Shown piece after piece: positions 1-64,000 of a DNA stretch of 64,000 bases; the first letter of the stretch is position 1, and each line of letters opens with the position of its first letter. The notes beneath the pieces were generated by a model. It was not told the origin of the DNA. It made no database searches and worked only from the letters and a program-made list of their open reading frames with translations. The stretch comes from Anaerosolibacter sp. GTDB taxonomy: Bacteria; Bacillota; Clostridia; Peptostreptococcales; Thermotaleaceae. Position numbers and translations under genes: made by a program. Where the stretch lies: positions 62,001-126,000 of the forward strand of contig NZ_JARBTM010000011.1 in assembly GCF_029240175.1 (NCBI RefSeq), in the 5' to 3' direction.

Positions 1-2
1 TT

Positions 3-572
3 TGGAATCAGCATATTGGGGATAATAGAAAGAGGTTAGATAAGCTTGCGGGAATTATTTCTGGAAATACAACACAAGACCATCGTAATGTCCAAGTTAT
101 TGTTGAAATAATAGAGTTATTGAAAGAGAAAAAACCGTTTCAAGAAAAAATCTTTGAAATACTAGGACGTTTGATAGAAATTATTGAAGCAAAGCAGGGA
201 ACTCTTATAAGACTTGATAGAGGTCGAATATTGGAGATGTATAGTAGGGAAAGATATAAGGAATATTGGGTTAGCGAAGTGAAGATGAATGAAAAAATCA
301 TAAATAATATTTTAGAAAAAAAGATTGGTGATTACTTTATTGATTGGGAAAGTATTCATGAGATAGATTCTTTAACTGGCACACCAGATTGGCAATCACT
401 CATCGTATTACCCATCATCTATCAAAATGAAGTCCATGGCATTTTACAATTAAGCGTGCCTATTCGGGAAAAAGAATTTGATTTTAATCATTTTAATTTT
501 GTGAACTCCATTGGCGGCGTTATTGGTGCAATGCTGCAGGTAGGCAGTGATGAAACAGAAAAAGTCAAATAA
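3..572 (+). CDS. GAF-domain protein, 5' end outside window
   Basis: The reading frame is open from base 3, so the gene begins upstream of the window; the TTG at 120 in the ORF track is probably internal. The visible part is an N-terminal helical stretch followed by a GAF-like sensor fold (about the last 130 residues) with the typical pattern of hydrophobic strands, including 'SLIVLPIIYQNEVHGILQLS'. GAF domains bind small molecules or serve as dimerisation and signalling modules. No output domain follows; the protein ends shortly after the GAF fold. It lies 30 bases upstream of a LacI-type regulator, so the two may be co-transcribed. Ligand and function are unknown. Confidence 0.7.
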   Translation, partial: WNQHIGDNRKRLDKLAGIISGNTTQDHRNVQVIVEIIELLKEKKPFQEKIFEILGRLIEIIEAKQGTLIRLDRGRILEMYSRERYKEYWVSEVKMNEKIINNILEKKIGDYFIDWESIHEIDSLTGTPDWQSLIVLPIIYQNEVHGILQLSVPIREKEFDFNHFNFVNSIGGVIGAMLQVGSDETEKVK

Positions 573-602
573 TATAAATTTTAGATTGTTGAGGTGATTA
601 CA

Positions 603-1622
603 ATGAGTGTGACAATTAAAGATGTTGCCCAGAGAGCAGGTGTTTCAATTTCAACGGTTTCAAGAGTAATTAATAACTCTAAACCTGTTAGCAATGAAAT
701 AAGACAACGTGTGTTACAGATTATTGAAGAAACGGGTTATACGCCAAATCCTGTAGCTAGAAGTCTTGTAATGAAGAAAAGTCAATTAATAGGTGTAATC
801 GTACCAGACATTTCAAATTTCTTTATTGGTGAAATATTGAATGGCATTGAAGAAATCGGAAAGATGTATACCTATGATATTCTTCTCTGTAACACTTATG
901 GTGATTTGGAACAAGAAATAAGATATTTAAAACTTTTACAAGGAAAACAAGTGGAAGGTATTGTCTTGATGACTTGGGATTTACAAGATAAACTGATTGA
1001 CTATCTTGCAGACTGCGAGATACCTGTTGTACTTATTAATCGAAATACAAGTAGGCTGAACATTCCATCAGTATCTATTGACAATTTCCAAGCATCATAT
1101 GATATGACGAACTATCTTATTGAAAATGGGCATAGGGAAATTGGATTGATTCGTAATAGGTTAGACAGCAATTCATTTTGTATGGATCAATATAATGGTT
1201 ATAAAAAAGCTCTTGAAGAAAAGGGGATATCAGTCAACGAGGATTTGGTGGAGTTTGGAAACTTTAAACTAGACAAAGCCTATGAGATTGTAAAGCGTTG
1301 GATTGATGCAGATATATTACCTACAGCTATTTTTGCAACCAGTGATACTATGGCGATTGGTGCAATAAATTGCCTGCTGGATCATGGTTTCCAAGTACCA
1401 AATGATGTTTCTGTAACAGGGTTCCATGATACGAAGATGGCTTCATTTTATAGGCCAACGCTTACCACCATCAGACAGCCTTTATATGATATGGGTGCAG
1501 TAGCCATAAGAATGATTATTAAAATAATCAATAAAATGGAAATCAATGAAAAAGTAGTTATTTTGCCCCATGAGTTAATTGAAAGAAAAAGTAGCGGCCC
1601 TGCGTATTTAATGGATAGATAA
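603..1622 (+). CDS. LacI/GalR-family transcriptional regulator (CcpA-like)
   Basis: DNA-binding repressor or activator of the LacI/GalR family. The first 60 residues carry the family helix-turn-helix and hinge ('TIKDVAQRAGVSISTVSRVI'); the rest is a periplasmic-binding-protein-like effector domain ('LIGVIVPDISNFFIGEIL', 'AIFATSDTMAIGA', 'VTGFHDTKMASFYRP'). The length of about 339 residues is normal. I chose ATG 603, preceded by GAGGTGAT at good spacing, over the upstream GTG 594 in the track. CcpA belongs to this family, and a consensus cre site occurs elsewhere in the window, but sequence alone does not show whether this is CcpA or a sugar-specific repressor. Confidence 0.88.
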   Translation: MSVTIKDVAQRAGVSISTVSRVINNSKPVSNEIRQRVLQIIEETGYTPNPVARSLVMKKSQLIGVIVPDISNFFIGEILNGIEEIGKMYTYDILLCNTYGDLEQEIRYLKLLQGKQVEGIVLMTWDLQDKLIDYLADCEIPVVLINRNTSRLNIPSVSIDNFQASYDMTNYLIENGHREIGLIRNRLDSNSFCMDQYNGYKKALEEKGISVNEDLVEFGNFKLDKAYEIVKRWIDADILPTAIFATSDTMAIGAINCLLDHGFQVPNDVSVTGFHDTKMASFYRPTLTTIRQPLYDMGAVAIRMIIKIINKMEINEKVVILPHELIERKSSGPAYLMDR

Positions 1623-1727
1623 TGATATCTAGTATATAGAAGTAAAATGGCATATATATCGTATAAATTCCTTCTACTGTACAAATAATAGTGATGTAAA
1701 GGTGTACATTAGGAGGTGCTTAATAAA

Positions 1728-1973
1728 ATGAAAAAAGTAGCAGTTGAAAGATCTTTGGGAAATGTTCGAAATTATTTACAAGAGCAAGGGTTTACAGTTA
1801 CAGATTTAGAACCAAATAATAAAAACTTTCAGAACTGTGATGCGATCGTTGTTTCAGGTCAAGATAGTAACTTCCTTGGCATGGAAGATGCTATGACAAA
1901 AGCTCCCGTTATCAATGCTGAGGGAATGACAGTTGAGGATATATATAAACAATTAAAGAGCAGACTGAGCTAA
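1728..1973 (+). CDS. UPF0180 (YkuS-like) small protein
   Basis: Short protein of 81 residues matching the UPF0180/YkuS family found in Bacillus and Clostridia. Family hallmarks are the start 'KKVAVERSLGNVRNYLQEQG' and a central 'CDAIVVSGQDSNFLGMED' segment. The biochemical role of the family is unknown. ATG 1728 sits 9 bases after a perfect AGGAGGTG; the track start at GTG 1716 lies inside that ribosome binding site and is rejected. The gene stands alone and is closed by a terminator directly after the stop. Confidence 0.8.
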   Translation: MKKVAVERSLGNVRNYLQEQGFTVTDLEPNNKNFQNCDAIVVSGQDSNFLGMEDAMTKAPVINAEGMTVEDIYKQLKSRLS

Positions 1974-1998
1974 AAAAACCTCCTTTGGAGGTTTTTTT
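1973..1998 (+). terminator. Intrinsic terminator after UPF0180 gene
   Basis: An 11-bp perfect stem (arm AAAAAACCTCC, loop TTT) is followed directly by a T-run. It begins at the stop codon. Confidence 0.9.
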
Positions 1999-1999
1999 A

Positions 2000-2062
2000 T
2001 AACACATAGGAAAATATGAACATTAAATAAATGTGATAACTTCATAATTTCCGTTATGTGTT
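2000..2062. repeat. Long imperfect inverted repeat in intergenic DNA
   Basis: Arms at 2000-2020 and 2041-2062 pair over about 20 bp (AACACATA with TATGTGTT, GGAAAATATGAA with TTCATAATTTCC) with a small bulge and one mismatch. The loop contains its own CATT/AATG hairpin. It lies between two terminator-like hairpins and contains no ORF. Function unknown. Confidence 0.6.
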
Positions 2063-2064
2063 TC

Positions 2065-2107
2065 AAAAAAGTCTTCCTTAAAAATCTTCCAATGGAAGAC
2101 TTTTTTA
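2065..2107 (+). terminator. Second terminator-like hairpin before ygiQ
   Basis: A 13-bp stem (arm AAAAAAGTCTTCC, 16-nt loop) ends in a T-run. It is not needed for the upstream gene, which already has a terminator at 1973-1998, so it may end a short transcript starting in between. Confidence 0.6.
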
Positions 2108-2198
2108 TAGCTGATATAGTGATGAATAATAAGTTTTGTAACCTATAAGAATCTTTGATACAATAAGGCTATTGAAAATATGAGAGTGAGTGAACAAT

Positions 2199-4124
2199 GT
2201 GGATAAACAAAGATTTTTACCAATTGATAGAGAAGACATGAACAGCAGGGGATGGTCACAACTGGACTTTATAATTATATCAGGAGATGCCTATGTTGAC
2301 CATCCAAGCTTTGGTACGGCAGTAATTGCACGTGTTTTAGAGGATGCAGGCTATAAGGTGGGAATTATTCCCCAGCCAGATTGGCGTAGTATAAAGGATT
2401 TTAAGAGCCTGGGAAAACCAAGATTAGCTTTTCTAGTGACATCAGGAAATATTGATTCAATGGTAAATCACTATACGGTGAGTAAACGCAGGAGAGAAAA
2501 GGATTACTATTCACCTGGTGGAAAAATGGGATTACGACCAGACCGAGCGACCATTGTCTACTGTAACATGGTCAAGCAAGCCTATAAAGGTATTCCCATA
2601 ATCATTGGAGGCATAGAAGCAAGCTTAAGAAGGTTTGCCCACTACGATTACTGGAATGACAAGGTACGAAGATCTATACTATTTGATAGTGAGGCTGATT
2701 TACTAGTATTTGGAATGGGAGAGCGACAGATTCTTGAGATTGCAGATAATCTTAATAGCGGTTTTGACATAAAGTATATGCATCATATTCCAGGGACATC
2801 ATATAAAGTAGATACTCTAGATAATATCTATGGATATATTGAAATTCCATCTTTCGAAGAAGTATCAGAAGATAAAACGGCATATGCTCGAGCTTTTAAG
2901 GTACAATATGAAGAACAAGATCCTATTAGAGGGAAGGTGATGATACAGAAGCATAATGAACAATTTATTGTCCAGAATCCTCCCGCTATGTCTCTGTCAA
3001 GAGTCGAGTTGGATCGAATTTATAACTTACCCTATGCTCGAGATTATCACCCAATTTACGAAAAAGATGGGGGGATTCCTGCTATAGAAGAAGTGAAATA
3101 TAGCATTATTAGTTCTAGAGGATGTTTTGGAAGCTGCTCGTTCTGTGCCTTAACCTTTCATCAAGGAAGAACCATTCAAAGCAGAAGTCATGAATCTATT
3201 CTAGAAGAGGCAAAAAAAATAACATCAGATAAAGATTTTAAAGGATACATACACGACGTGGGTGGCCCAACAGCTAATTTTAGGCAGGTTGCCTGTGAGA
3301 AACAGTTGAAAGAAGGAACGTGCAAAAACAAACAGTGCCTTTTTCCTAATCCCTGTAAAAATCTTAATGTAGATCATGATGAATATCTTCAACTATTGCG
3401 TAAACTGAGAAAAGTTGAAGGTGTAAAAAAGGTATTTGTTCGATCAGGCCTTCGATATGATTATATCGTAGCTGACAAGAGTGATAACTTTTTGAAGGAA
3501 CTATGTGAGCACCATGTCAGCGGCCAACTCAAAGTAGCACCTGAACACATATCCTCTAAGGTACTGGACCTCATGGGTAAACCTAGAAGAGATGTTTATG
3601 AGAAGTTTGTAAGTAAATACTACAAACTTAACGAAAAGTTAGGAAAAAATCAATTTTTGGTACCCTATCTAATGTCGAGTCATCCAGGTAGTGATCTTCA
3701 TGCAGCAATTGAAATGGCGGAATATTTAAGAGACATTAGATATAGCCCTGAGCAAGTTCAAGATTTTTATCCTACGCCAGGTACTTTGTCAACTTGCATG
3801 TATTATACTGGTCTCGATCCAAGAAATATGAAATCGGTGTATGTTCCAAAGGATCGTATGGAGAAATCTATGCAAAGGGCATTGCTTCAATATAGAAATC
3901 CTAAAAACTATAATTTAGTCCGAGATGCGTTGCTGTTAGCTGGCAGAGAGGACCTAATTGGATATGGACCGAAAGCATTGATTAAACCCAAAGAGGGTGA
4001 GAAAGACAGGCCATATAAAAAAAGAAAAACAAATGTGCGTGAAACAAAAGGGAACAGAGTGGAGCGAAAAGATACTAGCAAGAATTCTATAAAAAAGAGC
4101 AAAAGAACGAAGCGATCAAAATAA
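2199..4124 (+). CDS. YgiQ-family radical SAM protein
   Basis: Large radical S-adenosylmethionine enzyme of the YgiQ family (UPF0313). The iron-sulfur motif CxxxCxxC is seen as '[11 protein letters not shown]', with the family N-terminus '[19 protein letters not shown]' and a C-terminal '[20 protein letters not shown]' segment. Members have about 600 residues; this one has a further lysine/arginine-rich tail of about 50 residues that may bind nucleic acid (inference). The substrate of the family is not established. GTG 2199 fits the GTGAG at 2186-2190 better than the track's GTG 2190. It is a single-gene unit. Confidence 0.9.
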
Positions 4125-4149
4125 AGAAGGGAAACCTTCTTTATTTTGA
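4116..4149 (+). terminator. Terminator overlapping the ygiQ-like stop codon
   Basis: A perfect 15-bp stem with a GAAA loop (arm TCAAAATAAAGAAGG). The stop codon lies inside the 5' arm. The U tract is provided by the A/T-rich end of the stem. Confidence 0.75.
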
Positions 4150-4320
4150 TGTTTGCGTGATTCAAGTGATTCAGCACTTTATCAAAGTGAATTTATAAAT
4201 TGCTAAAATATTTTGAAGGGTTAAAAAAATTTTGTAAAACAAGAAGGTAAAAGGTAAAATAAAAAGAATATTTATTGTATAATATAAACATGTAGATTAT
4301 ATAAAAAGGAGCGTTGCACC

Positions 4321-5847
4321 ATGAACAAAATTTATATCGATGGTAATAGCTTGACGATTGAAGACGTCATTAAGGTTGCAAGAAATGGATATGAAGTTGA
4401 GATTACAGAGGAATCTTCAGAAAGGGTAAAAAAATCAAGGGCAGTCGTAGATGATTTCATTGAAAAAGGGAAAGTAGTCTACGGTATAACCACAGGCTTT
4501 GGAAAATTTAGCGATGTGGTGATTACAGGAGATGAAACAAGGGATTTACAGAGAAATCTTATCATTAGCCATGCTTGTGGAGTAGGAAACCCTTTTCCAG
4601 AGGAAGTTGTCCGAGCTATTATGCTCTTAAGAGCCAATGCTTTATCAAAAGGATTTTCAGGTATACGATTAAGTACTTTAAATACGCTAATTGAAATGTT
4701 GAACAAAGGTGTGCACCCTGTAGTACCCGAAAAAGGGTCACTTGGTGCCAGCGGTGACCTAGCACCTTTATCCCATATGGTGCTAGTGATGTTGGGAGAA
4801 GGGGAAGCTTTTTATAAAGGAAAGAGATTATCTGGTAAAGCAGCAATGGCAGAAGCAGGGATAGAACCTATTCATTTGACGTCCAAAGAAGGGTTAGCCC
4901 TAATCAACGGAACCCAAGTCATGACGGCGGTGGGTGTTCTCACAATCTATGATACAATCAAGTTGATGAAGCTGGCAGATATCAGTGCTTCTCTAACACT
5001 TGAAGCATTAAATGGAATAACCGATGCATTTGATCCTCGTGTTCATGCGGTAAGACCTCATCAAGGACAGCAGACCACAGCAAAGAATATTCTTACCTTA
5101 ACGCAAGGAAGCAAAGCAACAACAAAACAGGGTGAGATAAGAGTTCAAGATGCTTATACCTTGAGATGTATACCACAGATTCATGGGGCTAGCAGAGATG
5201 CAATTGATTATGTTGTAAATAAGATTAATATTGAAATCAATGCTGCAACAGATAATCCGCTTATTTTCGCCGATGATCAAACCGTTATTTCTGGAGGAAA
5301 CTTTCATGGTCAGCCCATGGCTTTAGCTTTTGATTTTTTAGGTATTGCCATCGCAGAACTAGCCAATGTTTCTGAAAGAAGAATAGAAAGACTTGTAAAT
5401 CCACAGTTGAGTGGATTACCAGCTTTCTTAACAGCAAAAGGAGGGCTTCATTCAGGTTTTATGATTGCTCAATATGCTGCTGCAGCTTTGGTATCTGAGA
5501 ACAAGGTTCTTGCCCATCCTGCCAGCGTAGATTCAATTCCATCATCAGCAAATCAAGAAGACCATGTGAGCATGGGTACTATTGCTGCACGAAAAGCAAG
5601 AGATATATTGTTTAATGCTACAAATGTGCTGGCGATTGAACTTATGGCTGCTGCTCAGGCTATTGATTTCAAAGAACCTGAGGCATTAGGGAATGGAACG
5701 AAGATTGCATATACAAAAATCAGGGAGCAGGTTGAGACGCTTCATGAGGATCGCATCATGTATTTAGATATAAATAAATGTGCAGACTTAATAGAAAGCC
5801 ATCAGATCGTTGATGCAGTAGAGAATACATTAGGCATATCATTGTAA
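4321..5847 (+). CDS. hutH: Histidine ammonia-lyase
   Basis: Deaminates L-histidine to trans-urocanate, the first step of histidine catabolism, using an MIO cofactor formed autocatalytically from Ala-Ser-Gly. The MIO tripeptide is visible in 'GSLGASGDLAPLSHM'; other family blocks are 'YGITTGFGKF', 'LINGTQVM' and 'PSSANQEDHVSMG'. The 508 residues match the family. ATG 4321 follows AAAAGGAGCG, and a TATAAT box lies at 4278-4283. No other hut genes flank it, so the rest of the pathway must lie elsewhere. Aromatic amino acid mutases and lyases share the fold, but the motif set best fits histidine. Confidence 0.93.
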   Translation: MNKIYIDGNSLTIEDVIKVARNGYEVEITEESSERVKKSRAVVDDFIEKGKVVYGITTGFGKFSDVVITGDETRDLQRNLIISHACGVGNPFPEEVVRAIMLLRANALSKGFSGIRLSTLNTLIEMLNKGVHPVVPEKGSLGASGDLAPLSHMVLVMLGEGEAFYKGKRLSGKAAMAEAGIEPIHLTSKEGLALINGTQVMTAVGVLTIYDTIKLMKLADISASLTLEALNGITDAFDPRVHAVRPHQGQQTTAKNILTLTQGSKATTKQGEIRVQDAYTLRCIPQIHGASRDAIDYVVNKINIEINAATDNPLIFADDQTVISGGNFHGQPMALAFDFLGIAIAELANVSERRIERLVNPQLSGLPAFLTAKGGLHSGFMIAQYAAAALVSENKVLAHPASVDSIPSSANQEDHVSMGTIAARKARDILFNATNVLAIELMAAAQAIDFKEPEALGNGTKIAYTKIREQVETLHEDRIMYLDINKCADLIESHQIVDAVENTLGISL

Positions 5848-5885
5848 TACGAAAGGGGCATACTTTGTGTGCCTCTTTCGTATTT
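5845..5885 (+). terminator. Terminator after hutH
   Basis: A 15-bp stem (arm AATACGAAAGGGGCA, one G-U pair) starts at the hutH stop and ends in a T-rich tail. Confidence 0.8.
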
Positions 5886-5997
5886 ATTCGTGTTCAGAAT
5901 ATTGTCTTTGGTACACAAATAGGCTTAACATTTGACGGATACGAGTTTTTTCTATATAATTTATTACTAGAGTAGATCATAATGAGGAGTGTAGGAA

Positions 5998-6168
5998 ATG
6001 GTAGGACAAGAGAAACTAGATAGAATTAATTATTTGGCGAAAAAATCTAAAGCTGAAGGCCTTACGGAGGCAGAAAAGACAGAACAAAAGAAGCTTCGAG
6101 AAGAATATTTACTTGCTTTCCGTGAAAGCTTCAGAAAGCAACTAGATAATATTGAAATTGTTGACTAG
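5998..6168 (+). CDS. DUF896 (YnzC/UPF0291-like) protein, 56 aa
   Basis: This short gene is below the ORF-track cutoff. It encodes 56 residues beginning MVGQEKLDRINYLAKKSK, with the DUF896 pattern 'GLTEAEKTEQKKLREEYLLAFR', a basic helical hairpin. Family members such as Bacillus YnzC are 50-80 residues, cytoplasmic and of unclear function; some are linked to the SOS response. A GAGGAG ribosome binding site lies 9 bases before the ATG and a strong terminator follows. Monocistronic. Confidence 0.85.
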   Translation: MVGQEKLDRINYLAKKSKAEGLTEAEKTEQKKLREEYLLAFRESFRKQLDNIEIVD

Positions 6169-6187
6169 TCAATCGTTAGGGATCGAA

Positions 6188-6222
6188 GGGAGAATAAATT
6201 TAAATTTATTCTCCTTTTTTTT
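6188..6222 (+). terminator. Terminator after DUF896 gene
   Basis: A 13-bp perfect stem (arm GGAGAATAAATTT, no spacer loop) followed by eight T. Confidence 0.9.
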
Positions 6223-6321
6223 GTATCTTGAAGAGGAAAAATATATAACATCTCGAATATATATATAAAGTTTGACAAAAAACTACAAGAATTACCATAG
6301 ATGAATAGAGGAGGGATAAAT

Positions 6322-6774
6322 ATGGCTGAAAGACAGTATGTTATATTTAAACTAGGTAACGAAGAGTATGGTGTTGATATTATGAATGTGAAGGAAATCA
6401 GCGAATACAAGCAAAGTGTCAAGGTACCAAACACGCCGAAGTTTGTTGACGGAATTATTAACCTTAGGGGTGACATCACGCCGATTATTAATCTAAAGAA
6501 GAGATTCAATTTAGATGAGGCATCCATTGATTCAGATACCAGAATTATTGTAATTAATATCAAAAATAGACAAGTAGGATTTGTCGTAGACGAAGCTTCT
6601 CAGGTACTTAGATTAAGTGAAGAGGATATTGAACCAGCACCAGAATTGGTTACGGGTGTAGATAAAAAATATATAATTGGCGTTGGTAAGTTAAAGGACC
6701 GAATTGTTTTACTATTAAATCTAGAAGAAGTGCTATCGGAGGATGAAAAAGAAAAAATTCAGAATATCCAATAA
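6322..6774 (+). CDS. cheW: Chemotaxis coupling protein CheW
   Basis: CheW links methyl-accepting chemotaxis receptors to the kinase CheA. The 150-residue protein is a single CheW domain: 'YVIFKLGNEEYGVDIMNVKEI', 'VPNTPKFVDGIINLRGDITPIINL' and 'GVGKLKDRIVLLLNLEEVL' are the characteristic blocks. ATG 6322 is preceded by GAGGAGGG; the upstream in-frame ATG 6301 in the track overlaps that site and is rejected. It is isolated from other chemotaxis genes here and could serve signalling other than motility. Confidence 0.93.
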   Translation: MAERQYVIFKLGNEEYGVDIMNVKEISEYKQSVKVPNTPKFVDGIINLRGDITPIINLKKRFNLDEASIDSDTRIIVINIKNRQVGFVVDEASQVLRLSEEDIEPAPELVTGVDKKYIIGVGKLKDRIVLLLNLEEVLSEDEKEKIQNIQ

Positions 6775-6947
6775 AACGAGTTCTAATGATGAAATAATTT
6801 GTCTTAGACAGATAAAACTGTAGGAAAAGACAAAATAAATGATGTTTATGTAGAGAAAAAAACGCATTTGACAACAGTAATAGCCAAATTTCATACCATT
6901 CATTGTGTATAATTAAATGCATGATACAATATATAGGGGGATGGAAT

Positions 6948-7430
6948 ATGAAAAAGGCATTGCTGTTTTTTTTAGCAAGTATTATTCTAAGTTTACACGT
7001 ACATAGCATCTTTGCAAGTGGACAAGCTGATCAAATTGTCTCAGATGAATTTCTTGATGAAAAACAAATAGTACAGCAGTTATTTCACGAAAGAGCAAAC
7101 CTATGGAACACCCTTTATGAAGTACCAAAGGATATAAGATATTATGAGACAGAGCTGCAACGATTTTCAATAGATCCTCTATATACCTTTGATCTTGAAT
7201 CTTTTCGTAATGCTATTGAATACCCTCATGATCTAGAGAAAGTGATTGCTGTGAATGTGCTTGATATAAATAAAGCTGAGTATGGAAATAGTGTTCTAAG
7301 AGTAGAAGCCGTTATCCTATGGCGAATGCAGGGATTAAATTCTAATTATGAACAAGAAATGAATTATGAGATTTTCCTTAGAAAAGAGGATGATATCTGG
7401 AAATTGAGTGATTATTCTATAAGCCAATGA
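6948..7430 (+). CDS. Secreted protein of unknown function
   Basis: I do not recognise a family. The protein of about 160 residues starts with a clear signal peptide (MKKALLFFLASIILSLHVHS, cleavage probably near Ala-Ser-Gly). The mature part is acidic, and its C-terminal half has the strand pattern of small NTF2/SnoaL-like or lipocalin-like folds ('NYEIFLRKEDDIWKLSDYSI'), which is only a resemblance. ATG 6948 has GGGGGATGG upstream; the track start at 6903 adds a non-signal extension and is rejected. TATAAT at 6908-6913 is a possible -10 box. A terminator follows, so it is monocistronic. Confidence 0.7.
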   Translation: MKKALLFFLASIILSLHVHSIFASGQADQIVSDEFLDEKQIVQQLFHERANLWNTLYEVPKDIRYYETELQRFSIDPLYTFDLESFRNAIEYPHDLEKVIAVNVLDINKAEYGNSVLRVEAVILWRMQGLNSNYEQEMNYEIFLRKEDDIWKLSDYSISQ

Positions 7431-7454
7431 GACTGTCGGTTGACAGTCTTTTTT
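7430..7454 (+). terminator. Terminator after secreted protein gene
   Basis: Stem AGACTGTC/GACAGTCT with loop GGTT, then a run of T. Confidence 0.88.
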
Positions 7455-7590
7455 CCTATTTAAAAGGTTAAATTTATAGATACAAAGTACTATTTTCATT
7501 ATTTGACAATTATGTCGAGAAGGATAATGACAGAGATATGAAGAAATAGAATCTATATGATTGATATGTAAAATTAGATGGGGTGCAAAT

Positions 7591-8763
7591 ATGAACAACA
7601 GATCACAAATGGATATAAAAAAAATTAATGAAATTGTAAAAAATACAATTGATGCTGTTGAAAAAGGGAAAAACGAAATATTTGAAATTGCAGAGCGAGC
7701 AAGAATCGAGTGCAAAAATATAGAATTATTGGTGGAAGAAATAAAGAAAAAGACAGCTATTGTCATTAAAGAGGTGGATCAGCTAGAACTACAGGAAAAG
7801 GATAGTCGAAAAAAGCTGGTCAGTGTTAGCAAAAACTTTTCACAATATAGTGAAACAGATATAAAATCGGCCTATGAGAATGCAAAGAATCTTCAAATAA
7901 AAATCACATTAAAAAGGCAAGAGGAAAGAGAGCTAATCCGTCAAAGAACTGATCTAGAGAAAAGGTTAAAGAACTCCTATGAAGTCGTAAAAAAAGCTGA
8001 AAACCTCGTTTCTCAGGTAGGCGTTGTCATGGGTTATCTCAGTGGAAATTTACAAGATGTGGTAGGTCAGCTAGAGGATATACAACAACGTCAAGTTATG
8101 GGAATTAAAGTGTTGAAGGCTCAAGAAGAAGAAAGACAACGGATTGCTAGGGACATCCATGATGGACCAGCTCAGTTAATGGCCAACTTAGTCATTAAAG
8201 CTGAAATTTGTGAAAAGCTAATTGATAGGGATGTTGATAAAGCTAAGTTTGAGTTAGGACAATTAAAGAGCATTGGCAGGGAATGTCTAAAGGATGTCAG
8301 AAAAATCATATATGATTTAAGACCCATGTCTTTAGATGATCTTGGATTGGTGCCTACTATTCAACGATTTATTTTAAATTTTGAAGAAGAAACCCATATA
8401 AATGTAAGCTTCTCCGTAATTGCTAAAAATGAGATAATAAATTCTACAGTACAGTTATCTTTATTTCGTATCATACAAGAAGCATTAAATAACGTTAGAA
8501 AACATGCCCAAGCTTCTACGGTAGTCATTAAGTTAGAAATAATCAATAAAACAATTAATATATTAATTTTTGATGATGGGATTGGGTTCAATGTGGAAAC
8601 GAAGATGAAATCATGTAAGGAGGAAAGTGGTTTTGGACTACTTGCCATGAGGGAACGGGCTGATTTGTTAAAAGGGAATATAGAAATAGATAGTAATTTA
8701 GGTACAGGTACACGCATCAAAATTTCAATTCCTGTAGGAGATGAGGAGGAAAGTTATGAATAA
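7591..8763 (+). CDS. degS: DegS-like sensor histidine kinase
   Basis: Cytoplasmic sensor kinase of the DegS/NarL-partner class. Residues 1-170 are predicted coiled coil without membrane segments, as in DegS. The HisKA_3 phosphoacceptor box is '[17 protein letters not shown]' and the C-terminus holds the HATPase_c domain ('VRKHAQAS', 'IFDDGIGFN', '[11 protein letters not shown]'). It should phosphorylate the response regulator encoded immediately downstream, whose start overlaps this stop by 8 bases. ATG 7591 (GGGGTG upstream) is preferred to TTG 7561. In Bacillus the DegS-DegU pair controls exoenzymes, motility and competence; targets here are unknown. Confidence 0.9.
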
Positions 8764-9415
8764 GGCAAAAATAAAGGTGCTGATTGCAGATGATCATTCA
8801 CTTATGAGACAAGGTCTGAGACAGATTTTAGAACTGGAAGAGGATATTGAAGTCGTTGATGTGGCTGTTGATGGAGAAGATGCCATTAAAAAATCCCAGT
8901 TGTTGAAACCCCACATAATTCTTATGGATATTAACATGCCCAAAATGAATGGGATCCAAGCACTAAGAAGACTTAAGGATATGGGTGTTGATGGCAAAGT
9001 TATTATGCTTACAATTCATGAAGACAAAGAGTATCTCTTTGAAACCATCAATATTGGTGCGTCTGGCTATGTATTAAAAGATGCAGAATCATCAAGTTTA
9101 ATCAAGGCTATACGCGATGTGCATGCTGGTGAATCATATATTCACCCATCCCTTGCAGCATCACTGGTGAAAGAATTTAATAAAAAGGGAAAGATGGATG
9201 AAGATGAGTTCAAAAAAGAGAGATTAACTAGACGAGAATATGAGGTTTTAAGTTTAATCGCGGAAGGAAAGAACAATAAGGAAATAGCAGACACACTATT
9301 TATCAGTGAGAAGACCGTAAAGAATCATGTTTCAAATATTTTTAAGAAAATCGATGTAAATGACCGTACACAAGCTGCTATTTATGCATATAAGCATAAT
9401 ATAAAGAAGATTTAG
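8756..9415 (+). CDS. degU: DegU-like response regulator (NarL/LuxR family)
   Basis: Two-domain response regulator. The receiver domain (about residues 5-120) has the acidic pocket 'IADDHS', phosphoacceptor Asp in '[12 protein letters not shown]' and the 'SGYVLKDA' lysine region. The C-terminal LuxR-type helix-turn-helix shows '[22 protein letters not shown]' and '[15 protein letters not shown]'. ATG 8756 overlaps the kinase stop and is preceded by GAGGAGGAAAG, indicating translational coupling. The pair forms a two-gene operon closed by a terminator. Confidence 0.92.
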
Positions 9416-9436
9416 GAGAAATCCTAAATCTTTTTG
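9408..9436 (+). terminator. Terminator after degU
   Basis: Stem AGATTTAGGA paired through a GAAA loop, followed by five T; overlaps the degU stop. Confidence 0.88.
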
Positions 9437-9438
9437 TT

Positions 9439-9612
9439 TATATCGAGGAAATTATGTTCTTCAATTTCCTTGATATAGGGGATTTTTAAAGGGGTTCACC
9501 CCTTTATTTCTAATATTTGGAGGGTTACAGCGAAGCGTCATAGGGAACTATTAGTTCCCTGTGAAGAACAAAAACATTTCCATAGATTTTGAGCATGAAA
9601 TGTTTTTGTTCT
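9439..9612. repeat. Cluster of four hairpins in degU downstream region
   Basis: No ORF is present. Four inverted repeats follow one another: 9439-9453/9463-9477 (15 bp, one wobble), 9488-9495/9498-9505 (AAAGGGGT/ACCCCTTT), 9542-9549/9553-9560 (AGGGAACT/AGTTCCCT) and 9565-9580/9597-9612 (16 bp perfect). The last one could be a terminator or attenuator for the next gene, but its T-run is interrupted. The density of structure suggests a non-coding RNA or a compound palindromic repeat. Confidence 0.55.
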
Positions 9613-9672
9613 GTGGTATTTTTATGGGATATTTAATATACATTAACCATAAACCTTAATTGAGGTGAGAAA

Positions 9673-10092
9673 ATGGGAAATGAAGAATTAACATGTAAGG
9701 ATATCAGGAGATATATGGTGCTATGTAGGAAAAAGAGAGAATGCTTAGCCCATGAGGTGGAAGAACTGTCAAATATCCTAAATGGTCTGACAAATTCATA
9801 TAGAGTACTTGTAGATGCAGCAGAAGAATTCAACCATATCTCTTTTTCAAGTAAGGATGATGTGAATGATGCAGTTGATAGAGCAGATGATGTAGGAGAA
9901 TTAATAGATGAAGTAATTGATACATTGGGATATAAGCTAAAGAACTATCTTAAAGATATTCGGAAATCAGAGCTATGTAAAGAAGAATACATCAATCTTG
10001 AAATTATGGATGAAAATATATATCCGAAAGATAATTATAAGATATTTGGAGAAGAATATCATCATATAGAAGATGCATTGGCGAAGGAATAA
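9673..10092 (+). CDS. Acidic coiled-coil protein of unknown function
   Basis: Not recognised. The 139-residue soluble protein is acidic and predicted mostly helical. The heptad-like stretch at residues 10-50 ('CRKKRECLAHEVEELSNILN') suggests a coiled coil, followed by an acidic middle ('DDVNDAVDRADDVGELIDEV'). There is no signal peptide or membrane segment. ATG 9673 has TTGAGGTGAG upstream at good spacing, which supports a real gene. It follows the hairpin cluster at 9439-9612 and precedes the M18 aminopeptidase by about 90 bases. Confidence 0.6.
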   Translation: MGNEELTCKDIRRYMVLCRKKRECLAHEVEELSNILNGLTNSYRVLVDAAEEFNHISFSSKDDVNDAVDRADDVGELIDEVIDTLGYKLKNYLKDIRKSELCKEEYINLEIMDENIYPKDNYKIFGEEYHHIEDALAKE

Positions 10093-10179
10093 TCGTGTAT
10101 CCATTGACAAGCTTGGAAATGAAAGATATGATATTTATATTATATATAAAAATTTTACATTACGGAGGAGTGGATTGGC

Positions 10180-11598
10180 TTGCAAGAAGTAGATGGCTTA
10201 CAGAAAAAAGTTACATATGAATTTAAAAATGCTTGGGATTGTCTTACAGAGCAAGATAAACATATGGTCTATCGGTTAAATGAAGAATATAAGAACTTCC
10301 TAGATAGAGGAAAAACTGAGCGAGAATGTATAGATGAAATTATAAGTATGGCAGAAAATCATGGTTTTATAAATATTGAACATATTATTTCCGGAGAGTC
10401 AAAAGCTGTCCCAGGCACTAAGATTTATGCAAATAACAAGGGGAAATCCGCAGTCCTTTTTGTTCTAGGAAAAGAGACTTTAGAAAAAGGAATGAATATT
10501 GTAGGTGCCCATGTAGATGTGCCAAGATTAGACTTAAAACCATTCCCCTTATATGAAGATGGAGGAATGGCCCTTTTGAAGACCCATTATTATGGTGGAA
10601 TCAAAAAATACCAGTGGGCGACAATTCCTCTAGCGTTACACGGAGTGGTGTTTAAAAAAGATGGGGGAAAAGTAGAGATCACTATAGGTGAAGATGAAAA
10701 TGACCCTGTGTTTTTTATTACAGATTTACTTCCTCATTTGGCAAAGGATCAGATGGAAAAGAAATTAAATGAGGGAATCACAGGTGAAGGTCTTAATATT
10801 CTTATCGGCAGTATGCCATGTGCAGATGTGTCAGAAAAAGAAAGAGTAAAGATGTATGCTATGCAGTTAATACACGAAAAATATGGGATAAATGAGGATG
10901 ATTTCCTTACAGCAGAAATTGAGATCGTACCTGCTGGAAAAGCAAAGGATGTAGGGTTCGATAGAAGCATGGTTGGTGCGTATGGACATGACGATAGAGT
11001 ATGCTCTTATACGGCACTTCAAGCAATTCTCGAAGTAGAGAACCCAACAAAAACTGCCGTAGCGCTATTTGTGGATAAAGAGGAAATTGGAAGCATGGGA
11101 AATACGGGTATGGAATCAAGATTTTTCGAAAATATAGTTGCCGAATTGATCTCTATACAGTCAAAAAGCTATAGTGATTTGTTAATCAGAAGAGCCATGG
11201 CCAATTCAAAAGTGCTATCAGGAGATGTCGGTGCGGGATTTGATCCTAATTTTCCTGATGTCTTAGATAAAAGAAATGCAGCATTTATGGGGAAAGGTGT
11301 AATCCTTGTTAAGTATACAGGGGCTAGAGGCAAGTCAGGGTCCAATGATGCAAATGCAGAGTTTTTGTCTGAAGTTAGGAAAATATTTGATGAGAATCAA
11401 GTTGTATGGCAGATTGGTGAATTAGGAAAAGTTGATCAAGGCGGCGGCGGCACAATAGCTTACATATTAGCGAATTATGGTGCTGAAGTTGTAGATTGCG
11501 GCGTGCCAGTATTAAGCATGCACGCACCAATGGAAATTGTGAGTAAGGTAGACGTATATATGACATATAAAGCTTATAAAGCTTTCATGGAAGCATAA
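10180..11598 (+). CDS. M18-family aminopeptidase
   Basis: Cytoplasmic zinc aminopeptidase of family M18 (aspartyl aminopeptidase/aminopeptidase I type), removing N-terminal residues from peptides. Zinc-site blocks are visible: 'IVGAHVDVPRLDLKP' (first His/Asp), 'GHDDRVCS' (bridging Asp), 'FVDKEEIGSMGNTG' (catalytic Glu pair) and the C-terminal 'VLSMHAPMEI' (His). The 472 residues fit the family. Start is TTG 10180 with GGAGGA 10 bases upstream. Probably a single-gene unit, with a strong terminator behind it. Confidence 0.92.
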   Translation: MQEVDGLQKKVTYEFKNAWDCLTEQDKHMVYRLNEEYKNFLDRGKTERECIDEIISMAENHGFINIEHIISGESKAVPGTKIYANNKGKSAVLFVLGKETLEKGMNIVGAHVDVPRLDLKPFPLYEDGGMALLKTHYYGGIKKYQWATIPLALHGVVFKKDGGKVEITIGEDENDPVFFITDLLPHLAKDQMEKKLNEGITGEGLNILIGSMPCADVSEKERVKMYAMQLIHEKYGINEDDFLTAEIEIVPAGKAKDVGFDRSMVGAYGHDDRVCSYTALQAILEVENPTKTAVALFVDKEEIGSMGNTGMESRFFENIVAELISIQSKSYSDLLIRRAMANSKVLSGDVGAGFDPNFPDVLDKRNAAFMGKGVILVKYTGARGKSGSNDANAEFLSEVRKIFDENQVVWQIGELGKVDQGGGGTIAYILANYGAEVVDCGVPVLSMHAPMEIVSKVDVYMTYKAYKAFMEA

Positions 11599-11631
11599 AA
11601 AATCGGGATTTTTCAGTCCCGATTTTTTTAA
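11597..11631. terminator. Terminator between M18 peptidase and lysR genes
   Basis: A 12-bp stem (arm AAAAAATCGGGA) with A-runs on one side and T-runs on the other can end transcription from both strands; the flanking genes converge here. Confidence 0.85.
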
Positions 11632-11701
11632 TAAATACAAAAGCATAGTTCCACAGGTGGAGAATATGATTTATTACTAGAGGAAGTTTAAAAGACCATG
11701 A

Positions 11702-12616
11702 TTAAAGATTATTTTTTTGAAAAAGGTCTTTGTTTTCCAATACAAAGTTTTTAAATGCTTCCGCCAAAGGAGAAAGTGATCTATATTTATGAAATACAAA
11801 GTAAAAACTACGTTGGATATCAACATCCTTAATTTTCATTGATTTTAAGAGATTATGCTTTACTTCATCAATCACTGCAAGCTTTGAAAGAATAGAAATA
11901 CCCAATCCTTTTCGCACACACTGCTTAATAGACTCCGTACTCTCGATATATGCCATGATGTTTAGATCATTAATCGTTTTGTTATGGGTATTTAGGACCT
12001 GTTCAAAAATTTTTCGCGTACCAGAGCCTTCTTCTCTCATGATAATATTCTCTTGGAGTAAGTCTTCAATCGTGATCTCATCCATTGATTTATAGCGATC
12101 AGAGTAAGGGGTAATTACGAGCATGGTATCTTCCATTATCTCCAAGTAGTTTAAGTGCTTAATATCATTTTGTGCACCTACAATCCCAAAATCAATCTCT
12201 CCGTTCAATATACTAGTCACAACCTGTTCTGAATCGGAATGCAGCACATTAAATCGAACGTCAGGATAAAACTTGTGAAAGGAATTTAGGAGTATAGGGA
12301 GAATATATTGTTCTGGGATACTGCTTGAGGCAATTTCCAAAGTGCCTTCTATTTTTCCTTTGAACTGCTCTAAAGAGAATAGTGTCTGTTCTTTTTTATT
12401 TAAAATGTCCATAGCGTGGGTAAAGAGAATTTCTCCAGCCTTTGTCAGTGTTATCTGTTTGTTTGATCGATTAATTAAAATTGTACCCAATTCCTTTTCT
12501 AAATTTTGTATATGATTACTTATGGTAGGTTGTGTTAAAAAGAGAAAATCTGCAGCTCTTGAAAAGCTTTTTAGCTTTGCGATGGTTACAAAGGTTTCTA
12601 ACTGTCTAAAATCCAT
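11702..12616 (-). CDS. LysR-family transcriptional regulator
   Basis: DNA-binding regulator with the N-terminal LysR helix-turn-helix ('MDFRQLETFVTIAKLKSFSRAA', 'FLTQPTISNHIQNLEKELG') and a substrate-binding C-terminal domain that senses a small co-inducer ('GTLEIASSSIPEQYILP', 'GEIDFGIVGA', 'IIMREEGSGTRKIFE'). The 'EEGSGTR' motif and overall pattern resemble the CysL/CbbR-like subgroup, but the effector cannot be assigned. The start is supported by GGAGTGAT upstream on the minus strand. It is transcribed away from the AlbA_2 protein at 12824; LysR regulators often control a divergent neighbour. Confidence 0.9.
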   Translation of the reverse strand: MDFRQLETFVTIAKLKSFSRAADFLFLTQPTISNHIQNLEKELGTILINRSNKQITLTKAGEILFTHAMDILNKKEQTLFSLEQFKGKIEGTLEIASSSIPEQYILPILLNSFHKFYPDVRFNVLHSDSEQVVTSILNGEIDFGIVGAQNDIKHLNYLEIMEDTMLVITPYSDRYKSMDEITIEDLLQENIIMREEGSGTRKIFEQVLNTHNKTINDLNIMAYIESTESIKQCVRKGLGISILSKLAVIDEVKHNLLKSMKIKDVDIQRSFYFVFHKYRSLSPLAEAFKNFVLENKDLFQKNNL

Positions 12617-12823
12617 AATATCACTCCAGCTTCAGTTTGTAATAAGCTAATATTATCACTTTACCATAGGATTATCAAATAATTAGGTGTTTTTGAGGGT
12701 AATAGAAAATATTTATGAAGATACTTGAGATTATAAAAAAAACAAATAGAGTTGAGCCTTGTGGTTCCTCTGAATAATAACATAGGCAAATTGAGTTTCT
12801 AGCATGAAGGGAGGAATGATTAT

Positions 12824-13996
12824 ATGGATATCCAGAGATTAAAAATGTTATTAAAGCAAGAGGAAGCAAGTAAGCTAGATTTCAAAGAGACTTTATTACT
12901 CAATACTGAATCCGAGAAGAAAGAACTAGCAAAAGATATCATTGCGATTGCCAATAGCATAGGTGGAAGGGGTCATATAATTATAGGTGTTAAGGATAAG
13001 AGCAAGGAAATAGTAGGAATAGACCCTGGAGAACTCAACGAAGAAAGAATTCAACAGATTATGAGCTACCGGTGTGATCCGCCGATTAATCTAAGAGTAG
13101 AGTATATTGAAATAGAGCACACATGGGTATGTGTCATAACCATATTCAAAAGCTACCAACGACCTCATCAAATGAGACAAACAGGAGCCTTCTATATTCG
13201 GAGGGGATCTACAACTGACTTTGCAAGAAGGGACGAAATTGCTAGGATGTTTCAAGAAGTAGGATTAATCAGTAATGAATTAATCCCATTATATAATTTG
13301 GATATTTCAGTATTAGATAGAGATTTGATTTATAACTATCTTAATAAAATTAGCTTGATTCCTAGTAAAGATCTGGAAAAGAACGTTTGGCATAACGTGG
13401 GAATTATTCATCATGATGTTGAAACAGGGAAAATCCATCCAACCATGGGTGGGATGCTGTTGTTTTGCAATAATCCTCAGAGGTATCTACCCTACTGTTC
13501 TATTAATATAATACACTATGAAAAGAATGAACAGATAACCCAGTCAATTCAGGGTGACATTATTGAAATGCTCAATCGGTGCTATGACTACATCAACAAA
13601 ATCCTTGAGGATCAACGCTACCCAATCGAAGCGATATTTGAAGGAATTGCCAATGCAGTCCTCCATCGTGATTATTTTGATTTGACTAGAAATATTGTGG
13701 TGTTCATTAGCAATGATAAGATCGAAATAAGCAATCCTGGGAATTTGCCAAGGGGACAAAATATGTATACACTTCGCAGTGAACGAAATCCTGCTCGAAG
13801 AAATGGTTGGCTATACGATAAACTTGTGATTCTGGATGAGAATAACAGATTTTTAAGAACGGGATTTGGAATCGACCAAATCAGTAAAATTTTCGATGGA
13901 ATAGGAAAGGTGAAACTGCTAAATATTGAAAAAAGAAATCTGTTTAAAATAATACTACCCGGCCTGAAAAGATATAAAGACAAAGAAAGAAGTTAA
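12824..13996 (+). CDS. AlbA_2/Schlafen-like ATP-binding protein
   Basis: Putative regulator with an N-terminal AlbA_2 (Schlafen-type, formerly divergent AAA_4) domain: 'EASKLDFKETL', 'ELAKDIIAIANSIGGRGHIIIG' and 'GAFYIRRGSTTDFAR'. The C-terminal half resembles the GHKL-like HATPase_c_4 region ('EGIANAVLHRDYFDL', 'ISNPGNLP', 'GFGIDQISKI'). Members are often annotated as transcriptional regulators or ATP-dependent helicase-like proteins; the role is not established. GGGAGGAATG precedes the ATG. It converges on the CDF transporter gene with 2 bases between stops. Confidence 0.82.
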   Translation: MDIQRLKMLLKQEEASKLDFKETLLLNTESEKKELAKDIIAIANSIGGRGHIIIGVKDKSKEIVGIDPGELNEERIQQIMSYRCDPPINLRVEYIEIEHTWVCVITIFKSYQRPHQMRQTGAFYIRRGSTTDFARRDEIARMFQEVGLISNELIPLYNLDISVLDRDLIYNYLNKISLIPSKDLEKNVWHNVGIIHHDVETGKIHPTMGGMLLFCNNPQRYLPYCSINIIHYEKNEQITQSIQGDIIEMLNRCYDYINKILEDQRYPIEAIFEGIANAVLHRDYFDLTRNIVVFISNDKIEISNPGNLPRGQNMYTLRSERNPARRNGWLYDKLVILDENNRFLRTGFGIDQISKIFDGIGKVKLLNIEKRNLFKIILPGLKRYKDKERS

Positions 13997-14020
13997 AACT
14001 AATCTTCCTTTGTCTTTGTG
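13977..14020. terminator. Imperfect bidirectional terminator at convergent stops
   Basis: AAAGACAAAG pairs with CTTTGTCTTT across both stop codons, with mismatches nearer the loop. The stem lies in the last codons of both convergent genes. Confidence 0.55.
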
Positions 14021-14922
14021 TTATTAAAATCAGCATTCGTATTATCGTAGACACCGCATGGATTGACATGGATAAAAACATCCTTGGTATTCTCTATATT
14101 GCTCAATATAGAATGCTTGGCTTTACCAGCTAGATTATGGCCTTCTGCAACAGATATATATTGGTCTACGCAGATTTTCATGTCAACAAAAATTTGATTA
14201 CCTAATTTTCTAGCTCTAATATCTTGAATGTCATGAATACCATGGATTTCCATGGTTAACTTACGTATATCTTCAATAACTTCTTTTGATGGTGCAGGAT
14301 CCATTAGTTGATTGACAGCATCCCAATACACAGAGAAACCGGCTTTACCGATCATTCCTGCCACTACAATACCAGCAAGGGGGTCAAGAATAGGATAACC
14401 TAAAACAGCACCTGTAATTCCGATTAATGCCGCAACAGATGAGAAAGCATCTGTTCGTTGATGCCAAGCGTCAGCAATTAAGGCTGGGCTGTCGATTTTC
14501 TTTCCGACTCTAACTGTGTAACGATACATCCATTCTTTAAAAACAATAGATATCAAGGCTGGCCATATGGCGATCGAGCTTGGCGCTTCAAGGTTGGGAT
14601 TTCTAATGGTTTTGATAGCAGATAGGCCAATACCAAAAGCCGTTAAGAATAGAAGTATAGCAATAATTTTTGCCACAATCGATTCAGCTTTACCATGACC
14701 ATAATGATGTTCTTCATCAGGTGGTTGATTTGAGATTTTTAAACCATGAAGAACGATGACATTTCCTACCAGATCAGATGCTGAGTGGAATGCGTCAGCA
14801 ATCATAGCGGTACTGCCAGCTATAAAACCAATAAACGCCTTAACAGATGTTAGCGCAATGTTGCCTATGATGGCAACCCAAGAGGCACGTTTTCCAATGG
14901 AAAGACGTTCATTATTAGACAT
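13999..14922 (-). CDS. Cation diffusion facilitator (CDF) metal transporter
   Basis: Membrane antiporter that exports divalent metals (Zn, Fe, Co, Mn or Cd) using the proton gradient. Metal-site signatures are 'IADAFHSASDLVGN' in helix 2 and 'LIADAWHQRTDAFSS' in helix 5; about six membrane segments are followed by a cytoplasmic C-terminal ferredoxin-like domain ('IHGIHDIQDIRARKLGNQIFVDMKI'). The 307 residues are typical. The minus-strand start has AGAAAGGAATG upstream. No metal riboswitch or obvious operator was seen, and the specificity cannot be told from sequence. Confidence 0.92.
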   Translation of the reverse strand: MSNNERLSIGKRASWVAIIGNIALTSVKAFIGFIAGSTAMIADAFHSASDLVGNVIVLHGLKISNQPPDEEHHYGHGKAESIVAKIIAILLFLTAFGIGLSAIKTIRNPNLEAPSSIAIWPALISIVFKEWMYRYTVRVGKKIDSPALIADAWHQRTDAFSSVAALIGITGAVLGYPILDPLAGIVVAGMIGKAGFSVYWDAVNQLMDPAPSKEVIEDIRKLTMEIHGIHDIQDIRARKLGNQIFVDMKICVDQYISVAEGHNLAGKAKHSILSNIENTKDVFIHVNPCGVYDNTNADFNNTKTKED

Positions 14923-15117
14923 TTAAAGCATTCCTTTCTATAAAAGATTTTGTTCTATCTATAGACTTATTATTTACAGGTATTCAATTTTGTATGAAAA
15001 AAAAGATTTATGATAAGAATGAAAATAAAATCATATAGAATGAAATGAAAAACTATTTGTAATAAGATGTGGTATAATTTTTCTATACTATATATGAATT
15101 ATTAGGAGGAATACATC

Positions 15118-15483
15118 TTGGAATTTATTAGAATGCCATATTTAGAAAGATTTATCGGATATGCCGATGAAGTACATATGAGTGATAACTTAGACAAAGT
15201 AAAACTAGGATCAGAAGATGAAATGGAATTCGTATTTAAAGATGAAGAGGATGGCGCTGCATATTGTGTCATTGGTGTATTTAAAGGAAAAGAAATATTA
15301 ATGAAAGAACCTTATAGAGAAGACGATTTGCAGTATCTACTGGGGCAAAGGGATGATCTTATTACCTTGTTGGTTATTGATGAAGAAGAAACAAGGGTCT
15401 TTGAATATGATGAGAACAATGAAGTAGATGCCAATAACAAAATACATGAAATATTGAAAAAGTATAGAAAAACAGACCGATAA
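15118..15483 (+). CDS. Acidic protein of unknown function
   Basis: Not firmly recognised. The 121-residue, strongly acidic, soluble protein contains a beta-rich middle ('EFVFKDEEDGAAYCVIGVFKG', 'TLLVIDEEETRVFEYDENN') reminiscent of DUF1292-type proteins, but the match is loose. Start is TTG 15118 with AGGAGGA 7 bases upstream. The upstream region is rich in A/T with TATAAT-like boxes. A strong hairpin terminator overlaps the 3' end. Confidence 0.65.
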   Translation: MEFIRMPYLERFIGYADEVHMSDNLDKVKLGSEDEMEFVFKDEEDGAAYCVIGVFKGKEILMKEPYREDDLQYLLGQRDDLITLLVIDEEETRVFEYDENNEVDANNKIHEILKKYRKTDR

Positions 15484-15496
15484 ACCGGTCTGTTTT
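15469..15496. terminator. Terminator shared by convergent genes
   Basis: Perfect 11-bp stem AAAACAGACCG/CGGTCTGTTTT, usable from both strands; the next gene is on the minus strand and ends just beyond. Confidence 0.85.
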
Positions 15497-15523
15497 CAAA
15501 TAGATATTGGTTTGTTTTCGAAA

Positions 15524-15727
15524 TTAGAATCCTATGCCCCCAAAGAAGCCGCCTGAGAATAATACGATGAGCAATAGAAAGAAGAATAACAAGCTTGAAT
15601 CATCTCCAAACCCTATTACTGATCCGAATATAGGACCACCAAATAGCACGACCAACAACAGGAAGAAGAAAAGCAAACTGTCATTCCCTCCTAAAAAATC
15701 ACCAAAACCAGCTTTTTTATCAGTCAT
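15524..15727 (-). CDS. Tiny duplicated hydrophobic glycine-rich membrane protein
   Basis: A 67-residue protein made of two copies of one unit: GFGDFLGGNDSLLFFFLLLV and GFGDDSSLLFFFLLLIVLF, each ending in VLF plus G/S-rich residues. Each copy can form one membrane helix. The unit resembles the very small Phe/Leu- and Gly-rich proteins common in spore-forming Firmicutes, often linked to spores; this is an inference. The start MTDKK (15727) has a perfect GAGGAGGTG on the minus strand, which overrules both the track start at 15736 and the opposite-strand ORF 15534-15758. Confidence 0.75.
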   Translation of the reverse strand: MTDKKAGFGDFLGGNDSLLFFFLLLVVLFGGPIFGSVIGFGDDSSLLFFFLLLIVLFSGGFFGGIGF

Positions 15728-15920
15728 AAATTCCACCTCCTCTACAAAACTTTCATAAATGCAGAACTCCTACAAATTGTTCTTCTAGTATACACTATGA
15801 ATTAAAGAGGATATGTGTTACAGTCCCAAAGTGAATAATCGATGTGTAATCGGATAGTAGGGCATGAATTTAAATGAGGTCAACTGGAATAGTGAGAGGT
15901 TCAATGGAAATAAAAAAGTA

Positions 15921-15949
15921 TTTACAATGAAAAAATCCTATGCTATCAT
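15921..15949 (+). promoter_or_regulatory. Promoter of the hom leader
   Basis: TTTACA, 17-base spacer, then TGC-TATCAT (extended -10). Transcription would begin near 15956, just ahead of the first riboswitch-like element. Confidence 0.65.
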
Positions 15950-15967
15950 AAGGTAAATGAATAAGAA

Positions 15968-16055
15968 CTTATCAAGAATTAGGGTAGAGAGTTAGCTCCA
16001 TGACCCTATGCCAACCTGCTAGAAATAGCAAGGTGGTCCTGCTAACAACGATAGG
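15968..16055 (+). ncRNA. SAM-clan-like riboswitch candidate (variant aptamer)
   Basis: The folding topology matches the S-box clan although the sequence is not canonical. P1: CTTATC 15968-15973 with GATAGG 16050-16055. P2: TAGGGT 15980-15985 with ACCCTA 16003-16008. The P2 loop GTTAGC (15991-15996) can pair with GCTAAC (16041-16046) after P3, reproducing the S-box pseudoknot. P3: ACCTGCTA, GAAA loop, TAGCAAGGT. 'CTTATCAAGA' and 'GCCAACC...GGTG' echo S-box core sequences; a P4 and the kink-turn are absent, as in SAM-IV or SAM-I/IV types. Its own terminator follows at 16087. The ligand is not proven. Confidence 0.6.
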
Positions 16056-16086
16056 GAGGTATAGAGACTTTACTATACGGGAATGT

Positions 16087-16120
16087 AATCCTTCTTAGCG
16101 CTGTTAAGAAGGATTTTTTA
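16087..16120 (+). terminator. Terminator of the first hom leader element
   Basis: An 11-bp perfect stem (AATCCTTCTTA, loop of 7) is followed by a T-run. It lies 30 bases after the variant aptamer and before the second one, as expected for a transcriptional attenuator. Confidence 0.85.
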
Positions 16121-16140
16121 ATTCATTAACAATTAAATAT

Positions 16141-16256
16141 TCTTATCTAGAGAGGTGGAGGGACTGGCCCGATGAAGCCCAGCAACAGCTAATTTGAAGA
16201 TTTGCTTTGAGTTAGAAATGTGCTAATTCCTGCAGCGTTTTTGCTGAAAGATAAGA
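16141..16256 (+). ncRNA. SAM-I (S-box) riboswitch
   Basis: Canonical S-box core: TCTTATC opening P1, 'AGAGAGGTGGAGGGACTGG', 'CCCGATGAAGCCCAGCAAC', 'GTGCTAATTCCTGCAG', then 'GAAAGATAAGA' closing P1. P4 is CAGC/GCTG. In P3 the usual ACC/GGT pairs are ACA/TGT, a compensated change. The RNA binds S-adenosylmethionine and normally switches off methionine-pathway genes; here it precedes homoserine dehydrogenase, which supplies homoserine for methionine. Confidence 0.95.
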
Positions 16257-16289
16257 GGCAAGTATGGACAACAACGTTGTTTGTTGCGG

Positions 16290-16324
16290 AAACCGCTTCT
16301 TTATTTTAGGATGCGGTTTTTTTA
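16290..16324 (+). terminator. Expression-platform terminator of the S-box
   Basis: AAACCGC pairs with GCGGTTT, followed by seven T. It lies between the S-box and the hom ribosome binding site. A CAACAA/TTGTTTG hairpin at 16270-16286 could belong to the antiterminator. Confidence 0.8.
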
Positions 16325-16371
16325 TATTTATAAAGACCATAAGTAAATTCATTAAAGAGGGGAGAAAAAAT

Positions 16372-17607
16372 ATGAAAATTGGTTTATTGGGATGTGGAAC
16401 AGTAGGTACAGGCGTGTATGAAATGATTTATAACCAGAAGGAGAGGATAGAAGAGCTTTACGAAGAAAGTGTAGAAATTAGTAAAATTCTTGTAAAAGAT
16501 AACATGAAGTGCAGAGATATCGAAGATATTGATCACCTCATAACCATAGATCCCTATGAGATTCTAGATGATTCGTCCATTCATCTAGTTGTAGAAGTCA
16601 TTGGCGGTGTCACTGAGGCATATGAATACATTACCTATGCCCTGAATAATGGAAAACATGTAGTGACTGCCAACAAAGCGGTGGTAGCCAAGCATATGAA
16701 AGAGTTTCTTGAATTAGCAGAAAAAAATAGAAGGGCATTGCTCTTTGAAGGAAGCGTTGGAGGAGGAATTCCATTATTAAAACCTCTAAAACAGTGCACA
16801 TTGTTGAATGAGTTTTCAGAGGTGAGAGGAATCCTCAATGGAACCAGCAACTTTATTCTTACAAAGATGATGCAGGAAGATCTAGAGTTTAAGGACGCCC
16901 TAGGTATTGCCCAAGGGCTAGGATATGCTGAGGCAGATCCCACTGATGATATAGGCGGTGCTGATGTAGCAAGGAAATTAGCAATTTTAGCAACAATTAC
17001 TTTCAAAAACGATGTGAATCTGGATGAGGTATCGTATAGGGGTATTGAGCAAATCACGAAAGCAGATATTCGATTCATTAGGGAAATGGGGTATTCAGTA
17101 AAGTTGTTAGGTAAAGCGGTTGTAGATAATAGAGCTTTTTCTGCGCTAGTGGAGCCTGTACTTTTCAAAAACACGACGCAGTTTGAAAAAGTGGACAATG
17201 CATTTAATATGGTCTCAGTCAAGGGAAACAACTTAAAAGAACTAAGGTTTTATGGAGAAGGTGCAGGCAGGAAGGCTACAGCAAACGCAGTTGTATGTGA
17301 CATCTTAGATGTACTTAGCGGTTCCTATCGGAAGGACGTGGTACATAGAGGTAGAGATATAGCGGCGTTTGGGACTAAACTTATCCAAGGAAAGTATTAT
17401 ATCCGAATCACCCTTACTAGTGGAGCAGAGGAAAGTTTAGTAAAGGATGCCTTTCGGAGAAGAAAAGTGGACTTTCACAAGTTGAAAGTAGAAAAAGAAT
17501 TAATTCTGTTGACAGAAAAAATAGGTGCAGATATGGCAGAAGATATTATAAAAGAACTAGAGAGATATAACCTTTCTTGTTTCTACTGTAGAATAGAAGC
17601 TGAGTAA
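16372..17607 (+). CDS. hom: Homoserine dehydrogenase
   Basis: NAD(P)H-dependent reduction of aspartate semialdehyde to homoserine, the branch point to methionine and threonine. The N-terminal Rossmann motif is 'GLLGCGTVGTGVYEM'; catalytic-domain blocks are 'VTANKAVVAKH', 'FEGSVGGGIPLLKPL', 'RGILNGTSNFILTKM' and 'GYAEADPTDDIGG'. The C-terminus carries an ACT-like regulatory region of about 70 residues. 411 residues is typical. ATG 16372 follows AAAGAGGGGAG; the track's extension to 16264 would begin inside the riboswitch platform and is rejected. Control is by the tandem leader RNAs. Confidence 0.96.
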   Translation: MKIGLLGCGTVGTGVYEMIYNQKERIEELYEESVEISKILVKDNMKCRDIEDIDHLITIDPYEILDDSSIHLVVEVIGGVTEAYEYITYALNNGKHVVTANKAVVAKHMKEFLELAEKNRRALLFEGSVGGGIPLLKPLKQCTLLNEFSEVRGILNGTSNFILTKMMQEDLEFKDALGIAQGLGYAEADPTDDIGGADVARKLAILATITFKNDVNLDEVSYRGIEQITKADIRFIREMGYSVKLLGKAVVDNRAFSALVEPVLFKNTTQFEKVDNAFNMVSVKGNNLKELRFYGEGAGRKATANAVVCDILDVLSGSYRKDVVHRGRDIAAFGTKLIQGKYYIRITLTSGAEESLVKDAFRRRKVDFHKLKVEKELILLTEKIGADMAEDIIKELERYNLSCFYCRIEAE

Positions 17608-17637
17608 TTTATGAAATACATAATGAAACAAAAAATA

Positions 17638-17669
17638 AGAAAGCCCAAGTTACATAACCTGGGCTTTCT
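17638..17669. terminator. Bidirectional terminator between hom and tRNA-Leu
   Basis: AGAAAGCCCAAGTT pairs with AACCTGGGCTTTCT (one mismatch), with T-runs on both strands; serves hom (+) and tRNA-Leu (-). Confidence 0.85.
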
Positions 17670-17673
17670 TTAC

Positions 17674-17759
17674 TGGTGCCGAAGGAGGGACTTGAACCCT
17701 CACGGGTGTTACCCCGCCGGATTTTGAGTCCGGTGCGTCTGCCATTCCACCACTTCGGC
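17674..17759 (-). tRNA. tRNA-Leu (anticodon CAA)
   Basis: On the minus strand the acceptor arm GCCGAAG pairs with CTTCGGC, followed by A and an encoded CCA. The anticodon arm is CCGGA-CTCAAAA-TCCGG, giving CAA, which reads UUG. It has the long variable arm of class II tRNA and a 'GGTTCAAGTCC' T-arm. Confidence 0.96.
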
Positions 17760-17901
17760 GCGCTTACAAATAATATATTACCACATAGGAAAATAGATTG
17801 CAAGGACTTTTTTAATAGACATAATTATCGAAATATATTGATGAACATGGGGTATTATGGTAAACTAAGATGAACAAAAAACTATTGTGGTGGTGAATAA
17901 A

Positions 17902-18855
17902 ATGGATCCAGTTACCCATGGTGTTATCGGGTTGGCTATTTCAGCATTTAGTGGAAACCCGGTAGCCCTAAGCAATCCAGTAAGTCTCGGTTGTGCCATA
18001 GGAGCCATGGCTCCTGATATTGATATTATTGGAAAGATGTGGGGAGATTTTGTATATTTAAAGCATCATAGGGGAATTACCCATTCAATACCTGTATTGG
18101 TAGGATTAGCCGCGATTATTACAGGCGGATTGTCTTTTTTCTATGCTGATTTTTCGAGTCTGCAAGTTTTTTTCTGGACTTTTGTAGGTTGTTTATCCCA
18201 TACACTTTTTGATATTTTGAACTCCTATGGAGCGAAGCTCCTCATGCCGTTTACAAAGAAGAAGAGCAAGATAGGAATTCTGATGTTATATGATCCTGTT
18301 ATAACCGTACTAGCGTTTTTACTAATATTCAATAAGCAAAATACACCTTGGTTTCTTCTATTGGTCTCAAGTATTTTTATCCTATATTTAGGCTCGAGGT
18401 GGCTAATAAAACAGCAGCTCATGAAGTTTATTGAAATATACTATTCTCATGGATATAAGGTAGTTAACGTTGAAATGTTGCCGGCCTTATTGGCTTTTTA
18501 CAAATGGGACTTTATCGTTAATACCAATAGTCACAATATTGTTGGTCAGATTAATATGATGACTAAAAAAATTACAGAAAGAAAGAAGTTTAAAAGGCCA
18601 GATCAGGAGACGATTGAATTGTTTGAAGAGACAAATATCGGTAAGTACTTTAAAGATTTTTCTACCAATTATCATATTCTCCGAGCAAATGAAGGAGACC
18701 AAATTGTACTAAAATCCATAGATTTAAGATACTTTCTGAAAAACAACTTTATGCATCATGCTACTGTGATCTATGATAGAGAACGAAATATTCGTCACTC
18801 TTTCTTTCATCCATACAAAATCCAACGAAGAATTCTTGTAAGTGAAGTTGAATAA
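17902..18855 (+). CDS. YdjM/YbcI-family membrane-bound metal-dependent hydrolase
   Basis: Integral membrane protein of the LexA-regulated YdjM/YbcI family (DUF457), annotated as metal-dependent hydrolase. The N-terminus has the conserved histidine/aspartate pattern 'MDPVTHGVIGLAIS', 'AIGAMAPDIDIIGK' and 'HHRGITHSIPVL', which places it in a phospholipase C/P1 nuclease-like fold. Four or so hydrophobic helices follow, then a soluble C-terminal half without clear motifs. The substrate is unknown. ATG 17902 (GGTGGTG upstream) is chosen over GTG 17887. The hairpin after the stop isolates it from the next gene. Confidence 0.85.
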   Translation: MDPVTHGVIGLAISAFSGNPVALSNPVSLGCAIGAMAPDIDIIGKMWGDFVYLKHHRGITHSIPVLVGLAAIITGGLSFFYADFSSLQVFFWTFVGCLSHTLFDILNSYGAKLLMPFTKKKSKIGILMLYDPVITVLAFLLIFNKQNTPWFLLLVSSIFILYLGSRWLIKQQLMKFIEIYYSHGYKVVNVEMLPALLAFYKWDFIVNTNSHNIVGQINMMTKKITERKKFKRPDQETIELFEETNIGKYFKDFSTNYHILRANEGDQIVLKSIDLRYFLKNNFMHHATVIYDRERNIRHSFFHPYKIQRRILVSEVE

Positions 18856-18858
18856 CCA

Positions 18859-18890
18859 CAGCAAATCTACTGGTGACAGTAGATTTGTTG
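18859..18890 (+). terminator. Hairpin after YdjM-like gene
   Basis: CAAATCTACT pairs with AGTAGATTTG, extended by a G-U and two more pairs. The T-run is short, so termination may be partial. Confidence 0.55.
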
Positions 18891-18950
18891 CATATTTGCC
18901 CTAGTACTGCCATAGATATTAAGGTATCAGTTGGTGGAGGGGTGACAGCA

Positions 18951-20351
18951 ATGGTCAAGAAAGTCATAACTTTGCTGCTAATGATGGCTGTGTTTGGTGG
19001 AAGCTTCAACATAGGAAATAGCCAAGAGTCACTGATGAATAAAATTGTAATTAATATACCTTCCAGAACGTTGACCTATTATGACGGTATATCTTCTAAA
19101 ATCTATCCAGTAGCTGTAGGCAAGGCAAATACGAGAACTCCAACGGGAAGTTTTACCATTCAAAACAAAGTGGTGAATCCATATTACTCAAAAAAGAAAA
19201 TTCCCGGAGGAAGGGCTGATAATCCATTGGGAATAAGGTGGATGGGGTTTAAAGGCAATTATGGGATTCATGGAAATAGTGCACCTAACTCCATAGGAAC
19301 AATCGCTTCAGCGGGCTGTGTACGAATGTTTAATTATGATGTGAAGGAACTATATGAAAAGGTAACCCATAAAACTCCAGTCGAAGTGACGTATAACTTG
19401 TTTCAAGTACTTGAACAAGATAGAACAAAGGAAAAGATGTTAATGGTTTATCCTGATGTGTACAAGAGGGAAAGATATTTAAAGGAGGCAATAAAAAATC
19501 ATCTAGATGCAGCTGGACTAAAAAGTGAAAGAACATGGAGTAAAATTGATGGGGCGGTAAAACTAACAAAGGATCAAATGTTAGTTATAGGAGAAAAATG
19601 GGTTTTGATAATAAATCAGCAGCATGTTACCACTGAAATTATCAAAGATAGCAGCAAATTCTATATTGGTGAAGATGTACTGAACGATTATTTTGGATTA
19701 ATCCTTGATAGAACTGTCGAAGGTTACTTGTCTATACAAAATACGCCCGTCGAATATAGAATTTTCGATAGTAGATGCTATGTTTCTTTGGAAAGTATAC
19801 AGCAAATCTTAGGTGGAAGCATCACCGTAGATGATACCGTAGAAAACTTATGGTATGATGTTTCCTTTGTAAAGCTAAACGGTACTTTTTTAGAAACAAA
19901 TCATAGTAAAATTGCTACTCACAGACCTATGATTCCAGTAAGAACGCTATCATCCATCGTATTGCCGATAGAATCCATTGGAAGCAATGTGGAAATCATA
20001 GAAAATGTTGAGCATATGGAAATTGAAGAAGCACAAAGCTTGTTTGGTTTCCGATATGATATGAACTCCATAGAGAAAAAGGTTGAGTTATTCATAAAAC
20101 CAACTGTAGCGTTCGAACCAAATAGCCAAGTTCCGGAAGAAATTTTTGATCATGTTGATGCATGGTTGAAGTCTATGGATTTTCATGATATTTCTGCTTT
20201 TGAAACAGTTCATTTAATGGAAAATGTGAGCGACCAGTATGAAATCCTTTGGAATCCTTATAAAACAAAATTATCGCTGAAGATTAAAGAAGCGCAGAAG
20301 ACTGAAAGTATAAATGAAGTTGAAACGAGTATTGTCCTAAGAAAAAAATAA
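18951..20351 (+). CDS. Secreted L,D-transpeptidase (YkuD domain)
   Basis: Cell-wall enzyme forming 3-3 peptidoglycan cross-links or attaching proteins to the wall. A signal peptide at the N-terminus ('VITLLLMMAVFGGSFNIG') is followed by a YkuD domain with the catalytic His/Cys motif 'YGIHGNSAPNSIGTIASAGC' then 'VRM'. The remaining ~300 residues contain a copper-amine-oxidase-N-like beta domain ('HRPMIPVRTLSSIVLPIESIG') commonly seen in Clostridial wall proteins. ATG 18951 has TGGAGGGGTGA upstream; the track's 26-residue extension precedes the signal peptide and is rejected. Confidence 0.9.
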   Translation: MVKKVITLLLMMAVFGGSFNIGNSQESLMNKIVINIPSRTLTYYDGISSKIYPVAVGKANTRTPTGSFTIQNKVVNPYYSKKKIPGGRADNPLGIRWMGFKGNYGIHGNSAPNSIGTIASAGCVRMFNYDVKELYEKVTHKTPVEVTYNLFQVLEQDRTKEKMLMVYPDVYKRERYLKEAIKNHLDAAGLKSERTWSKIDGAVKLTKDQMLVIGEKWVLIINQQHVTTEIIKDSSKFYIGEDVLNDYFGLILDRTVEGYLSIQNTPVEYRIFDSRCYVSLESIQQILGGSITVDDTVENLWYDVSFVKLNGTFLETNHSKIATHRPMIPVRTLSSIVLPIESIGSNVEIIENVEHMEIEEAQSLFGFRYDMNSIEKKVELFIKPTVAFEPNSQVPEEIFDHVDAWLKSMDFHDISAFETVHLMENVSDQYEILWNPYKTKLSLKIKEAQKTESINEVETSIVLRKK

Positions 20352-20354
20352 TCT

Positions 20355-20402
20355 AAACAAGGAGGAATCCCGATGAGTGAAATGGGTTTTCTCCTTGTTT
20401 AT
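20355..20402 (+). terminator. Terminator after L,D-transpeptidase
   Basis: AAACAAGGAG pairs with CTCCTTGTTT, with an inner CCC/GGG extension. Confidence 0.7.
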
Positions 20403-20458
20403 TTAATAGTGAAAGAAGGTATATTATAATTGAATTTAGATAAATAATTGGAGGAAAT

Positions 20459-20486
20459 GGAACTTTTTTATCGAATACACGTCTAA
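20459..20486 (+). promoter_or_regulatory. ECF-sigma-type promoter of the sigma/anti-sigma operon
   Basis: GGAACTT, 15-base spacer, GTCTAA; read as GGAAC-N16-CGTC it fits the class recognised by SigW/SigX-like and RpoE-like ECF factors. It lies 30 bases before the ECF sigma gene, which suggests autoregulation. Confidence 0.75.
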
Positions 20487-20516
20487 TGCAATGGTTATTT
20501 TTTAGGAAAGGAGTGA

Positions 20517-21113
20517 ATGGAAGTGGAAGAATTTGAAATTGAACTGATTGAGAAGAGTAAACGGGGAGATGTTGAAAGCTTTGAAATACTGATTAGATCA
20601 CATCAGACCCTTGCTTATAATATTGCCTTCAGAATGTTAGGGAATGTTGAAGATGCCAACGATGCCACGCAAGAAGCTTTGGTCAAAGTTTTTAAATCGA
20701 TACAATCGTTTCATGGACAATCCAGTTTCTCTACCTGGCTTTACCGGATTGTTACCAATACTTGCTTGGACGAGTTACGGAAAAGAAAAAGACAGCAGGT
20801 TTATTCATATCATAATCCTATGGAAATGGAAGACGGTCAGATTGACCGGGATGTCGTTGATCCAAGCAGCAGTACCGAAGAAATCCTAGAGAAAAAAGAA
20901 GAAATTAAAAATATTCAGGATGCGATTCAAGCATTGCCTGAGCAGCATAGAATAGTGATCGTTCTTAGAGATATTAAAGGACTTAGCTATGAGCAGATTT
21001 CTGAAATATTAGACTGCCCCCAGGGGACGATAAAGTCAAGAATAAGTAGAGCCAGGCTGGCTTTAAAGGAGATTATAACGAATAGGGAACTTTACCAAAA
21101 ACCATACGTCTAA
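20517..21113 (+). CDS. ECF RNA polymerase sigma factor (SigW-like)
   Basis: Extracytoplasmic-function sigma factor. Region 2 shows 'FEILIRSHQTLAYNIAFRML', 'DANDATQEALVKVFKSI' and 'FSTWLYRIVTNTCLDELRKR'; region 4 shows 'ALPEQHRIVIVLRDIKGLSY' and 'QGTIKSRISRARLALKE'. The linker is acidic, as usual. Two starts are possible: ATG 20517 has only 3 bases after AAAGGAG, so GTG 20523 with 9-base spacing may be the true start. The downstream gene is its membrane anti-sigma factor. Confidence 0.93.
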   Translation: MEVEEFEIELIEKSKRGDVESFEILIRSHQTLAYNIAFRMLGNVEDANDATQEALVKVFKSIQSFHGQSSFSTWLYRIVTNTCLDELRKRKRQQVYSYHNPMEMEDGQIDRDVVDPSSSTEEILEKKEEIKNIQDAIQALPEQHRIVIVLRDIKGLSYEQISEILDCPQGTIKSRISRARLALKEIITNRELYQKPYV

Positions 21114-21134
21114 AACATAGAAAGGAGGGGTTAT

Positions 21135-22448
21135 ATGAATTGTACAGAAACTATGGAGTTGATATCTCTTTATATAGATGGACTATTAGATGAGCATACT
21201 GAACAAATGCTTCAAAAACATTTTAAAGAATGTGCAGAATGTAGACAGGACTATGAAGAGCTTTTGAATATAAAAAATATGTGTAGTGAATTGCCTATGC
21301 TTGAATTGCCTCCTGATTTTGAAGTGAGCTTACATGAAAAATTAGTACGTGCTACAGAAAACGTACAAGTAATAGACATAGGACGTAGCGAAACTTTCAA
21401 TAAAAAGTTTAAATGGAAAAATTGGAAAGTATATGGATCTATGGCTGCAGTATTCATTGTCTTGATTCTCGCTTCGTCTCTGTTAAATGAAGCTAGATTT
21501 AACGGAAGCCAAATGAAGGAGAATGTAGGTATGGAGTCTCCTAACATGGAATTTGCAGGAAGTGCTCCCGCTCCTGAGGCGCCCAAAATGAAAGTAGGTA
21601 CTGCTGCAAGAGATGAAAGCTATGGAGCCGAAGAGCGTCTGCAGACAACACAAGACAATGGTTCACCAGAAAACCGTGTAATGGATCAAAATAATCAGAC
21701 GACTCAGTTTACAGCTTTAGAGGCTGAATCAGATAGAAAGGTTATTAAGAGCGGATATGTTGATCTCAATGTTGAGGAATACGATGACAAGTTTAGCCAA
21801 ATCACAAGAATTACCGCTGAACGGGGCGGGTTTGTGGAGAATAGTAATACCTATTATAAGCAATACAATGAGGTGAATCCTGAAGAGTCTCTAAAGCAGG
21901 GAAGCCTAGTAATCCGTGTTCCTGAGAATCAATTTGCCGAAGTGCTAGATCACATTAAATCTTTAGGGACTGTTACCAACACGAGTATAAGCGGACAGGA
22001 CATTACGAAGGAATATAGAAGTACTGTAGATGAAATTGAGAATTTAAAGGTTCAAGAAAAAAGCCTTAGGGCAATTATGGAGAAGGCCACGAGTGTGAAG
22101 GATATTCTAGAGGTTGAAAGAGAACTATCTAGAGTTCGTGGGGAGATCAATCGAATGTCGGGAGATGTGAAGCGTTGGGATGATTTGGTGGACTTATCAA
22201 CCATTCATGTCACGCTCAATGAGATGTCTTCAAAAGATAAAGAAATTTATCCAATTCGTGATAATGTATGGCTTCGGGCACAAAAAGGGTTCATAAAAAC
22301 AGTGAATGAAATGATACAATTTGCGGAGAATGTATTTATTCGGATTGCCAGCACATTACCCGTGATACTTGTTTTATTCATTATGGGTATTCCTTTGACT
22401 ATCTATTTATACAGATGGACCAAAAGAAAAAAGAATAAACAAGAATAA
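21135..22448 (+). CDS. Membrane anti-sigma factor with DUF4349 domain
   Basis: N-terminal zinc-binding anti-sigma motif ('LQKHFKECAECRQDYEEL', HxxxCxxC) in the cytoplasm, one membrane helix near residue 100 ('VYGSMAAVFIVLILASSLL'), an extracytoplasmic linker and a DUF4349 domain ('SGYVDLNVEEYDDKFSQITR', 'SQITRITAERGGFVENS') with a coiled coil, then a second C-terminal membrane helix ('IASTLPVILVLFIMGIPLTI'). It should hold the upstream ECF sigma factor until an envelope signal releases it. Starts at ATG 21135 after AAAGGAGGGG, 21 bases from the sigma stop. Confidence 0.88.
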   Translation: MNCTETMELISLYIDGLLDEHTEQMLQKHFKECAECRQDYEELLNIKNMCSELPMLELPPDFEVSLHEKLVRATENVQVIDIGRSETFNKKFKWKNWKVYGSMAAVFIVLILASSLLNEARFNGSQMKENVGMESPNMEFAGSAPAPEAPKMKVGTAARDESYGAEERLQTTQDNGSPENRVMDQNNQTTQFTALEAESDRKVIKSGYVDLNVEEYDDKFSQITRITAERGGFVENSNTYYKQYNEVNPEESLKQGSLVIRVPENQFAEVLDHIKSLGTVTNTSISGQDITKEYRSTVDEIENLKVQEKSLRAIMEKATSVKDILEVERELSRVRGEINRMSGDVKRWDDLVDLSTIHVTLNEMSSKDKEIYPIRDNVWLRAQKGFIKTVNEMIQFAENVFIRIASTLPVILVLFIMGIPLTIYLYRWTKRKKNKQE

Positions 22449-22470
22449 ATATAAGGATCGGTGTATGCCT

Positions 22471-22512
22471 CATAAAAATAACTCTTCCCCCGGGGGAAGA
22501 GTTATTTTTATG
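22471..22512. terminator. Perfect palindromic bidirectional terminator
   Basis: A 42-base perfect palindrome (arm ATAACTCTTCCCC) with A- and T-runs at its ends, between convergent genes. Confidence 0.93.
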
Positions 22513-22545
22513 AAAATAGGGTAGTTAATCATTAAATATGAATCA

Positions 22546-23010
22546 TCATTTTCTAATATCAACAACTTGTCCATTATTAGCGTCCAAGAGAGCTTTCGGA
22601 GACATTCTCACAAGTGAATTTTGAGAACCACCACCAGAATAGACGATGGTATTTTCCATGACCTTTGTATCGATGAGGAAAATTGCTTCGTAGCCAAAAG
22701 AGGGAATACCCCCGCAGATATATCCCGAATGCTGAAGGATTTCATCTGCTGTGGCAGTTCTGAGTTTTTTAACCCCCAGCAAGTTTTTTATCTTGGAAAG
22801 ATCCATTTTGTCTTCCCCTTTAATTATTGCTACAATCAGTTGCCCCTGTTCGTCTAAGATACAAATGTTCTTGACGATGTCTTGAGGGGCTGCATTGGCA
22901 GCGTGGGCGGCTTCGGCCACAGAATGACAGGACTCCATAAAAACAAGGTGCTCAGCATTAACGCTATTTTCTGAGATATATGCGATCAATTTTTCATCGA
23001 AGCTATTCAT
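22546..23010 (-). CDS. YbaK/EbsC-family aminoacyl-tRNA deacylase
   Basis: Member of the YbaK/ProX editing superfamily, which hydrolyses mischarged aminoacyl-tRNAs such as Cys- or Ala-tRNAPro in trans. Blocks seen: 'AAPQDIVKNICILDEQGQLIVAII', with the catalytic lysine in 'IVKNI', and 'GYICGGIPSFGY', a variant of the GxxxGGVxPFG motif with Ser replacing the usual Pro. 154 residues is typical. The minus-strand start follows a GGGGGT site. The exact tRNA specificity is not determinable. Confidence 0.88.
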   Translation of the reverse strand: MNSFDEKLIAYISENSVNAEHLVFMESCHSVAEAAHAANAAPQDIVKNICILDEQGQLIVAIIKGEDKMDLSKIKNLLGVKKLRTATADEILQHSGYICGGIPSFGYEAIFLIDTKVMENTIVYSGGGSQNSLVRMSPKALLDANNGQVVDIRK

Positions 23011-23266
23011 TTTATTACCCCCATTTTATCATTATATAGGTTATTATAACAAAAGTTCTGATTATTTTCAGCGATTGAATCTAAGTTGTTTTTCCTAATT
23101 TTATAAGATTTACATCCCATAGAAGAACTGGCTCTGGTATAATACAATTGAAAAAGAGGATTTTAAGATTAGATTAAGAATATAGTTATGTGGATTGATT
23201 AGGGAATAATTTGGGAAATATAATGATGTATCGTGTGGGCACGATAACCTAAAGGAGAGGATAAAT

Positions 23267-25933
23267 ATGACATCAAATAAGATGGTTATTATAGATGGTA
23301 ATAGTTTAATAAATAGAGCATACTATGCATTGCCGCTGCTTTCGAGTAAAAGTGGTGATTACACAAATGCAGTATATGGTTTTGTAAATATGCTCTATAA
23401 GATTATGGATGATTATAAACCAGATTATATCAGTGTTGCCTTTGACCGAAAAGCACCAACCTTTCGACATGTAGAGTATGAAGAATACAAAGCAGGCAGA
23501 AAAAAGATGCCAAGCGAACTGGCACAGCAGCTACCACTTTTGAAAGAAGTGCTAGATGCATTAAAAATTCATAGAATCGAATTGGATGGATTTGAGGCTG
23601 ACGACTTGATTGGAACCCTTGTTAAATATGCAGAAAAAAAGGAATTGGAAGTTTTTGTTGTTACAGGGGATAAAGATGCACTTCAGTTAGCCTCTGATAA
23701 AACAAAAATACTGATAACCAAAAAAGGTATTAGTTCATTAGAAGAATATGATGATAAAGGTGTAATGGATAAATATGAAATTACACCGGATCAGTTTATC
23801 GATTTAAAAGGGCTAATGGGGGATCAGTCGGACAATATTCCTGGGGTTCCTGGTGTTGGTGAAAAAACAGCAATCAAATTGCTAAAAGAATTTGGTAGTG
23901 TTGAGGGTCTTATCCAGCATACGGAAAAAATCTCAAGCGCCAAACTTCGAGAAAAGATAGAAGAATTTGCGCAACAAGCAGTATTCAGTAAACGTCTTGC
24001 AACCATTATGGTGGACGTTCCTGTGGAGATTTCTTTAGATGAATTGAGGAGAGAAGAGCCAGACGCAGAAAAACTTTTAGCTTTATATAAACGCCTTGAG
24101 TTTCATAGTTTGATGGGGCGAGTTGTATTGAACAGCAAAGCAGAGACAAAAAAGAACGATTATGCCGATGAAAAAGCTACTGTTATCATTAATAGTTGGA
24201 AAGATCTTAAAGACAAAGTAAAGGGCATAGGTGAAATGTGTATTCGAACCTTTACAGATGGCGGAGATATCATTCAGGATGATATTGTCGGTGTACATAT
24301 GAGCTGTGGTGGAGAACACTTCTATATTAAGAAAGAAGATATGTCTATAGCTTTACAGGAACTAAAAGAGGTTTTTGAGAATTCTGAAATCAAGAAGATT
24401 GGACATTCTTTAAAAAGGGATAGAACAGCTTTTAAAAGATATGGGATTACGCTGAATGGAATGATGTTTGATTCTGCCATCGCTTTGTATCTTATTGATC
24501 CTACCAGAACTACATATGAGGTACAAGATATATCTTTAGAGTTCTTAAATAAAAAAATTGACAGTGAGGAAGATGTTTTAGGGAAGGGTAAAAATAAGCA
24601 TAGCTTTGCTGACCTTGAAGAGGAAAAATTAATTGATTTTGGGAGAAGCTGGTGCGAAACTGTAATGGGTGTAAAAGATGTATTGATGGAAAAACTGAAG
24701 GAGTCTGAATTGGATACACTTTTCAGAGACGTTGAAATGCCTTTAGTGGAAGTATTGAGTGATATGGAATATAACGGATTTAAGGTTGATAAAACAATAT
24801 TAGATCAACTGGGGATAGAATTAGATGAGAAAATTCAACATATTACACAATTCATTTTCAGTGAAGCAGGAGAAACTTTCAATATCAATTCACCTAAGCA
24901 GCTAGGAGAAATATTATTTGAAAAATTAGAACTGCCTGCAATTAAAAAAACAAAAACGGGTTTTTCTACAAATATAGAAGTGCTAGAAAAGCTTCAGAAA
25001 AAGCATCCTATTATTTCGATGATTATTGAGTATCGACATCTGGTAAAACTAAAGTCTACCTATATTGATGGACTAAAAGCCGTGATCAACAAGGAAACCC
25101 ATAAGATCCATTCAAGCTTCAATCAGACTGTTACTGCAACTGGACGGATCAGTAGTACAGAGCCAAACCTGCAGAATATCCCAATTAAATTTGAGTTGGG
25201 AAGGGAAATAAGAAAAGTATTTATTCCTTCAAATGAAGAATATTTATTATTGGATGCAGATTATTCTCAAATTGAGCTCCGTGTTTTGGCGCATATATCT
25301 AAGGATGACAATCTCATAGAGGCATTTCATCAAGATTTAGACATACATACTTCTACAGCCTCAAAAGTATTTGGTATACCAATGGAAGAGGTCACTTCTT
25401 TACAGCGAAGCAGGGCGAAAGCAGTGAACTTTGGGATTGTGTATGGTATCAGTGATTACGGTTTGTCAGAGAATCTCCAAATCACACGTAAGGAGGCACA
25501 AAAATATATAGATGAATATTTTAATCGGTTTACTGGCGTAAAGCGTTATATGGAGGAAATTGTTGAAGAGGGAAAGAAACTCGGTTATGTTACAACCCTT
25601 CTAAAACGCAGAAGATATATTCCTGAGATTAATGCCACTAATTTCAATCTGCGGTCTTTTGGGGAAAGAACTGCAATGAACACGCCAATTCAAGGGAGTG
25701 CTGCAGATATCATTAAGTTAGCAATGATTAAAGTAGATCATGAATTGAAATCTAGAAAACTAAAATCTAGACTTATTTTACAGGTGCATGATGAACTGAT
25801 CGTAGAAGTTCATAAAGATGAAGTCGATGAAGTGAAGAAAATCGTAAAGCAAGAAATGGAAAATGCATTGGATGTCGATGTGCCGCTAAAGGTAGATATG
25901 AATCTTGGTAAGAGCTGGTATGATACCAAATAA
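23267..25933 (+). CDS. polA: DNA polymerase I
   Basis: Repair and Okazaki-fragment-processing polymerase. Residues 1-290 are the 5'-3' flap exonuclease ('GDKDALQLAS', 'GLMGDQSDNIPGVPGVGEKTA'). Residues 300-480 match the 3'-5' exonuclease fold, but the DxE metal-binding motif is replaced ('MCIRTFTDGG'), so proofreading is probably lost, as in Bacillus and Thermus enzymes. Residues 500-888 are the polymerase with motif A 'LLLDADYSQIELRVLAHIS', motif B 'RSRAKAVNFGIVYGIS' and motif C 'LQVHDELIVEV'. AAAGGAGAGG precedes the ATG, and a TATCGTG/CACGATA hairpin lies just upstream. First gene of an operon with coaE. Confidence 0.97.
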   Translation: MTSNKMVIIDGNSLINRAYYALPLLSSKSGDYTNAVYGFVNMLYKIMDDYKPDYISVAFDRKAPTFRHVEYEEYKAGRKKMPSELAQQLPLLKEVLDALKIHRIELDGFEADDLIGTLVKYAEKKELEVFVVTGDKDALQLASDKTKILITKKGISSLEEYDDKGVMDKYEITPDQFIDLKGLMGDQSDNIPGVPGVGEKTAIKLLKEFGSVEGLIQHTEKISSAKLREKIEEFAQQAVFSKRLATIMVDVPVEISLDELRREEPDAEKLLALYKRLEFHSLMGRVVLNSKAETKKNDYADEKATVIINSWKDLKDKVKGIGEMCIRTFTDGGDIIQDDIVGVHMSCGGEHFYIKKEDMSIALQELKEVFENSEIKKIGHSLKRDRTAFKRYGITLNGMMFDSAIALYLIDPTRTTYEVQDISLEFLNKKIDSEEDVLGKGKNKHSFADLEEEKLIDFGRSWCETVMGVKDVLMEKLKESELDTLFRDVEMPLVEVLSDMEYNGFKVDKTILDQLGIELDEKIQHITQFIFSEAGETFNINSPKQLGEILFEKLELPAIKKTKTGFSTNIEVLEKLQKKHPIISMIIEYRHLVKLKSTYIDGLKAVINKETHKIHSSFNQTVTATGRISSTEPNLQNIPIKFELGREIRKVFIPSNEEYLLLDADYSQIELRVLAHISKDDNLIEAFHQDLDIHTSTASKVFGIPMEEVTSLQRSRAKAVNFGIVYGISDYGLSENLQITRKEAQKYIDEYFNRFTGVKRYMEEIVEEGKKLGYVTTLLKRRRYIPEINATNFNLRSFGERTAMNTPIQGSAADIIKLAMIKVDHELKSRKLKSRLILQVHDELIVEVHKDEVDEVKKIVKQEMENALDVDVPLKVDMNLGKSWYDTK

Positions 25934-25950
25934 GGAGGATACTGCAGCTT

Positions 25951-26547
25951 ATGAGAGTTATAGGACTTACAGGGGGTATTGCATCAGGTAAAAGTACTGC
26001 TACAAATATACTAAGAAAGTATGGGTATCCTGTTATTGATGCGGATATTATTGCGAGAGAGATAGTTGAGGTGGGTGAGCCTGCTTTAAAGGAAATTGTT
26101 GATTATTTTGGAAATGAGATATTAAATTGTGATGGTTCATTGAATCGTAGACAATTAGGAAAAATCGTTTTTAGTGATCAACATAAATTGAAAGCTCTGA
26201 ATCAAATAACCCATAAAAGAATAAATGATAGGATTAAGCATACAATTGAAACATATGCAAAGCGCAAAGCGTATGATGTGGTTTTTCTAGATGCAGCTTT
26301 ACTTATTGAGATGAATATGAGAAAATTAGTTGATGAATTATGGCTTGTTTCTGTTAATCCAGAAATTCAGTTAAATAGACTAATGGAGCGAGATGATTTA
26401 AATTTAGAGGAAGCTAAAAACAGAATTAATTCTCAAATGACGTTAAAAGAAAAGCAGAAATTTGCAGATGTAATTATCGATAACAGTGGAAGCTATTCAG
26501 AATTAGAAGAACAACTAAAAATTGAACTTAAGCGTTTTCATAGTTAG
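25951..26547 (+). CDS. coaE: Dephospho-CoA kinase
   Basis: Final step of coenzyme A synthesis: phosphorylation of the ribose 3'-OH of dephospho-CoA. P-loop 'GLTGGIASGKST', 'VIDADIIAREIV' and the lid 'RLMERDDLNLEEAKNRINSQM' are the family signatures; the 198 residues match. It lies 17 bases after polA with AAGGAGGATA upstream, the usual polA-coaE pairing, and is followed by a transglycosylase gene 18 bases on. Confidence 0.95.
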   Translation: MRVIGLTGGIASGKSTATNILRKYGYPVIDADIIAREIVEVGEPALKEIVDYFGNEILNCDGSLNRRQLGKIVFSDQHKLKALNQITHKRINDRIKHTIETYAKRKAYDVVFLDAALLIEMNMRKLVDELWLVSVNPEIQLNRLMERDDLNLEEAKNRINSQMTLKEKQKFADVIIDNSGSYSELEEQLKIELKRFHS

Positions 26548-26565
26548 CGTTCCGGAGGGATTATA

Positions 26566-27135
26566 TTGGTAGTTGTAAATCTGAAAAAATACAGAAGATT
26601 ATTGGTTGTCATGATAATAGTAATGATTGTAGGAGCGGCAGCAAGTAGTACCAATTGGTTCTTGAAAATAATATATCCAATTCACTATAAATCTCTTGTG
26701 GAAAAATACGCGAATGAGTATGATTTGGATCCATTTTTGGTAGCGGCGATCATTAGGACCGAAAGTAAATTTAATGAGAAGGCTAAATCACCGAAAGAAG
26801 CCAAAGGGTTAATGCAGATTGCACCTATAACAGGAGAATGGGCGGCAAAAGAACTAGAAATAAATGATTATACAGAAGATATGTTATATATACCAGAAAT
26901 AAATATACGTATAGGATGTTGGTATATTGATAGACTAAGGGGGGAGTTTGATGGAAGACTCCAACTCATACTTGCAGCATATAATGGTGGCAGCGGAAAT
27001 GTAAACAAATGGCTTAACAATCCAGAATATAGTCAAGATGGAGTTACTCTAAAGGAAATTCCCTTCTGGGAAACGCGAGCATATGTTGATAAAGTATTGA
27101 AAAGTTTTAAAATTTATAGCATTTTATATAGATAA
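26566..27135 (+). CDS. Membrane-anchored lytic transglycosylase (SLT domain)
   Basis: Cleaves the glycan strand of peptidoglycan at the MurNAc-GlcNAc bond. A single N-terminal membrane anchor ('LLVVMIIVMIVGAAASS') precedes an SLT/lysozyme-like domain with the catalytic Glu in 'AAIIRTESKFNEKAKSPKEA', 'GLMQIAP' and 'LAAYNGGSGNVNKWL'. Start is TTG 26566 after GGAGGG. It is third in the polA-coaE operon, an arrangement common in Clostridia. Confidence 0.9.
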   Translation: MVVVNLKKYRRLLVVMIIVMIVGAAASSTNWFLKIIYPIHYKSLVEKYANEYDLDPFLVAAIIRTESKFNEKAKSPKEAKGLMQIAPITGEWAAKELEINDYTEDMLYIPEINIRIGCWYIDRLRGEFDGRLQLILAAYNGGSGNVNKWLNNPEYSQDGVTLKEIPFWETRAYVDKVLKSFKIYSILYR

Positions 27136-27158
27136 CAGCAAAAAAACTGTTATCTATA
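27127..27158 (+). terminator. Terminator after transglycosylase
   Basis: TATAGATAACAG pairs with CTGTTATCTATA around an A-rich loop. The 3' tail is T-rich but interrupted. Confidence 0.65.
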
Positions 27159-27315
27159 TATTTATTCTAGTATTTTATTGAACAATCTGCAGATGTTTTT
27201 TATAATAATATGGCGAGGTTGAATGTATTTTACTGGGACAAGTTCATACATATAGTTTGAAAGATAATGTTTTTCCAGTAGCGTCAACCCATGAAAAAGA
27301 AAGGAATGTGAATTT

Positions 27316-28350
27316 ATGGAACATATGAAAAGTCTTGAAGATATAAAAAATATAAAAATCGATCCGAATCGATTCATTCATTCCAGTACCCATGAGGAGA
27401 TACTGAAAGGAAGTACAACAGATGTCTATTTCTTAAGAACCATGGATATTTTAAGAGAAATGAACCTTGAATCCCAAATTGTTACAGCAGAAATCTTTGC
27501 AAGAAAATCTGGCGTGTTTGCAGGTGTTCAAGAAGTAATAAATATGCTGAAGGATAAGCGTGTAGAGGTATGGGCTGTTGATGAGGGAGAGTCTTTTAAT
27601 GCAAAAGAAACCTTAATCAGAATAAAAGGATCTTATAGTGAATTTGGCGTTTTTGAAACGGCGATGTTAGGCAGTTTAGCGAGTGCCAGCGGTTGGGCTA
27701 CGGCATCAAAAGAAGTAAAAGAAGCATGCGGAGACAAAACATTCCTCTGCTTTGGTGCAAGACATGTACACCCTGCAGTAGCTCCAGTAATGGAACGTGC
27801 AGCTGTTATTGGTGGTGCAACAGGTGTAAGTTGTGTATTAGCTTCCAAGCTGCTTGGAATAGAGGCATCAGGCACACTTCCCCATGCAGCCATGTTGATT
27901 GCAGGTGATACTTTAGAAGTAGCCAAGGTGTATGATCAAGTTATGCCTGAGAGCCATAAAAGAACAGTATTAGTGGATACATTTAAAGATGAAGTAGAGG
28001 AGAGTCTCAGAATTGCAGAATCATTGGGAGAACGTTTATATGGTGTGCGATTAGATACACCCAGTGAGAGAGGTGGTGTAACACCACAGCTTGTAAATGA
28101 ATTAAGACATAAATTGGACCATAAGGGATATAATCATGTTAAAATTTTTGTATCAGGTGGTTTGACACCAGAAAAAATAAGAATATTAAAGGATGCAGGG
28201 GCTGACTCTTTTGGTGTTGGCAGCTATATTTCTGGTGCATCGGCCATAGACATGACTATGGATATTAAGGAAGTAAACAATAAAGCAGTAGCAAAACGAG
28301 GTAGGATTCCTGGACTTGTGGAAAATGAAAAATTAAGAAGGGTACTATAG
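27316..28350 (+). CDS. pncB: Nicotinate phosphoribosyltransferase
   Basis: Salvages nicotinate to nicotinate mononucleotide for NAD synthesis. Family blocks: 'HSSTHEEILKGSTTDVYF', 'GSYSEFGVFETAMLGSLA', 'FGARHVHPAVAPVMERAAVI', 'GTLPHAAMLIAGDT', 'RLDTPSERGGVTP' and 'FVSGGLTPEKIRILKDAGAD'. At 344 residues it belongs to the shorter class of this fold, close to nicotinate-nucleotide pyrophosphorylase in size, but the sequence fits the NAPRTase form. AAAGAAAGGAATG lies upstream of the ATG. The next gene starts 44 bases on and may be co-transcribed. Confidence 0.88.
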   Translation: MEHMKSLEDIKNIKIDPNRFIHSSTHEEILKGSTTDVYFLRTMDILREMNLESQIVTAEIFARKSGVFAGVQEVINMLKDKRVEVWAVDEGESFNAKETLIRIKGSYSEFGVFETAMLGSLASASGWATASKEVKEACGDKTFLCFGARHVHPAVAPVMERAAVIGGATGVSCVLASKLLGIEASGTLPHAAMLIAGDTLEVAKVYDQVMPESHKRTVLVDTFKDEVEESLRIAESLGERLYGVRLDTPSERGGVTPQLVNELRHKLDHKGYNHVKIFVSGGLTPEKIRILKDAGADSFGVGSYISGASAIDMTMDIKEVNNKAVAKRGRIPGLVENEKLRRVL

Positions 28351-28394
28351 ACTTACGTATAAAGAGTGGTAGAAGAATAGATGGAGGTATTCCG

Positions 28395-30020
28395 TTGAGC
28401 AGCAAGAGAATAAATATGTGTATTATACTGTTACTACTATTATCTATGATATTCTTCGGGTGCAGCAAGCCTGTTGAAGATAGTGAAAATCCTGAGCAAT
28501 CAATTGAAAAGGTGACAAACCCTATGAAAGGTGGAGAAATAGTTCTCCCCATAACTCAGTTTAATACCCTGAATCCAATACTGAATAGAAATGAGAGTAT
28601 ATTCTATTTTAATCAATTAATCTACGATGGATTGGTCTCTTTAGATAATAAATTAGAGGCACAACCTGCATTGGCAACAGGGTGGACTGTCACTGATAAT
28701 GGAGATGGGTGGATTTTTCAGCTGAGGGATAATGTTTCATGGCATGATGGGCAACCATTTACTGCAGAAGATGTAAGATTTACGATAGACGTTTTACGGA
28801 CAAATAGTGCTAGTGCAGGGAGTTCTATATATAGCGGATTTGTAAAGAATATAAAGAACGTTACTGTACTAGGTTCCCATAAGATCGCCATTGAAACAAA
28901 TTCAGCAGCGGGAAATCAAATTGAAAAGTTTCAATTTCCAATTATACCTAAACACAAGTATCGGGTCCCTGATGACGTATTCAAAGAGCCGAAGGATATT
29001 CTAGTAGGGACAGGTAGATATAAAATTGAAAGCTACACGAAACCAAGTCATATTGTTCTTAAGTTGAATGAAAACTACTGGGATACCAGTGCGTATGTGC
29101 CCAGGATCGTTGGGAAAATTGTCCCCGACTCAGAGACTGCTCTTTCCACGGTTGAAGCCAATGAAGCTTCTCTCAGTAAGGCAACGGATTTCGATTGGGA
29201 GAAGTATGAAGAGGATAAAACATTAAAAACCTATGCATATACAGATTGGGATTACGAGTTTATAGGTTTTAACTTCAATAAGAACATCACCTCGGACAAG
29301 GTTATTCGTACTGCCATAGCTTATGGTATTGACAGACATGAGATTGTAAATGATGTATATTTTGGGCATGCTACCGTTACGGACACCCCTATTCATCCAG
29401 ATTCATGGCTAAAGGATGAGTCGGCGCAAAAGTATGGCAAAGAGCAAGACAAAGCAAAGAAACTCTTAGCAGATGCAAATTGGAAGGACGAGAATAAGGA
29501 TGGCATTCTTGAAAATGAACTCAATCAAAATTTATCCTTAAAGCTATTAGTAAATAATGATAATAATCACCGGCTGGAGGCTGCGGATAAAATTGCGGCA
29601 CAGCTAAAGGATATAGGAATTGAGGTCATTGTTGAAAAAGTAAACTGGGAAGAATATCAGTATAGACTAAACGCAGGTGGCTTTGATATGATTTTAGGCG
29701 GATGGAAGATGTCTGTGGACCCTGATCTTAGTTTTATCTTTCACTCAGCATACAAAGGAAATACAAATTTCATTGCCTATGAAAATCCTCAATTAGATCA
29801 ACAACTAATAGAAGCTGCCTTGGCAAAATCACCGGAAAGTAGAAAACAGAAGTATGCAGATGTGCAAAAAACTATTTTAGAAGAAATACCTTACTATAGT
29901 TTGTATTTTGAAAATAGCGCTTTGGTTGTAAAGGATTATGTAAAGGGAGAAATTGATCCCAAACCTCATAATATCTACAACAGCATTGGTCAGTGGTATG
30001 TGCTTGAGGAAAGCAAATAG
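28395..30020 (+). CDS. Peptide/nickel-type ABC substrate-binding lipoprotein
   Basis: Extracellular solute-binding protein family 5 (OppA/DppA type). The N-terminus is a lipoprotein signal ending in the lipobox 'MIFFGCSKP'. Signatures of the family are 'VTDNGDGWIFQLRDNVSWHD' and 'GQPFTAEDVRFTIDVL', 'AIAYGIDRHEIVNDVYFGHA' and 'FDMILGGWKMSVDPD'. No permease or ATPase genes are adjacent, so it either works with transporters elsewhere or serves as a sensor or scavenger. Start is TTG 28395 with GGAGGTATT upstream. Confidence 0.9.
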   Translation: MSSKRINMCIILLLLLSMIFFGCSKPVEDSENPEQSIEKVTNPMKGGEIVLPITQFNTLNPILNRNESIFYFNQLIYDGLVSLDNKLEAQPALATGWTVTDNGDGWIFQLRDNVSWHDGQPFTAEDVRFTIDVLRTNSASAGSSIYSGFVKNIKNVTVLGSHKIAIETNSAAGNQIEKFQFPIIPKHKYRVPDDVFKEPKDILVGTGRYKIESYTKPSHIVLKLNENYWDTSAYVPRIVGKIVPDSETALSTVEANEASLSKATDFDWEKYEEDKTLKTYAYTDWDYEFIGFNFNKNITSDKVIRTAIAYGIDRHEIVNDVYFGHATVTDTPIHPDSWLKDESAQKYGKEQDKAKKLLADANWKDENKDGILENELNQNLSLKLLVNNDNNHRLEAADKIAAQLKDIGIEVIVEKVNWEEYQYRLNAGGFDMILGGWKMSVDPDLSFIFHSAYKGNTNFIAYENPQLDQQLIEAALAKSPESRKQKYADVQKTILEEIPYYSLYFENSALVVKDYVKGEIDPKPHNIYNSIGQWYVLEESK

Positions 30021-30076
30021 TACATCACTCAACTGAATGCATCACAGGGTAGTGAAAACATTTTAATAAAGACCAA

Positions 30077-30105
30077 TTGACAAAGGCAAAGAAATATGAT
30101 ATTAT
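30077..30105 (+). promoter_or_regulatory. Promoter of tRNA-Leu(GAG)
   Basis: TTGACA, 17-base spacer, TATTAT, 16 bases before the mature tRNA 5' end. Confidence 0.8.
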
Positions 30106-30121
30106 ATTTAAGTGACTAAAT

Positions 30122-30206
30122 GCGGGCGTGCTGGAATCGGCAGACAGGCACGTTTGAGGGGCGTGTGTCAACAGACGTATGGGTTCAAGTCCCATCGCCC
30201 GCACCA
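30122..30206 (+). tRNA. tRNA-Leu (anticodon GAG)
   Basis: Acceptor GCGGGCG pairs with CGCCCGC, then A and an encoded CCA. The anticodon arm CACGT-TTGAGGG-GCGTG gives GAG, reading CUC/CUU. The long variable arm and the T-arm 'GGTTCAAGTCC' fit class II tRNA-Leu. Confidence 0.95.
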
Positions 30207-30211
30207 AATAA

Positions 30212-30236
30212 TAGATACGAAAGTATCTACTTCTTT
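30212..30236 (+). terminator. Terminator after tRNA-Leu(GAG)
   Basis: TAGATAC-GAAA-GTATCTA followed by a T-rich tail. Confidence 0.75.
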
Positions 30237-30280
30237 TTATTGTGTACTTATATACAATGATCTTTACCAGCCATCGATGA

Positions 30281-30511
30281 TTAAAATGTTTCAAGGCGAT
30301 CTAAATTGTCAGAACTTTTATCATTAGGGTTGCTACGAAGGTATTCTTGTCCATTTTTCGCTTTACCCACATTCACGCCTTCAATTTTATGATCCTTAGC
30401 CAGTTCAATTGCGTCAGTAATGGAATACACATTTCCGTCATTCAACATTACATCAGTGATATCGCCTTGGCTATTTTTCCTAACCTTCAATATTTTTCCT
30501 TGATCTCCCAT
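30281..30511 (-). CDS. DUF3892-domain protein
   Basis: Small protein of 76 residues matching DUF3892: 'ILKVRKNSQGDITDVMLNDG', 'YSITDAIELAKDHKIEGVNV' and 'GQEYLRSNPNDKSSDNLDRL'. The family is widespread in Firmicutes and its function is unknown. The minus-strand start is well supported by AAAGGAGGGATATTC. It is convergent with the upstream tRNA-Leu and divergent from the small coiled-coil gene at 30632. Monocistronic. Confidence 0.85.
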   Translation of the reverse strand: MGDQGKILKVRKNSQGDITDVMLNDGNVYSITDAIELAKDHKIEGVNVGKAKNGQEYLRSNPNDKSSDNLDRLETF

Positions 30512-30631
30512 GAATATCCCTCCTTTTGAATAGTTTTCTCAGTAAGGCGAATAATATTCAAGATGCGGTTTATTCCACTTTTATCAGTAGGAGCTAACGG
30601 TCAATCCATATTTAGAAGGAAAGAATATAAA

Positions 30632-30889
30632 ATGAAAATCTTGAACAAATTACAGCAAAGAGTACATCGGCTTGAGCAAGCGATTGGTGATTTTGAGGAA
30701 ATGTTGAATAATGAAGAGGTAAGAAAACAACTAGATGCTATAGCGTATATAAGTCGAAAGCTAAAGGATTTAAATGAAAAAAGAGAAGAATATATCGTCT
30801 GTATTCAAGCTATAACATACTTAGAAGAGCATCTGAAAAAAGATGACTTCCGGAAGATTATTACGATTGACGAGGATGTTATTGACTAA
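30632..30889 (+). CDS. Small coiled-coil protein of unknown function
   Basis: Not recognised. The 85-residue soluble protein is helical with heptads throughout ('LNKLQQRVHRLEQAIGDFEE', 'ISRKLKDLNEKREEYI'). ATG 30632 has AGAAGGAAAG upstream; the track's GTG/ATG extension to 30563 has no ribosome binding site and odd composition, so it is rejected. It lies 49 bases before tRNA-Val. A second unrelated-looking coiled-coil microprotein lies on the far side of that tRNA at 31187. Confidence 0.6.
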   Translation: MKILNKLQQRVHRLEQAIGDFEEMLNNEEVRKQLDAIAYISRKLKDLNEKREEYIVCIQAITYLEEHLKKDDFRKIITIDEDVID

Positions 30890-30938
30890 GATTTGCGTAT
30901 GTTGTATGATTATATTGTAATAACATAATAAGAAACAT

Positions 30939-31014
30939 GCGAGATTAACTCAGCTGGTAGAGTACTTCCTTGACGTGGAAGGAGTCAGGGGTTCGAGTCC
31001 CTTATCTCGCACCA
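30939..31014 (+). tRNA. tRNA-Val (anticodon GAC)
   Basis: Acceptor GCGAGAT pairs with ATCTCGC, then A and an encoded CCA. The anticodon arm CTTCC-TTGACGT-GGAAG gives GAC, reading GUC/GUU. D-arm 'AACTCAGCTGGTAGAGT' and T-arm 'GGTTCGAGTCC' are canonical. Its 3' end is part of a 32-bp inverted repeat. Confidence 0.96.
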
Positions 31015-31068
31015 ATTTTAAAAAACTGCTCATGGGATGAGCAGTTTTTTAAAATTGGTGCGAGATAA
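31002..31068. repeat. Perfect 32-bp inverted repeat including tRNA-Val 3' end and terminator
   Basis: Arms 31002-31033 and 31037-31068 are perfect reverse complements with a GGG loop. The inner part (ACTGCTCAT-GGG-ATGAGCAGT plus TTTTTT) is the intrinsic terminator of tRNA-Val. The outer part copies the last 13 bases of the tRNA gene (TTATCTCGCACCA) in inverted orientation beyond the T-run, where termination does not need it. Confidence 0.93.
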
Positions 31069-31186
31069 ATAACTAAATAAGGCAAGCTTGGTTTTGAAGT
31101 GGAAATTATTTCATAAAGAGAAGAAGGATTTTTCTTTTTTTTGGAGAAAATATACAGAAAATTAAGAAAAATAGGAGCGGATAGCT

Positions 31187-31339
31187 ATGAGTGATAAATT
31201 AGAAAGATTTCATCAAGAACTTGAAGACCTAAACGAAATATTTGAGCAACTTGACGAATTAAATCAAAAAAGATTAGAAGAAGCGATTATCATGTTAAAG
31301 ACAAAATTTGCTGATAGACTTAAAACTTATGATTATTAG
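31187..31339 (+). CDS. 50-residue coiled-coil microprotein
   Basis: Below the ORF-track cutoff. It encodes MSDKLERFHQELEDLNEIF and continues as a charged helix to KTYDY, 50 residues in all. AGGAGCGG lies 8 bases before the ATG, which supports translation. The heptad pattern suggests a coiled coil. No family recognised. It follows the tRNA-Val terminator by about 120 bases. Confidence 0.5.
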   Translation: MSDKLERFHQELEDLNEIFEQLDELNQKRLEEAIIMLKTKFADRLKTYDY

Positions 31340-31630
31340 GGGTGTGTGCCCTGGTTCTATACCTTAGACCAAATAAAACAAATTTCTCCCCAGAATTGGG
31401 AAGGTTTTTTAGATTTTGTGTAGAATTATATATTTAAAGAATCTAGTTGCTATTACATTTGTTTTATTCGAAGGATGTATTTATAGGTTTTAGGAAATAA
31501 ATTTTAAAAATGAATAATAGCAAAGCGTAATATATTGGAACAAATGATTCGACACCGTAATATTTTATATCGAAAAGGTGGACATATTCAAAGCAGATAC
31601 TTTTGGACTATGGCTGAGGGGGTTAATTAA
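31340..31630. other. Intergenic region before NlpC/P60 gene
   Basis: A/T-rich, no credible ORF. A weak terminator-like hairpin (CCCA-GAAT-TGGG then TTTTTT, near 31393-31414) probably ends the 31187 microgene. The rest should hold the promoter and leader of the NlpC/P60 gene. I looked for the ydaO (c-di-AMP) consensus often found ahead of such hydrolases and did not find it. Confidence 0.5.
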
Positions 31631-32740
31631 ATGGGTAAGGGCATCAAACGAATGATTATTTTAACACTGATTTTATTGTGCGCGCTTTTAATGGTGACAG
31701 TTGCTAATGCAGAAGAGTCTGCAAAGGGAGTTGTTATAGCTAAAGATGTAAATGTTAGAAGTGGAGCAGACGCTACTTCATCAGTGATAGGTACCTTAGC
31801 CCTAGGAGAATATGTTCAAATTCTTGACAGTGAGGATGACTGGTACCTTATACAGTTGAACAATGGCAGTCAAGGTTGGGTGTATAATGATTTAGTTGTT
31901 CCTATGAATGACAATAAAGAGTTAGTAAAAAGAGGCATTATAAACGGTGATGGTGTCAATGTTAGGGATTTACCTAATTTAGATGCAAATATTCTACAAG
32001 TGCTTAATAAGAATGTGGAAATAAAAATTATTGGTGAAAACGCTGAATGGTATGAGATTGTCATTAGCGATCAGTTGAAGGGATGGGTTCATTCAGATTT
32101 TGTTGAATTATCACAAAATTATGGCGCTGGCAGGGTAGCTGGTTCAAAAGTCAACATGAGAAAAACACCTGCACTTGATGGTGAAATTCTTGCTACTCTT
32201 GGAATGGACAGCCCTGTTTCAATCAAGTCTTTTGAGAATGGTTGGTATAACATCATTACCCAAAACGGTATTGAGGGATGGGTTCATCAAGATTATATTA
32301 CAATAGTATTAGATGGAAACACAAGTGCGGATGTATCTAGATCAGCTGAAAGAATGCCAATAATGAGTAAAATTGTTGATGTAGCAAAAAAATATTTAGG
32401 GATACCATATAGATATGGATCAAATGGGCCAAGTAGTTTTGACTGTTCGGGATTTACATCTTATGTATTTAAGAGTGCTGGATACTCTATCTCTAGATCT
32501 TCAAGAGATCAGGCACATAACGGAGAAAAGGTCACTAAGTCCGATCTAAAAGCAGGTGATTTAGTTTTCTTTGATACTTCAGGAAAGATCGATGGAAACA
32601 TATCCCACGTAGGTATTTATATTGGTGATGGAAGGTTTATACATGCTTCTTCAGGTAAGAGCGCGAAGAAAGTAGTTATTTCAGAACTAAATGAAGGATA
32701 TTATAAAGACCGATTCGTTACAGCAAGACGAATAATCTAA
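31631..32740 (+). CDS. Secreted SH3b-NlpC/P60 peptidoglycan endopeptidase
   Basis: Wall hydrolase cutting D-glutamyl-meso-diaminopimelate bonds. A signal peptide (to about residue 28, 'VANAEES') is followed by three bacterial SH3 domains, each with a 'VNVR' or 'VNMRKTP' start and 'GWVHxD/GWVYND' end, and a C-terminal NlpC/P60 domain with catalytic Cys in 'FDCSGFTSYVF', His in 'ISHVGIYIGDGRFIHA' and the third polar residue in 'FIHASS'. 369 residues. The ATG follows GAGGGGG. It is monocistronic with a strong terminator. Confidence 0.93.
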   Translation: MGKGIKRMIILTLILLCALLMVTVANAEESAKGVVIAKDVNVRSGADATSSVIGTLALGEYVQILDSEDDWYLIQLNNGSQGWVYNDLVVPMNDNKELVKRGIINGDGVNVRDLPNLDANILQVLNKNVEIKIIGENAEWYEIVISDQLKGWVHSDFVELSQNYGAGRVAGSKVNMRKTPALDGEILATLGMDSPVSIKSFENGWYNIITQNGIEGWVHQDYITIVLDGNTSADVSRSAERMPIMSKIVDVAKKYLGIPYRYGSNGPSSFDCSGFTSYVFKSAGYSISRSSRDQAHNGEKVTKSDLKAGDLVFFDTSGKIDGNISHVGIYIGDGRFIHASSGKSAKKVVISELNEGYYKDRFVTARRII

Positions 32741-32742
32741 TA

Positions 32743-32779
32743 AACAAACCCCCTACATTTCAAATGTAGGGGGTTTGTT
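32743..32779. terminator. Bidirectional terminator between wall hydrolases
   Basis: Perfect 18-bp arms (core ACCCCCTACATTT) with a single-base loop; lies between two convergent peptidoglycan hydrolase genes. Confidence 0.88.
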
Positions 32780-32782
32780 ATA

Positions 32783-33343
32783 CTACTCTTCGGATTCAGC
32801 TTTAATATAATCGCTTTGTTTTGAAAGAACCTTTTTAACATAATTCTGTGTTTCCGAAAATGGTGGGATACCATTATATTTATCAACATTTCCAGGACCT
32901 GCATTGTATGCAGCAAGGGCAAGGTTTACGTTGCCCTTGTAGCGGTTCAACATATCACGAAGATATTTTGTACCCCCTTCAATATTTTGAGCTGGATCCC
33001 ACGGGTTCGAAACACCCACTGACTTTGCTGTCTGGGGCATTAATTGCATAAGACCTTGTGCACCAACTTTAGAGAGGGCGGTTGTATTGAAATTGGATTC
33101 TACATTCATAACAGCTTTGATCAAGTTCTTATCTACATTATACCGATCAGCTGCATTTTCGATGAGCGGGTCTACAGCATCTGCGCCAATCTCAGTGCTT
33201 AAGTGCTTTTCAACCTCAGTATCGAAAATATCCTGAAAGTCACCATTTGGTTCTTCTTTTATAATATTTACTCCAGCAGGCAATCTGCTTTGAATTTCTG
33301 ATAGTTTTTGATGAATGATACTTTGAATATTTATATGATTCAT
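32783..33343 (-). CDS. Lytic transglycosylase (SLT domain)
   Basis: Soluble-looking SLT-family transglycosylase. Catalytic Glu lies in '[20 protein letters not shown]', followed by '[20 protein letters not shown]', '[20 protein letters not shown]' and '[19 protein letters not shown]'. No signal peptide is evident: the N-terminal ~70 residues are helical and polar, so export may use another route, such as the flagellar pathway or a holin. AAAGGAG precedes the minus-strand ATG. It converges with the NlpC/P60 gene. Confidence 0.9.
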
Positions 33344-33485
33344 ATATTTACTCCTTTGGCATAGATAGAATGAAACGAATTGTCTAATATAACAATTATC
33401 GGCAAAAACAGCTGTCTTCTTTATGATATAATGAAAAAAATTGCTTTATTTATAAATCATTTATATTTATTGAGGTGAATGATGG

Positions 33486-34550
33486 ATGGGTGAAAGACAA
33501 ATAATCCATGTGGATATGGATGCATTTTATGCTTCGGTCGAACAAAACGATCATCCTGAGCTAAGAAATAAGCCAGTAGCAGTAGGTGGAAATCCTGATA
33601 GAAGGGGTGTTGTATGTACCGCATCCTATGAAGCAAGAAAGTTTGGTGTGCGCTCTGCCATGGCTTCTAAAAAGGCACAGCTGCTATGTCCCCACTTAAT
33701 TTTTGTGCCAGTTCGAATGGAGCGATACACTGAAGTGTCTCGGAAAATTTTAGGAATTTTTGAAGACTATACCGATTGTATCGAGCCATTATCGATCGAC
33801 GAGGCTTTCCTCGATGTAACCGGTAAAAATGGGATTAGAATTGGAAAAGAAATAAAGGATAGAATAAGAACAGAACTAGCCTTAACTGCATCAGTGGGAA
33901 TTTCGGTAAATAAATATTTGGCTAAGCTAGCATCAGACTACCAAAAGCCCAATGGATTTATGATTATTACGGAAGAAGAAGCGGGCAAGTTTTTATTGCC
34001 TTTACCAGTGAGAAAACTTTGGGGAGTTGGACCTAAAACTGAAAATGAACTGAACAAATTAGGCATATATTATATTAAGGATTTATTAAACTATGATCAG
34101 AATGTTCTTATAGATAGGTTCGGAAAAAAAGGAATTGAATTATTAAGTTTAGCACAAGGAAAAGATGATAGGCCTGTAGAAAATAAACACAGACGGAAGT
34201 CTATTGGTGAGGAAATGACCTTTGAAACAGATATCGATGATATGAATATTCTGCTCAAATATGCGAAAGACTGTTCCTTGATTTTAGGAGATAGGCTTAA
34301 GGAGAATGGTTTTAAGGCAAAAACTATTACTTTAAAGGTGAAATTTGAAGACTTTGTATGTGTAACGAGAAGCATTACATTACCAAACTTTACTGATATG
34401 GGTCAAGAGATTTATCAGCATGCATCAAATATAATACAAAATAAAATTAGCAAGACGAAAAAAATACGATTGTTAGGTATTCAAGTTTCAAATATAAGAT
34501 ATCCAGATGAACCACAACAGCTACTAATGGATTTTGAAGGATTATTTTAG
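33486..34550 (+). CDS. dinB: DNA polymerase IV (Y-family translesion polymerase)
   Basis: Error-prone lesion-bypass polymerase. Catalytic acidic residues are in 'HVDMDAFYASVEQ' and 'PLSIDEAFLDVTG'; 'ASYEARKFGVRSAM' and 'GISVNKYLAKLASDYQKPNG' are further Y-family signatures. The C-terminus 'EPQQLLMDFEGLF' includes a beta-clamp-binding type motif (QLLMDF). 354 residues is typical. The start has TTGAGGTGAATG upstream. I found no Bacillus-type LexA box (GAAC-N4-GTTC) ahead of it. A SPOR protein gene follows 11 bases later. Confidence 0.95.
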   Translation: MGERQIIHVDMDAFYASVEQNDHPELRNKPVAVGGNPDRRGVVCTASYEARKFGVRSAMASKKAQLLCPHLIFVPVRMERYTEVSRKILGIFEDYTDCIEPLSIDEAFLDVTGKNGIRIGKEIKDRIRTELALTASVGISVNKYLAKLASDYQKPNGFMIITEEEAGKFLLPLPVRKLWGVGPKTENELNKLGIYYIKDLLNYDQNVLIDRFGKKGIELLSLAQGKDDRPVENKHRRKSIGEEMTFETDIDDMNILLKYAKDCSLILGDRLKENGFKAKTITLKVKFEDFVCVTRSITLPNFTDMGQEIYQHASNIIQNKISKTKKIRLLGIQVSNIRYPDEPQQLLMDFEGLF

Positions 34551-34561
34551 GGGGGAAGGAA

Positions 34562-35437
34562 ATGAGAATTACAAGAAGGAAGCTAAAACAGGAATATAAG
34601 AGCAAAAGCGTTGGACTTACAGTGGCTTTTACTATCTTATTGCCTATGCTCTCGATTTATTTAGGGTATACGGCTTTTAAGCTTTTCATCGTGCCAGGTA
34701 TGCAGCCAAAGGAACAACCGCAGCAATCTAGCGTCATGCCATCTGAACAAGCTGTTGTAGAAACCCAAAACAGCAGCGAGGCTATTCCTGATGAAGAAGT
34801 ATCAGAAGAAGCATTTGTAACAACTTTTGAATTAGAAGGCTTAAATTTCTATAGCATTCAGACCGGAAAATTTACCACCACTGAAAATGCAGAAACTATG
34901 AAAACAGAATTGAATAGGAAGGGATATCAGGGATATGTATATCAAAATGATGGATATAAAGTGATTGCAATTTCATCTCTATCTCGCACTGGGATAGAGG
35001 TAGAACTCCAAAAGATACGTAAAGCGTATCCTGACGCATATATTACATCAATAAATATACCTGCCCAACAGATAAAGTATGAGAAGGATGATGGAAAAAA
35101 TACACTAAGCATTGAAACACAGCGTGATAAATTCATAGATATCCTTTTGGAAATGTCTGAACATGGAGATCAAATGCTAAAGGAAAATGTCGATGCTGAA
35201 CGGATAAGGACTATAGCCAATGAAAACATAACTGCACTTGAAAGTATCAAGAACGAATTGAACAATATTTCGACAACGTCGAGTGTGGGAGAATTAACTC
35301 AAAAACTTATAAAAGTAATTGATGTAGGTCTAATACATTTAAATGAGGCAAAACAGTCAGGAAGCAATTTTGATTACCAAGGAGCTTTAAATGAGATTTT
35401 ATATGAATACTTGGCTTTTACCATGAACAGTAAATAG
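34562..35437 (+). CDS. Membrane-anchored SPOR-domain protein
   Basis: A single N-terminal membrane helix ('LTVAFTILLPMLSIYLGYTA') is followed by a Gln/Glu/Ser-rich linker and a SPOR-like domain ('FYSIQTGKFTTTENAETMKT', 'YQGYVYQNDGYKVIAISSLS'). SPOR domains bind glycan strands lacking stem peptides, at septa or in spore cortex. The C-terminal 100 residues are helical with no known motif. GGGGGGAAGG precedes the ATG, which is 11 bases after dinB, so the genes are probably co-transcribed. Confidence 0.85.
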   Translation: MRITRRKLKQEYKSKSVGLTVAFTILLPMLSIYLGYTAFKLFIVPGMQPKEQPQQSSVMPSEQAVVETQNSSEAIPDEEVSEEAFVTTFELEGLNFYSIQTGKFTTTENAETMKTELNRKGYQGYVYQNDGYKVIAISSLSRTGIEVELQKIRKAYPDAYITSINIPAQQIKYEKDDGKNTLSIETQRDKFIDILLEMSEHGDQMLKENVDAERIRTIANENITALESIKNELNNISTTSSVGELTQKLIKVIDVGLIHLNEAKQSGSNFDYQGALNEILYEYLAFTMNSK

Positions 35438-35533
35438 AAGCAGAAAATTCATGATTAAAAAGATGCACTATTATCTAAGAAAATTAAACGATATAGGGAT
35501 TCTGAATTGTTCTAGAAAGAGAGGTGGTTAGAA

Positions 35534-36001
35534 ATGGAGAATAAAATATCTTCGGAAAGTCTAAAACTGGAATTTGAGGTGGCGAAAGAAGATTTTTCAA
35601 GGGCTGGGGAAGCATCAAGCAATATTAAGAAGGTTCTTAGACAATTGGGAATCGATGCACAGATTATCCGGAGAGTTGCAATTGCTACCTATGAAGCAGA
35701 AATCAATATTGTAATTCACTCAGAAGGAGGTAAAATCACATTATATATCTATCCTGAATTCATTCAGATTACAGCAGCAGACAAGGGACCTGGTATTGAG
35801 AATATTGAACTTGCTATGAAAGAAGGTTTCTCTACAGCATCTAACAGAGTGAGGGAACTTGGCTTTGGTGCAGGGATGGGTCTTCCTAACATGAAAAGAT
35901 GTTGTGATACATTTACGATTGAATCTGAGAGAGGTAAATCAACAGTAGTAACAATGCTGATAAATATGAACAAAGGTGGAGATAACCATGATAATCATTA
36001 A
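35534..36001 (+). CDS. RsbW/SpoIIAB-like anti-sigma ATPase domain protein
   Basis: GHKL ATP-binding protein (HATPase_c_2) resembling serine-kinase anti-sigma factors: 'AIATYEAEINIVIHSEGG' (N box), 'ITAADKGPGIENIELAM' (G1) and 'GFGAGMGLPNMKRCCDTFTI' (G2). 155 residues. It heads a conserved module: this ATPase, a DRTGG protein, a PHP phosphoesterase and a second HATPase, with starts overlapping or within 2 bases. The module is often next to [FeFe]-hydrogenase or Nuo-like genes in Clostridia; here it sits next to rnf. AGAGAGGTGG lies upstream of the ATG. Confidence 0.85.
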   Translation: MENKISSESLKLEFEVAKEDFSRAGEASSNIKKVLRQLGIDAQIIRRVAIATYEAEINIVIHSEGGKITLYIYPEFIQITAADKGPGIENIELAMKEGFSTASNRVRELGFGAGMGLPNMKRCCDTFTIESERGKSTVVTMLINMNKGGDNHDNH

Positions 36002-36326
36002 AGATTTAGTTGATAAATACGATTTTCGCATAGTAACAGGGGAAGAGCATATAAATCGTGAGATTAGAGGTTTATACTGCTGTGATCTGTTAAGCTGGGT
36101 AATGTCACATGCCAAGCAGCAAGATGCATGGATTACTGTACAAACACATACCAATATTGTCGCAGTTGCAGCGCTGTTAGATATTGGTTGTATAATTATA
36201 CCTGAGAATATCACAATTGAAAGTGAAACAATATCTAAAGCGGTTGAAGAAGGTGTTGTCATCTTGCGAACACCATTAAGCGCATATCATATTTTTTGCT
36301 GTTTTCAAGAATTAGGACTCAAATGA
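35988..36326 (+). CDS. DRTGG-domain protein
   Basis: A 112-residue stand-alone DRTGG domain ('IKDLVDKYDFRIVTGEEHIN', 'IRGLYCCDLLSWVMSHAK', 'WITVQTHTNIVAVAALLDIG', 'CIIIPENI'). DRTGG domains also occur in phosphotransacetylase and CBS proteins, where they are probably ligand-binding and regulatory. ATG 35988 (GGTGGAG upstream) overlaps the previous gene by 14 bases, which indicates coupling; the track's GTG 35976 lies in that ribosome binding site. The biological role is unproven. Confidence 0.85.
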   Translation: MIIIKDLVDKYDFRIVTGEEHINREIRGLYCCDLLSWVMSHAKQQDAWITVQTHTNIVAVAALLDIGCIIIPENITIESETISKAVEEGVVILRTPLSAYHIFCCFQELGLK

Positions 36327-36327
36327 T

Positions 36328-37059
36328 ATGAAAATTGCTATAGATTTCCATATACATACAGCCCTTTCACCATGTGGTGATGAGGATATGACACCAAATA
36401 ACATCATCGGTATGAGTGTCCTTAAAGGCTTGGATGCTATTGCAATAACAGACCATAATACCATTGAAAATTGTGATGCATGTATGACTGTAGGTCTCAA
36501 ACATAATCTCATTGTAATCCCTGGAATGGAGCTGCAGACAAAGGAAGAAGTACATCTTTTATGTCTATTCAAGAATTTATCAGCAGCGAAAGAATTTCAA
36601 AACAAGGTATATGAAAAAATGAGTATAAAGGAGAATTTATCGGAATTATTTGGAAAGCAGATAATATATGATGACAAAGACCAGCCTGTAGGGGAAAATA
36701 GACGAATGTTAATTTCATCTGTCAATATGTCACTCGAGGAAGCATTTAGAGATGTAGATTTACTAGAAGGGGTTGTTATTCCAGCCCATGTAGATAAAAG
36801 TTCCTATAGTATTATCGCAAATCTTGGATTTATTCCCCCGAATTTACCCATATCTATAATAGAAATATCAAAAAATGGCAATCATGGAGCATTGATGAAG
36901 AAGTTCCATTTCTTGCAAAGATATAAATCCTTAAGGAATTCTGATGCTCATTATTTGCATGACATTTTAGAGAGAGAAAGCTTTATAGAAGTGGAGGAAA
37001 AAAGCATTTTTGGCATATTGGAGGCACTAAAAGCTGGAAATATTATTGGAGGCAGCTAA
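36328..37059 (+). CDS. PHP-domain metal-dependent phosphoesterase
   Basis: Polymerase-and-histidinol-phosphatase fold with metal ligands visible in 'DFHIHTALSPCGDEDMTP', 'LDAIAITDHNTIENCDA', 'VIPGMELQTKEEVHLLCLF', 'VIPAHVDKSSYS' and 'LRNSDAHYLHDI'. Related proteins hydrolyse small phosphoesters such as nucleoside 3',5'-bisphosphate or histidinol phosphate; the substrate here is unknown. 243 residues. It starts 1 base after the DRTGG stop, third gene of the four-gene module. Confidence 0.88.
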   Translation: MKIAIDFHIHTALSPCGDEDMTPNNIIGMSVLKGLDAIAITDHNTIENCDACMTVGLKHNLIVIPGMELQTKEEVHLLCLFKNLSAAKEFQNKVYEKMSIKENLSELFGKQIIYDDKDQPVGENRRMLISSVNMSLEEAFRDVDLLEGVVIPAHVDKSSYSIIANLGFIPPNLPISIIEISKNGNHGALMKKFHFLQRYKSLRNSDAHYLHDILERESFIEVEEKSIFGILEALKAGNIIGGS

Positions 37060-37061
37060 GG

Positions 37062-37616
37062 ATGAGAGAGCTATCATTACATATTTTAGACATTGCTCAA
37101 AACAGCATAACAGCAGAATCAACTTTTATTGAAATTGAAGTGCATGAGGATACGATAAATGATGAGATCATCATAAATATCATAGATAATGGCAAGGGAA
37201 TGGATGAGAGTTTTTTGAAAAGTGTAGCAGATCCCTTTGTTACAACAAGAAAGACTAGGAAGGTAGGATTAGGAATTTCATTATTTAAAGCTGCTGCTGA
37301 GATGTGCAATGGCAGGTTTGAAATACATTCAAAGCTTGGCAGCGGCACTACTGTTACGGCACGATTTCAGCGCAGTCATATCGACCTAGTACCGTTGGGA
37401 AATATGGCGGAGACGATGATCACATTAATCATGGCAAATGAAATGATTGATTATGTATATAAACATATTTTTGATGGAAAAACATTTGTTTTTGATACGA
37501 GAGAGGTGAGACTGGTATTGGAAAGCGTGCCGTTAGGAGATCTTGGAGTATTGCAATGGATAAGAGACCATATTGATGAAGGAATTTGTGAAATAAAAAG
37601 AGTCTACGTTGAATAG
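37062..37616 (+). CDS. HATPase_c (histidine-kinase-like) ATP-binding protein
   Basis: Fourth gene of the module. The GHKL fold is visible as 'LSLHILDIAQNSITAESTFI' (N box), 'INIIDNGKGMDESFLKSVAD' (G1) and 'RKVGLGISLFKAAAEMCNG' (G2), without a dimerisation/phosphoacceptor domain. The C-terminal 80 residues are a small unassigned domain. It starts 2 bases after the PHP gene. Such stand-alone ATPases next to hydrogenase or Nuo genes have no demonstrated role; sensing of redox or energy state is a guess. Confidence 0.85.
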   Translation: MRELSLHILDIAQNSITAESTFIEIEVHEDTINDEIIINIIDNGKGMDESFLKSVADPFVTTRKTRKVGLGISLFKAAAEMCNGRFEIHSKLGSGTTVTARFQRSHIDLVPLGNMAETMITLIMANEMIDYVYKHIFDGKTFVFDTREVRLVLESVPLGDLGVLQWIRDHIDEGICEIKRVYVE

Positions 37617-37671
37617 AGCAGCGAGTGGGAATGAAACAATGTAAGATATCCCTGAGGTGACTCATCATTTA

Positions 37672-37700
37672 TTGACATAATTCTTCGTAAGTTATATCAT
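37672..37700 (+). promoter_or_regulatory. Promoter of the rnf operon
   Basis: TTGACA, 17-base spacer, TATCAT. Confidence 0.75.
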
Positions 37701-37814
37701 AGAAGTAAGGTTCATGTTAAGTAGTTTATTTTTTTTTATATGAGCTTCTATATTTTTTTGAATGATTCTAATTTATTTTTACTAACGCATGGTGTATACA
37801 GTAGACAAAAAAAT

Positions 37815-37832
37815 GAGTTAGTATTTTAACAA
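37815..37832. promoter_or_regulatory. Candidate Rex-like operator in rnf leader
   Basis: GAGTTAGTATTTTAACAA matches 15 of 18 positions of the palindromic Rex consensus TTGTTAA-W4-TTAACAA. Rex senses NADH/NAD+. It lies about 110 bases downstream of the promoter, so if real it would act as a roadblock. Confidence 0.3.
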
Positions 37833-37919
37833 TGCAGGATATTCAAAAAAGGTATAGAAATATTTTTATTTGTGGCAATACTTAGTTATATAATTTTTTA
37901 ATAATGAGGGGTGAAAAAA

Positions 37920-39242
37920 ATGGGTTTCTTGTCCTTTAGGGGTGGAGTACATCCACCACATTTTAAAGAAGCGACTACTCGCTTAAAGGTAGAGAAAGCT
38001 AAGGAACCAGCAGTTGTTACTATTCCTCTTCAGCAGCATATCGGGGCACCTTGTGAGCCGATTGTTAAAGTTGGAGATCAGGTAAAAGTAGGACAAAAGA
38101 TTGGCGAGACATCTGCATTTGTATCTACACCAGTGCATAGTAGTGTATCAGGTACGGTAAAGCAAATTGCACGTATGCTTACACCAACTGGGGAAGCTGT
38201 CTGTATAGTTATTGAATCGGATGGATTGAACACTGTTCACGAAAACGTTATCCCGAAAGGGGATATTTCGAATCTTTCCGGTAAAGAGATTTTAAGCATT
38301 ATAAAAGATGCTGGAATTGTTGGGATGGGTGGAGCTGCATTCCCAACCCATGTAAAATTGTCTCCTCCACCAGAAAAGAAGATAGAAGAAATTGTTCTTA
38401 ATGGTGCAGAGTGTGAACCTTATTTGACGGCTGACCATAGGTTAATGCTTGAAAATCCTGATGATATCATCTATGGGTTAAAAGCGATGATGAAAGTTCT
38501 AAATGTTACAAAAGCTTACATTGGTATAGAAGATAACAAACCTGATGCCATTGAAAGCATGAAAAGAGCTGTTGAGAAAGAATCAGGCATCCAAGTTGTA
38601 GGACTTCATACAAAGTATCCTCAAGGTGCTGAAAAACAGTTGATTTATGCATGTACAAAAAAAGAGGTTCCATCTGGCGGACTTCCAATGGACGTTGGTG
38701 TTGTCGTAAATAATGTAGGAACAGCTGCAGCGATTGCTAACGTGATTAAGACTGGAATGCCTTTGGTTGAAAGAATTGCTACGATTACAGGAAAAGGTAT
38801 CAAAGATCCTAAAAACCTGTTAATTAAGATTGGAACTCCATTTAAAGAAATTATTGAGCAGTGCGGTGGCTATAATGGAAATCCCGGGAAGGTTATCATG
38901 GGGGGACCTATGATGGGGCTAGCTCAATATACTGATGAAATTCCTGCGATTAAAGGAACATCAGGAATATTAGTATTATCACAAGAAGAAGCTAGATTAC
39001 CAGAACCGAAACCATGTATTCGATGTGGAAAATGTGTTGAAATTTGTCCGGCGTTTATTCAGCCGTTGTATATCAGTGCATATGCTCTGCAAAACATGCA
39101 TGAAACAGCAGAGAAGTATAACGCCCTTGACTGTATAGAATGTGGCTCTTGTTCTTTCATATGTCCTTCAAAAAGGCCATTGCTACAGTCAATAAGAGTA
39201 TCTAAGCGTGAAATTATCGCGAAGAAAAGAAAGACGAAGTAA
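37920..39242 (+). CDS. rnfC: Rnf complex subunit C
   Basis: NADH-binding, FMN- and iron-sulfur-containing subunit of the Rnf ferredoxin:NAD+ oxidoreductase, an ion-pumping complex. It has a barrel-sandwich N-terminus ('TIPLQQHIGAPCEPIVKVGD'), a Nuo51-like NADH/FMN fold ('GIVGMGGAAFPTHVKLSPP', 'LNGAECEPYLTADHRLML') and two C-terminal 4Fe-4S motifs ('CIRCGKCVEICPA', 'CIECGSCSFICPS'). 440 residues. ATG 37920 follows GAGGGGTGA; GTG 37911 is inside that site. First gene of rnfCDGEAB. Confidence 0.97.
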   Translation: MGFLSFRGGVHPPHFKEATTRLKVEKAKEPAVVTIPLQQHIGAPCEPIVKVGDQVKVGQKIGETSAFVSTPVHSSVSGTVKQIARMLTPTGEAVCIVIESDGLNTVHENVIPKGDISNLSGKEILSIIKDAGIVGMGGAAFPTHVKLSPPPEKKIEEIVLNGAECEPYLTADHRLMLENPDDIIYGLKAMMKVLNVTKAYIGIEDNKPDAIESMKRAVEKESGIQVVGLHTKYPQGAEKQLIYACTKKEVPSGGLPMDVGVVVNNVGTAAAIANVIKTGMPLVERIATITGKGIKDPKNLLIKIGTPFKEIIEQCGGYNGNPGKVIMGGPMMGLAQYTDEIPAIKGTSGILVLSQEEARLPEPKPCIRCGKCVEICPAFIQPLYISAYALQNMHETAEKYNALDCIECGSCSFICPSKRPLLQSIRVSKREIIAKKRKTK

Positions 39243-39256
39243 TGGAGGGGATTCGT

Positions 39257-40201
39257 ATGGATAATAGATTAATTGTATCTTCATCTCCCCATTTGCGGGC
39301 AGATGATTCAATTAACCGCATTATGCGGGATGTTGTAATTGCACTACTTCCGGCTACATTAGCAGGTATTTATTTTTTTAGAATGGGCGCAGTAAAAGTA
39401 ATTCTTGCAGCAATAATAGCTGCTGTTGTTACTGAGGCTGTGATTCAAAAAGTGAGGAAACAGCCTGTTACGATTAACGATTGGAGTGCTGTGGTAACAG
39501 GATTACTTCTGGCATTTAATATACCAGCTACAGCACCCTGGTGGTTACCTGTAATTGGTTCTATTTTCGCTATTGCTATCGTAAAACATACTTTTGGCGG
39601 TTTAGGCCACAATTTTATGAATCCAGCTTTGGCAGCTCGTGCTATGCTTTTGGCATCCTGGCCTGTACCTATGACTAATTGGGTTACACCTGGTGCAGAC
39701 GCTGTAAGCACAGCGACACCGTTAGCCCTGATCAGTGGTACTGAAGCGGCGGGACAGGCACTGCCTTCAATGGTAGATTTACTCATAGGGAATGTGGGTG
39801 GATGTATCGGAGAAACCTCTGCTATACTTTTAATACTAGGTGGCGTATATCTGATTTTTAGGGGTGTAATCACACCGAGAATTCCAGTGATTTATATTTC
39901 AACAGTTGCAGTGTTAACATTCGTATTGGGTGGAGGATTTAGTCTCCAATATATGATCTATCAAGTGTTAGCTGGCGGATTGATGCTTGGTGCTTTCTAC
40001 ATGGCTACCGATTATGCATCTTCACCTGTAACACCTAAAGGGCAAGTGATTTATGCTTTAGGATGTGGTATCCTAACAAGTATTATAAGACTTTATGGAG
40101 GATATCCAGAGGGAGTATCCTACTCAATACTGTTAATGAACGTGGCTGCGCCGCTTATCGATAAGTATACCAGCCCAAGAGTATTTGGGGAGGTGAAGTA
40201 A
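39257..40201 (+). CDS. rnfD: Rnf complex subunit D
   Basis: Integral membrane subunit with about nine helices, related to NqrB, that takes part in ion translocation. The covalent FMN attachment site is seen in 'DAVSTATPLALISG', where the Thr of STATP would be flavinylated by an ApbE-type transferase; an apbE gene lies at 57299. ATG 39257 follows GGAGGGG, which starts at the rnfC stop; the track start at 39242 would overlap it. Confidence 0.96.
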   Translation: MDNRLIVSSSPHLRADDSINRIMRDVVIALLPATLAGIYFFRMGAVKVILAAIIAAVVTEAVIQKVRKQPVTINDWSAVVTGLLLAFNIPATAPWWLPVIGSIFAIAIVKHTFGGLGHNFMNPALAARAMLLASWPVPMTNWVTPGADAVSTATPLALISGTEAAGQALPSMVDLLIGNVGGCIGETSAILLILGGVYLIFRGVITPRIPVIYISTVAVLTFVLGGGFSLQYMIYQVLAGGLMLGAFYMATDYASSPVTPKGQVIYALGCGILTSIIRLYGGYPEGVSYSILLMNVAAPLIDKYTSPRVFGEVK

Positions 40202-40765
40202 ATGCGAGATATAATAAGATTAGGATTAATATTATTGCTCATTACAGCTGTGGCAGCAGCAGTACTTGCATGGACCAATGATGTGACGATGGAGCCTATC
40301 GCGGATCAAGTGCTTCAAGCGAATATTACTGCCCGCCAGAGTGTCCTATCGGATGCCAGTGAATTTGAAGAGATGTCAACAGATACGTTTGCAGGTTATG
40401 CGAATGTTTTAGAAGTATATAAAGGCCTTAAAGATGGGCAAGTGGTTGGATACACTATAAAGACGAATCCTAGTGGATATGCCGGACCAATAGAAGTGAT
40501 GATCGGTATTTCTGTAGATGGAGTAATCCAAGGTGTTAGCGTAGGAAATCATTCCGAAACACCTGGATTAGGCGCAAAAGCATCCGATGACCAATTTAAG
40601 AATCAGTATAATGACAAGAAAGCTGAAGGCCAAATTGATGTTATCAAAGCTGGAACACCGAAAGATAATGAAATTATTTCAATTTCTGGCGCAACAATTA
40701 CTTCCAGAGCCGTTACAGCGGGTGTAAATGCTGCTATTCAATTATATAATGAAGCACTGAAATAG
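40202..40765 (+). CDS. rnfG: Rnf complex subunit G (FMN-binding)
   Basis: Single-pass membrane protein with an extracytoplasmic FMN_bind domain. An N-terminal helix ('LGLILLLITAVAAAVLAWTN') precedes 'GPIEVMIGISVDGVIQGVSV', 'ETPGLGAKASDDQF' and the flavinylation motif 'ISGATITSRAV', where Thr carries FMN. It passes electrons between RnfC/RnfD and RnfB/E. It starts immediately after the rnfD stop with GGGGAGGTGAAG upstream. Confidence 0.96.
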   Translation: MRDIIRLGLILLLITAVAAAVLAWTNDVTMEPIADQVLQANITARQSVLSDASEFEEMSTDTFAGYANVLEVYKGLKDGQVVGYTIKTNPSGYAGPIEVMIGISVDGVIQGVSVGNHSETPGLGAKASDDQFKNQYNDKKAEGQIDVIKAGTPKDNEIISISGATITSRAVTAGVNAAIQLYNEALK

Positions 40766-40781
40766 AATGTGGGGTGGTAAA

Positions 40782-41384
40782 ATGAAAATTGGCAATACAT
40801 TTCTAAGAGGAATTCTATATGACAATCCGATTTTTATACAATTGCTAGGTATGTGCCCAACCCTTGCAGTTACAACTTCTGCTGTAAATGGAGTGGGTAT
40901 GGGTCTTGCGACAACAGCAGTATTGTTAGGATCAAATGTGGTTATTGCGATGATAAAAAAGTTCATACCTGCTAAAATTCGTATACCTGCTTACGTTGTT
41001 GTAATAGCAACCTTTGTAACTGTTATCGGTTTATTGATGAAGGCATTTGTTCCAGCATTGGATAAAGCACTAGGCTTGTTTATCCCGTTAATTGTTGTTA
41101 ACTGTATCATTTTAGCAAGAGCAGAGGCATTTGCTTCTAAGAATTCAGTGCTTTTATCTGCAGTTGATGGAATTGGTATGGGGTTAGGATTTACAATCTC
41201 CTTAACAATACTAGGTTCAGTGAGAGAGATCCTTGGTGCAGGTTCTATATTTGGAAAAGCAATATTTGGCGCTTCATATCAACCTGCTTTGATCATGATT
41301 TTGCCTCCAGGAGCTTTCCTTGCTTTAGGATGCTTACTTGCTCTATACAACTGGACGGTTTCTAAAAAAGCAAATCAATTTTAA
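40782..41384 (+). CDS. rnfE: Rnf complex subunit E
   Basis: Membrane subunit with six predicted helices, homologous to NqrD and to RnfA, with which it forms an antiparallel pair binding an intramembrane iron centre. Family signatures are 'NPIFIQLLGMCPTLAVTTSA' with its conserved Cys, and 'IPLIVVNCIILARAEAFASK'. ATG 40782 follows GTGGGGTGG; the track start ATG 40767 lies in that site. Confidence 0.96.
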   Translation: MKIGNTFLRGILYDNPIFIQLLGMCPTLAVTTSAVNGVGMGLATTAVLLGSNVVIAMIKKFIPAKIRIPAYVVVIATFVTVIGLLMKAFVPALDKALGLFIPLIVVNCIILARAEAFASKNSVLLSAVDGIGMGLGFTISLTILGSVREILGAGSIFGKAIFGASYQPALIMILPPGAFLALGCLLALYNWTVSKKANQF

Positions 41385-41396
41385 GGGGGGATATTG

Positions 41397-41978
41397 ATGT
41401 CAGCAAGTGGATTATTTATTATATTTGTCAGTGCATTACTTGTTAATAACTTTGTTTTATCAAGGTTTCTAGGGATATGTCCTTTTTTAGGTGTTTCAAA
41501 ACAGGTTGAGACGGCTGCGGGTATGGGAATGGCCGTAACCTTCGTTATGACATTAGCCTCCATCATCACCTATCTTGTTCAAATCTTTATTTTAGATACA
41601 ATGGGCCTAGGCTACCTTCAAACAATAGCTTTTATTCTTGTTATAGCAGCATTGGTTCAATTTGTTGAGATGGTTATTCAGAAAACCAGCCCAACCCTCT
41701 ATCAAGCTTTAGGGGTGTATTTACCTCTAATCACTACAAACTGTGCTGTTTTAGGGGTTGCGTTATTAAATATTCAGTCTGAGTTTAATTTAATAGAAAC
41801 GATTGTAAATGCGATCGGTGCATCATTAGGATTCTCACTAGCGATTATCCTATTTGCAGGGATAAGAGAAAGATTAGAGATTGCAGACGTGCCAGCTGTT
41901 TTTAAAGGCTTTCCTATTGCACTCATAACAGCGAGTCTAATGTCGATTGCTTTCTTAGGCTTTACTGGACTCGTTTAG
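41397..41978 (+). CDS. rnfA: Rnf complex subunit A
   Basis: Six-helix membrane subunit paralogous to RnfE. Signatures: '[20 protein letters not shown]' and '[19 protein letters not shown]', each with a conserved Cys likely to ligate the intramembrane iron site. ATG 41397 follows AAGGGGGGAT; TTG 41394 in the track is 3 bases earlier and less likely. It lies 12 bases after rnfE. Confidence 0.96.
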
Positions 41979-41994
41979 ACAGGAGGGATACGAG

Positions 41995-42978
41995 ATGGAT
42001 TTAAATACATTATTACTTCCGGTTGCAGGATTGGGAGGATTAGGCTTGGTTTTTGGAGCTGGATTGGCATATGCTTCTCAAAAATTTGCTGTTGAGGTAG
42101 ACCCAAGGGTCGAGGCTATTCGGGATGTACTTCCAGGGGCTAACTGTGGTGGATGTGGCTATCCAGGATGTGATGGATTTGCCAATGCAGTTGCTGCTGG
42201 AAATGCACCTGTAACTGGGTGTCCAGTTGGCGGGGCAGATTGTGCTAAAAATATTGCAGAGATCATGGGTGTAGAAGCTGGAGATGCCGCAAAAAAGGTT
42301 GCCAGAGTTATTTGCAGCGGAGACACAAAAAACTGTAAAGAGAAATTTGACTATTTCGGAATTCAGGATTGTAAAGCTGCTGCAATGGTATCAGGTGGAA
42401 GCAAAAGTTGTGCTTATGGATGTTTAGGACTTGGAACATGTGTAAATGCATGTCAGTTCGATGCCATCGAAATAACGGATGGAAGAATAGCTAGAATTAT
42501 TCCAGAACGATGTACTGCATGCGGCAAATGTATTGAAGTTTGTCCAAAATCTGTGATTCACTTTGTACCCTTTGAGCAGGATGTGATCGTAGATTGTAAC
42601 AACGAAGAAGTAGGTAAGGTCGTTCGGCAAAAATGTAATGTAGGGTGTATAGCTTGCCAGATTTGTGTTAAAGCATGCCCTTTTGATGCCATGGAGTTTT
42701 CAAACAATTTGGCAAAGATCAACTATGAAAAATGTACAAATTGCATGATTTGTGCCGAAAAGTGCCCGACAAAAGCAATCTATGCGGATTTCGAAAAAAG
42801 AAGAAAGGCTGAGATTATTGAAGAAAATTGTATAGGTTGTACAATTTGTAAAAAACAGTGTCCAGTCGATGCTATTGAAGGAGAATTGAAACAAGTACAC
42901 AAGATTTTAGAAGATAAATGTATAGGTTGTGGAGCTTGTGAAGTGAAATGCCCTAAGAAAACGATTAAAATGAAATAA
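41995..42978 (+). CDS. rnfB: Rnf complex subunit B (polyferredoxin)
   Basis: Ferredoxin-accepting subunit. An N-terminal membrane helix is followed by the 'GANCGGCGYPGCDGFANAVA' iron-sulfur domain and a string of CxxCxxCxxxCP motifs ('CTACGKCIEVCPK', 'CIACQICVKACPF', 'CTNCMICAEKCPT', 'CIGCTICKKQCPV', 'CIGCGACEVKCPK'). With 327 residues it is the long Clostridial form with extra clusters compared with proteobacterial RnfB. The operon order C-D-G-E-A-B is the standard Clostridial one. Confidence 0.97.
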   Translation: MDLNTLLLPVAGLGGLGLVFGAGLAYASQKFAVEVDPRVEAIRDVLPGANCGGCGYPGCDGFANAVAAGNAPVTGCPVGGADCAKNIAEIMGVEAGDAAKKVARVICSGDTKNCKEKFDYFGIQDCKAAAMVSGGSKSCAYGCLGLGTCVNACQFDAIEITDGRIARIIPERCTACGKCIEVCPKSVIHFVPFEQDVIVDCNNEEVGKVVRQKCNVGCIACQICVKACPFDAMEFSNNLAKINYEKCTNCMICAEKCPTKAIYADFEKRRKAEIIEENCIGCTICKKQCPVDAIEGELKQVHKILEDKCIGCGACEVKCPKKTIKMK

Positions 42979-42985
42979 AATGAAA

Positions 42986-43020
42986 TAGAACATGCTCGCA
43001 GTGGGCATGTTCTATTTTTA
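42986..43020 (+). terminator. Terminator of the rnf operon
   Basis: TAGAACATGC pairs with GCATGTTCTA; followed by five T. Confidence 0.88.
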
Positions 43021-43201
43021 AGATCGAGTAATTATGGTATTTATATGAAAAAAATACTACTTGTCATTGAAATATCAAAATGTTAAACTTAAACTGTGTT
43101 TAAAGGAAAAACATAGTTTTCCTAAAAAAATCTCCCTATTCTTGAGTAAACTAGTTATAGAGTATGTAGATTTTGGAAAAATTATTAGTAAATGTGAGTT
43201 G

Positions 43202-43582
43202 ATGAGTGTGACAAAATGGGACAAAATTTTGATCGTTAGTATCGTCATGTTCAGTATGATTGGATTATTTATTGTCAAAGAAATTAGTGTGAATAGTGGT
43301 AACTTATATCTAGTGATTGAGGTGGAGGGCAAGGAATACAAAAAGATATCCCTTGATGCCAATAAAGAGAAGGAATTGATTGAGATTAACTCAGAAGAGG
43401 GACATAATCTAATTGAAATTGAAGGATCGAGTGTAAGAATTACAGAAGCTGATTGTAAAGATCAACTATGTGTGAAAATGGGTTGGTTAGATAGAGCCAA
43501 TCAAATCAGCATTTGCCTGCCGAACAGGGTATCAATAAAGCTAATTACCAATAAATCAGATGTTGATATTATAAGCTATTAG
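43202..43582 (+). CDS. NusG domain II protein (EetA-like)
   Basis: Membrane-anchored protein with one N-terminal helix ('ILIVSIVMFSMIGLFIVKEI') and an extracytoplasmic NusG_II beta domain ('LYLVIEVEGKEYKKISLDAN', 'VRITEADCKDQLCVKMGWLD', 'ISICLPNRVSIKLI') with the family Cys pattern. From established knowledge, such proteins with a Gx-transporter partner correspond to EetA/EetB of the Listeria electron transfer locus. ATG 43202 is preferred to the track's 43061, whose extra 47 residues are basic and precede the anchor; GTG 43208 is also possible. Operon with the next gene. Confidence 0.82.
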   Translation: MSVTKWDKILIVSIVMFSMIGLFIVKEISVNSGNLYLVIEVEGKEYKKISLDANKEKELIEINSEEGHNLIEIEGSSVRITEADCKDQLCVKMGWLDRANQISICLPNRVSIKLITNKSDVDIISY

Positions 43583-43597
43583 GGTGTGATATGATAT

Positions 43598-44128
43598 ATG
43601 AAAGTTAAAAAGCTACTGTATTTGTCGATGATCGTTTCTATCGGAATAGCGTTGCACATTATAGAATCTTCTATACCAATTCCTTTCATCGCTCCAGGGG
43701 CGAAGTTAGGGCTTGCGAATATAGTGAATTTAATTACCTTGGTAGTATTCGGGTATAAACATGCCTTTGCGGTGGCAGTTATCAGATGTTTGGTAGCTAC
43801 CCTTGGTACTGGCGCTGTAACAGGACTTCTATATAGCCTATCAGGTGCATTGTTAAGTACCTTGGTAATGTGGCTGGTATACAGAAAATTTTCTCGATAT
43901 TTTAGTCTTATTGGTGTCAGCGTATTTGGAGCTCTTGCCCATAATATTGCCCAATTAACTGTGGCAAGTATTATGATTCATAATGCTTTGATTTTTACTT
44001 ATCTTCCAGTAATGATGTTAGTCAGTTTGTTCACAGGTTATTTTGTGGGACTCACATCAAATTATGCAACTGTTCATCTAAAAACTATACTATCAAGAAG
44101 TAACAGTTCGTCAAAATTTATTATGTAA
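43598..44128 (+). CDS. Gx-transporter family membrane protein (EetB-like)
   Basis: Integral membrane protein of about six helices, of the family once named heptaprenyl diphosphate synthase component I and now Gx transporter (COG4769). It resembles ECF-transporter S components: 'IALHIIESSIPIPFIAPGAK', 'GLANIVNLITLVVFGYKHAF' and 'HNIAQLTVASIMIHNALI' are conserved. It starts 15 bases after the NusG-II gene. In Listeria its homologue (EetB) is needed for flavin-based extracellular electron transfer. Transport substrate unknown. Confidence 0.82.
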   Translation: MKVKKLLYLSMIVSIGIALHIIESSIPIPFIAPGAKLGLANIVNLITLVVFGYKHAFAVAVIRCLVATLGTGAVTGLLYSLSGALLSTLVMWLVYRKFSRYFSLIGVSVFGALAHNIAQLTVASIMIHNALIFTYLPVMMLVSLFTGYFVGLTSNYATVHLKTILSRSNSSSKFIM

Positions 44129-44146
44129 GAGCAAGGGGGAGCATAA

Positions 44147-44395
44147 ATGAAGGCAATGGGCAAAAATCCATTTTTACTATTGCTGCTGGTAGCGGTAGGC
44201 GGTATCATTGGAGGCATAATAGGTGATATTTTCAGGGACAGTGTCAAAATATTAAGCTATGGGAAGACCATTGGTTTTAGTCCGATGACTATAGATTTAA
44301 GTATTTTAAAGCTTACCCTTGGATTTGTTTTAAGTTTAAATCTTGCTAGTGTTTTAGGCATCATACTAGCTATTATAAATTTTAGCAAACTGTAG
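44147..44395 (+). CDS. DUF4321 membrane protein
   Basis: An 82-residue protein with two membrane helices ('FLLLLLVAVGGIIGGIIGDI' and 'LGFVLSLNLASVLGIILAII'), matching DUF4321, a Clostridial family that usually lies directly before maf and the radC-mre cluster. Function unknown. The ATG follows AAGGGGGAGC. It is followed immediately by maf. Confidence 0.82.
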   Translation: MKAMGKNPFLLLLLVAVGGIIGGIIGDIFRDSVKILSYGKTIGFSPMTIDLSILKLTLGFVLSLNLASVLGIILAIINFSKL

Positions 44396-44404
44396 GTGAT
44401 TTTC

Positions 44405-44983
44405 ATGTCTAAGCTTATTCTAGCTTCTGGCTCTCCAAGGAGGGCAGAGATACTAAAAAATTTTAATATACCTTTTGAAGTCATTCCATCTACTATTGAG
44501 GAAAAGGTTCATGAGGGAGAAACTCCGGAACAAATAGTTATGGCTCTAGCTTTAGAAAAAGCCCATGATATTTCTAATAGCTGCTGTAAAGGCGATATTA
44601 TCGTTGCAGCTGACACAGTCGTTGTGAAAGGAGATGTTCTCGGTAAGCCTCAGAGTTACGATGAAGCCTATAATATGTTAGCGAAGCTTCAAGATGATGT
44701 TCATGAGGTGATTACGGGCCTTGCAGTTATTCAGGCAGGCAGTCTTAGAAAAATAGTAACATTTGAAAAGACAACGGTTAAGGTCAAGCCTCTGACAGAT
44801 GCTAAAATAAGAAGATATATCGATACAGGAGAAGTCTGGGACAAGGCAGGGTCTTATGCTATCCAAGGAATAGGATCAGCAATAGTGGAATGGATAGCGG
44901 GGGATTATTTTAATGTAGTTGGGCTGCCCATCAATAAATTGGAGTCTATCTTGAGTAATTATTTTTATATCGAATTACTTTAA
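44405..44983 (+). CDS. maf: Maf-family nucleotide pyrophosphatase
   Basis: Hydrolyses non-canonical or excess nucleoside triphosphates and is linked to septum control. Signatures: 'LILASGSPRRAEILKNFNIP', 'VAADTVVVKGDVLGKPQSYD' and 'DKAGSYAIQGIGSAIVEWIA'. 193 residues. ATG 44405 follows the TAGGTGAT that contains the previous stop; the track's GTG 44396 is inside it. It leads into radC. Confidence 0.93.
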   Translation: MSKLILASGSPRRAEILKNFNIPFEVIPSTIEEKVHEGETPEQIVMALALEKAHDISNSCCKGDIIVAADTVVVKGDVLGKPQSYDEAYNMLAKLQDDVHEVITGLAVIQAGSLRKIVTFEKTTVKVKPLTDAKIRRYIDTGEVWDKAGSYAIQGIGSAIVEWIAGDYFNVVGLPINKLESILSNYFYIELL

Positions 44984-45034
44984 TAGAGAGCATTTATGTG
45001 AAACTACCAATAGAATGATCAATAAGCTAGGGAT

Positions 45035-45742
45035 GTGGTTGAGGTGCATGGAGACCAAGGACACATATTAATTAAAGAAATGATAGAGAGTGAACGTCCT
45101 AGGGAAAAAATGATTCAGTTTGGCGTAGGAAATCTTTCGAATGCAGAGTTGCTTGCAATACTTATTCGTACAGGAACAAAAGAGGCATCCGCCATAGAGC
45201 TGGCTCAGCGGATACTTTCTTGTGATCCAACTGGAATCCACTATTTGACAAGCTGTACGGTTGAGGAACTGAGTCAAATAAAAGGGATTGGTTCAGCAAA
45301 AGCATGCCAATTGATTGCTGCTATTGAATTAGGAAAGAGAATTGCTGCATCAAAAGAAACTACCAGACCATGTATAAAAACCCCAAGTGATATTGTAAAT
45401 ATCTATATGGAAGAAATGAGGTATTATAAAAAAGAGTATTTTAAAATTGTTCTATTAAATACAAAGAATGAAATTATTTCTTCAGAAAATGTCTCCATAG
45501 GAAGCTTAAATGCATCTTTAGTGCATCCTAGGGAAGTATTTATTACAGCGATAAAGAAGAGTGCTGCATCACTGGTGCTTTTGCATAATCATCCTAGTGG
45601 AAACCCTCAACCTAGCAAAGAAGACATATCTATCACAAAAAGATTGTCAGAGGCGGGTAAAATCATTGGGATTGATATTATTGATCATATTATTATTGGA
45701 AATGGTTCGTATATAAGTTTAAAGGAACAATCTATTCTATAA
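45035..45742 (+). CDS. radC: RadC-family JAB-domain protein
   Basis: Possesses an N-terminal helix-hairpin-helix region ('LSQIKGIGSAKACQLIAAIE') and a JAB/MPN metalloprotease-like domain with the zinc motif 'LVLLHNHPSGNPQPSKED' (HxHxxxxxxxxxD). The name comes from an old repair assignment that is doubtful; the activity is unknown. The start is uncertain: GTG 45035 is the track start, but ATG 45080 would still keep the conserved 'RPREKM' region. It lies between maf and mreB, as in many Firmicutes. Confidence 0.9.
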   Translation: MVEVHGDQGHILIKEMIESERPREKMIQFGVGNLSNAELLAILIRTGTKEASAIELAQRILSCDPTGIHYLTSCTVEELSQIKGIGSAKACQLIAAIELGKRIAASKETTRPCIKTPSDIVNIYMEEMRYYKKEYFKIVLLNTKNEIISSENVSIGSLNASLVHPREVFITAIKKSAASLVLLHNHPSGNPQPSKEDISITKRLSEAGKIIGIDIIDHIIIGNGSYISLKEQSIL

Positions 45743-45787
45743 TGGACAAGATACTATACAAGGCAATTAACAGGAAGGAGTATTCAA

Positions 45788-46822
45788 ATGGGTGTTTTTA
45801 ATTTTCTTTCAAAAGATATGGGTATAGACTTAGGAACTGCAAATACATTGGTATACGTAAGAGGAAGAGGTATTGTCGTTCGCGAACCATCTGTTGTAGC
45901 GATTCAAGAAGATACAAGGCAAGTCCTTGCAGTTGGACAAGAAGCTAAGCAAATGATCGGGAGAACCCCGGGAAATATTGTTGCCATTAGGCCGCTAAAA
46001 GACGGTGTAATTGCTGATTTTGACGTTACACAGAGCATGTTAAAATATTTCATCAAAAGAGCGTATCCTAAGAAGTCACTTTTTTTTCAGCCACGAGTTG
46101 TCGTAGGGGTTCCATCAGGGGTAACAGAAGTTGAAAAGAGGGCTGTTGAAGAAGCTGCTCTACAAGCTGGTGCTAAAGAAGCCTACTTGATCGAAGAGCC
46201 TATGGCAGCTGCTATTGGTGCAGGTCTACCAGTTGAAGAGCCTACTGGAAGCATGGTTGTAGATATCGGTGGTGGAACCACAGAGATAGCTATTATCTCC
46301 CTAGGCGGAATTGTAACCAGCAAGTCTGTTAGGATTGGTGGAGATGAATTAGATGAATCCATTGTGCAATACATTAAGAAAGAATACAGTTTAATGATCG
46401 GTGAAAGAACTGCAGAAGAAATAAAGCTTAATATCGGATCTGCATACCCTAAGAACAATGAGCCTAAGATGGCAATTAGGGGAAGAGATTTAGTATCAGG
46501 ACTTCCAAAAACTTTAGAAATTTCATCATCTGAAATCCTTGATGCATTGCATGAACCGGTGAATTCTATCATTGACGCAATAAAATATACTTTAGAGAAA
46601 ACACCTCCGGAGTTGGCTGCGGATATCATGGAGTATGGAATTGTATTAACTGGCGGGGGAGCACTACTAGATGGACTGGACAAGCTCGTTCGAAGAGAGA
46701 CGGGTATGCCTGTCCGTATTGCTGAAGAACCCCTGGATTGTGTTGCTTTAGGAACTGGTAAAACCATAGAAGAAATAGAAACATTAAAAAGAGTATTGAT
46801 TTCTCCAAAAAGATTGAGATAA
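45788..46822 (+). CDS. mreB: Rod-shape protein MreB (actin homologue)
   Basis: Forms membrane-associated filaments that direct lateral-wall synthesis. Actin-fold nucleotide motifs: '[20 protein letters not shown]' (phosphate 1), '[20 protein letters not shown]' (phosphate 2) and '[18 protein letters not shown]' (adenosine). 344 residues. ACAGGAAGGAG precedes the ATG. First of mreBCD-pbp2, a complete elongasome set together with rodA at 53057. Confidence 0.97.
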
Positions 46823-46836
46823 AGTGGTGAGACTGG

Positions 46837-47664
46837 ATGGGAAAATGGTTGAAAAGGGGAGTATTAATGATAGTAACTACGGTTACTATCATTCTCATTA
46901 TATTAATGGGAATTAGTCTAGGTGGGAGAATGAAAGTCTCTTCACCAGAAAACGTAATTGGTAATATTTTCACACCTATTCAAAAAGCGTTTTATAAGGT
47001 TGGACAGGCCGTTGAAAATACCATAACACCTATTTTTCGTTTTAAATCCATAGATCGCGAGAATAAAGAACTAAAATTAGAGGTAGAAAAGCTTCAAAAA
47101 GAAGTTGTGCAATATAAGCTTATGGAAGACGAGCTGATCGAGCTTAAGGAGCTTTCTAAAGCCTTGGAGTATACCAGTGGATATGGTCAGATCAGTTATA
47201 CTGCAGCAAGTGTTTCCGCAAAAGATCCTGGCAACTGGTTCAATACATTTACCATTGATAAGGGAAGCAAGCACGGGATAAAAAAGGAAGACCCAGTACT
47301 AAATGGCAGTGGATTAATTGGCAGGGTTTATGAAGTAGGAGACAATTGGGCAAAGATTATTACGATCATAGACAACAAAAGCTCAGTTAGCTTTGAGGTT
47401 CTGCGTAACAATGAATATATTGGCGTTATTAGAGGAAGTGTACATGCTGATCTATCAGGATATCTAATAGACCCCCAAGCTGAGGTTTTAGTCGGCGATA
47501 AATTAATTACTTCAGGGTTAAGTACCTACCCCAAAGGCATTTTAATTGGTGAAGTAAAAGAAGTGGTTAAGAAAAAGGATGAGCTATTAAAGACGATTAT
47601 CGTTGAGCCAGTGGTTAACTTCAAAAAGATAGATAAAGTGCTGGTTATCGTATCAGATAATTAA
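46837..47664 (+). CDS. mreC: Rod-shape protein MreC
   Basis: Bitopic scaffold connecting MreB to the periplasmic-side synthases. An N-terminal helix ('LMIVTTVTIILIILMGISLG') precedes a coiled coil ('RENKELKLEVEKLQKEVVQY') and a beta-rich MreC domain ('DPGNWFNTFTIDKGSKHGIK', 'GLIGRVYEVGDNWAKIITII', 'ISSGLSTYPKGILIGEV'-like end). 275 residues. It starts 14 bases after mreB. Confidence 0.95.
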   Translation: MGKWLKRGVLMIVTTVTIILIILMGISLGGRMKVSSPENVIGNIFTPIQKAFYKVGQAVENTITPIFRFKSIDRENKELKLEVEKLQKEVVQYKLMEDELIELKELSKALEYTSGYGQISYTAASVSAKDPGNWFNTFTIDKGSKHGIKKEDPVLNGSGLIGRVYEVGDNWAKIITIIDNKSSVSFEVLRNNEYIGVIRGSVHADLSGYLIDPQAEVLVGDKLITSGLSTYPKGILIGEVKEVVKKKDELLKTIIVEPVVNFKKIDKVLVIVSDN

Positions 47665-47683
47665 TGGAGAAGGTGTATTGAAT

Positions 47684-48184
47684 ATGAACCAACTATCGAT
47701 TGCTGTCATTTTGGTCTTTAATCTCATATTGCAAACAACAATCCTTCAGCACTTTAGAATATTTGGGATCATCCCAAATACTACCTTGATATTGCTCGTC
47801 GTTATTGCAATCTTGTTTGGAAGAAAGAAAGGTGCAGTGATTGGACTGATTGCAGGTCTACTACAAGATATCCTCATAGGGAGAATTTTAGGTGTCAATG
47901 CATTGGTATATATGTTGATTGGACTTGGAATAGGATCTTTTGAAAATAAAATATTCAAAGATCATGCAGTAACGCCTATTTTCTTTACATTATTGGCTAC
48001 GCTATCCTATCATTTGATGCAGTACCTAATTATGTATACTGTCAATGATAGAGTAGATATATTACTACTTTTTACAAAGGTTATAGCCATAGAAGCGGTC
48101 TATAACAGTGCTATTGCAGGTTTTGCTTATGGCTGGATATATAACTTTCTTTATCATTCCAAGACAAAAATAAAAACTAGGTGA
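47684..48184 (+). CDS. mreD: Rod-shape protein MreD
   Basis: Small integral membrane protein with about five helices ('IAVILVFNLILQTTILQHF', 'IPNTTLILLVVIAILFGRKK', 'GAVIGLIAGLLQDILIGRIL'). It is part of the rod complex. ATG 47684 lies 8 bases after AAGGTG; the track's TTG 47678 is only 2 bases from it. The stop is followed 4 bases later by pbp2. Confidence 0.92.
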   Translation: MNQLSIAVILVFNLILQTTILQHFRIFGIIPNTTLILLVVIAILFGRKKGAVIGLIAGLLQDILIGRILGVNALVYMLIGLGIGSFENKIFKDHAVTPIFFTLLATLSYHLMQYLIMYTVNDRVDILLLFTKVIAIEAVYNSAIAGFAYGWIYNFLYHSKTKIKTR

Positions 48185-48188
48185 TCTT

Positions 48189-50942
48189 ATGTTTGAAAAA
48201 CTAAAAAATCGATATAATCAGATTCTTTTATTCTTTGGAATTTTTCTATGTATTCTTTTTGTCAGATTATTTACCTTGACAATTGTTGAAGGAGAAAAGT
48301 ATAAAGAGTTATCGGATAATATTAGAATCAAAAAAATTCCTATATCTGCCCCGAGAGGTGAGTTGCGAGACCGTTATGGAAGGCTTCTAGCAGGTAATCA
48401 ACCAAGTTTTACAGTTCAAATTATGAAAAATGAATTAATAGATAGTGAGATAAATACAATCGCAGTAAAATTGCTTAACATACTCAAAGTGAATGGAGAT
48501 AAACATGTAGATAATTTTCCTATTGCTATAGAAAATGGCAGGTATTCTTTTACCTATGATAAGGAAATAGAAAATTGGCTTATTACTCAGGGTTTAGAGG
48601 GATTAACTACTGCCGATGATGTTTTTGAAACCTTAAGAGAGAGGCTGGAGATAGATCCAGCTTTGGATGTTTTTGAGGCACAAACAATCATGCAGCAAGA
48701 TCATGGAATATATCCGCCTATTTCTGTAAAAACGATGAAATTTATTCCCCAAATGCAAAAAGAGAACTTCTTACAAAAATATACTTTAGAAGAAAATCTA
48801 AGTGCAGACGAAGCATTCCAAGCATTACGAGAAAGATATGAAATTCCTGAAACTGTAACAAATGAGGATGCGAGAAAGATTTTAATCATTCGTCATGAGT
48901 TAAGGGAGCAGGGGTATCGTCAATATCAGCCTGTAACTATTGCTTTTAACGTTTCAGCTAAGACGGTATCTGAAGTAGAAGAACGAATTATGGAAATGCC
49001 AGGTGTCAGTGTAGAGGTAGAGCCCTTAAGGTATTATCCAGGAGATAACTTGGCCGCTCATATATTAGGCTATCTAAGTAAAATTTCTGATACTGAAAGA
49101 GAAAAATATGTTAATGAGCTAGGTTATGATCCTAATGACTTAATCGGTAAGGATGGAATTGAGCGGGTCTTTGAAAAAGAGCTAAAGGGTAAAGACGGGG
49201 CAAAATATGTTGAAGTAGATGTGTATGGTCGATTGATCAATGTCTTAAGGGAAGAGGCGCCTCAAAAAGGTGAAACCGTATATCTATCCATTGATGCAAA
49301 ACTTCAGAAAGTTGCTGAAGATGCCTTAAGTCAAGCACTACAACAAATACAAGTAGGCGGCACTTTTACAAGCAAGTGGGGAGATTATAAGTACGGTGAA
49401 GTATTTAGAAATGCTACTACTGGAACAGTTGTAGCATTAGATGCGAAGACGATGGAGGTCTTAGCTCTGGCAAATTACCCAAGTTATAATCCGAATCTTT
49501 TTTCTACAGGAATAACTTCGAAGGACTGGAATGAGTTGCTTGATAAAAACCCTAGAGATCCTTTGTCTCCAATTCCTCTTTTTAATCTAGGAGCAAGAGC
49601 AGCCATTCAGCCCGGTTCCACATACAAAATGATTACTGGTCTTGCTGCAATAGATAATGGTATGAACCCAAATACAAAGCTGTTTGATAATGGATTTATT
49701 CCCTACGGGGGGAGAAATTTCGGATGCTGGCTTTGGAATACAAAAAAACAAAAACATGGATGGGTGGACTTGTATAAAGCACTAGAGGTATCCTGCAACT
49801 ATTATTTCTATAATGTTTCAACAGGATGGGATCATTTTAAACAGCAGTCCCTAGGAATTGCGATGAATGTCAATAAATTGTTAGAGTATACTAAATTATT
49901 GGGATTAGACGAGCGTACAGGAATTGAGATAGGTGAGAATGCCTACGGTGTACCCAATCCTCAGAAAAAAACTGCTGCTATTAAGGCTATGTTAAAGAAT
50001 CATATCCAGGCACGAGCAAAGGATTATTTCGAACCTGAGGTATTTGAAGACAAAGAGTTATTAGAGAATACTATTGCGGAGATCATCAACTGGGCAGAAG
50101 AAAATCCATCTAGAGGTGAATTGATTAATCGTACTGGAAAATTAGGTGTAAAAAAAGATAAGATTGAGTCTTTGGTAGATACAGCTAAATTTACTTATTT
50201 TAATCAAGCTAAATGGACGAAGGGGGATACTTTTAACTTATCTATCGGACAAGGTGAGCATGCTTATACACCCCTTCAAATGGCCCGTTACATTGCTGCA
50301 ATTGCCAATGATGGTTATTTAAATGAAGTAAGTGTGGTTAAGAAAATTGGTAGTGAAACACCAAATGTCGAAAAAGAGATGGGTAAGAGAATCGAATTAA
50401 ATAATTACGAGAATTTAAAACACGTAAGACAGGGGATGTCCAACGTAACCCAAGAAGAAGGCGGTACCGCGAGAGCAGTATTTGGAAAATTCCCAGTTAA
50501 GGTTGGGGGAAAAACTGGAACTGCGCAGCGATCAGGAAAAATTAATCCGAAAGATGAAGCGGAATACCTAAGAAAATATTGGAAGTGGATTGCACCATCA
50601 TTAAGCTTGTCCGATGTGGAATCAAAGGCCAAGGAACTTATGGCTGCCCAAAAAGATCGATATAGAGATGAAGGGGATGCCATGCGTGATGCCATAAAGC
50701 AATTGAGTAATAACAAAATTACCAATGAGCAACTGGATCAATTTAAGGATAATTATGATAACTTTGCTTGGTTCGTTTCCTATGCACCAATAGATGATCC
50801 GCAAATCGTTGTCGTTAGTTTGATTTTTCAAGGTGGACACGGTGGGTATGCATCACCAGTTGCCCGGGAAATCATAGCTGAGTACTTGGGATTAAATAAA
50901 GAAGCTGAAAATCTTAATTTAGAAAATGCACTCACTAGATAG
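48189..50942 (+). CDS. mrdA: Penicillin-binding protein 2 (elongation transpeptidase)
   Basis: Class B PBP that cross-links peptidoglycan during rod elongation with RodA. N-terminal membrane anchor, dimerisation domain ('ISAPRGELRDRYGRLLAGNQ'), then the transpeptidase with SxxK in 'QPGSTYKMITG', SxN in 'EVSCNYYFYN' and KTG in 'VGGKTGTAQRSG'. At 917 residues it is much longer than the usual ~600-700: extra helical inserts are seen around residues 95-260 and 600-690, and another near 785-850 after the KTG motif. It overlaps the mre operon and ends in a terminator. Confidence 0.95.
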   Translation: MFEKLKNRYNQILLFFGIFLCILFVRLFTLTIVEGEKYKELSDNIRIKKIPISAPRGELRDRYGRLLAGNQPSFTVQIMKNELIDSEINTIAVKLLNILKVNGDKHVDNFPIAIENGRYSFTYDKEIENWLITQGLEGLTTADDVFETLRERLEIDPALDVFEAQTIMQQDHGIYPPISVKTMKFIPQMQKENFLQKYTLEENLSADEAFQALRERYEIPETVTNEDARKILIIRHELREQGYRQYQPVTIAFNVSAKTVSEVEERIMEMPGVSVEVEPLRYYPGDNLAAHILGYLSKISDTEREKYVNELGYDPNDLIGKDGIERVFEKELKGKDGAKYVEVDVYGRLINVLREEAPQKGETVYLSIDAKLQKVAEDALSQALQQIQVGGTFTSKWGDYKYGEVFRNATTGTVVALDAKTMEVLALANYPSYNPNLFSTGITSKDWNELLDKNPRDPLSPIPLFNLGARAAIQPGSTYKMITGLAAIDNGMNPNTKLFDNGFIPYGGRNFGCWLWNTKKQKHGWVDLYKALEVSCNYYFYNVSTGWDHFKQQSLGIAMNVNKLLEYTKLLGLDERTGIEIGENAYGVPNPQKKTAAIKAMLKNHIQARAKDYFEPEVFEDKELLENTIAEIINWAEENPSRGELINRTGKLGVKKDKIESLVDTAKFTYFNQAKWTKGDTFNLSIGQGEHAYTPLQMARYIAAIANDGYLNEVSVVKKIGSETPNVEKEMGKRIELNNYENLKHVRQGMSNVTQEEGGTARAVFGKFPVKVGGKTGTAQRSGKINPKDEAEYLRKYWKWIAPSLSLSDVESKAKELMAAQKDRYRDEGDAMRDAIKQLSNNKITNEQLDQFKDNYDNFAWFVSYAPIDDPQIVVVSLIFQGGHGGYASPVAREIIAEYLGLNKEAENLNLENALTR

Positions 50943-50966
50943 ACTATACAGTGGGTGCATTTTTTA
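50924..50966 (+). terminator. Terminator overlapping the pbp2 3' end
   Basis: AATGCACTCACT pairs with AGTGGGTGCATT (one G-U), followed by T-run; the 5' arm is coding sequence. Confidence 0.8.
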
Positions 50967-51113
50967 TCTAAATTTCGAGTTATTTAGCAATTTATACCTT
51001 TTCATATAATGATTTCAAGGGACTTTTTTTAGAAAAAAAAAGGATTTAGTACTGATATGAAGAATAAATATAATGTTACAGATTTATTTGCAAGTCATGG
51101 AGGTAATTTCATA

Positions 51114-51752
51114 ATGCCCAAAAATAGTACTGTATCTTTTAAAGGAAATAAAGATGGAATATCTATATATTTGAGTCCTCATATTGATTACAGCGATATT
51201 AAAGTACAATTAGTAAAAAAATTAGAATCTACAAAACAGTTTTTTGAGGGTGCAAAGGTAATAGGATTTGAGGGAAAAGAATTATCTGAGGATGAAAAAG
51301 CTGAAATTAAAGAAATTATTCAGCATGGCTACAGTATGATCGTAGTAGAGGAAGCTAAGAATATAGTACATGAACCTGAAAAAAAAACAAATCTAGTTTT
51401 TACTGGAATTGAAGAAGGTATGACTAAGTTTGTAAGGACAACCGTTAGGTCAGGTCAAAAAATTATTTTTAATGGTAATGTTGTTGTTTTAGGGGATGTA
51501 AACCCTGGGGGGGAAATTATTGCTGCTGGTAATATTATTGTGATGGGAGCCTTACGCGGTTTGGCCCACGCTGGATCTAATGGGAATAACCGTGCTTACG
51601 TTGCAGCTATTAGTCTTCAACCTACCCAATTAAGAATTGCAGACACCATCACACGGTCACCAGATAATGAGGTTGTAAGGCCAATGATGCCAGAATTGGC
51701 TTTAATAAAAGATAATATGCTTGTTATTGAACCATACTTACCAAATAGATAA
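51114..51752 (+). CDS. minC: Septum-site inhibitor MinC
   Basis: Inhibits FtsZ ring assembly away from midcell. N-terminal MinC_N domain ('VSFKGNKDGISIYLSPHIDY') and C-terminal beta-helix ('RTTVRSGQKIIFNGNVVVLG', 'DVNPGGEIIAAGNIIVMGAL', 'RGLAHAGSNGNNRAYVAAIS'). I chose ATG 51114 because a perfect GGAGGT lies 9 bases upstream, inside the longer track ORF; this removes 19 residues that are not typical of MinC. First of minCDE. Confidence 0.95.
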   Translation: MPKNSTVSFKGNKDGISIYLSPHIDYSDIKVQLVKKLESTKQFFEGAKVIGFEGKELSEDEKAEIKEIIQHGYSMIVVEEAKNIVHEPEKKTNLVFTGIEEGMTKFVRTTVRSGQKIIFNGNVVVLGDVNPGGEIIAAGNIIVMGALRGLAHAGSNGNNRAYVAAISLQPTQLRIADTITRSPDNEVVRPMMPELALIKDNMLVIEPYLPNR

Positions 51753-51784
51753 TAAAAATGAATCCTATGATAGGGGGAGTAGTA

Positions 51785-52582
51785 ATGGGTGAAGTAATTG
51801 TAGTGACTTCAGGAAAAGGTGGCGTTGGAAAAACAACGACTACTGCTAATATTGGGACTGGCTTAGCACTTTCTGGTAAAAAGGTAGTAGTGGTGGATGC
51901 AGATATTGGACTACGAAATTTGGATGTAGTTATGGGGCTTGAAAACCGGATTGTTTATGATATCGTTGATGTGGTAGATGGGGTCTGTAGATTAAGACAA
52001 GCCTTAATTAAGGATAAAAGATATGAAAACTTATTTCTTCTTCCAGCTGCACAGACGAAGGATAAGAATGCAATCAATCCCCAGCAAATGCAAGACTTAT
52101 GCAACGAATTAAAGGAATCTTTCGATTTTGTTATCGTTGATTGTCCAGCAGGAATTGAACAAGGATTTAAAAATGCTATTGCTGGTGCTGATCGAGCTGT
52201 TGTTGTTACTACGCCTGAGATATCAGCTGTGAGAGATGCGGACAGAATCATTGGACTTTTAGAGGCAGCAGAATTAAGAAACCCAGTATTAATTATTAAT
52301 AGAATTCGTGTGGAGATGGTGAAAAGAGGAGATATGATGAATATTGAGGATATGATTGATATATTGGCAATCGACCTCTTAGGCATTGTACCAGATGATG
52401 AAGCTATAGTTATTTCCACAAATAAAGGAGAACCTGCTGTGACAGATGATAAGTCTCTAGCTGGCCGTGCCTATAAAAATATCACCAAAAGAATCATGGG
52501 AGAAGAAGTACCTTTCTTGCAACTAGAAGGAGAAGATAGTTTCATGACGAAACTAAGAAAACTGTTTGGAATTGGTAAATAA
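51785..52582 (+). CDS. minD: Septum-site ATPase MinD
   Basis: Membrane-cycling ParA/MinD-type ATPase that recruits MinC. Deviant Walker A 'VVTSGKGGVGKTTTTANIGT', 'VVVVDADIGLRNLDVVMGLE', 'FVIVDCPAGIEQGF' and the C-terminal amphipathic membrane-targeting helix 'FMTKLRKLFGIGK'. 265 residues. ATG 51785 follows ATAGGGGGAG; the track's ATG 51758 lacks a site. Confidence 0.97.
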   Translation: MGEVIVVTSGKGGVGKTTTTANIGTGLALSGKKVVVVDADIGLRNLDVVMGLENRIVYDIVDVVDGVCRLRQALIKDKRYENLFLLPAAQTKDKNAINPQQMQDLCNELKESFDFVIVDCPAGIEQGFKNAIAGADRAVVVTTPEISAVRDADRIIGLLEAAELRNPVLIINRIRVEMVKRGDMMNIEDMIDILAIDLLGIVPDDEAIVISTNKGEPAVTDDKSLAGRAYKNITKRIMGEEVPFLQLEGEDSFMTKLRKLFGIGK

Positions 52583-52602
52583 TTCTGAAAGGGGGATAAG
52601 TA

Positions 52603-52881
52603 ATGATGGATCTATTTAAATTATTTAGCAGAGAAGACGCCTCCAGTAAGAACGTAGCGAAAGAAAGGTTGAAGTTGGTACTTGTTCATGATAGAACCAA
52701 TTGTTCTTCCAACTTTCTTGAAATGCTTAAAGGTGATTTATTAAGCGTAATTTCTGATTATGTTGAAATTGATGAGGATGGTTTAGATATAAGAATAACG
52801 AAAACGAAAAAAAGTACGGATGATTCAATGGTTCCAGCATTAATTGCCAACATACCAATTAAAAAAATGAAATCTAGATAA
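52603..52881 (+). CDS. minE: Topological specificity factor MinE
   Basis: Stimulates MinD ATPase and drives Min oscillation. 'MDLFKLFSREDASSKNVAKE' and 'RLKLVLVHDRTNC' are the MinD-binding and membrane-interacting segments; the rest is the beta domain. 92 residues. GAAAGGGGGAT precedes two adjacent ATG codons (52603, 52606). Presence of MinE shows an oscillating Min system rather than the DivIVA-anchored Bacillus type. Confidence 0.94.
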   Translation: MMDLFKLFSREDASSKNVAKERLKLVLVHDRTNCSSNFLEMLKGDLLSVISDYVEIDEDGLDIRITKTKKSTDDSMVPALIANIPIKKMKSR

Positions 52882-52883
52882 GA

Positions 52884-52926
52884 AGAAAACGAGAAACCGG
52901 TTAAAAGGTTTTTCGTTTTCTTTTTG
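52884..52926 (+). terminator. Terminator after minE
   Basis: GAAAACGAGAAACC pairs with GGTTTTTCGTTTTC (one mismatch), then T-rich tail. Confidence 0.82.
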
Positions 52927-53056
52927 TTTGGAAAAATATGGAGGTAAGATTTTATATATATTTCCTTATAATCTTTTGATTGAAACTATGTTTTATTGAG
53001 ATATTAGCTTTAAATATGTTATAATTTTAAATAGAACAATTAGAAGAGGTGCATCA

Positions 53057-54163
53057 ATGATCGATAAGAAATTACTAAAGAATATTGACTATACTTTGAT
53101 TATAACGATAATTGCTATTTTCTGTATCGGATTAGTTATGATCAGCAGTGCAACCCATGTTACTCAGGATGGTCTAACGCGACAGGTAAAAGTTCAGGCA
53201 ATCGCCTTCGCTTTAGGATTTGTATCTATTTTAATCATTTTGTTGATAGACTATAATTTTTACGGAAGCTTTGATAAAGGCATTTATGTAGTTTCAGTTT
53301 TATTTCTGCTGGCAGTCTATATTCCTGGTATAGGAAAGTCGCTAGGTGGAGCTCGAAGCTGGATAGATCTTGGACCTATTGATTTCCAGCCTGTTGAAAT
53401 TGTGAAAATTGGATTTATATTATCCTTTGCGAAATACCTAGAATCGAGACAAAATCAATTAAACTCAATCAAAGACTTAATACCTATAGCAATTTATGGA
53501 GGTATTCCTATCTTGTTGCTATTGAAGCAGCCCGATCTTGGGAGTTCCTTAGTATTTATTGTTATCATATTAGGAATGTCATTTGCCTCTGGATTGAGTT
53601 ATAAAATTCTTGGAATGGGTTTTTTGACGGGTGTTGTTTCATTACCCATTGCCTATAAATTGATGGCACCTCACCAAAGAATCAGAATCGATGCTTTTTT
53701 AAAGCCATCTGATATGAGTTTGCCTGGAAATTATCATGTGATGCAGTCTAAAATTGCCATTGGTTCTGGACAAGCCATTGGTAAGGGCTTGTATCAAGGT
53801 ACACAAAATAATTTTGACTTTCTGCCAGTACAAGAGACGGATTTTATATTCGCAGTGTTGGGCGAAGAGTTCGGTTTTGTTGGAGGTACTGTCGTAATTA
53901 TCCTTTATTTTATATTTTTATATCGTATGATGAAAATTGCTATGGCGTCTAAAGATATCTATGGGTCTCTAGTTGTAGTTGGAATTACATCGATGTTTGC
54001 ATTCCAGATATTTGAGAACATTGGAATGACCATGGGTACAATGCCAGTTACAGGGTTGACACTTCCTTTTATTAGTTATGGTGGAAGTTCATTGATTACA
54101 AGTATGCTTGCCGTCGGAATTGTATTGAATATAGGAATGAGAAGACAAAAAATTAAATTTTAG
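53057..54163 (+). CDS. rodA: Rod-shape-determining SEDS glycosyltransferase RodA
   Basis: Polymerises glycan strands from lipid II with PBP2 during elongation. SEDS family with about ten helices; signatures 'GARSWIDLGPIDFQPVEIVK' and 'FLPVQETDFIFAVLGEEFGF', and 'TGLTLPFISYGGSSLITSML'. 368 residues matches RodA (FtsW is similar; position behind min and the rod cluster favours RodA). AGAAGAGGTGC precedes the ATG. Followed 15 bases later by mgsA. Confidence 0.94.
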   Translation: MIDKKLLKNIDYTLIITIIAIFCIGLVMISSATHVTQDGLTRQVKVQAIAFALGFVSILIILLIDYNFYGSFDKGIYVVSVLFLLAVYIPGIGKSLGGARSWIDLGPIDFQPVEIVKIGFILSFAKYLESRQNQLNSIKDLIPIAIYGGIPILLLLKQPDLGSSLVFIVIILGMSFASGLSYKILGMGFLTGVVSLPIAYKLMAPHQRIRIDAFLKPSDMSLPGNYHVMQSKIAIGSGQAIGKGLYQGTQNNFDFLPVQETDFIFAVLGEEFGFVGGTVVIILYFIFLYRMMKIAMASKDIYGSLVVVGITSMFAFQIFENIGMTMGTMPVTGLTLPFISYGGSSLITSMLAVGIVLNIGMRRQKIKF

Positions 54164-54178
54164 CAGGGAGGTTTTACA

Positions 54179-54577
54179 GTGAATATAGCCCTAATTGCCC
54201 ATGATAGAAAAAAAGATATTATCATTAATTTTGCAATCGCGTATAAGCATATTCTTGAGGAGCATCGCATTGTTGCAACGGGTACAACTGGTAAGCTGAT
54301 TCAAGAAGCCACAGGTTTGTCAATCCATAGAGTTCAGTCTGGACCTTTAGGCGGCGATCAGCAGATCGGTGCTGAAATTGCTAACAATAACATGGATCTA
54401 GTTATTTTTCTTAGGGACCCCTTAACTGCACAACCCCATGAACCTGATATATTAGCACTCTTAAGACTGTGTGATGTATATAAGATTCCAGTGGCAACCA
54501 ATATTGCTACGGCTGAAATATTAATACGTGCCATGGAAAAAGGTGAATTTCATTGGCGGGAGATTATTAATAAATAA
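54179..54577 (+). CDS. mgsA: Methylglyoxal synthase
   Basis: Converts dihydroxyacetone phosphate to methylglyoxal and phosphate, a glycolytic bypass under phosphate limitation. Signatures: '[20 protein letters not shown]', '[20 protein letters not shown]', '[20 protein letters not shown]', '[16 protein letters not shown]' with catalytic aspartates. 132 residues. GTG start after GGGAGG. Adjacent to rodA in many Clostridia. Confidence 0.96.
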
Positions 54578-54610
54578 AAAAATGGAGGAATGATTCCTCC
54601 ATTTTTTTAT
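54574..54610. terminator. Bidirectional terminator between mgsA and ndh
   Basis: Perfect 17-bp stem (arm AAAAAAATGGAGGAA, loop TGA) with A and T runs; the flanking genes converge. Confidence 0.92.
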
Positions 54611-54613
54611 TTA

Positions 54614-56443
54614 TTATAGATTTGCTTTTATACTCTTATTTCTAACAAAGTGTCTCCAGTTCTTCATTAACCATGGCATAATGTAATGATCTAAGCCAAA
54701 AGCACGGCCTGCTCCACCTAGACATGCGATGGAAGTTACAATGTACCAGTAGTCATATAGACCTGTAGATAGCAGGAAGTTAATATTCATTCCTATAGAA
54801 ACGATTGCAGCAATAAATGTAAATGTACCTGTTAAGAATGCAATACCAAGACCAAATTCAGTTAAAACAATCATAGTTTGGAAGAACATAGCGTTTGGAA
54901 CAATAATCGTTTCACAAATCCATGCATACCAAGCCGGTGTATTCTGTCCAATAAGATTCATACCCTGAGCAACAGCACCGGCTGCACCTTCAGCAACCTG
55001 TGAAGCACTTGTTGTAACTTCTGCAGCAGCTGTAGAAGCAGCAGCTGTAGCGTCTGCAGCAGTAGCAGCAGCCTTTTGCGCGTAGATAGAAACTTTAGAC
55101 AACCAGCCATCATTATATTTGTGAATACCTTGCATTAACCACATATATCCTAAATACATACGCATAATAACCATCCAGAAAGTAAATGTTTCAGTGGTTA
55201 GATGCTTTTTAATCATGTTATCATCTTTACGTTTATGAACAAATTGATGCTTTAAATAGCGAATAACCTGCTCAAAGCCAGCAACTTCAAATTGATAGTG
55301 AATATTTACCAAATGCTTAATAAACATAGCCATTAAGCCAGATGTTTTCATGCCCATGGTTTCAGCAACTGCATATTTACGTCCAATTGAAACCATAGTA
55401 CCGTGTAGCTTAGGTTTACACGTTTCAAGGGGTTTGTTATGAATAAGGTTGGCTATATTCTTTCCTGCACTTTTACCGGTTTGAATAGCAGATTCTACAA
55501 GTAAAGGTAGTGGCTTGCCATCTTCTTCAGTAAAGAAAGAATTATCTCCAATAAGGAATACGTTTGGATAAGCAGTTGATTGAGTATACTCATTTACCGC
55601 GATTCTTCCACGGCCTCTTTCTGCAGGAGGAAGTCCAATCTTTTCAACAAAGCTGCTTACCTTAACGCCGCCAGTCCAAATAAGTGTATTAGTAGGAACA
55701 ATGCGACCATCCTTAATTTCTAATCGATCAGATGTAACTTTCGTAACAGGCGAATTCGTCATAACTTCAACGCCATTTATTTTAAGATAGTTCATAGCCT
55801 TATCAATTAAGTCTTGAGGGTAAACCGCAAGAATCTTATCCATAGCTTCTACAACCACAAGGCGTACTTCATTTTTTGAAATGTTGTACTCTTTACATAA
55901 AACATCGCGCCATTGAATAAGTTCTCCTACCATTTCAATACCAGTAAATCCGCCACCACCTACAACAAGTGTTAGGTATTCTTTGCGTCTCTCGATATTT
56001 TGTTCCTTTGAAGCCAATTGGAACATGGTACGAATATGCTTGTTAATCTTTTTTGCATCTTCAAGAGACCAAAGGGTGAAAGAATTTTCCTGCATGCCTT
56101 CGATTCCAAAGAAAGCTGGCTCGCTGCCACAACCAACTACAAGATAATCGTAAGTATAAGTATTATTTTCAGAAGTTAAGGTCTGACCATCAAAATCGAT
56201 GGACGTAATTTCATCTTGAATGATATTTACTTTAGTGTACTTAAATATCTCATCAAGATAAATTTTTACACTTTCTTCATCAACTCGGTTACCCGCAACT
56301 TCATGAAGCTCGGTCAATAATGTGTGTCGGTTATTTTTGTCAATAATTGAAATTGAAACATCATCGTTTTTCAATTTCTTATGCAGTGTAAGTGCCGCAT
56401 CAACACCTGCGTATCCAGCACCTAATACTACAACACGTTTCAT
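54614..56443 (-). CDS. NDH-2 type NADH dehydrogenase fused to DoxX-like membrane domain
   Basis: Residues 1-400 are a type II NADH:quinone oxidoreductase: FAD-binding 'RVVVLGAGYAGVDAALTLHK', NADH-binding 'VVGGGGFTGIEMVGELIQW', and C-terminal FAD contact 'AYPNVFLIGDNSFFTEEDGK'. From about residue 420 a DoxX-like region with four helices follows ('WMVIMRMYLGYMWLMQGIHK', 'IVSIGMNINFLLSTGLYDYW'), interrupted by an Ala/Thr/Ser-rich stretch ('QKAAATAADATAAASTAAAE'). Listeria EET Ndh2 is similarly an NDH-2 with a C-terminal membrane extension. GGGGGG precedes the minus-strand ATG. Divergent from the lipoprotein-apbE unit. Confidence 0.9.
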   Translation of the reverse strand: MKRVVVLGAGYAGVDAALTLHKKLKNDDVSISIIDKNNRHTLLTELHEVAGNRVDEESVKIYLDEIFKYTKVNIIQDEITSIDFDGQTLTSENNTYTYDYLVVGCGSEPAFFGIEGMQENSFTLWSLEDAKKINKHIRTMFQLASKEQNIERRKEYLTLVVGGGGFTGIEMVGELIQWRDVLCKEYNISKNEVRLVVVEAMDKILAVYPQDLIDKAMNYLKINGVEVMTNSPVTKVTSDRLEIKDGRIVPTNTLIWTGGVKVSSFVEKIGLPPAERGRGRIAVNEYTQSTAYPNVFLIGDNSFFTEEDGKPLPLLVESAIQTGKSAGKNIANLIHNKPLETCKPKLHGTMVSIGRKYAVAETMGMKTSGLMAMFIKHLVNIHYQFEVAGFEQVIRYLKHQFVHKRKDDNMIKKHLTTETFTFWMVIMRMYLGYMWLMQGIHKYNDGWLSKVSIYAQKAAATAADATAAASTAAAEVTTSASQVAEGAAGAVAQGMNLIGQNTPAWYAWICETIIVPNAMFFQTMIVLTEFGLGIAFLTGTFTFIAAIVSIGMNINFLLSTGLYDYWYIVTSIACLGGAGRAFGLDHYIMPWLMKNWRHFVRNKSIKANL

Positions 56444-56663
56444 AATGAACCCCCCTTTAATAATAATGTTTGTTTCACAAACATGGTTAAATATTATTTT
56501 AACATTGCTGCTAATCGTATTATATCAAAAATGTAAACGGTTGTATAATAAAAAATTAATAGTGAGAAAAATTAAATTATTCATTGCTTAAAATTATTCA
56601 TCTGAAATTACAAGTATTGAATAAATATAATGATATTATAGATAAATAATTCTCATGAAAAAA

Positions 56664-56692
56664 TTGACAAGCTTTAAATTTAATTATAAAAT
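56664..56692 (+). promoter_or_regulatory. Promoter of FMN-lipoprotein gene
   Basis: TTGACA, 17-base spacer, TAAAAT (or TATAAA with 15 bases). Confidence 0.65.
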
Positions 56693-56698
56693 ATTATC

Positions 56699-56712
56699 TG
56701 TAAGCGTTTTCT
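56699..56712 (+). promoter_or_regulatory. Catabolite-responsive element (cre) for CcpA
   Basis: TGTAAGCGTTTTCT fits the consensus TGWAARCGYTWNCW at every position. It sits at the expected transcription start, where CcpA binding would repress. Confidence 0.7.
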
Positions 56713-56740
56713 AAACTATTTATTTGAAGGGGGCAATACC

Positions 56741-57211
56741 GTGAAAAAAGTTTTATCAATCGTTTTAGTTACAGTTTTAGCATTAGCTTTAGGCGTTGGA
56801 TGCGCAAAGCCAGCACCACAGCCTGAGCCAGCAGCAGCTCCAGCACCTGCAGAGCAACCAGCAGCACCAGCTGAAGATACGATTAAAGATGGTACCTATA
56901 CAGCTGCTGATGCAGAGTTTGACCAATATGGCTGGAAGCCTGAAATCAGTATTACATACACAGATGGTAAGATTTCAGAAGTAGTTTTCGAAGAAGTTAA
57001 TAAAGATGGTGCAAAGAAGAGAGATGACGCAGGTTACAATGAGCCATTTAAAGCTAAATCTGGTGTAACTGTGGGAGAAGTAGCTGATCAATTGGCAGCA
57101 GCTTTGGTTGAGAAGCAAGATCCAAATGCAGTAGATGCTGTTGCAGGTGCAACTACATCATCAGACAAGTTTAAAGAGTTAGCAGTTAAAGCAATCGAAT
57201 CAGCAAAATAG
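56741..57211 (+). CDS. FMN-binding lipoprotein (PplA-like electron carrier)
   Basis: Surface lipoprotein with lipobox 'LALGVGCAKP', an Ala/Pro/Glu-rich linker ('PQPEPAAAPAPAEQPAAPAE') and one FMN_bind domain ('GTYTAADAEFDQYGWKPEIS', 'YNEPFKAKSGVTVGEVADQL') ending in the flavinylation motif 'AVAGATTSSDKF'. The Thr would receive covalent FMN from an ApbE-type transferase, encoded directly downstream. Listeria PplA, which has two such domains, carries electrons from quinol to extracellular acceptors. 156 residues. GTG start after GAAGGGGG; promoter and cre site upstream. Confidence 0.9.
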   Translation: MKKVLSIVLVTVLALALGVGCAKPAPQPEPAAAPAPAEQPAAPAEDTIKDGTYTAADAEFDQYGWKPEISITYTDGKISEVVFEEVNKDGAKKRDDAGYNEPFKAKSGVTVGEVADQLAAALVEKQDPNAVDAVAGATTSSDKFKELAVKAIESAK

Positions 57212-57298
57212 AAACTGGTAAGTCCCAATACATTTGTATTGGGACTTATAATTATAAACCAATTTTGTAATATTTAAATGTTTAGATGGAGGATCAAG

Positions 57299-58339
57299 AT
57301 GAAAAACAAAATCCTTAAGTATTCCATACTAGCGGCTATCATAATTCTTACCATTGTACAAGTAGGTTGTACGAAAGAATTACAGATGGTAAGTGATTCT
57401 ACCTATATGTTGGGTACGTATTTGCAATTAAGTGTTTGGACCACCAATAAGCAAGAAGGAATGGATACGATTAAATCTTCATTTGAAAGAATTAAAGAAA
57501 TAGAGGACAAGATGAGTGCTAACTTGGATGAAAGTGAAATAGGCCAGATTAATTTAAATGCTGGAAAGACATATGTAGAAGTTAGTGAAGAAACGGTTGA
57601 TATAATTGAAAGAGCCATTCACTATGCAGAACTGACTAACGGAGCTTTTGATCCTGCTATCGGAAAATTAGTAAAACTTTGGGGAATAGGTACTGAAAAT
57701 GAACGTATACCTACTCAAGATGAAATTCAAAATGCCTTGCAGCTTGTAGATTATCAAAAAATTGAGTTTCAAGGAGATAATAAAGTTAAGCTCAGTGAAG
57801 CGGATATGCGAATAGACCTTGGTGGAATCGCCAAAGGGTACGCCGCCGATGAAGTTACAAAAATAATGAAGAATAAAGGCATAAAACATGCTATAATAAA
57901 TCTTGGGGGAAATGTAGTAACCCTAGGAAAAAAGGCAGATGGAACATCATGGAAAGTAGGAATTCAAGATCCATTTGAACCTACTGGTACCCATATGGGA
58001 GTTATAGAGGTTTATGATCAAACCGTAGTAACATCAGGAAATTACGAAAGATATTTTATGGCAGATGATAAAAGATATCATCATATTATTGATCCAAAAA
58101 CAGGCTATCCAGCTGAGAATGGTATTATAAGTGCTACGATTATTACAAATAGCTCGACCGATGCTGATGGACTATCAACCAGTATCTATGTACTTGGTGT
58201 TGAAAAAGGTATGCAGCTCATAGAAAGCTTAGAAAATGTAGAATGTATCATTATTACTGAAGATAAAAAGGTATATACATCTACCGGATTGACGGAGAGA
58301 TTTCAGATAATAGATAGTTCATTCCAAATTGAAAATTAA
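57299..58339 (+). CDS. apbE: ApbE flavin transferase lipoprotein
   Basis: Extracytoplasmic FAD:protein FMN transferase that attaches FMN covalently to Thr in FMN_bind and Rnf/Nqr-type proteins. Lipobox 'TIVQVGCTKE', then 'STYMLGTYLQLSVW', 'NGAFDPAIGKLVKLWGI', 'IDLGGIAKGYAADEV', 'HHIIDPKTGYPAENGI' and 'TDADGLSTSIYVLG'. 346 residues. Likely substrates in this window are the lipoprotein at 56741, RnfG and RnfD. ATG 57299 follows TGGAGGATC; the track's ATG 57278 is upstream of it. Confidence 0.95.
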   Translation: MKNKILKYSILAAIIILTIVQVGCTKELQMVSDSTYMLGTYLQLSVWTTNKQEGMDTIKSSFERIKEIEDKMSANLDESEIGQINLNAGKTYVEVSEETVDIIERAIHYAELTNGAFDPAIGKLVKLWGIGTENERIPTQDEIQNALQLVDYQKIEFQGDNKVKLSEADMRIDLGGIAKGYAADEVTKIMKNKGIKHAIINLGGNVVTLGKKADGTSWKVGIQDPFEPTGTHMGVIEVYDQTVVTSGNYERYFMADDKRYHHIIDPKTGYPAENGIISATIITNSSTDADGLSTSIYVLGVEKGMQLIESLENVECIIITEDKKVYTSTGLTERFQIIDSSFQIEN

Positions 58340-58364
58340 GCCATAGGATGAAGAAGGTGATAAA

Positions 58365-59333
58365 TTGAGTTATTGGAGCAAATATCCCGATATAGAAAAA
58401 GAAATGACAAAAGTTGAAGAACTTCTAGATCAGGCAGTGAGATCGAGAAGGAAAATAGCAGAAGATGCATCACTGGATTTGTTAAAAGCAGGTGGAAAGA
58501 GAATACGTCCAGCGTTAACAATTATATCTGCCCAGTATGGTAACTATGATAGTGATAAGGCTGTGTCTATGGCGGCCGCACTAGAATTATTCCATATGGC
58601 AACTTTGATTCATGATGATATTATTGATAATGCAAAATCAAGAAGAGGTATTGAAACAGCTCAATCAAAGTATGGCAAGGACGTTGCAGTATATACTGGA
58701 GATTATCTATTTAGCAAAGCTTTCTTATTGGCTGCAAAAGTTAACAATGGAGAAAAAATTATTCATCTTTCTAAATTCATTAAGGCCATTTGCGAAGGTG
58801 AGATAGAGCAGTATGCTTCTAAATATGATCATTCTACTTCTGTAGCTACCTACTTGAAGCGTATTAAGTACAAGACTGCCCTTTTGTTTGCCCTTTGTTG
58901 CCAAATCGGTGCTGAGACGGCAGATTGTGATGTGAAAACTGCTAGAAATTTACGTAGATTTGGAATGTCGTTAGGAACTGCATTTCAAATAAAAGATGAT
59001 TTACTGGATGTGACTTCTGAAGATGCGATTATTGGAAAACCCGCAGGTAATGATATCTTAGAAGGGATATACACTTTACCGTTGCTGTATACAATCAAAA
59101 ATAATAAACAACATGAAGATATTTTAAAACTATTAAATAAAGATAGTTTTACAAAAAAAGATGTGGCAGAAATTATTTATTTTATTCATAAATCTAATGG
59201 TATTGAAGATACGAGGAAAATGGAAGAGCGATATTATCAAAAGGCTTTAGATAGTCTGTCAAGACTATCCAGTCATCGGAATACACAGATTCTAGAAGAT
59301 CTTGTTACAAACATGAGAGATCGAATTAAATAA
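58365..59333 (+). CDS. Polyprenyl diphosphate synthase (quinone side chain)
   Basis: Trans-isoprenyl diphosphate synthase making long-chain prenyl diphosphates. First aspartate-rich motif 'LIHDDIIDNAKSRRG', second 'FQIKDDLLDVTSEDAIIGKP', and 'KAGGKRIRPALTII'. The long-chain, heptaprenyl-type class is suggested by 322 residues and by its partners. It lies 25 bases after apbE; a synthase in the Listeria EET locus (DmkB) supplies the demethylmenaquinone tail, which fits here as inference. Start is TTG 58365 after GAAGGTGAT. Confidence 0.9.
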   Translation: MSYWSKYPDIEKEMTKVEELLDQAVRSRRKIAEDASLDLLKAGGKRIRPALTIISAQYGNYDSDKAVSMAAALELFHMATLIHDDIIDNAKSRRGIETAQSKYGKDVAVYTGDYLFSKAFLLAAKVNNGEKIIHLSKFIKAICEGEIEQYASKYDHSTSVATYLKRIKYKTALLFALCCQIGAETADCDVKTARNLRRFGMSLGTAFQIKDDLLDVTSEDAIIGKPAGNDILEGIYTLPLLYTIKNNKQHEDILKLLNKDSFTKKDVAEIIYFIHKSNGIEDTRKMEERYYQKALDSLSRLSSHRNTQILEDLVTNMRDRIK

Positions 59334-59366
59334 AAGACAAAGCATTTCTGTGCTTTGTCTTTTTCT
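59332..59366 (+). terminator. Terminator of the lipoprotein-apbE-prenyl synthase operon
   Basis: AAAAGACAAAGCA pairs with TGCTTTGTCTTTT, followed by more T. Confidence 0.9.
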
Positions 59367-59385
59367 ATATATGGGGTAGTTTTAA

Positions 59386-59466
59386 AGGGGTACACCTCCG
59401 CATGACATCTTTAAGAAATGAAACTGTTGAAAGCTGCGTTAAATCTCAGCGCGGCAAATGTTCAAC
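59386..59466 (+). ncRNA. Structured RNA element, possible Moco/Tuco-type riboswitch
   Basis: GTTGAA (59426-59431) pairs with TTCAAC (59461-59466) and GCTGCG (59433-59438) with CGCGGC (59450-59455). The segments 'CCTCCGCATGAC', 'GAAAC', 'GAAAGC' and 'GTTAAA' recall, from memory, the molybdenum/tungsten cofactor RNA motif, and a tungsten/molybdenum enzyme operon lies downstream. Against it: the gene starts over 400 bases away, a promoter lies in between and no expression platform is visible. Confidence 0.35.
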
Positions 59467-59618
59467 TGGTTTAAGTAGTAGAGCTTTTGAGAATCATATG
59501 GGAAAAAGTAATCTTTGATATAGCTTGCAAAACCTTTTAAAAAGAATGAAGGAATAAATGGCTAAATTTATTCATAGATTGTTATCATAAATAGTCGTTA
59601 TTGGCAGATAAGATTTGC

Positions 59619-59647
59619 TTGACAAATATTAAACACAATTATATTCT
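59619..59647 (+). promoter_or_regulatory. Promoter of the ferredoxin-AOR operon
   Basis: TTGACA, 17-base spacer, TATTCT. A degenerate cre-like sequence (CGTAAGCGATATTA, three mismatches) follows at the expected start. Confidence 0.6.
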
Positions 59648-59803
59648 ATACGTAAGCGATATTATAAAAACACAACATTTAAAATAATTTGAATAATCTG
59701 TTTTAATCAAATCCCATAATGAATATAACTAGGAAGTAGGTCACAATGCTTAAAAATATTGATGCCTACTATTTTTATGTATATGAATAAGGGGGAATAT
59801 TCA

Positions 59804-59905
59804 TATGACATACGAGGGCAAGCTGTATTATGGTTTGTTTGACATCTATCAAACGATGTTGAATATATTTTGGTTTAAGGGGGAGTGTATGAATGTCTCA
59901 AGATG
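59804..59905 (+). CDS. Possible 33-residue leader peptide or microprotein
   Basis: ATG 59804 follows a strong GGGGGAA site and opens a 33-codon frame (MTYEGKLYYGLFDIYQTMLN...) rich in aromatic residues, which overlaps the start of the Tat-ferredoxin gene by 13 bases. The overlap would couple translation. Too short to assign; it may be fortuitous. Confidence 0.35.
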
Positions 59906-60555
59906 AAAGGAAAGGGTTTCTTGAAAGAGAAACGACGAGACGAGAGTTTTTGAAGCTAGCAGGTAAAGGTATGGCTGGGGCCGCCGTATCTGTCTCTTTT
60001 TTGAGTATGCTAGGCTTCACCCATGAGTCAGAGGCAGTGGCTGCATTTGCACTGTCGCAGGGTGTACTGATTGCTGATCGAAATCGGTGCACGGGTTGTC
60101 AACGATGTGAGCTTAATTGTACATCTTTGAATGATGGAAAAGTTCAACCGTTTATCTCAAGAGTTAAAGTAAGCAGAAATTACAATTACGGTGTGGATGG
60201 ACCTAAGCTTTCCTACTGGAAAGAAGATGGACAATACGGAAACCTATTGATGACGCCTGAAACCTGCAAGCAGTGCAAGGATCCAGCTTGTGCAAATGCA
60301 TGCCCAATGGGAGCCATTATTGCGGATCCAAAGACAGGCGCCCGCATTGTAGTGAAAGAAGATTGTGTAGGTTGTGGTAGTTGTACAAAAGCATGTCCAT
60401 GGCATCTGCCGACTGTTGATCCTGAAACAAAGAAATCATCCAAGTGTGTACTGTGTGGCATGTGTGCGTCAAATTGTCCAACAAGCGCTTTAAACATCAT
60501 TCCATGGGAAGATGTAAAAGTGGCGATGATTCGTCGTGGCTACATGTTGGGGTAG
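59893..60555 (+). CDS. Tat-signal 4Fe-4S ferredoxin (YdhY/HycB-like)
   Basis: The N-terminus bears a twin-arginine signal ('TTRREFLKLAGKGMAGAAVS') followed by a hydrophobic stretch, so the folded protein is probably exported or membrane-attached. Four 4Fe-4S motifs follow: 'CTGCQRCELNC', 'CKQCKDPACANACP', 'CVGCGSCTKACP' and 'CVLCGMCASNCP', the arrangement of DMSO-reductase/YdhY-type electron-transfer subunits. It is 47 bases upstream of an AOR gene and probably its partner. ATG follows GGGGGAG at 7 bases. In E. coli YdhY is encoded next to YdhV, an AOR homologue. Confidence 0.9.
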   Translation: MSQDERKGFLERETTRREFLKLAGKGMAGAAVSVSFLSMLGFTHESEAVAAFALSQGVLIADRNRCTGCQRCELNCTSLNDGKVQPFISRVKVSRNYNYGVDGPKLSYWKEDGQYGNLLMTPETCKQCKDPACANACPMGAIIADPKTGARIVVKEDCVGCGSCTKACPWHLPTVDPETKKSSKCVLCGMCASNCPTSALNIIPWEDVKVAMIRRGYMLG

Positions 60556-60602
60556 ATTTTGCAAATTTCAAATTGGAAAAATATAGTTTGGGGGGACAGT
60601 AA

Positions 60603-62705
60603 ATGACTAAAGTAGGCGGATGGACAGGTAAGATTTTAAGGGTAAATCTTACAAATGGAAAAATATCAACTGAAGATACAATAAAATATAAAGATTTTAT
60701 AGGTGGTATGGGGATTGGCTATAAAGTGATGTTTGATGAAGTGCCAGCTGGAACAAAGGCTTTTGATGAAAACAATAAAATTATTTTCGGAGCAGGACCT
60801 TTAACTGGATCAGGAGCACCATGTAGTTCTAGAACGAATATTACTTCTTTGCTCCCAAGCAATCCATACAATGCAGTATCTGACAGCCATATGGGTGGAA
60901 ATTTTGCTGCAATGATGAAATATGCCGGATGGGATGCAATCATTGTTGAAGGTGCTTCTTCCAAACCAGTATGGCTGCGCATAGAAGATGACCAGGTATC
61001 GCTGGAGGATGCTTCTGCTGTATGGGGGCAGGGAATATTTAAATCAACTGCTGAAATAGCAAGCATTATCGGAAATGAGGCCTCCATTGCTGCCATTGGG
61101 CAAGCCGGTGAAAATATGGTAAATCTTTCTGTGATCATGAATGGTACTTCCCATTCTGCTGGCGGCCACGGGGGCGTATTAGGATCCAAAAAATTAAAGG
61201 CCATTGCTATAAAAGGTACTGGTGCAGTACATATAGCTGCTCATAAATATGAGTTGTTGAAATTAAATGAATACATGATGAAAGAGATCATTGGTGCCAA
61301 CAATCAACACGTAGTACCAAGAACTCCGCAGCCTTGGGCAGAATATCACAACAGCGGCAGTCGATGGCTATCAAGAAAAGGTCTATACTGGGGTGGAGCA
61401 GAGACGCCGATCGAAACAGGAGAAAATCCTCCAGGTGATATGAAAAAAGTAGGCTTCAGAACGATGAAAGCAGTAATGGACTTGGGTCCTGTAGCTGAAA
61501 AATATACAATTAGGATGGGTGGATGTCAATCTTGTCCGATTAGATGTCATTCACAGTTAAAAGTTCCACATCTTGAAAAATATGGATTGTCACCTTACGT
61601 TTCCAATACCTGTGTTGGTTTCAGTGGACCAAATGGCGTTATGATCAAAGGAGTAACTGACCAATTTGAAGAAGGCGATAAGTCAATGATGGGCAAGATT
61701 GTTGGGGCGCAACTGACAGATGATTATGGCGTATGGTGTAACTATGGATTGATAGGAAAAGACTTTAAATATGCTTATAATACAGGTATATTAAAGAAAG
61801 TATTGCCTAAGGAAGAGTATGAGAGCATTCCATGGGATAAGTTAGAGGCAGGAGATCCAGCATTTTTGTTAGATTTCTATAGAAGAATTGCCTTTAAAGA
61901 GGGTGAATTAAGTCATCTTGGAGACGGTACATATTGGATTGCACAACGCTGGAACTATGGAGATGATTTCTGGCATGGTAACGACTATGGTGTATGGTCA
62001 CCACTAGGATTCCCAAAACACCATGCCAATGAGTCTGGTAGTCAAGTAGGGGCCCTAATATCCTGCATGTTCAACCGAGATGCCCAGTGTCACTCCCATA
62101 TGAACTTTATTGGGTCTGGATTGCCAATTGCCATTCAAAAAGAAATAGCTGCAGAGGTTTGGGGATCGCCTGATGCTATTGATGAGCCTGCAAATTATAC
62201 ACCTATGAATGAATACAAAGCCAAGTTTGCAAAATGGAGTATCATTCGCAACTGCCTTCATGACTCTTTAACGCTATGTAACTGGATGTGGCCTATGACA
62301 GTTTCCCCTGTGATGGCTAGAAACTATAGAGGAGATACAGCTTTAGAGGCCAAATTCCTAAGCTTGATTACAGGAGAACAAATCAGTGAAGAGGATTTAG
62401 ACTTAGCTGGAGAAAGAATCTTCACATTGCATAGAGCTCTGACAGTAAAACAAATGGGTACGATTGACATGAGAACAAAACATGATGTAATGAATGACTG
62501 GGTATATGATGTAGATCCTGACAAGAAGGCATTTACTCCAGGAACTATCAAAATGGATAGAAATGATATGCAGATTGCGCTTACCATGTTCTATAAAGAA
62601 ATGGGCTGGGATGAAAAAACAGGAGCACCTACAAAAGAAACATTGATTCGATTAGGCTTACAAGATGTTGCCAATGAGCTTGAAAGCTTGAAGCTTTTAC
62701 CTTAG
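60603..62705 (+). CDS. Aldehyde ferredoxin oxidoreductase (YdhV-like, W/Mo pterin)
   Basis: AOR-family enzyme with a bis-pterin tungsten or molybdenum centre and one 4Fe-4S cluster; typical members oxidise aldehydes to acids or run in reverse with ferredoxin. N-terminal domain: 'GKILRVNLTNGKISTEDTIK', 'GPLTGSGAPCSSRTNITSLL', 'GGNFAAMMKYAGWDAIIVEG'. Cluster ligands: 'GGCQSCPIRCHSQLKVP', 'NTCVGFSG' and probably 'RNCLHDSLTLCNW' near the C-terminus. 700 residues. No Tat signal of its own, so it would have to be carried by its Tat partner or stay cytoplasmic. GGGGGGACAG precedes the ATG. Confidence 0.93.
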   Translation: MTKVGGWTGKILRVNLTNGKISTEDTIKYKDFIGGMGIGYKVMFDEVPAGTKAFDENNKIIFGAGPLTGSGAPCSSRTNITSLLPSNPYNAVSDSHMGGNFAAMMKYAGWDAIIVEGASSKPVWLRIEDDQVSLEDASAVWGQGIFKSTAEIASIIGNEASIAAIGQAGENMVNLSVIMNGTSHSAGGHGGVLGSKKLKAIAIKGTGAVHIAAHKYELLKLNEYMMKEIIGANNQHVVPRTPQPWAEYHNSGSRWLSRKGLYWGGAETPIETGENPPGDMKKVGFRTMKAVMDLGPVAEKYTIRMGGCQSCPIRCHSQLKVPHLEKYGLSPYVSNTCVGFSGPNGVMIKGVTDQFEEGDKSMMGKIVGAQLTDDYGVWCNYGLIGKDFKYAYNTGILKKVLPKEEYESIPWDKLEAGDPAFLLDFYRRIAFKEGELSHLGDGTYWIAQRWNYGDDFWHGNDYGVWSPLGFPKHHANESGSQVGALISCMFNRDAQCHSHMNFIGSGLPIAIQKEIAAEVWGSPDAIDEPANYTPMNEYKAKFAKWSIIRNCLHDSLTLCNWMWPMTVSPVMARNYRGDTALEAKFLSLITGEQISEEDLDLAGERIFTLHRALTVKQMGTIDMRTKHDVMNDWVYDVDPDKKAFTPGTIKMDRNDMQIALTMFYKEMGWDEKTGAPTKETLIRLGLQDVANELESLKLLP

Positions 62706-62780
62706 TAAATGGGATATAGGATAAGGGGATATTATCCCCTTATCCACATATTTATAGAGAATACAAGGGGGAAAGCCAAC

Positions 62781-63329
62781 GTGGAAAAAGACAAAAAAGA
62801 TAAGCTAATGGTTACTGCTGATTTTGTCAGAAAGGCATCTATGGAGGTACGACTTGTAAAACCAGATGATTTTTTTGCAGAACCTATTTCTATGGATCAA
62901 GAGCAATTACTTGATATATTGGAACAAGTGTTCAACAACCCAGATTTCGCTGATATCAAAACAATTCATGGCTCAGAAAGTCAATACTTCTATTCTTCAA
63001 ATCATATGACTGAAAGCTATGCTAAGATGCTGGTCCGTATAGAGGATAAGGATTTACTAAAAATGGTGGCTGAAACTGTACGCCATGAGTCAAAAATTTA
63101 TCCTCGGCCTACAGATGGAAAGCTTTTTTCAACATCACCTTTTAGCTTTAATGCTGAGCAGTTAGATGATGTCGTAAGTCAACTAAAGAATCAAGAGAAC
63201 TATCAAGATATTCAAGAAACCAGGGCTTCCAATGGAGCAATGTATTTATACTCTAATAGGTTTATGACGAGGGAGCATGCGATTGCTTTAACCGAATGGA
63301 TTGAGGTGCTCCAGCATGAAACATCATAA
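62781..63329 (+). CDS. YdhW-like protein of the AOR operon
   Basis: Not a well-characterised family. About 182 residues, soluble, with an internal repeat: 'MDQEQLLDILEQVFNNPDFA..SQYFYSSNHMTESYAK' resembles 'FNAEQLDDVVSQLKNQENYQ..MYLYSNRFMTREHAI'. The position after ferredoxin and AOR mimics YdhW in the E. coli ydhYVWXUT operon, so I suggest equivalence as inference. GTG 62781 has AAGGGGGAAAG upstream; the track start at 62709 adds 24 unlikely residues. Confidence 0.6.
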   Translation: MEKDKKDKLMVTADFVRKASMEVRLVKPDDFFAEPISMDQEQLLDILEQVFNNPDFADIKTIHGSESQYFYSSNHMTESYAKMLVRIEDKDLLKMVAETVRHESKIYPRPTDGKLFSTSPFSFNAEQLDDVVSQLKNQENYQDIQETRASNGAMYLYSNRFMTREHAIALTEWIEVLQHETS

Positions 63330-63347
63330 AATTGGGGGTCAATATCT

Positions 63348-64000
63348 ATGTCTGACAATATAATTAAGAGAAAATCTAACATCTGTGAGGAAGCTCCCGT
63401 AGATTTAATATTAAATGGTCAAAAGCTAGTAACCTTTATGTGTACCCCTATGAATCTGAAAGAATTAGCCTTGGGACATTTATATAGCAGAGGTCTTATC
63501 AAAAAAACGCAAGATGTGTTAACCTTGGCAGCCTGTGAAGATATGAAAAAAATATATGTTATAACTTCAAATAAAATAATAGATGAAGAGTACTCAATAT
63601 CCAGTGTGCTAGCAAGCAGCTGTGGCAGCGGTACAATCTTTACGGAAAGACTTGTGAATGGTGGGAAAAACGATTCAGTATATACAATTACCGTAGAAAA
63701 ATTGAAAGAGCTTTCCATTGAGATGTTTAAAAAAGCTGAATTGTATAAGAAAATGGGCGGTATGCATTGCGCATGTTTAAGTGATGGAAATAAAATAGCG
63801 ATTCTAAGGGAAGATGTTGGAAGGCATAATGCTGTAGATAAGGTAATAGGAAAGGCTCTGTTCCAAGAAATTGATTTCAGCAAAGCCCTTATATTTACAA
63901 CGGGACGTATTTCATTGGATATGGTATTGAAAGCCGTTGCCGCAGGATTTCCTATTATTGTTTCTAGGAGTATTCCCACCAACTTGGCGTTAGATTTAGC
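63348..64000 (+). CDS. fdhD: FdhD sulfurtransferase, cut by window end
   Basis: Not in the ORF track: the frame runs off the window, and the listed 63419-63982 minus-strand ORF is its shadow. FdhD passes sulfur from IscS to the molybdenum/tungsten centre of formate dehydrogenases. Blocks seen: 'NLKELALGHLYSRGLI', 'MGGMHCACLSDGN', 'REDVGRHNAVDKVIGKA' and 'TTGRISLDMVLKAVAAGFPI'. The usual CxxC is 'SSCGSG', keeping only the first Cys. Start ATG 63348 after GGGGGTC. Its place beside AOR suggests sulfuration of that enzyme or of an FDH further on. Confidence 0.92.
   Translation, partial: MSDNIIKRKSNICEEAPVDLILNGQKLVTFMCTPMNLKELALGHLYSRGLIKKTQDVLTLAACEDMKKIYVITSNKIIDEEYSISSVLASSCGSGTIFTERLVNGGKNDSVYTITVEKLKELSIEMFKKAELYKKMGGMHCACLSDGNKIAILREDVGRHNAVDKVIGKALFQEIDFSKALIFTTGRISLDMVLKAVAAGFPIIVSRSIPTNLALDL

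Follow-up and report, generated by a model that had tools for sequence, protein, structure and literature searches.

A predicted P4-less sub-type of the SAM-I riboswitch paired in series with a canonical S-box upstream of homoserine dehydrogenase in Anaerosolibacter sp.

In Anaerosolibacter sp., a homoserine dehydrogenase gene (hom) is preceded by a leader that contains two aptamer-terminator modules (Table 1); it lies at positions 15956-16371 of the 64,000-nucleotide stretch of DNA analysed here (the window). An initial annotation had proposed exactly this, a variant aptamer with a terminator followed by a canonical S-box with its own terminator, and both modules are borne out. By its sequence relationships, module 1 belongs to a distinct and conserved SAM-I sub-type without the P4 helix; it is not a decayed S-box. 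The two modules quite probably act as SAM-operated transcriptional OFF terminators in series on a single transcript; the identity of the ligand, the direction of the switches (OFF), co-transcription and any benefit of a series arrangement are what I infer from the evidence below.

Results

Layout of the leader

The promoter-like site listed in Table 1 is the only sigma-70-like site on the + strand within 15700-16400, and its predicted start, at about 15956, agrees with the start suggested by the initial annotation. Module 2 is recognised by Rfam without ambiguity; its terminator, with a loop longer than 8 nt, was overlooked by the terminator scan and was identified from sequence and fold.

Table 1. 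Features of the hom leader (window positions).
Feature	Position	Strand	Basis or remark
Promoter-like site, TTTACA-17-TATCAT, TG before the -10 (extended -10)	15921..15949	+	10/12 matches; consensus match only
Module 1 aptamer, predicted P4-less SAM-I variant	15966..16059	+	RF00162 40.3 bits; family model R1; pair counts
Module 1 helices	P1 15968-15973/16050-16055; P2a 15980-15985/16003-16008; P3 16010-16037	+	
Pseudoknot 5' strand, GUUAGC, in loop L2	15991..15996	+	Covaries with 16041-16046; 57 sequences, 98.5% paired
Pseudoknot 3' strand, GCUAAC, in the P3-P1 joint, occupying the site of SAM-I J3/4 and P4	16041..16046	+	
P1 3' strand and next bases, potential antiterminator strand against the terminator 5' arm	16050..16059	+	Fold of 16046-16104; complementarity in most relatives
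Small hairpin linking aptamer and terminator	16059..16078	+	Folding only; not conserved in family
Module 1 intrinsic terminator, 13-bp stem (16087-16115) then T-run	16087..16121	+	Fold and terminator scan
Module 2 aptamer, canonical SAM-I riboswitch	16140..16257	+	RF00162 88.1 bits against a 44.4 cut-off; model 1-108; all four helices
Module 2 terminator, stem AAACCGC/GCGGTTT (GCGGTTTTTTT = 3' part), long loop, T-run	~16290..16323	+	Sequence and fold
hom, homoserine dehydrogenase, 411 aa, ATG at 16372, GAGGGGAG upstream	16372..17607	+	NCBIfam NF004976, 402.6 bits

The genome has three hom-like genes (G000:C24, C19 and C35), one of which is the window copy, and among the sequence examined around the three the SAM leader was seen only at that copy. 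A weaker SAM match in the same genome (L015) is a canonical S-box truncated by the end of a contig. A tRNA gene (17677-17759, - strand) adjoins hom on its downstream side in the opposite orientation.

Module 1 and known riboswitch families

Module 1 matches RF00162 with 40.3 bits (E 4.3e-8 for 246 bases) and does not reach membership by the curated score of 44.4 bits; the P4 helix and four-way junction of RF00162 are absent from it. The segment 15956-16121 folds more stably than shuffled controls (z -3.1). DNA similarity to module 1 was found nowhere outside the window in the bacterial family.

Several other identities were ruled out. Against SAM-I/IV (RF01725) module 1 scores 39.3 bits in the window, under the 41.1 cut-off, and this score together with the presence of the P2 internal loop and a covarying PK-1 excludes that family; one relative of module 1 (G092, 41.9 bits) lies slightly above the cut-off. 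No RF00634 match appeared in nine variant-bearing genomes with E allowed up to 1, which excludes SAM-IV. The GGTGG motif suggestive of a T-box lies within P3, no space is left for a stem I, and other Rfam families match only at chance level. The spermidine-binding variant is likewise excluded, as both J1/2 and the internal loop of P3 are unaltered and the pocket changes of that variant (PMC10853860) are absent; no polyamine genes occur among the downstream genes examined for P4-less modules.

A conserved family without P4

A covariance model built from module 1 alone and run on 395 genomes of the order matched 27, comprising 25 with true relatives (54-96 bits) and two with canonical S-boxes (L096 and L097). 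In a class-wide search at least 17 of 391 genomes contained the variant, a lower bound given that few candidates were scored per genome. When 84,980 species genomes were scanned by pattern, 47 stretches emerged, 46 of them upheld by the covariance model and the last (L125) interrupted by a run of N. These are found in the Clostridia (Alkaliphilus, Anaerovirgula, Clostridium, Clostridioides, Tissierella, Caldicoprobacter, Acidaminobacter and Sporosalibacterium) and, outside that class, in Erysipelotrichaceae and in Synergistota (Pyramidobacter, Fretibacterium and Dethiosulfovibrio). Within the genome that holds the window, the family model matched module 1 only and left every canonical S-box unmatched; this result, together with the conserved relatives, identifies module 1 as a member of the sub-type. 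RF00162 scores of the P4-less relatives range from 35 to 58 and straddle the 44.4 cut-off, so that Rfam puts members on either side of the SAM threshold and annotation is inconsistent.

The alignment (A2) comprises 57 distinct P4-less sequences, 56 of them full-length, all built on P1, P3 and a P2 that bears a kink-turn signature. In 56/56 full sequences a joint of just 12-14 nt connects P3 to P1, which means that P4 is absent. The kink-turn, recognised by its sequence signature only, consists of A21-G37 (55/56), U-A or G-A at 20-38 and a three-nucleotide bulge at 34-36. The pseudoknot between L2 and the joint occurs as GUUAGC/GCUAAC, GUCAGC/GCUGAC, GUUGGC/GCCAAC, UUUAGC/GCUAAA and other variants, and its helix is 98.5% paired over the 57 sequences with two-sided changes in 4/6 pairs. 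The alignment model left the 3' pseudoknot columns unpaired, and therefore covariation there was not built in; among loci retrieved by pattern, the search constrained part of the 5' side and left the 3' side free. An equally good alternative is a 3-bp P2b plus a 5-bp pseudoknot, with the last base of the loop strand shared with P2b. Some P3 loops have only 3-4 nt (L094), and thus the PK-2 of SAM-IV and SAM-I/IV cannot fit.

Three further loci (L159-L161) are P4-less with a long pseudoknot (UUUGGC/GCCAAA) and retain the G43-C59 pair of SAM-I (GCAACC...GGTGC). From their sequences they are possible intermediates between SAM-I and the P4-less sub-type.

The sub-cut-off Rfam score of module 1 is what would be expected of a degenerate S-box copy without function. 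Yet the family is conserved across many genera, where changes in its helices are compensated and its core does not vary, the P4-less module stands alone before many methionine genes, and its own terminator and antiterminator are preserved. Degeneration is thus a highly improbable explanation.

Ligand of the P4-less sub-type

Taking the SAM-I contact positions from published work (PMC3764141, PMC6890682), A6, U7, G11, A12, C44, A45, A46, C47, G56, U57, G58, A87 and U88 are retained in 56/56 sequences. The motif CCAACC (C44-C47) was forced by the search pattern in pattern-found loci, the remaining contact positions being unforced. At the edge of the pocket, the pair 43-59 is C-G in all 56 full sequences as against G-C in SAM-I, where position 59 is no more than 5 A away from SAM (PMC6890682); in module 1 this pair falls at 16011/16036.

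The P4-less module lies before metK (L101, L110, L145), metF (L112, L118, L138, L149) and metN or metNI (L080, L087, L102, L115, L117, L129, L142), and other genes behind it include metY, metA, hom and luxS-metH; a sample of these gene calls was verified with NCBIfam. Stand-alone modules precede metK, metF, metNI and luxS-metH, all of them methionine or SAM genes, and the luxS leader of C. difficile, a P4-less copy, has been catalogued simply as SAM-I (PMC11477304). With the pocket nucleotides kept and the downstream genes all serving methionine supply or SAM synthesis, SAM is most likely the ligand of the sub-type, module 1 included.

The initial annotation had also suggested a second ligand, and with it a two-input NOR gate. 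Module 1 would then read S-adenosylhomocysteine, for example, or another compound of the methionine cycle. Some of the evidence leans that way: the flipped 43-59 pair is universal among the 56 full sequences, the two architectures occur in fixed order, luxS acts at the step that recycles S-adenosylhomocysteine, and ligand-switched SAM-I variants do exist, as the spermidine example demonstrates (PMC10853860). Nevertheless, every other pocket nucleotide is retained, stand-alone copies precede metK, metF and metNI, and the unflipped G43-C59 pair survives in close P4-less relatives, so that the change could be neutral. The second ligand is thus not supported by the retained SAM contacts or by the genes behind the stand-alone relatives, luxS-metH among them, and I regard it as unlikely.

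Other neighbours of P4-less modules

P4-less modules also precede small orphan proteins. One, of about 105 aa (MNTTGFIRGYMAKNM...RSQYIQYCFG; L104, L108, L113, L122, L131, L137, L159, L160), belongs to no Pfam or NCBIfam family, has no PDB relative by sequence or by fold despite a confident predicted model (pLDDT 88) and is absent from the phage and plasmid collections searched. A second (RVRGGxxFxxAMFRFTA..., about 100-150 aa; L091, L107, L139, L154, L157) is without a Pfam family, and in L154 it gives the impression, from sequence, of being fused to an acetyltransferase-like domain. A third, with the motif MTPEELExFKKERYEKFxKPL (L074, L075, L077, L109, L111, L124, L127, L134), either makes up a whole protein of about 60 aa or forms the C-terminus of one of 116-130 aa, and its reading frame looks broken in L072. 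Genes that resemble defence genes in sequence (HsdM-like, DNA cytosine methyltransferase-like and caspase-like) lie near the leaders L072, L074 (L143), L077, L104 and L114.

Tandem leaders

I identified 13 distinct tandem leaders, and in 13/13 the P4-less module comes first and the canonical S-box second. They precede hom (the window, L073, L082, L147), metA or metA-hom (L078, L079), metY or metY-metA-hom (L098, L103, L105, L132, L140, L153) and metN (L142); L147 and L153 were assigned on a sequence motif alone. No tandem in the opposite order turned up in the upstream sequence covered, about 1 kb. In L076 the second module is reduced to a remnant, and in L128 a run of N occupies its position. 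Two relatives of the window are tandems of two canonical S-boxes, L065 before metF and L066 before a gene cluster containing an aminotransferase.

A strong extended -10 promoter-like site lies 13-27 nt upstream of module 1 in 11/13 tandems (10/12 excluding the window), and the mean score is 10.2 before module 1 versus 7.6 for the best inter-module site. A promoter between the modules, the observation that the initial annotation named as counting against a common leader, has no comparable candidate in the window by the sigma-70-like site scan, nor in the 12 other tandem leaders (0/13).

Discussion

As I picture the mechanism, a single transcript starting at about 15956 would cross two SAM-operated OFF switches on its way to hom. 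The module 1 aptamer, lacking P4, would be stabilised by the kink-turn-like P2 and by the 5-6 bp pseudoknot of L2 with the P3-P1 joint. Bound SAM would hold P1 and let the module 1 terminator form; without SAM, the 3' strand of P1 would instead pair with the terminator's 5' arm, letting RNA polymerase continue. Module 2 would then apply a second, identical test about 80 nt downstream, such that hom would be expressed only with both modules unoccupied. Meeting the same ligand twice would reduce leak and make the dose response modestly steeper, as in a pseudo-cooperative tandem.

In most relatives the terminator 5' arm (CCUUCUUAUC) is complementary to the P1 3' strand and next bases (GAUAAGGAGG), and in the window, in a fold of the isolated segment 16046-16104, the antiterminator pairing is UAGGGAGG with CCUUCUUA. 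The fold of the whole leader favours P1 and the terminator even without ligand, which counts against the switch model. Nearest-neighbour folding is unable to reveal a ligand-driven switch.

A steeper response, also anticipated in the initial annotation, is an expected consequence of the series: by calculation, two equal OFF switches bring the 90-10% range down from 81-fold to 40-fold, and their termination efficiencies multiply. Constants 100-fold apart would leave the response scarcely sharper than that of a single switch. This bears on another reading, in which both modules bind SAM with clearly different affinity or speed, and the leader responds over a broader, or staged, span of SAM instead of more sharply. 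The differing architectures and their fixed order in 13 leaders fit such staging, seen beside the canonical-canonical tandems that also exist in the bacterial family, but the order could stem from common descent of one tandem leader. I consider staging a tentative but substantial possibility. In either case a shared ligand alone does not explain why the P4-less module always precedes the canonical one.

The tandem pairing of SAM switches before hom is a known kind of arrangement. Tandem SAM-I riboswitches have been reported as 164 doublets and termed pseudo-cooperative (PMC9481103), and a SAM-SAM tandem lies upstream of hom1 in Bacillota (PMC12452182). These likewise place two SAM-type aptamer-terminator modules in series, but the first module here is P4-less and not a second canonical S-box, and the main texts of both papers do not distinguish a P4-less sub-type. 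The metE NOR gate of SAM-I and AdoCbl (PMC9481103) also has two serial OFF modules before a methionine gene, whereas its ligands differ and here both are most likely SAM. A known leader with two different SAM aptamer architectures in fixed order shares that pairing; its second module acts on translation, while both modules here are expected to terminate transcription.

Among single aptamers, the sub-type resembles SAM-I (RF00162) in P1, the kink-turn-signature P2, P3, the pocket nucleotides, the pseudoknot of L2 with the P3-side joint and the logic of P1, terminator and antiterminator. It differs in the missing P4, in a longer pseudoknot (5-6 bp) placed in a 12-14 nt joint and, in most members, in the flipped 43-59 pair. 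SAM-I/IV (RF01725) and SAM-IV (RF00634) have the same SAM core, and SAM-IV is also without P4 between P3 and P1 (PMC6890682). However, both have PK-2 (PMC6890682, PMC2864571), for which P4-less P3 loops can be too short, and SAM-I/IV is without the PK-1 and P2 internal loop that the P4-less sub-type possesses (PMC6890682, PMC2864571). A literature search that lay mostly outside subscription papers yielded no account of the P4-less sub-type or of its fixed 5' position, and both seem to be undescribed.

SAM-I is among the best-studied riboswitches, and P4 belongs to its textbook architecture. A family with no P4, no PK-2 and one longer pseudoknot would add a further peripheral solution around the SAM core, beside those of SAM-I, SAM-I/IV and SAM-IV. 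The tandems, in which this family is strictly paired with a canonical S-box, would provide natural leaders that compare two architectures in series, probably with one ligand. If the P4-less aptamer did favour another ligand of the methionine cycle, the tandems would be natural, widespread NOR gates with two inputs that act on the synthesis of homoserine and methionine. Finally, the copies that precede uncharacterised small proteins may point to new SAM-regulated genes.

Follow-up and report, generated by a model that had tools for sequence, protein, structure and literature searches.

Genes in the window analysed here, a 64,000-nucleotide stretch of the genome of Anaerosolibacter sp., together with genes on other contigs of the same genome, probably specify a clostridial variant of Gram-positive flavin-based extracellular electron transfer (EET) that may run on a salvaged quinone precursor. 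The host, Anaerosolibacter, is a soil anaerobe. At the centre stands a block of four genes that an original prediction, made from the letters of the sequence, had described as a Listeria-type EET block. All four open reading frames are present, their profile matches agree with the names assigned, and they form the adjacent divergent units that had been claimed:

54614–56443, minus strand: Ndh2-type NADH dehydrogenase with C-terminal membrane extension (609 aa; Pyr_redox_2, 8e-40)
56741–57211, plus strand: PplA-like lipoprotein with a single FMN-binding domain (156 aa; FMN_bind, 4e-5)
57278–58339, plus strand: FmnB-type FAD:protein FMN transferase, ApbE family (353 aa; ApbE, 2e-99)
58365–59333, plus strand: DmkB/HepT-type long-chain polyprenyl diphosphate synthase (322 aa; polyprenyl_synt, 3e-67)

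The block is kept in the same order in Anaerosolibacter carboniphilus at 80–88% identity and also in further relatives of the family (three loci), and its arrangement is thus not due to chance. A contig search with the window's Ndh2 returned A. carboniphilus DSM 103526 as the only named relative (88% identity); its gene order is identical to that of the window from RodA through FdhD. At Rfam thresholds, positions 30000–64000 of the window yielded no riboswitch and a single tRNA. Judged by homology, the block is very probably a real but rearranged Listeria-type EET set: every gene has its Listeria EET counterpart as its closest characterised relative, but the PplA is halved and the locus is split.

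For Ndh2, the alignment with the Listeria protein spans 620 columns at 39% identity and includes the membrane extension with its hydrophobic stretches around residues 519–558, in line with the predicted Listeria type. Respiratory NDH-2 proteins, in contrast, could be aligned only up to residue about 390, and the C-terminal membrane part is absent from those compared. Searching a plasmid collection with the window's Ndh2 gave an annotated EET locus record of L. monocytogenes as top match, with 99% coverage. Since EET and respiratory NDH-2 were split in only 43% of bootstrap trees, with deep branches unresolved, the tree adds little weight, and the case for an EET-type Ndh2 leans more on the alignment over the full length. 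A paralogue (about 66–68%) is encoded elsewhere in the genome, on another contig. The flavin transferase carries an N-terminal signal with a lipobox-like QVGC and shares 39% identity with Listeria FmnB, its closest characterised relative, over 357 columns; its best match among solved structures is 7esa (1.4e-75), which we take to be a member of the Listeria FmnB structure set. With its gene adjoining that of the PplA-like protein, its naming as FmnB stands. The same holds for DmkB, which scores 305 bits with the HepT model, is 42% identical to Listeria DmkB over 319 columns and is the best match to it among the three polyprenyl synthases of the genome.

The lipoprotein fits its predicted role as a PplA with flavinylation motif only in part. 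It is an FMN_bind lipoprotein (24.7 bits, Pfam cut-off 22; lipobox LGVGC), but has one domain rather than two, and the NCBIfam PplA model, although matching at 6e-27, gives 94.6 bits and thus stays below its 325-bit cut-off. Its motif, DAVAGATTS, departs from D-x-x-[S/T]-G-A-[S/T] at one position only, the fourth; the effects listed in a flavinylation review do not include that of this change. Listeria PplA (299 aa) has two motifs, the first of which itself lacks the Asp (EVVSGAT); the window's protein is 34% identical to the first and 44% to the second of its domains. Measured against a PplA defined by two FMN domains, each with a standard motif, the window lipoprotein thus falls short, while the family relative G005 encodes a 265-aa version carrying two standard motifs. 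Two close relatives retain Ndh2-FmnB-DmkB, with no FMN protein recognised alongside. Relatives of known structure are 3o6u and 2kzx. On contig C10, a 372-aa lipoprotein and a 147-aa FMN_bind protein were considered as flavinylated candidates and set aside, as both lack the motif.

The original prediction overlooked homologues of EetA and EetB that lie within the window, 10 kb upstream of the block and behind an Rnf operon:

37911–42978, plus strand: Rnf operon (RnfC, D, G, E, A, B), open reading frames directly upstream of EetA/EetB, with an FMN_bind match in RnfG
43061–43582, plus strand: EetA homologue, NusG domain II (PF07009, 107 bits; 33% to Listeria EetA)
43598–44128, plus strand: EetB homologue, Gx or 'Hpre_diP_synt_I' family (PF07456, 3e-47; 38% to Listeria EetB)

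The Rnf subunit names are putative and follow the gene order. The EetA homologue is the sole one found in the genome. RnfG contains the motif SISGAT, with the standard S-G-A-T, which makes it a likely second target for flavinylation by ApbE, and the EetB homologue is probably an ECF S-subunit for FAD export. Listeria EetB is an ECF S-subunit required for FAD export, and 572 Clostridia genomes show eetB colocalised with Rnf (PMC9973259). The lone EetA/EetB pair is therefore likely to provide RnfG as well as PplA with FAD.

This arrangement could also mean that FmnB and EetA/EetB serve Rnf first and that the Ndh2 and PplA genes are a minor add-on. The position of EetA/EetB directly behind Rnf, the Clostridia-wide colocalisation and the standard motif in RnfG, as opposed to PplA, would be in line with this idea, but the ApbE gene adjoins those for PplA and Ndh2 rather than Rnf and another ApbE is encoded on contig C10, so that we regard it as doubtful; the Rnf and PplA uses of FmnB and EetA/EetB are in any case not exclusive. 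Less likely still is a purely internal or envelope role, with Ndh2 recycling NADH via quinone to a flavoprotein that feeds some other extracytosolic reductase or redox maintenance. Flavinylated proteins have many extracytosolic redox tasks (PMC8238504), and the single domain of the PplA-like protein, as well as the two relatives without a recognised FMN protein beside the block, would suit such a role. It is, however, at odds with the best match of every gene to the Listeria EET locus and with the species description of A. carboniphilus, which has 'iron-reducing' in its title, as cited in PMC12016495.

Returning to EET as the preferred function of the block, the path of NADH electrons through a quinone, as originally proposed, would involve DmkB and DmkA. 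The latter had correctly been reported as missing from the window; the genome search places a homologue on contig C10 (DHNA-prenyltransferase model, 376 bits versus a cut-off of 289) that is 37% identical to Listeria DmkA over 164 columns, the open frame of the Listeria record having only 167 residues. A third UbiA protein is encoded on contig C5. Less favourable to this path was the search for ring synthesis. In this genome, with a completeness of 96.5%, MenD gave only low-scoring matches (65 bits versus a cut-off of 244.2) and MqnA/MqnD (PF02621) gave none; across the order (198 genomes), no PF02621 match exceeded 43.9 bits, compared with 244 and 250 for two true MqnA proteins. No known naphthoquinone ring-making route was thus found, and a quinone step should not be taken for granted. 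Moreover, L. plantarum can carry out EET without DmkA and DmkB (PMC9888254), so that a quinone linkage is not a given. De novo synthesis of the ring is unlikely.

On contig C41, genes for MqnL, MqnP and UbiX precede those for an NMT1-type lipoprotein, an ABC ATPase and a permease. Its MqnL scores 653 bits against a curated menaquinone-enzyme cut-off of 495.9 and its UbiX is likewise above cut-off, whereas the MqnP-like protein remains below the cut-offs of the MqnP exception models; the binding protein of the importer resembles NMT1/SsuA proteins. Contamination is an unlikely origin of C41: collinearity with a contig (C9) of G005, a genome of the same family, extends over its length, and its tetranucleotide profile is close to that of the window, though the lowest among the genome's own contigs compared. 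Not every genome of the genus has the cassette, since a second Anaerosolibacter genome has no MqnL over the cut-off.

In relatives from the order, Ndh2, EetA, EetB, HepT, MqnL, MqnP and the ABC importer are found together in single clusters (three loci), and such Ndh2/EET-MqnL-ABC clusters also occur in other classes (another three). In all 18 genomes of the order with an MqnL over the cut-off, an importer part adjoins it, in 15 with all three parts and in 3 with a part. We then tallied neighbourhoods at 103 Bacillota MqnL loci, namely the 18 of the order plus 85 usable ones from a second, phylum-wide sample, with gene-presence thresholds that were set with the loci already partly seen. MqnA, C or E lay nearby at 0 of 37 full-importer loci versus 19 of 66 others (Fisher p 1e-4, a value that overstates the strength because the species are related, which is why the counts matter more). 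MenG adjoined none of the 41 importer-type loci (full or partial), as compared with 18 of 62 others; conversely, Ndh2 was adjoining at 11/41 versus 0/62 and FmnB at 8/41 versus 0/62. Among the 103 loci, the importer-linked cassette was the only MqnL context adjoining Ndh2, FmnB or EetA/EetB. Leaving out the window's order preserved both trends (MqnA/C/E beside 0/22 full-importer loci versus 19/63 others; Ndh2 beside 6/23 importer-type loci versus 0/62).

Late-pathway genes combined with an importer while the early genes are missing is the pattern predicted by salvage. To our estimate, the chances that the ring is imported as a precursor are about even. Slightly more tentative is the specific proposal that the NMT1-type importer is dedicated to the uptake of a soluble naphthoquinone precursor, the likeliest being 1,4-dihydroxy-6-naphthoate, and that a set of Bacillota lacking both the futalosine and the Men route to the ring use this salvaged ring for flavin-based EET, stopping at demethylmenaquinone, the last point being suggested by the lack of a methyltransferase linked to the cassette. 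The cassette might instead belong to another quinone or aromatic pathway, with the importer serving a compound that has nothing to do with the ring, or with ring formation by an unrecognised route. This is possible, though we lean against it. In its favour, the substrate of the NMT1/SsuA-like binding protein is only putative, and a U32 (UbiU/TrhP-like) protein together with a class III aminotransferase adjoins the cassette at 8 of the 41 importer-type loci, the U32 protein being found beside none of the 62 others. Both the decarboxylase score above the curated menaquinone-enzyme cut-off and the fit of the gene pattern to salvage speak against such a pathway.

In the favoured scheme of EET on a salvaged ring, NADH would be oxidised by membrane-bound Ndh2, which would pass electrons to a membrane (demethyl)naphthoquinone with a tail made by DmkB; from the quinone, electrons may proceed to FMN-carrying PplA lipoprotein and on to extracellular acceptors. 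FAD would be exported through EetB, and FmnB would attach FMN derived from it to PplA outside the cell. The ring would enter the cell as dihydroxynaphthoate, to which MqnP or DmkA would add the DmkB-made tail; on the MqnP route, MqnL would then decarboxylate the prenylated product.

Flavin-based EET in Gram-positives is already established, and the block alone therefore adds a further member whose layout is altered; the interesting part of the locus is the quinone question. Two papers (PMC5738691, PMC4746308) note that descriptions or annotations of transporters for soluble menaquinone precursors were lacking, and the importer-linked cassette, which appears to be undescribed in the literature searched (a limited library), offers named, testable candidate genes for this missing uptake step. 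It would also link quinone cross-feeding to metal reduction.

Compared with the L. monocytogenes FLEET locus (fmnA, dmkA, fmnB, pplA / ndh2, eetA, eetB, dmkB), the window shares the divergent orientation of pplA-fmnB and ndh2, and Ndh2 with membrane extension, FmnB and DmkB are common to both; EetA and EetB are present in the window as well, though outside the block. In a direct comparison, seven of the eight Listeria genes were matched in the genome stretches compared; the exception was FmnA, the ECF T-subunit for FAD export, without a match in the window or the other stretches. The layout differs in that PplA has a single FMN domain where the Listeria protein has two, dmkB lies downstream of fmnB, EetA/EetB are 10 kb off behind Rnf, DmkA is on another contig, and so is the additional Ndh2 paralogue. 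With the end of the futalosine pathway (MqnP, MqnL, MqnM; PMC4746308), the system has the identical three late enzymes in common, but in place of MqnA/MqnD in the genome and of MqnA/C/E and MenG nearby there is an ABC importer. A further parallel is FLEET in lactic acid bacteria that lack quinone synthesis (L. plantarum; PMC8837199, PMC10746273), where EET genes and a DHNA-type prenyltransferase likewise occur without a recognisable ring-making pathway. The L. plantarum paper (PMC10746273) describes its quinone uptake pathways as still to be found; here, by contrast, an ABC importer with MqnL, MqnP and UbiX is linked to EET genes in relatives.

The EET block is followed in the window by a further gene group, and two other contigs of the genome, C1 and C10, carry a second Ndh2 and a second ApbE:

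Window 59893-63998, after the EET block: YdhY-like Tat-type ferredoxin, aldehyde ferredoxin oxidoreductase, YdhW-like protein and FdhD
C1:118169-119953 (L053:9115-10959): Ndh2 paralogue
C10 (L013:15562-17892): 372-aa lipoprotein paired with the second ApbE

The oxidoreductase scored 1184 bits against its equivalog model, and the ferredoxin-to-FdhD group, which we take to resemble E. coli ydhYVW, is also kept in A. carboniphilus. The Ndh2 paralogue (66-68% identity) has the membrane extension of the block's Ndh2 and no EET genes as neighbours; the relatives G001 and G011 have this paralogue too. The C10 lipoprotein has neither a real family match nor a flavinylation motif, and such lipoprotein-ApbE pairs also occur in loci L065, L067 and L068, in the latter two together with DmkA, HepT and Ndh2.

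Of the 41 MqnL loci with a full or partial ABC importer, 8 (L063, L084, L086, L087, L090, L091, L092, L138) have two further genes beside the MqnL-MqnP-UbiX-ABC cassette, one for a class III aminotransferase and one for a U32-family protein whose matches to TrhP and to UbiU are weak; a U32 gene beside MqnL was found in none of the 62 importer-less loci. In the plasmid collection, NZ_CP030101.1 and NZ_CP154629.1 (2.9 and 2.6 Mb, labelled plasmids) look like entire chromosomes.

The protein encoded at window 43598-44128 (+) carries the Pfam label heptaprenyl diphosphate synthase component I; contrary to this label, its Listeria counterpart is EetB, the FAD export subunit (PMC9973259).
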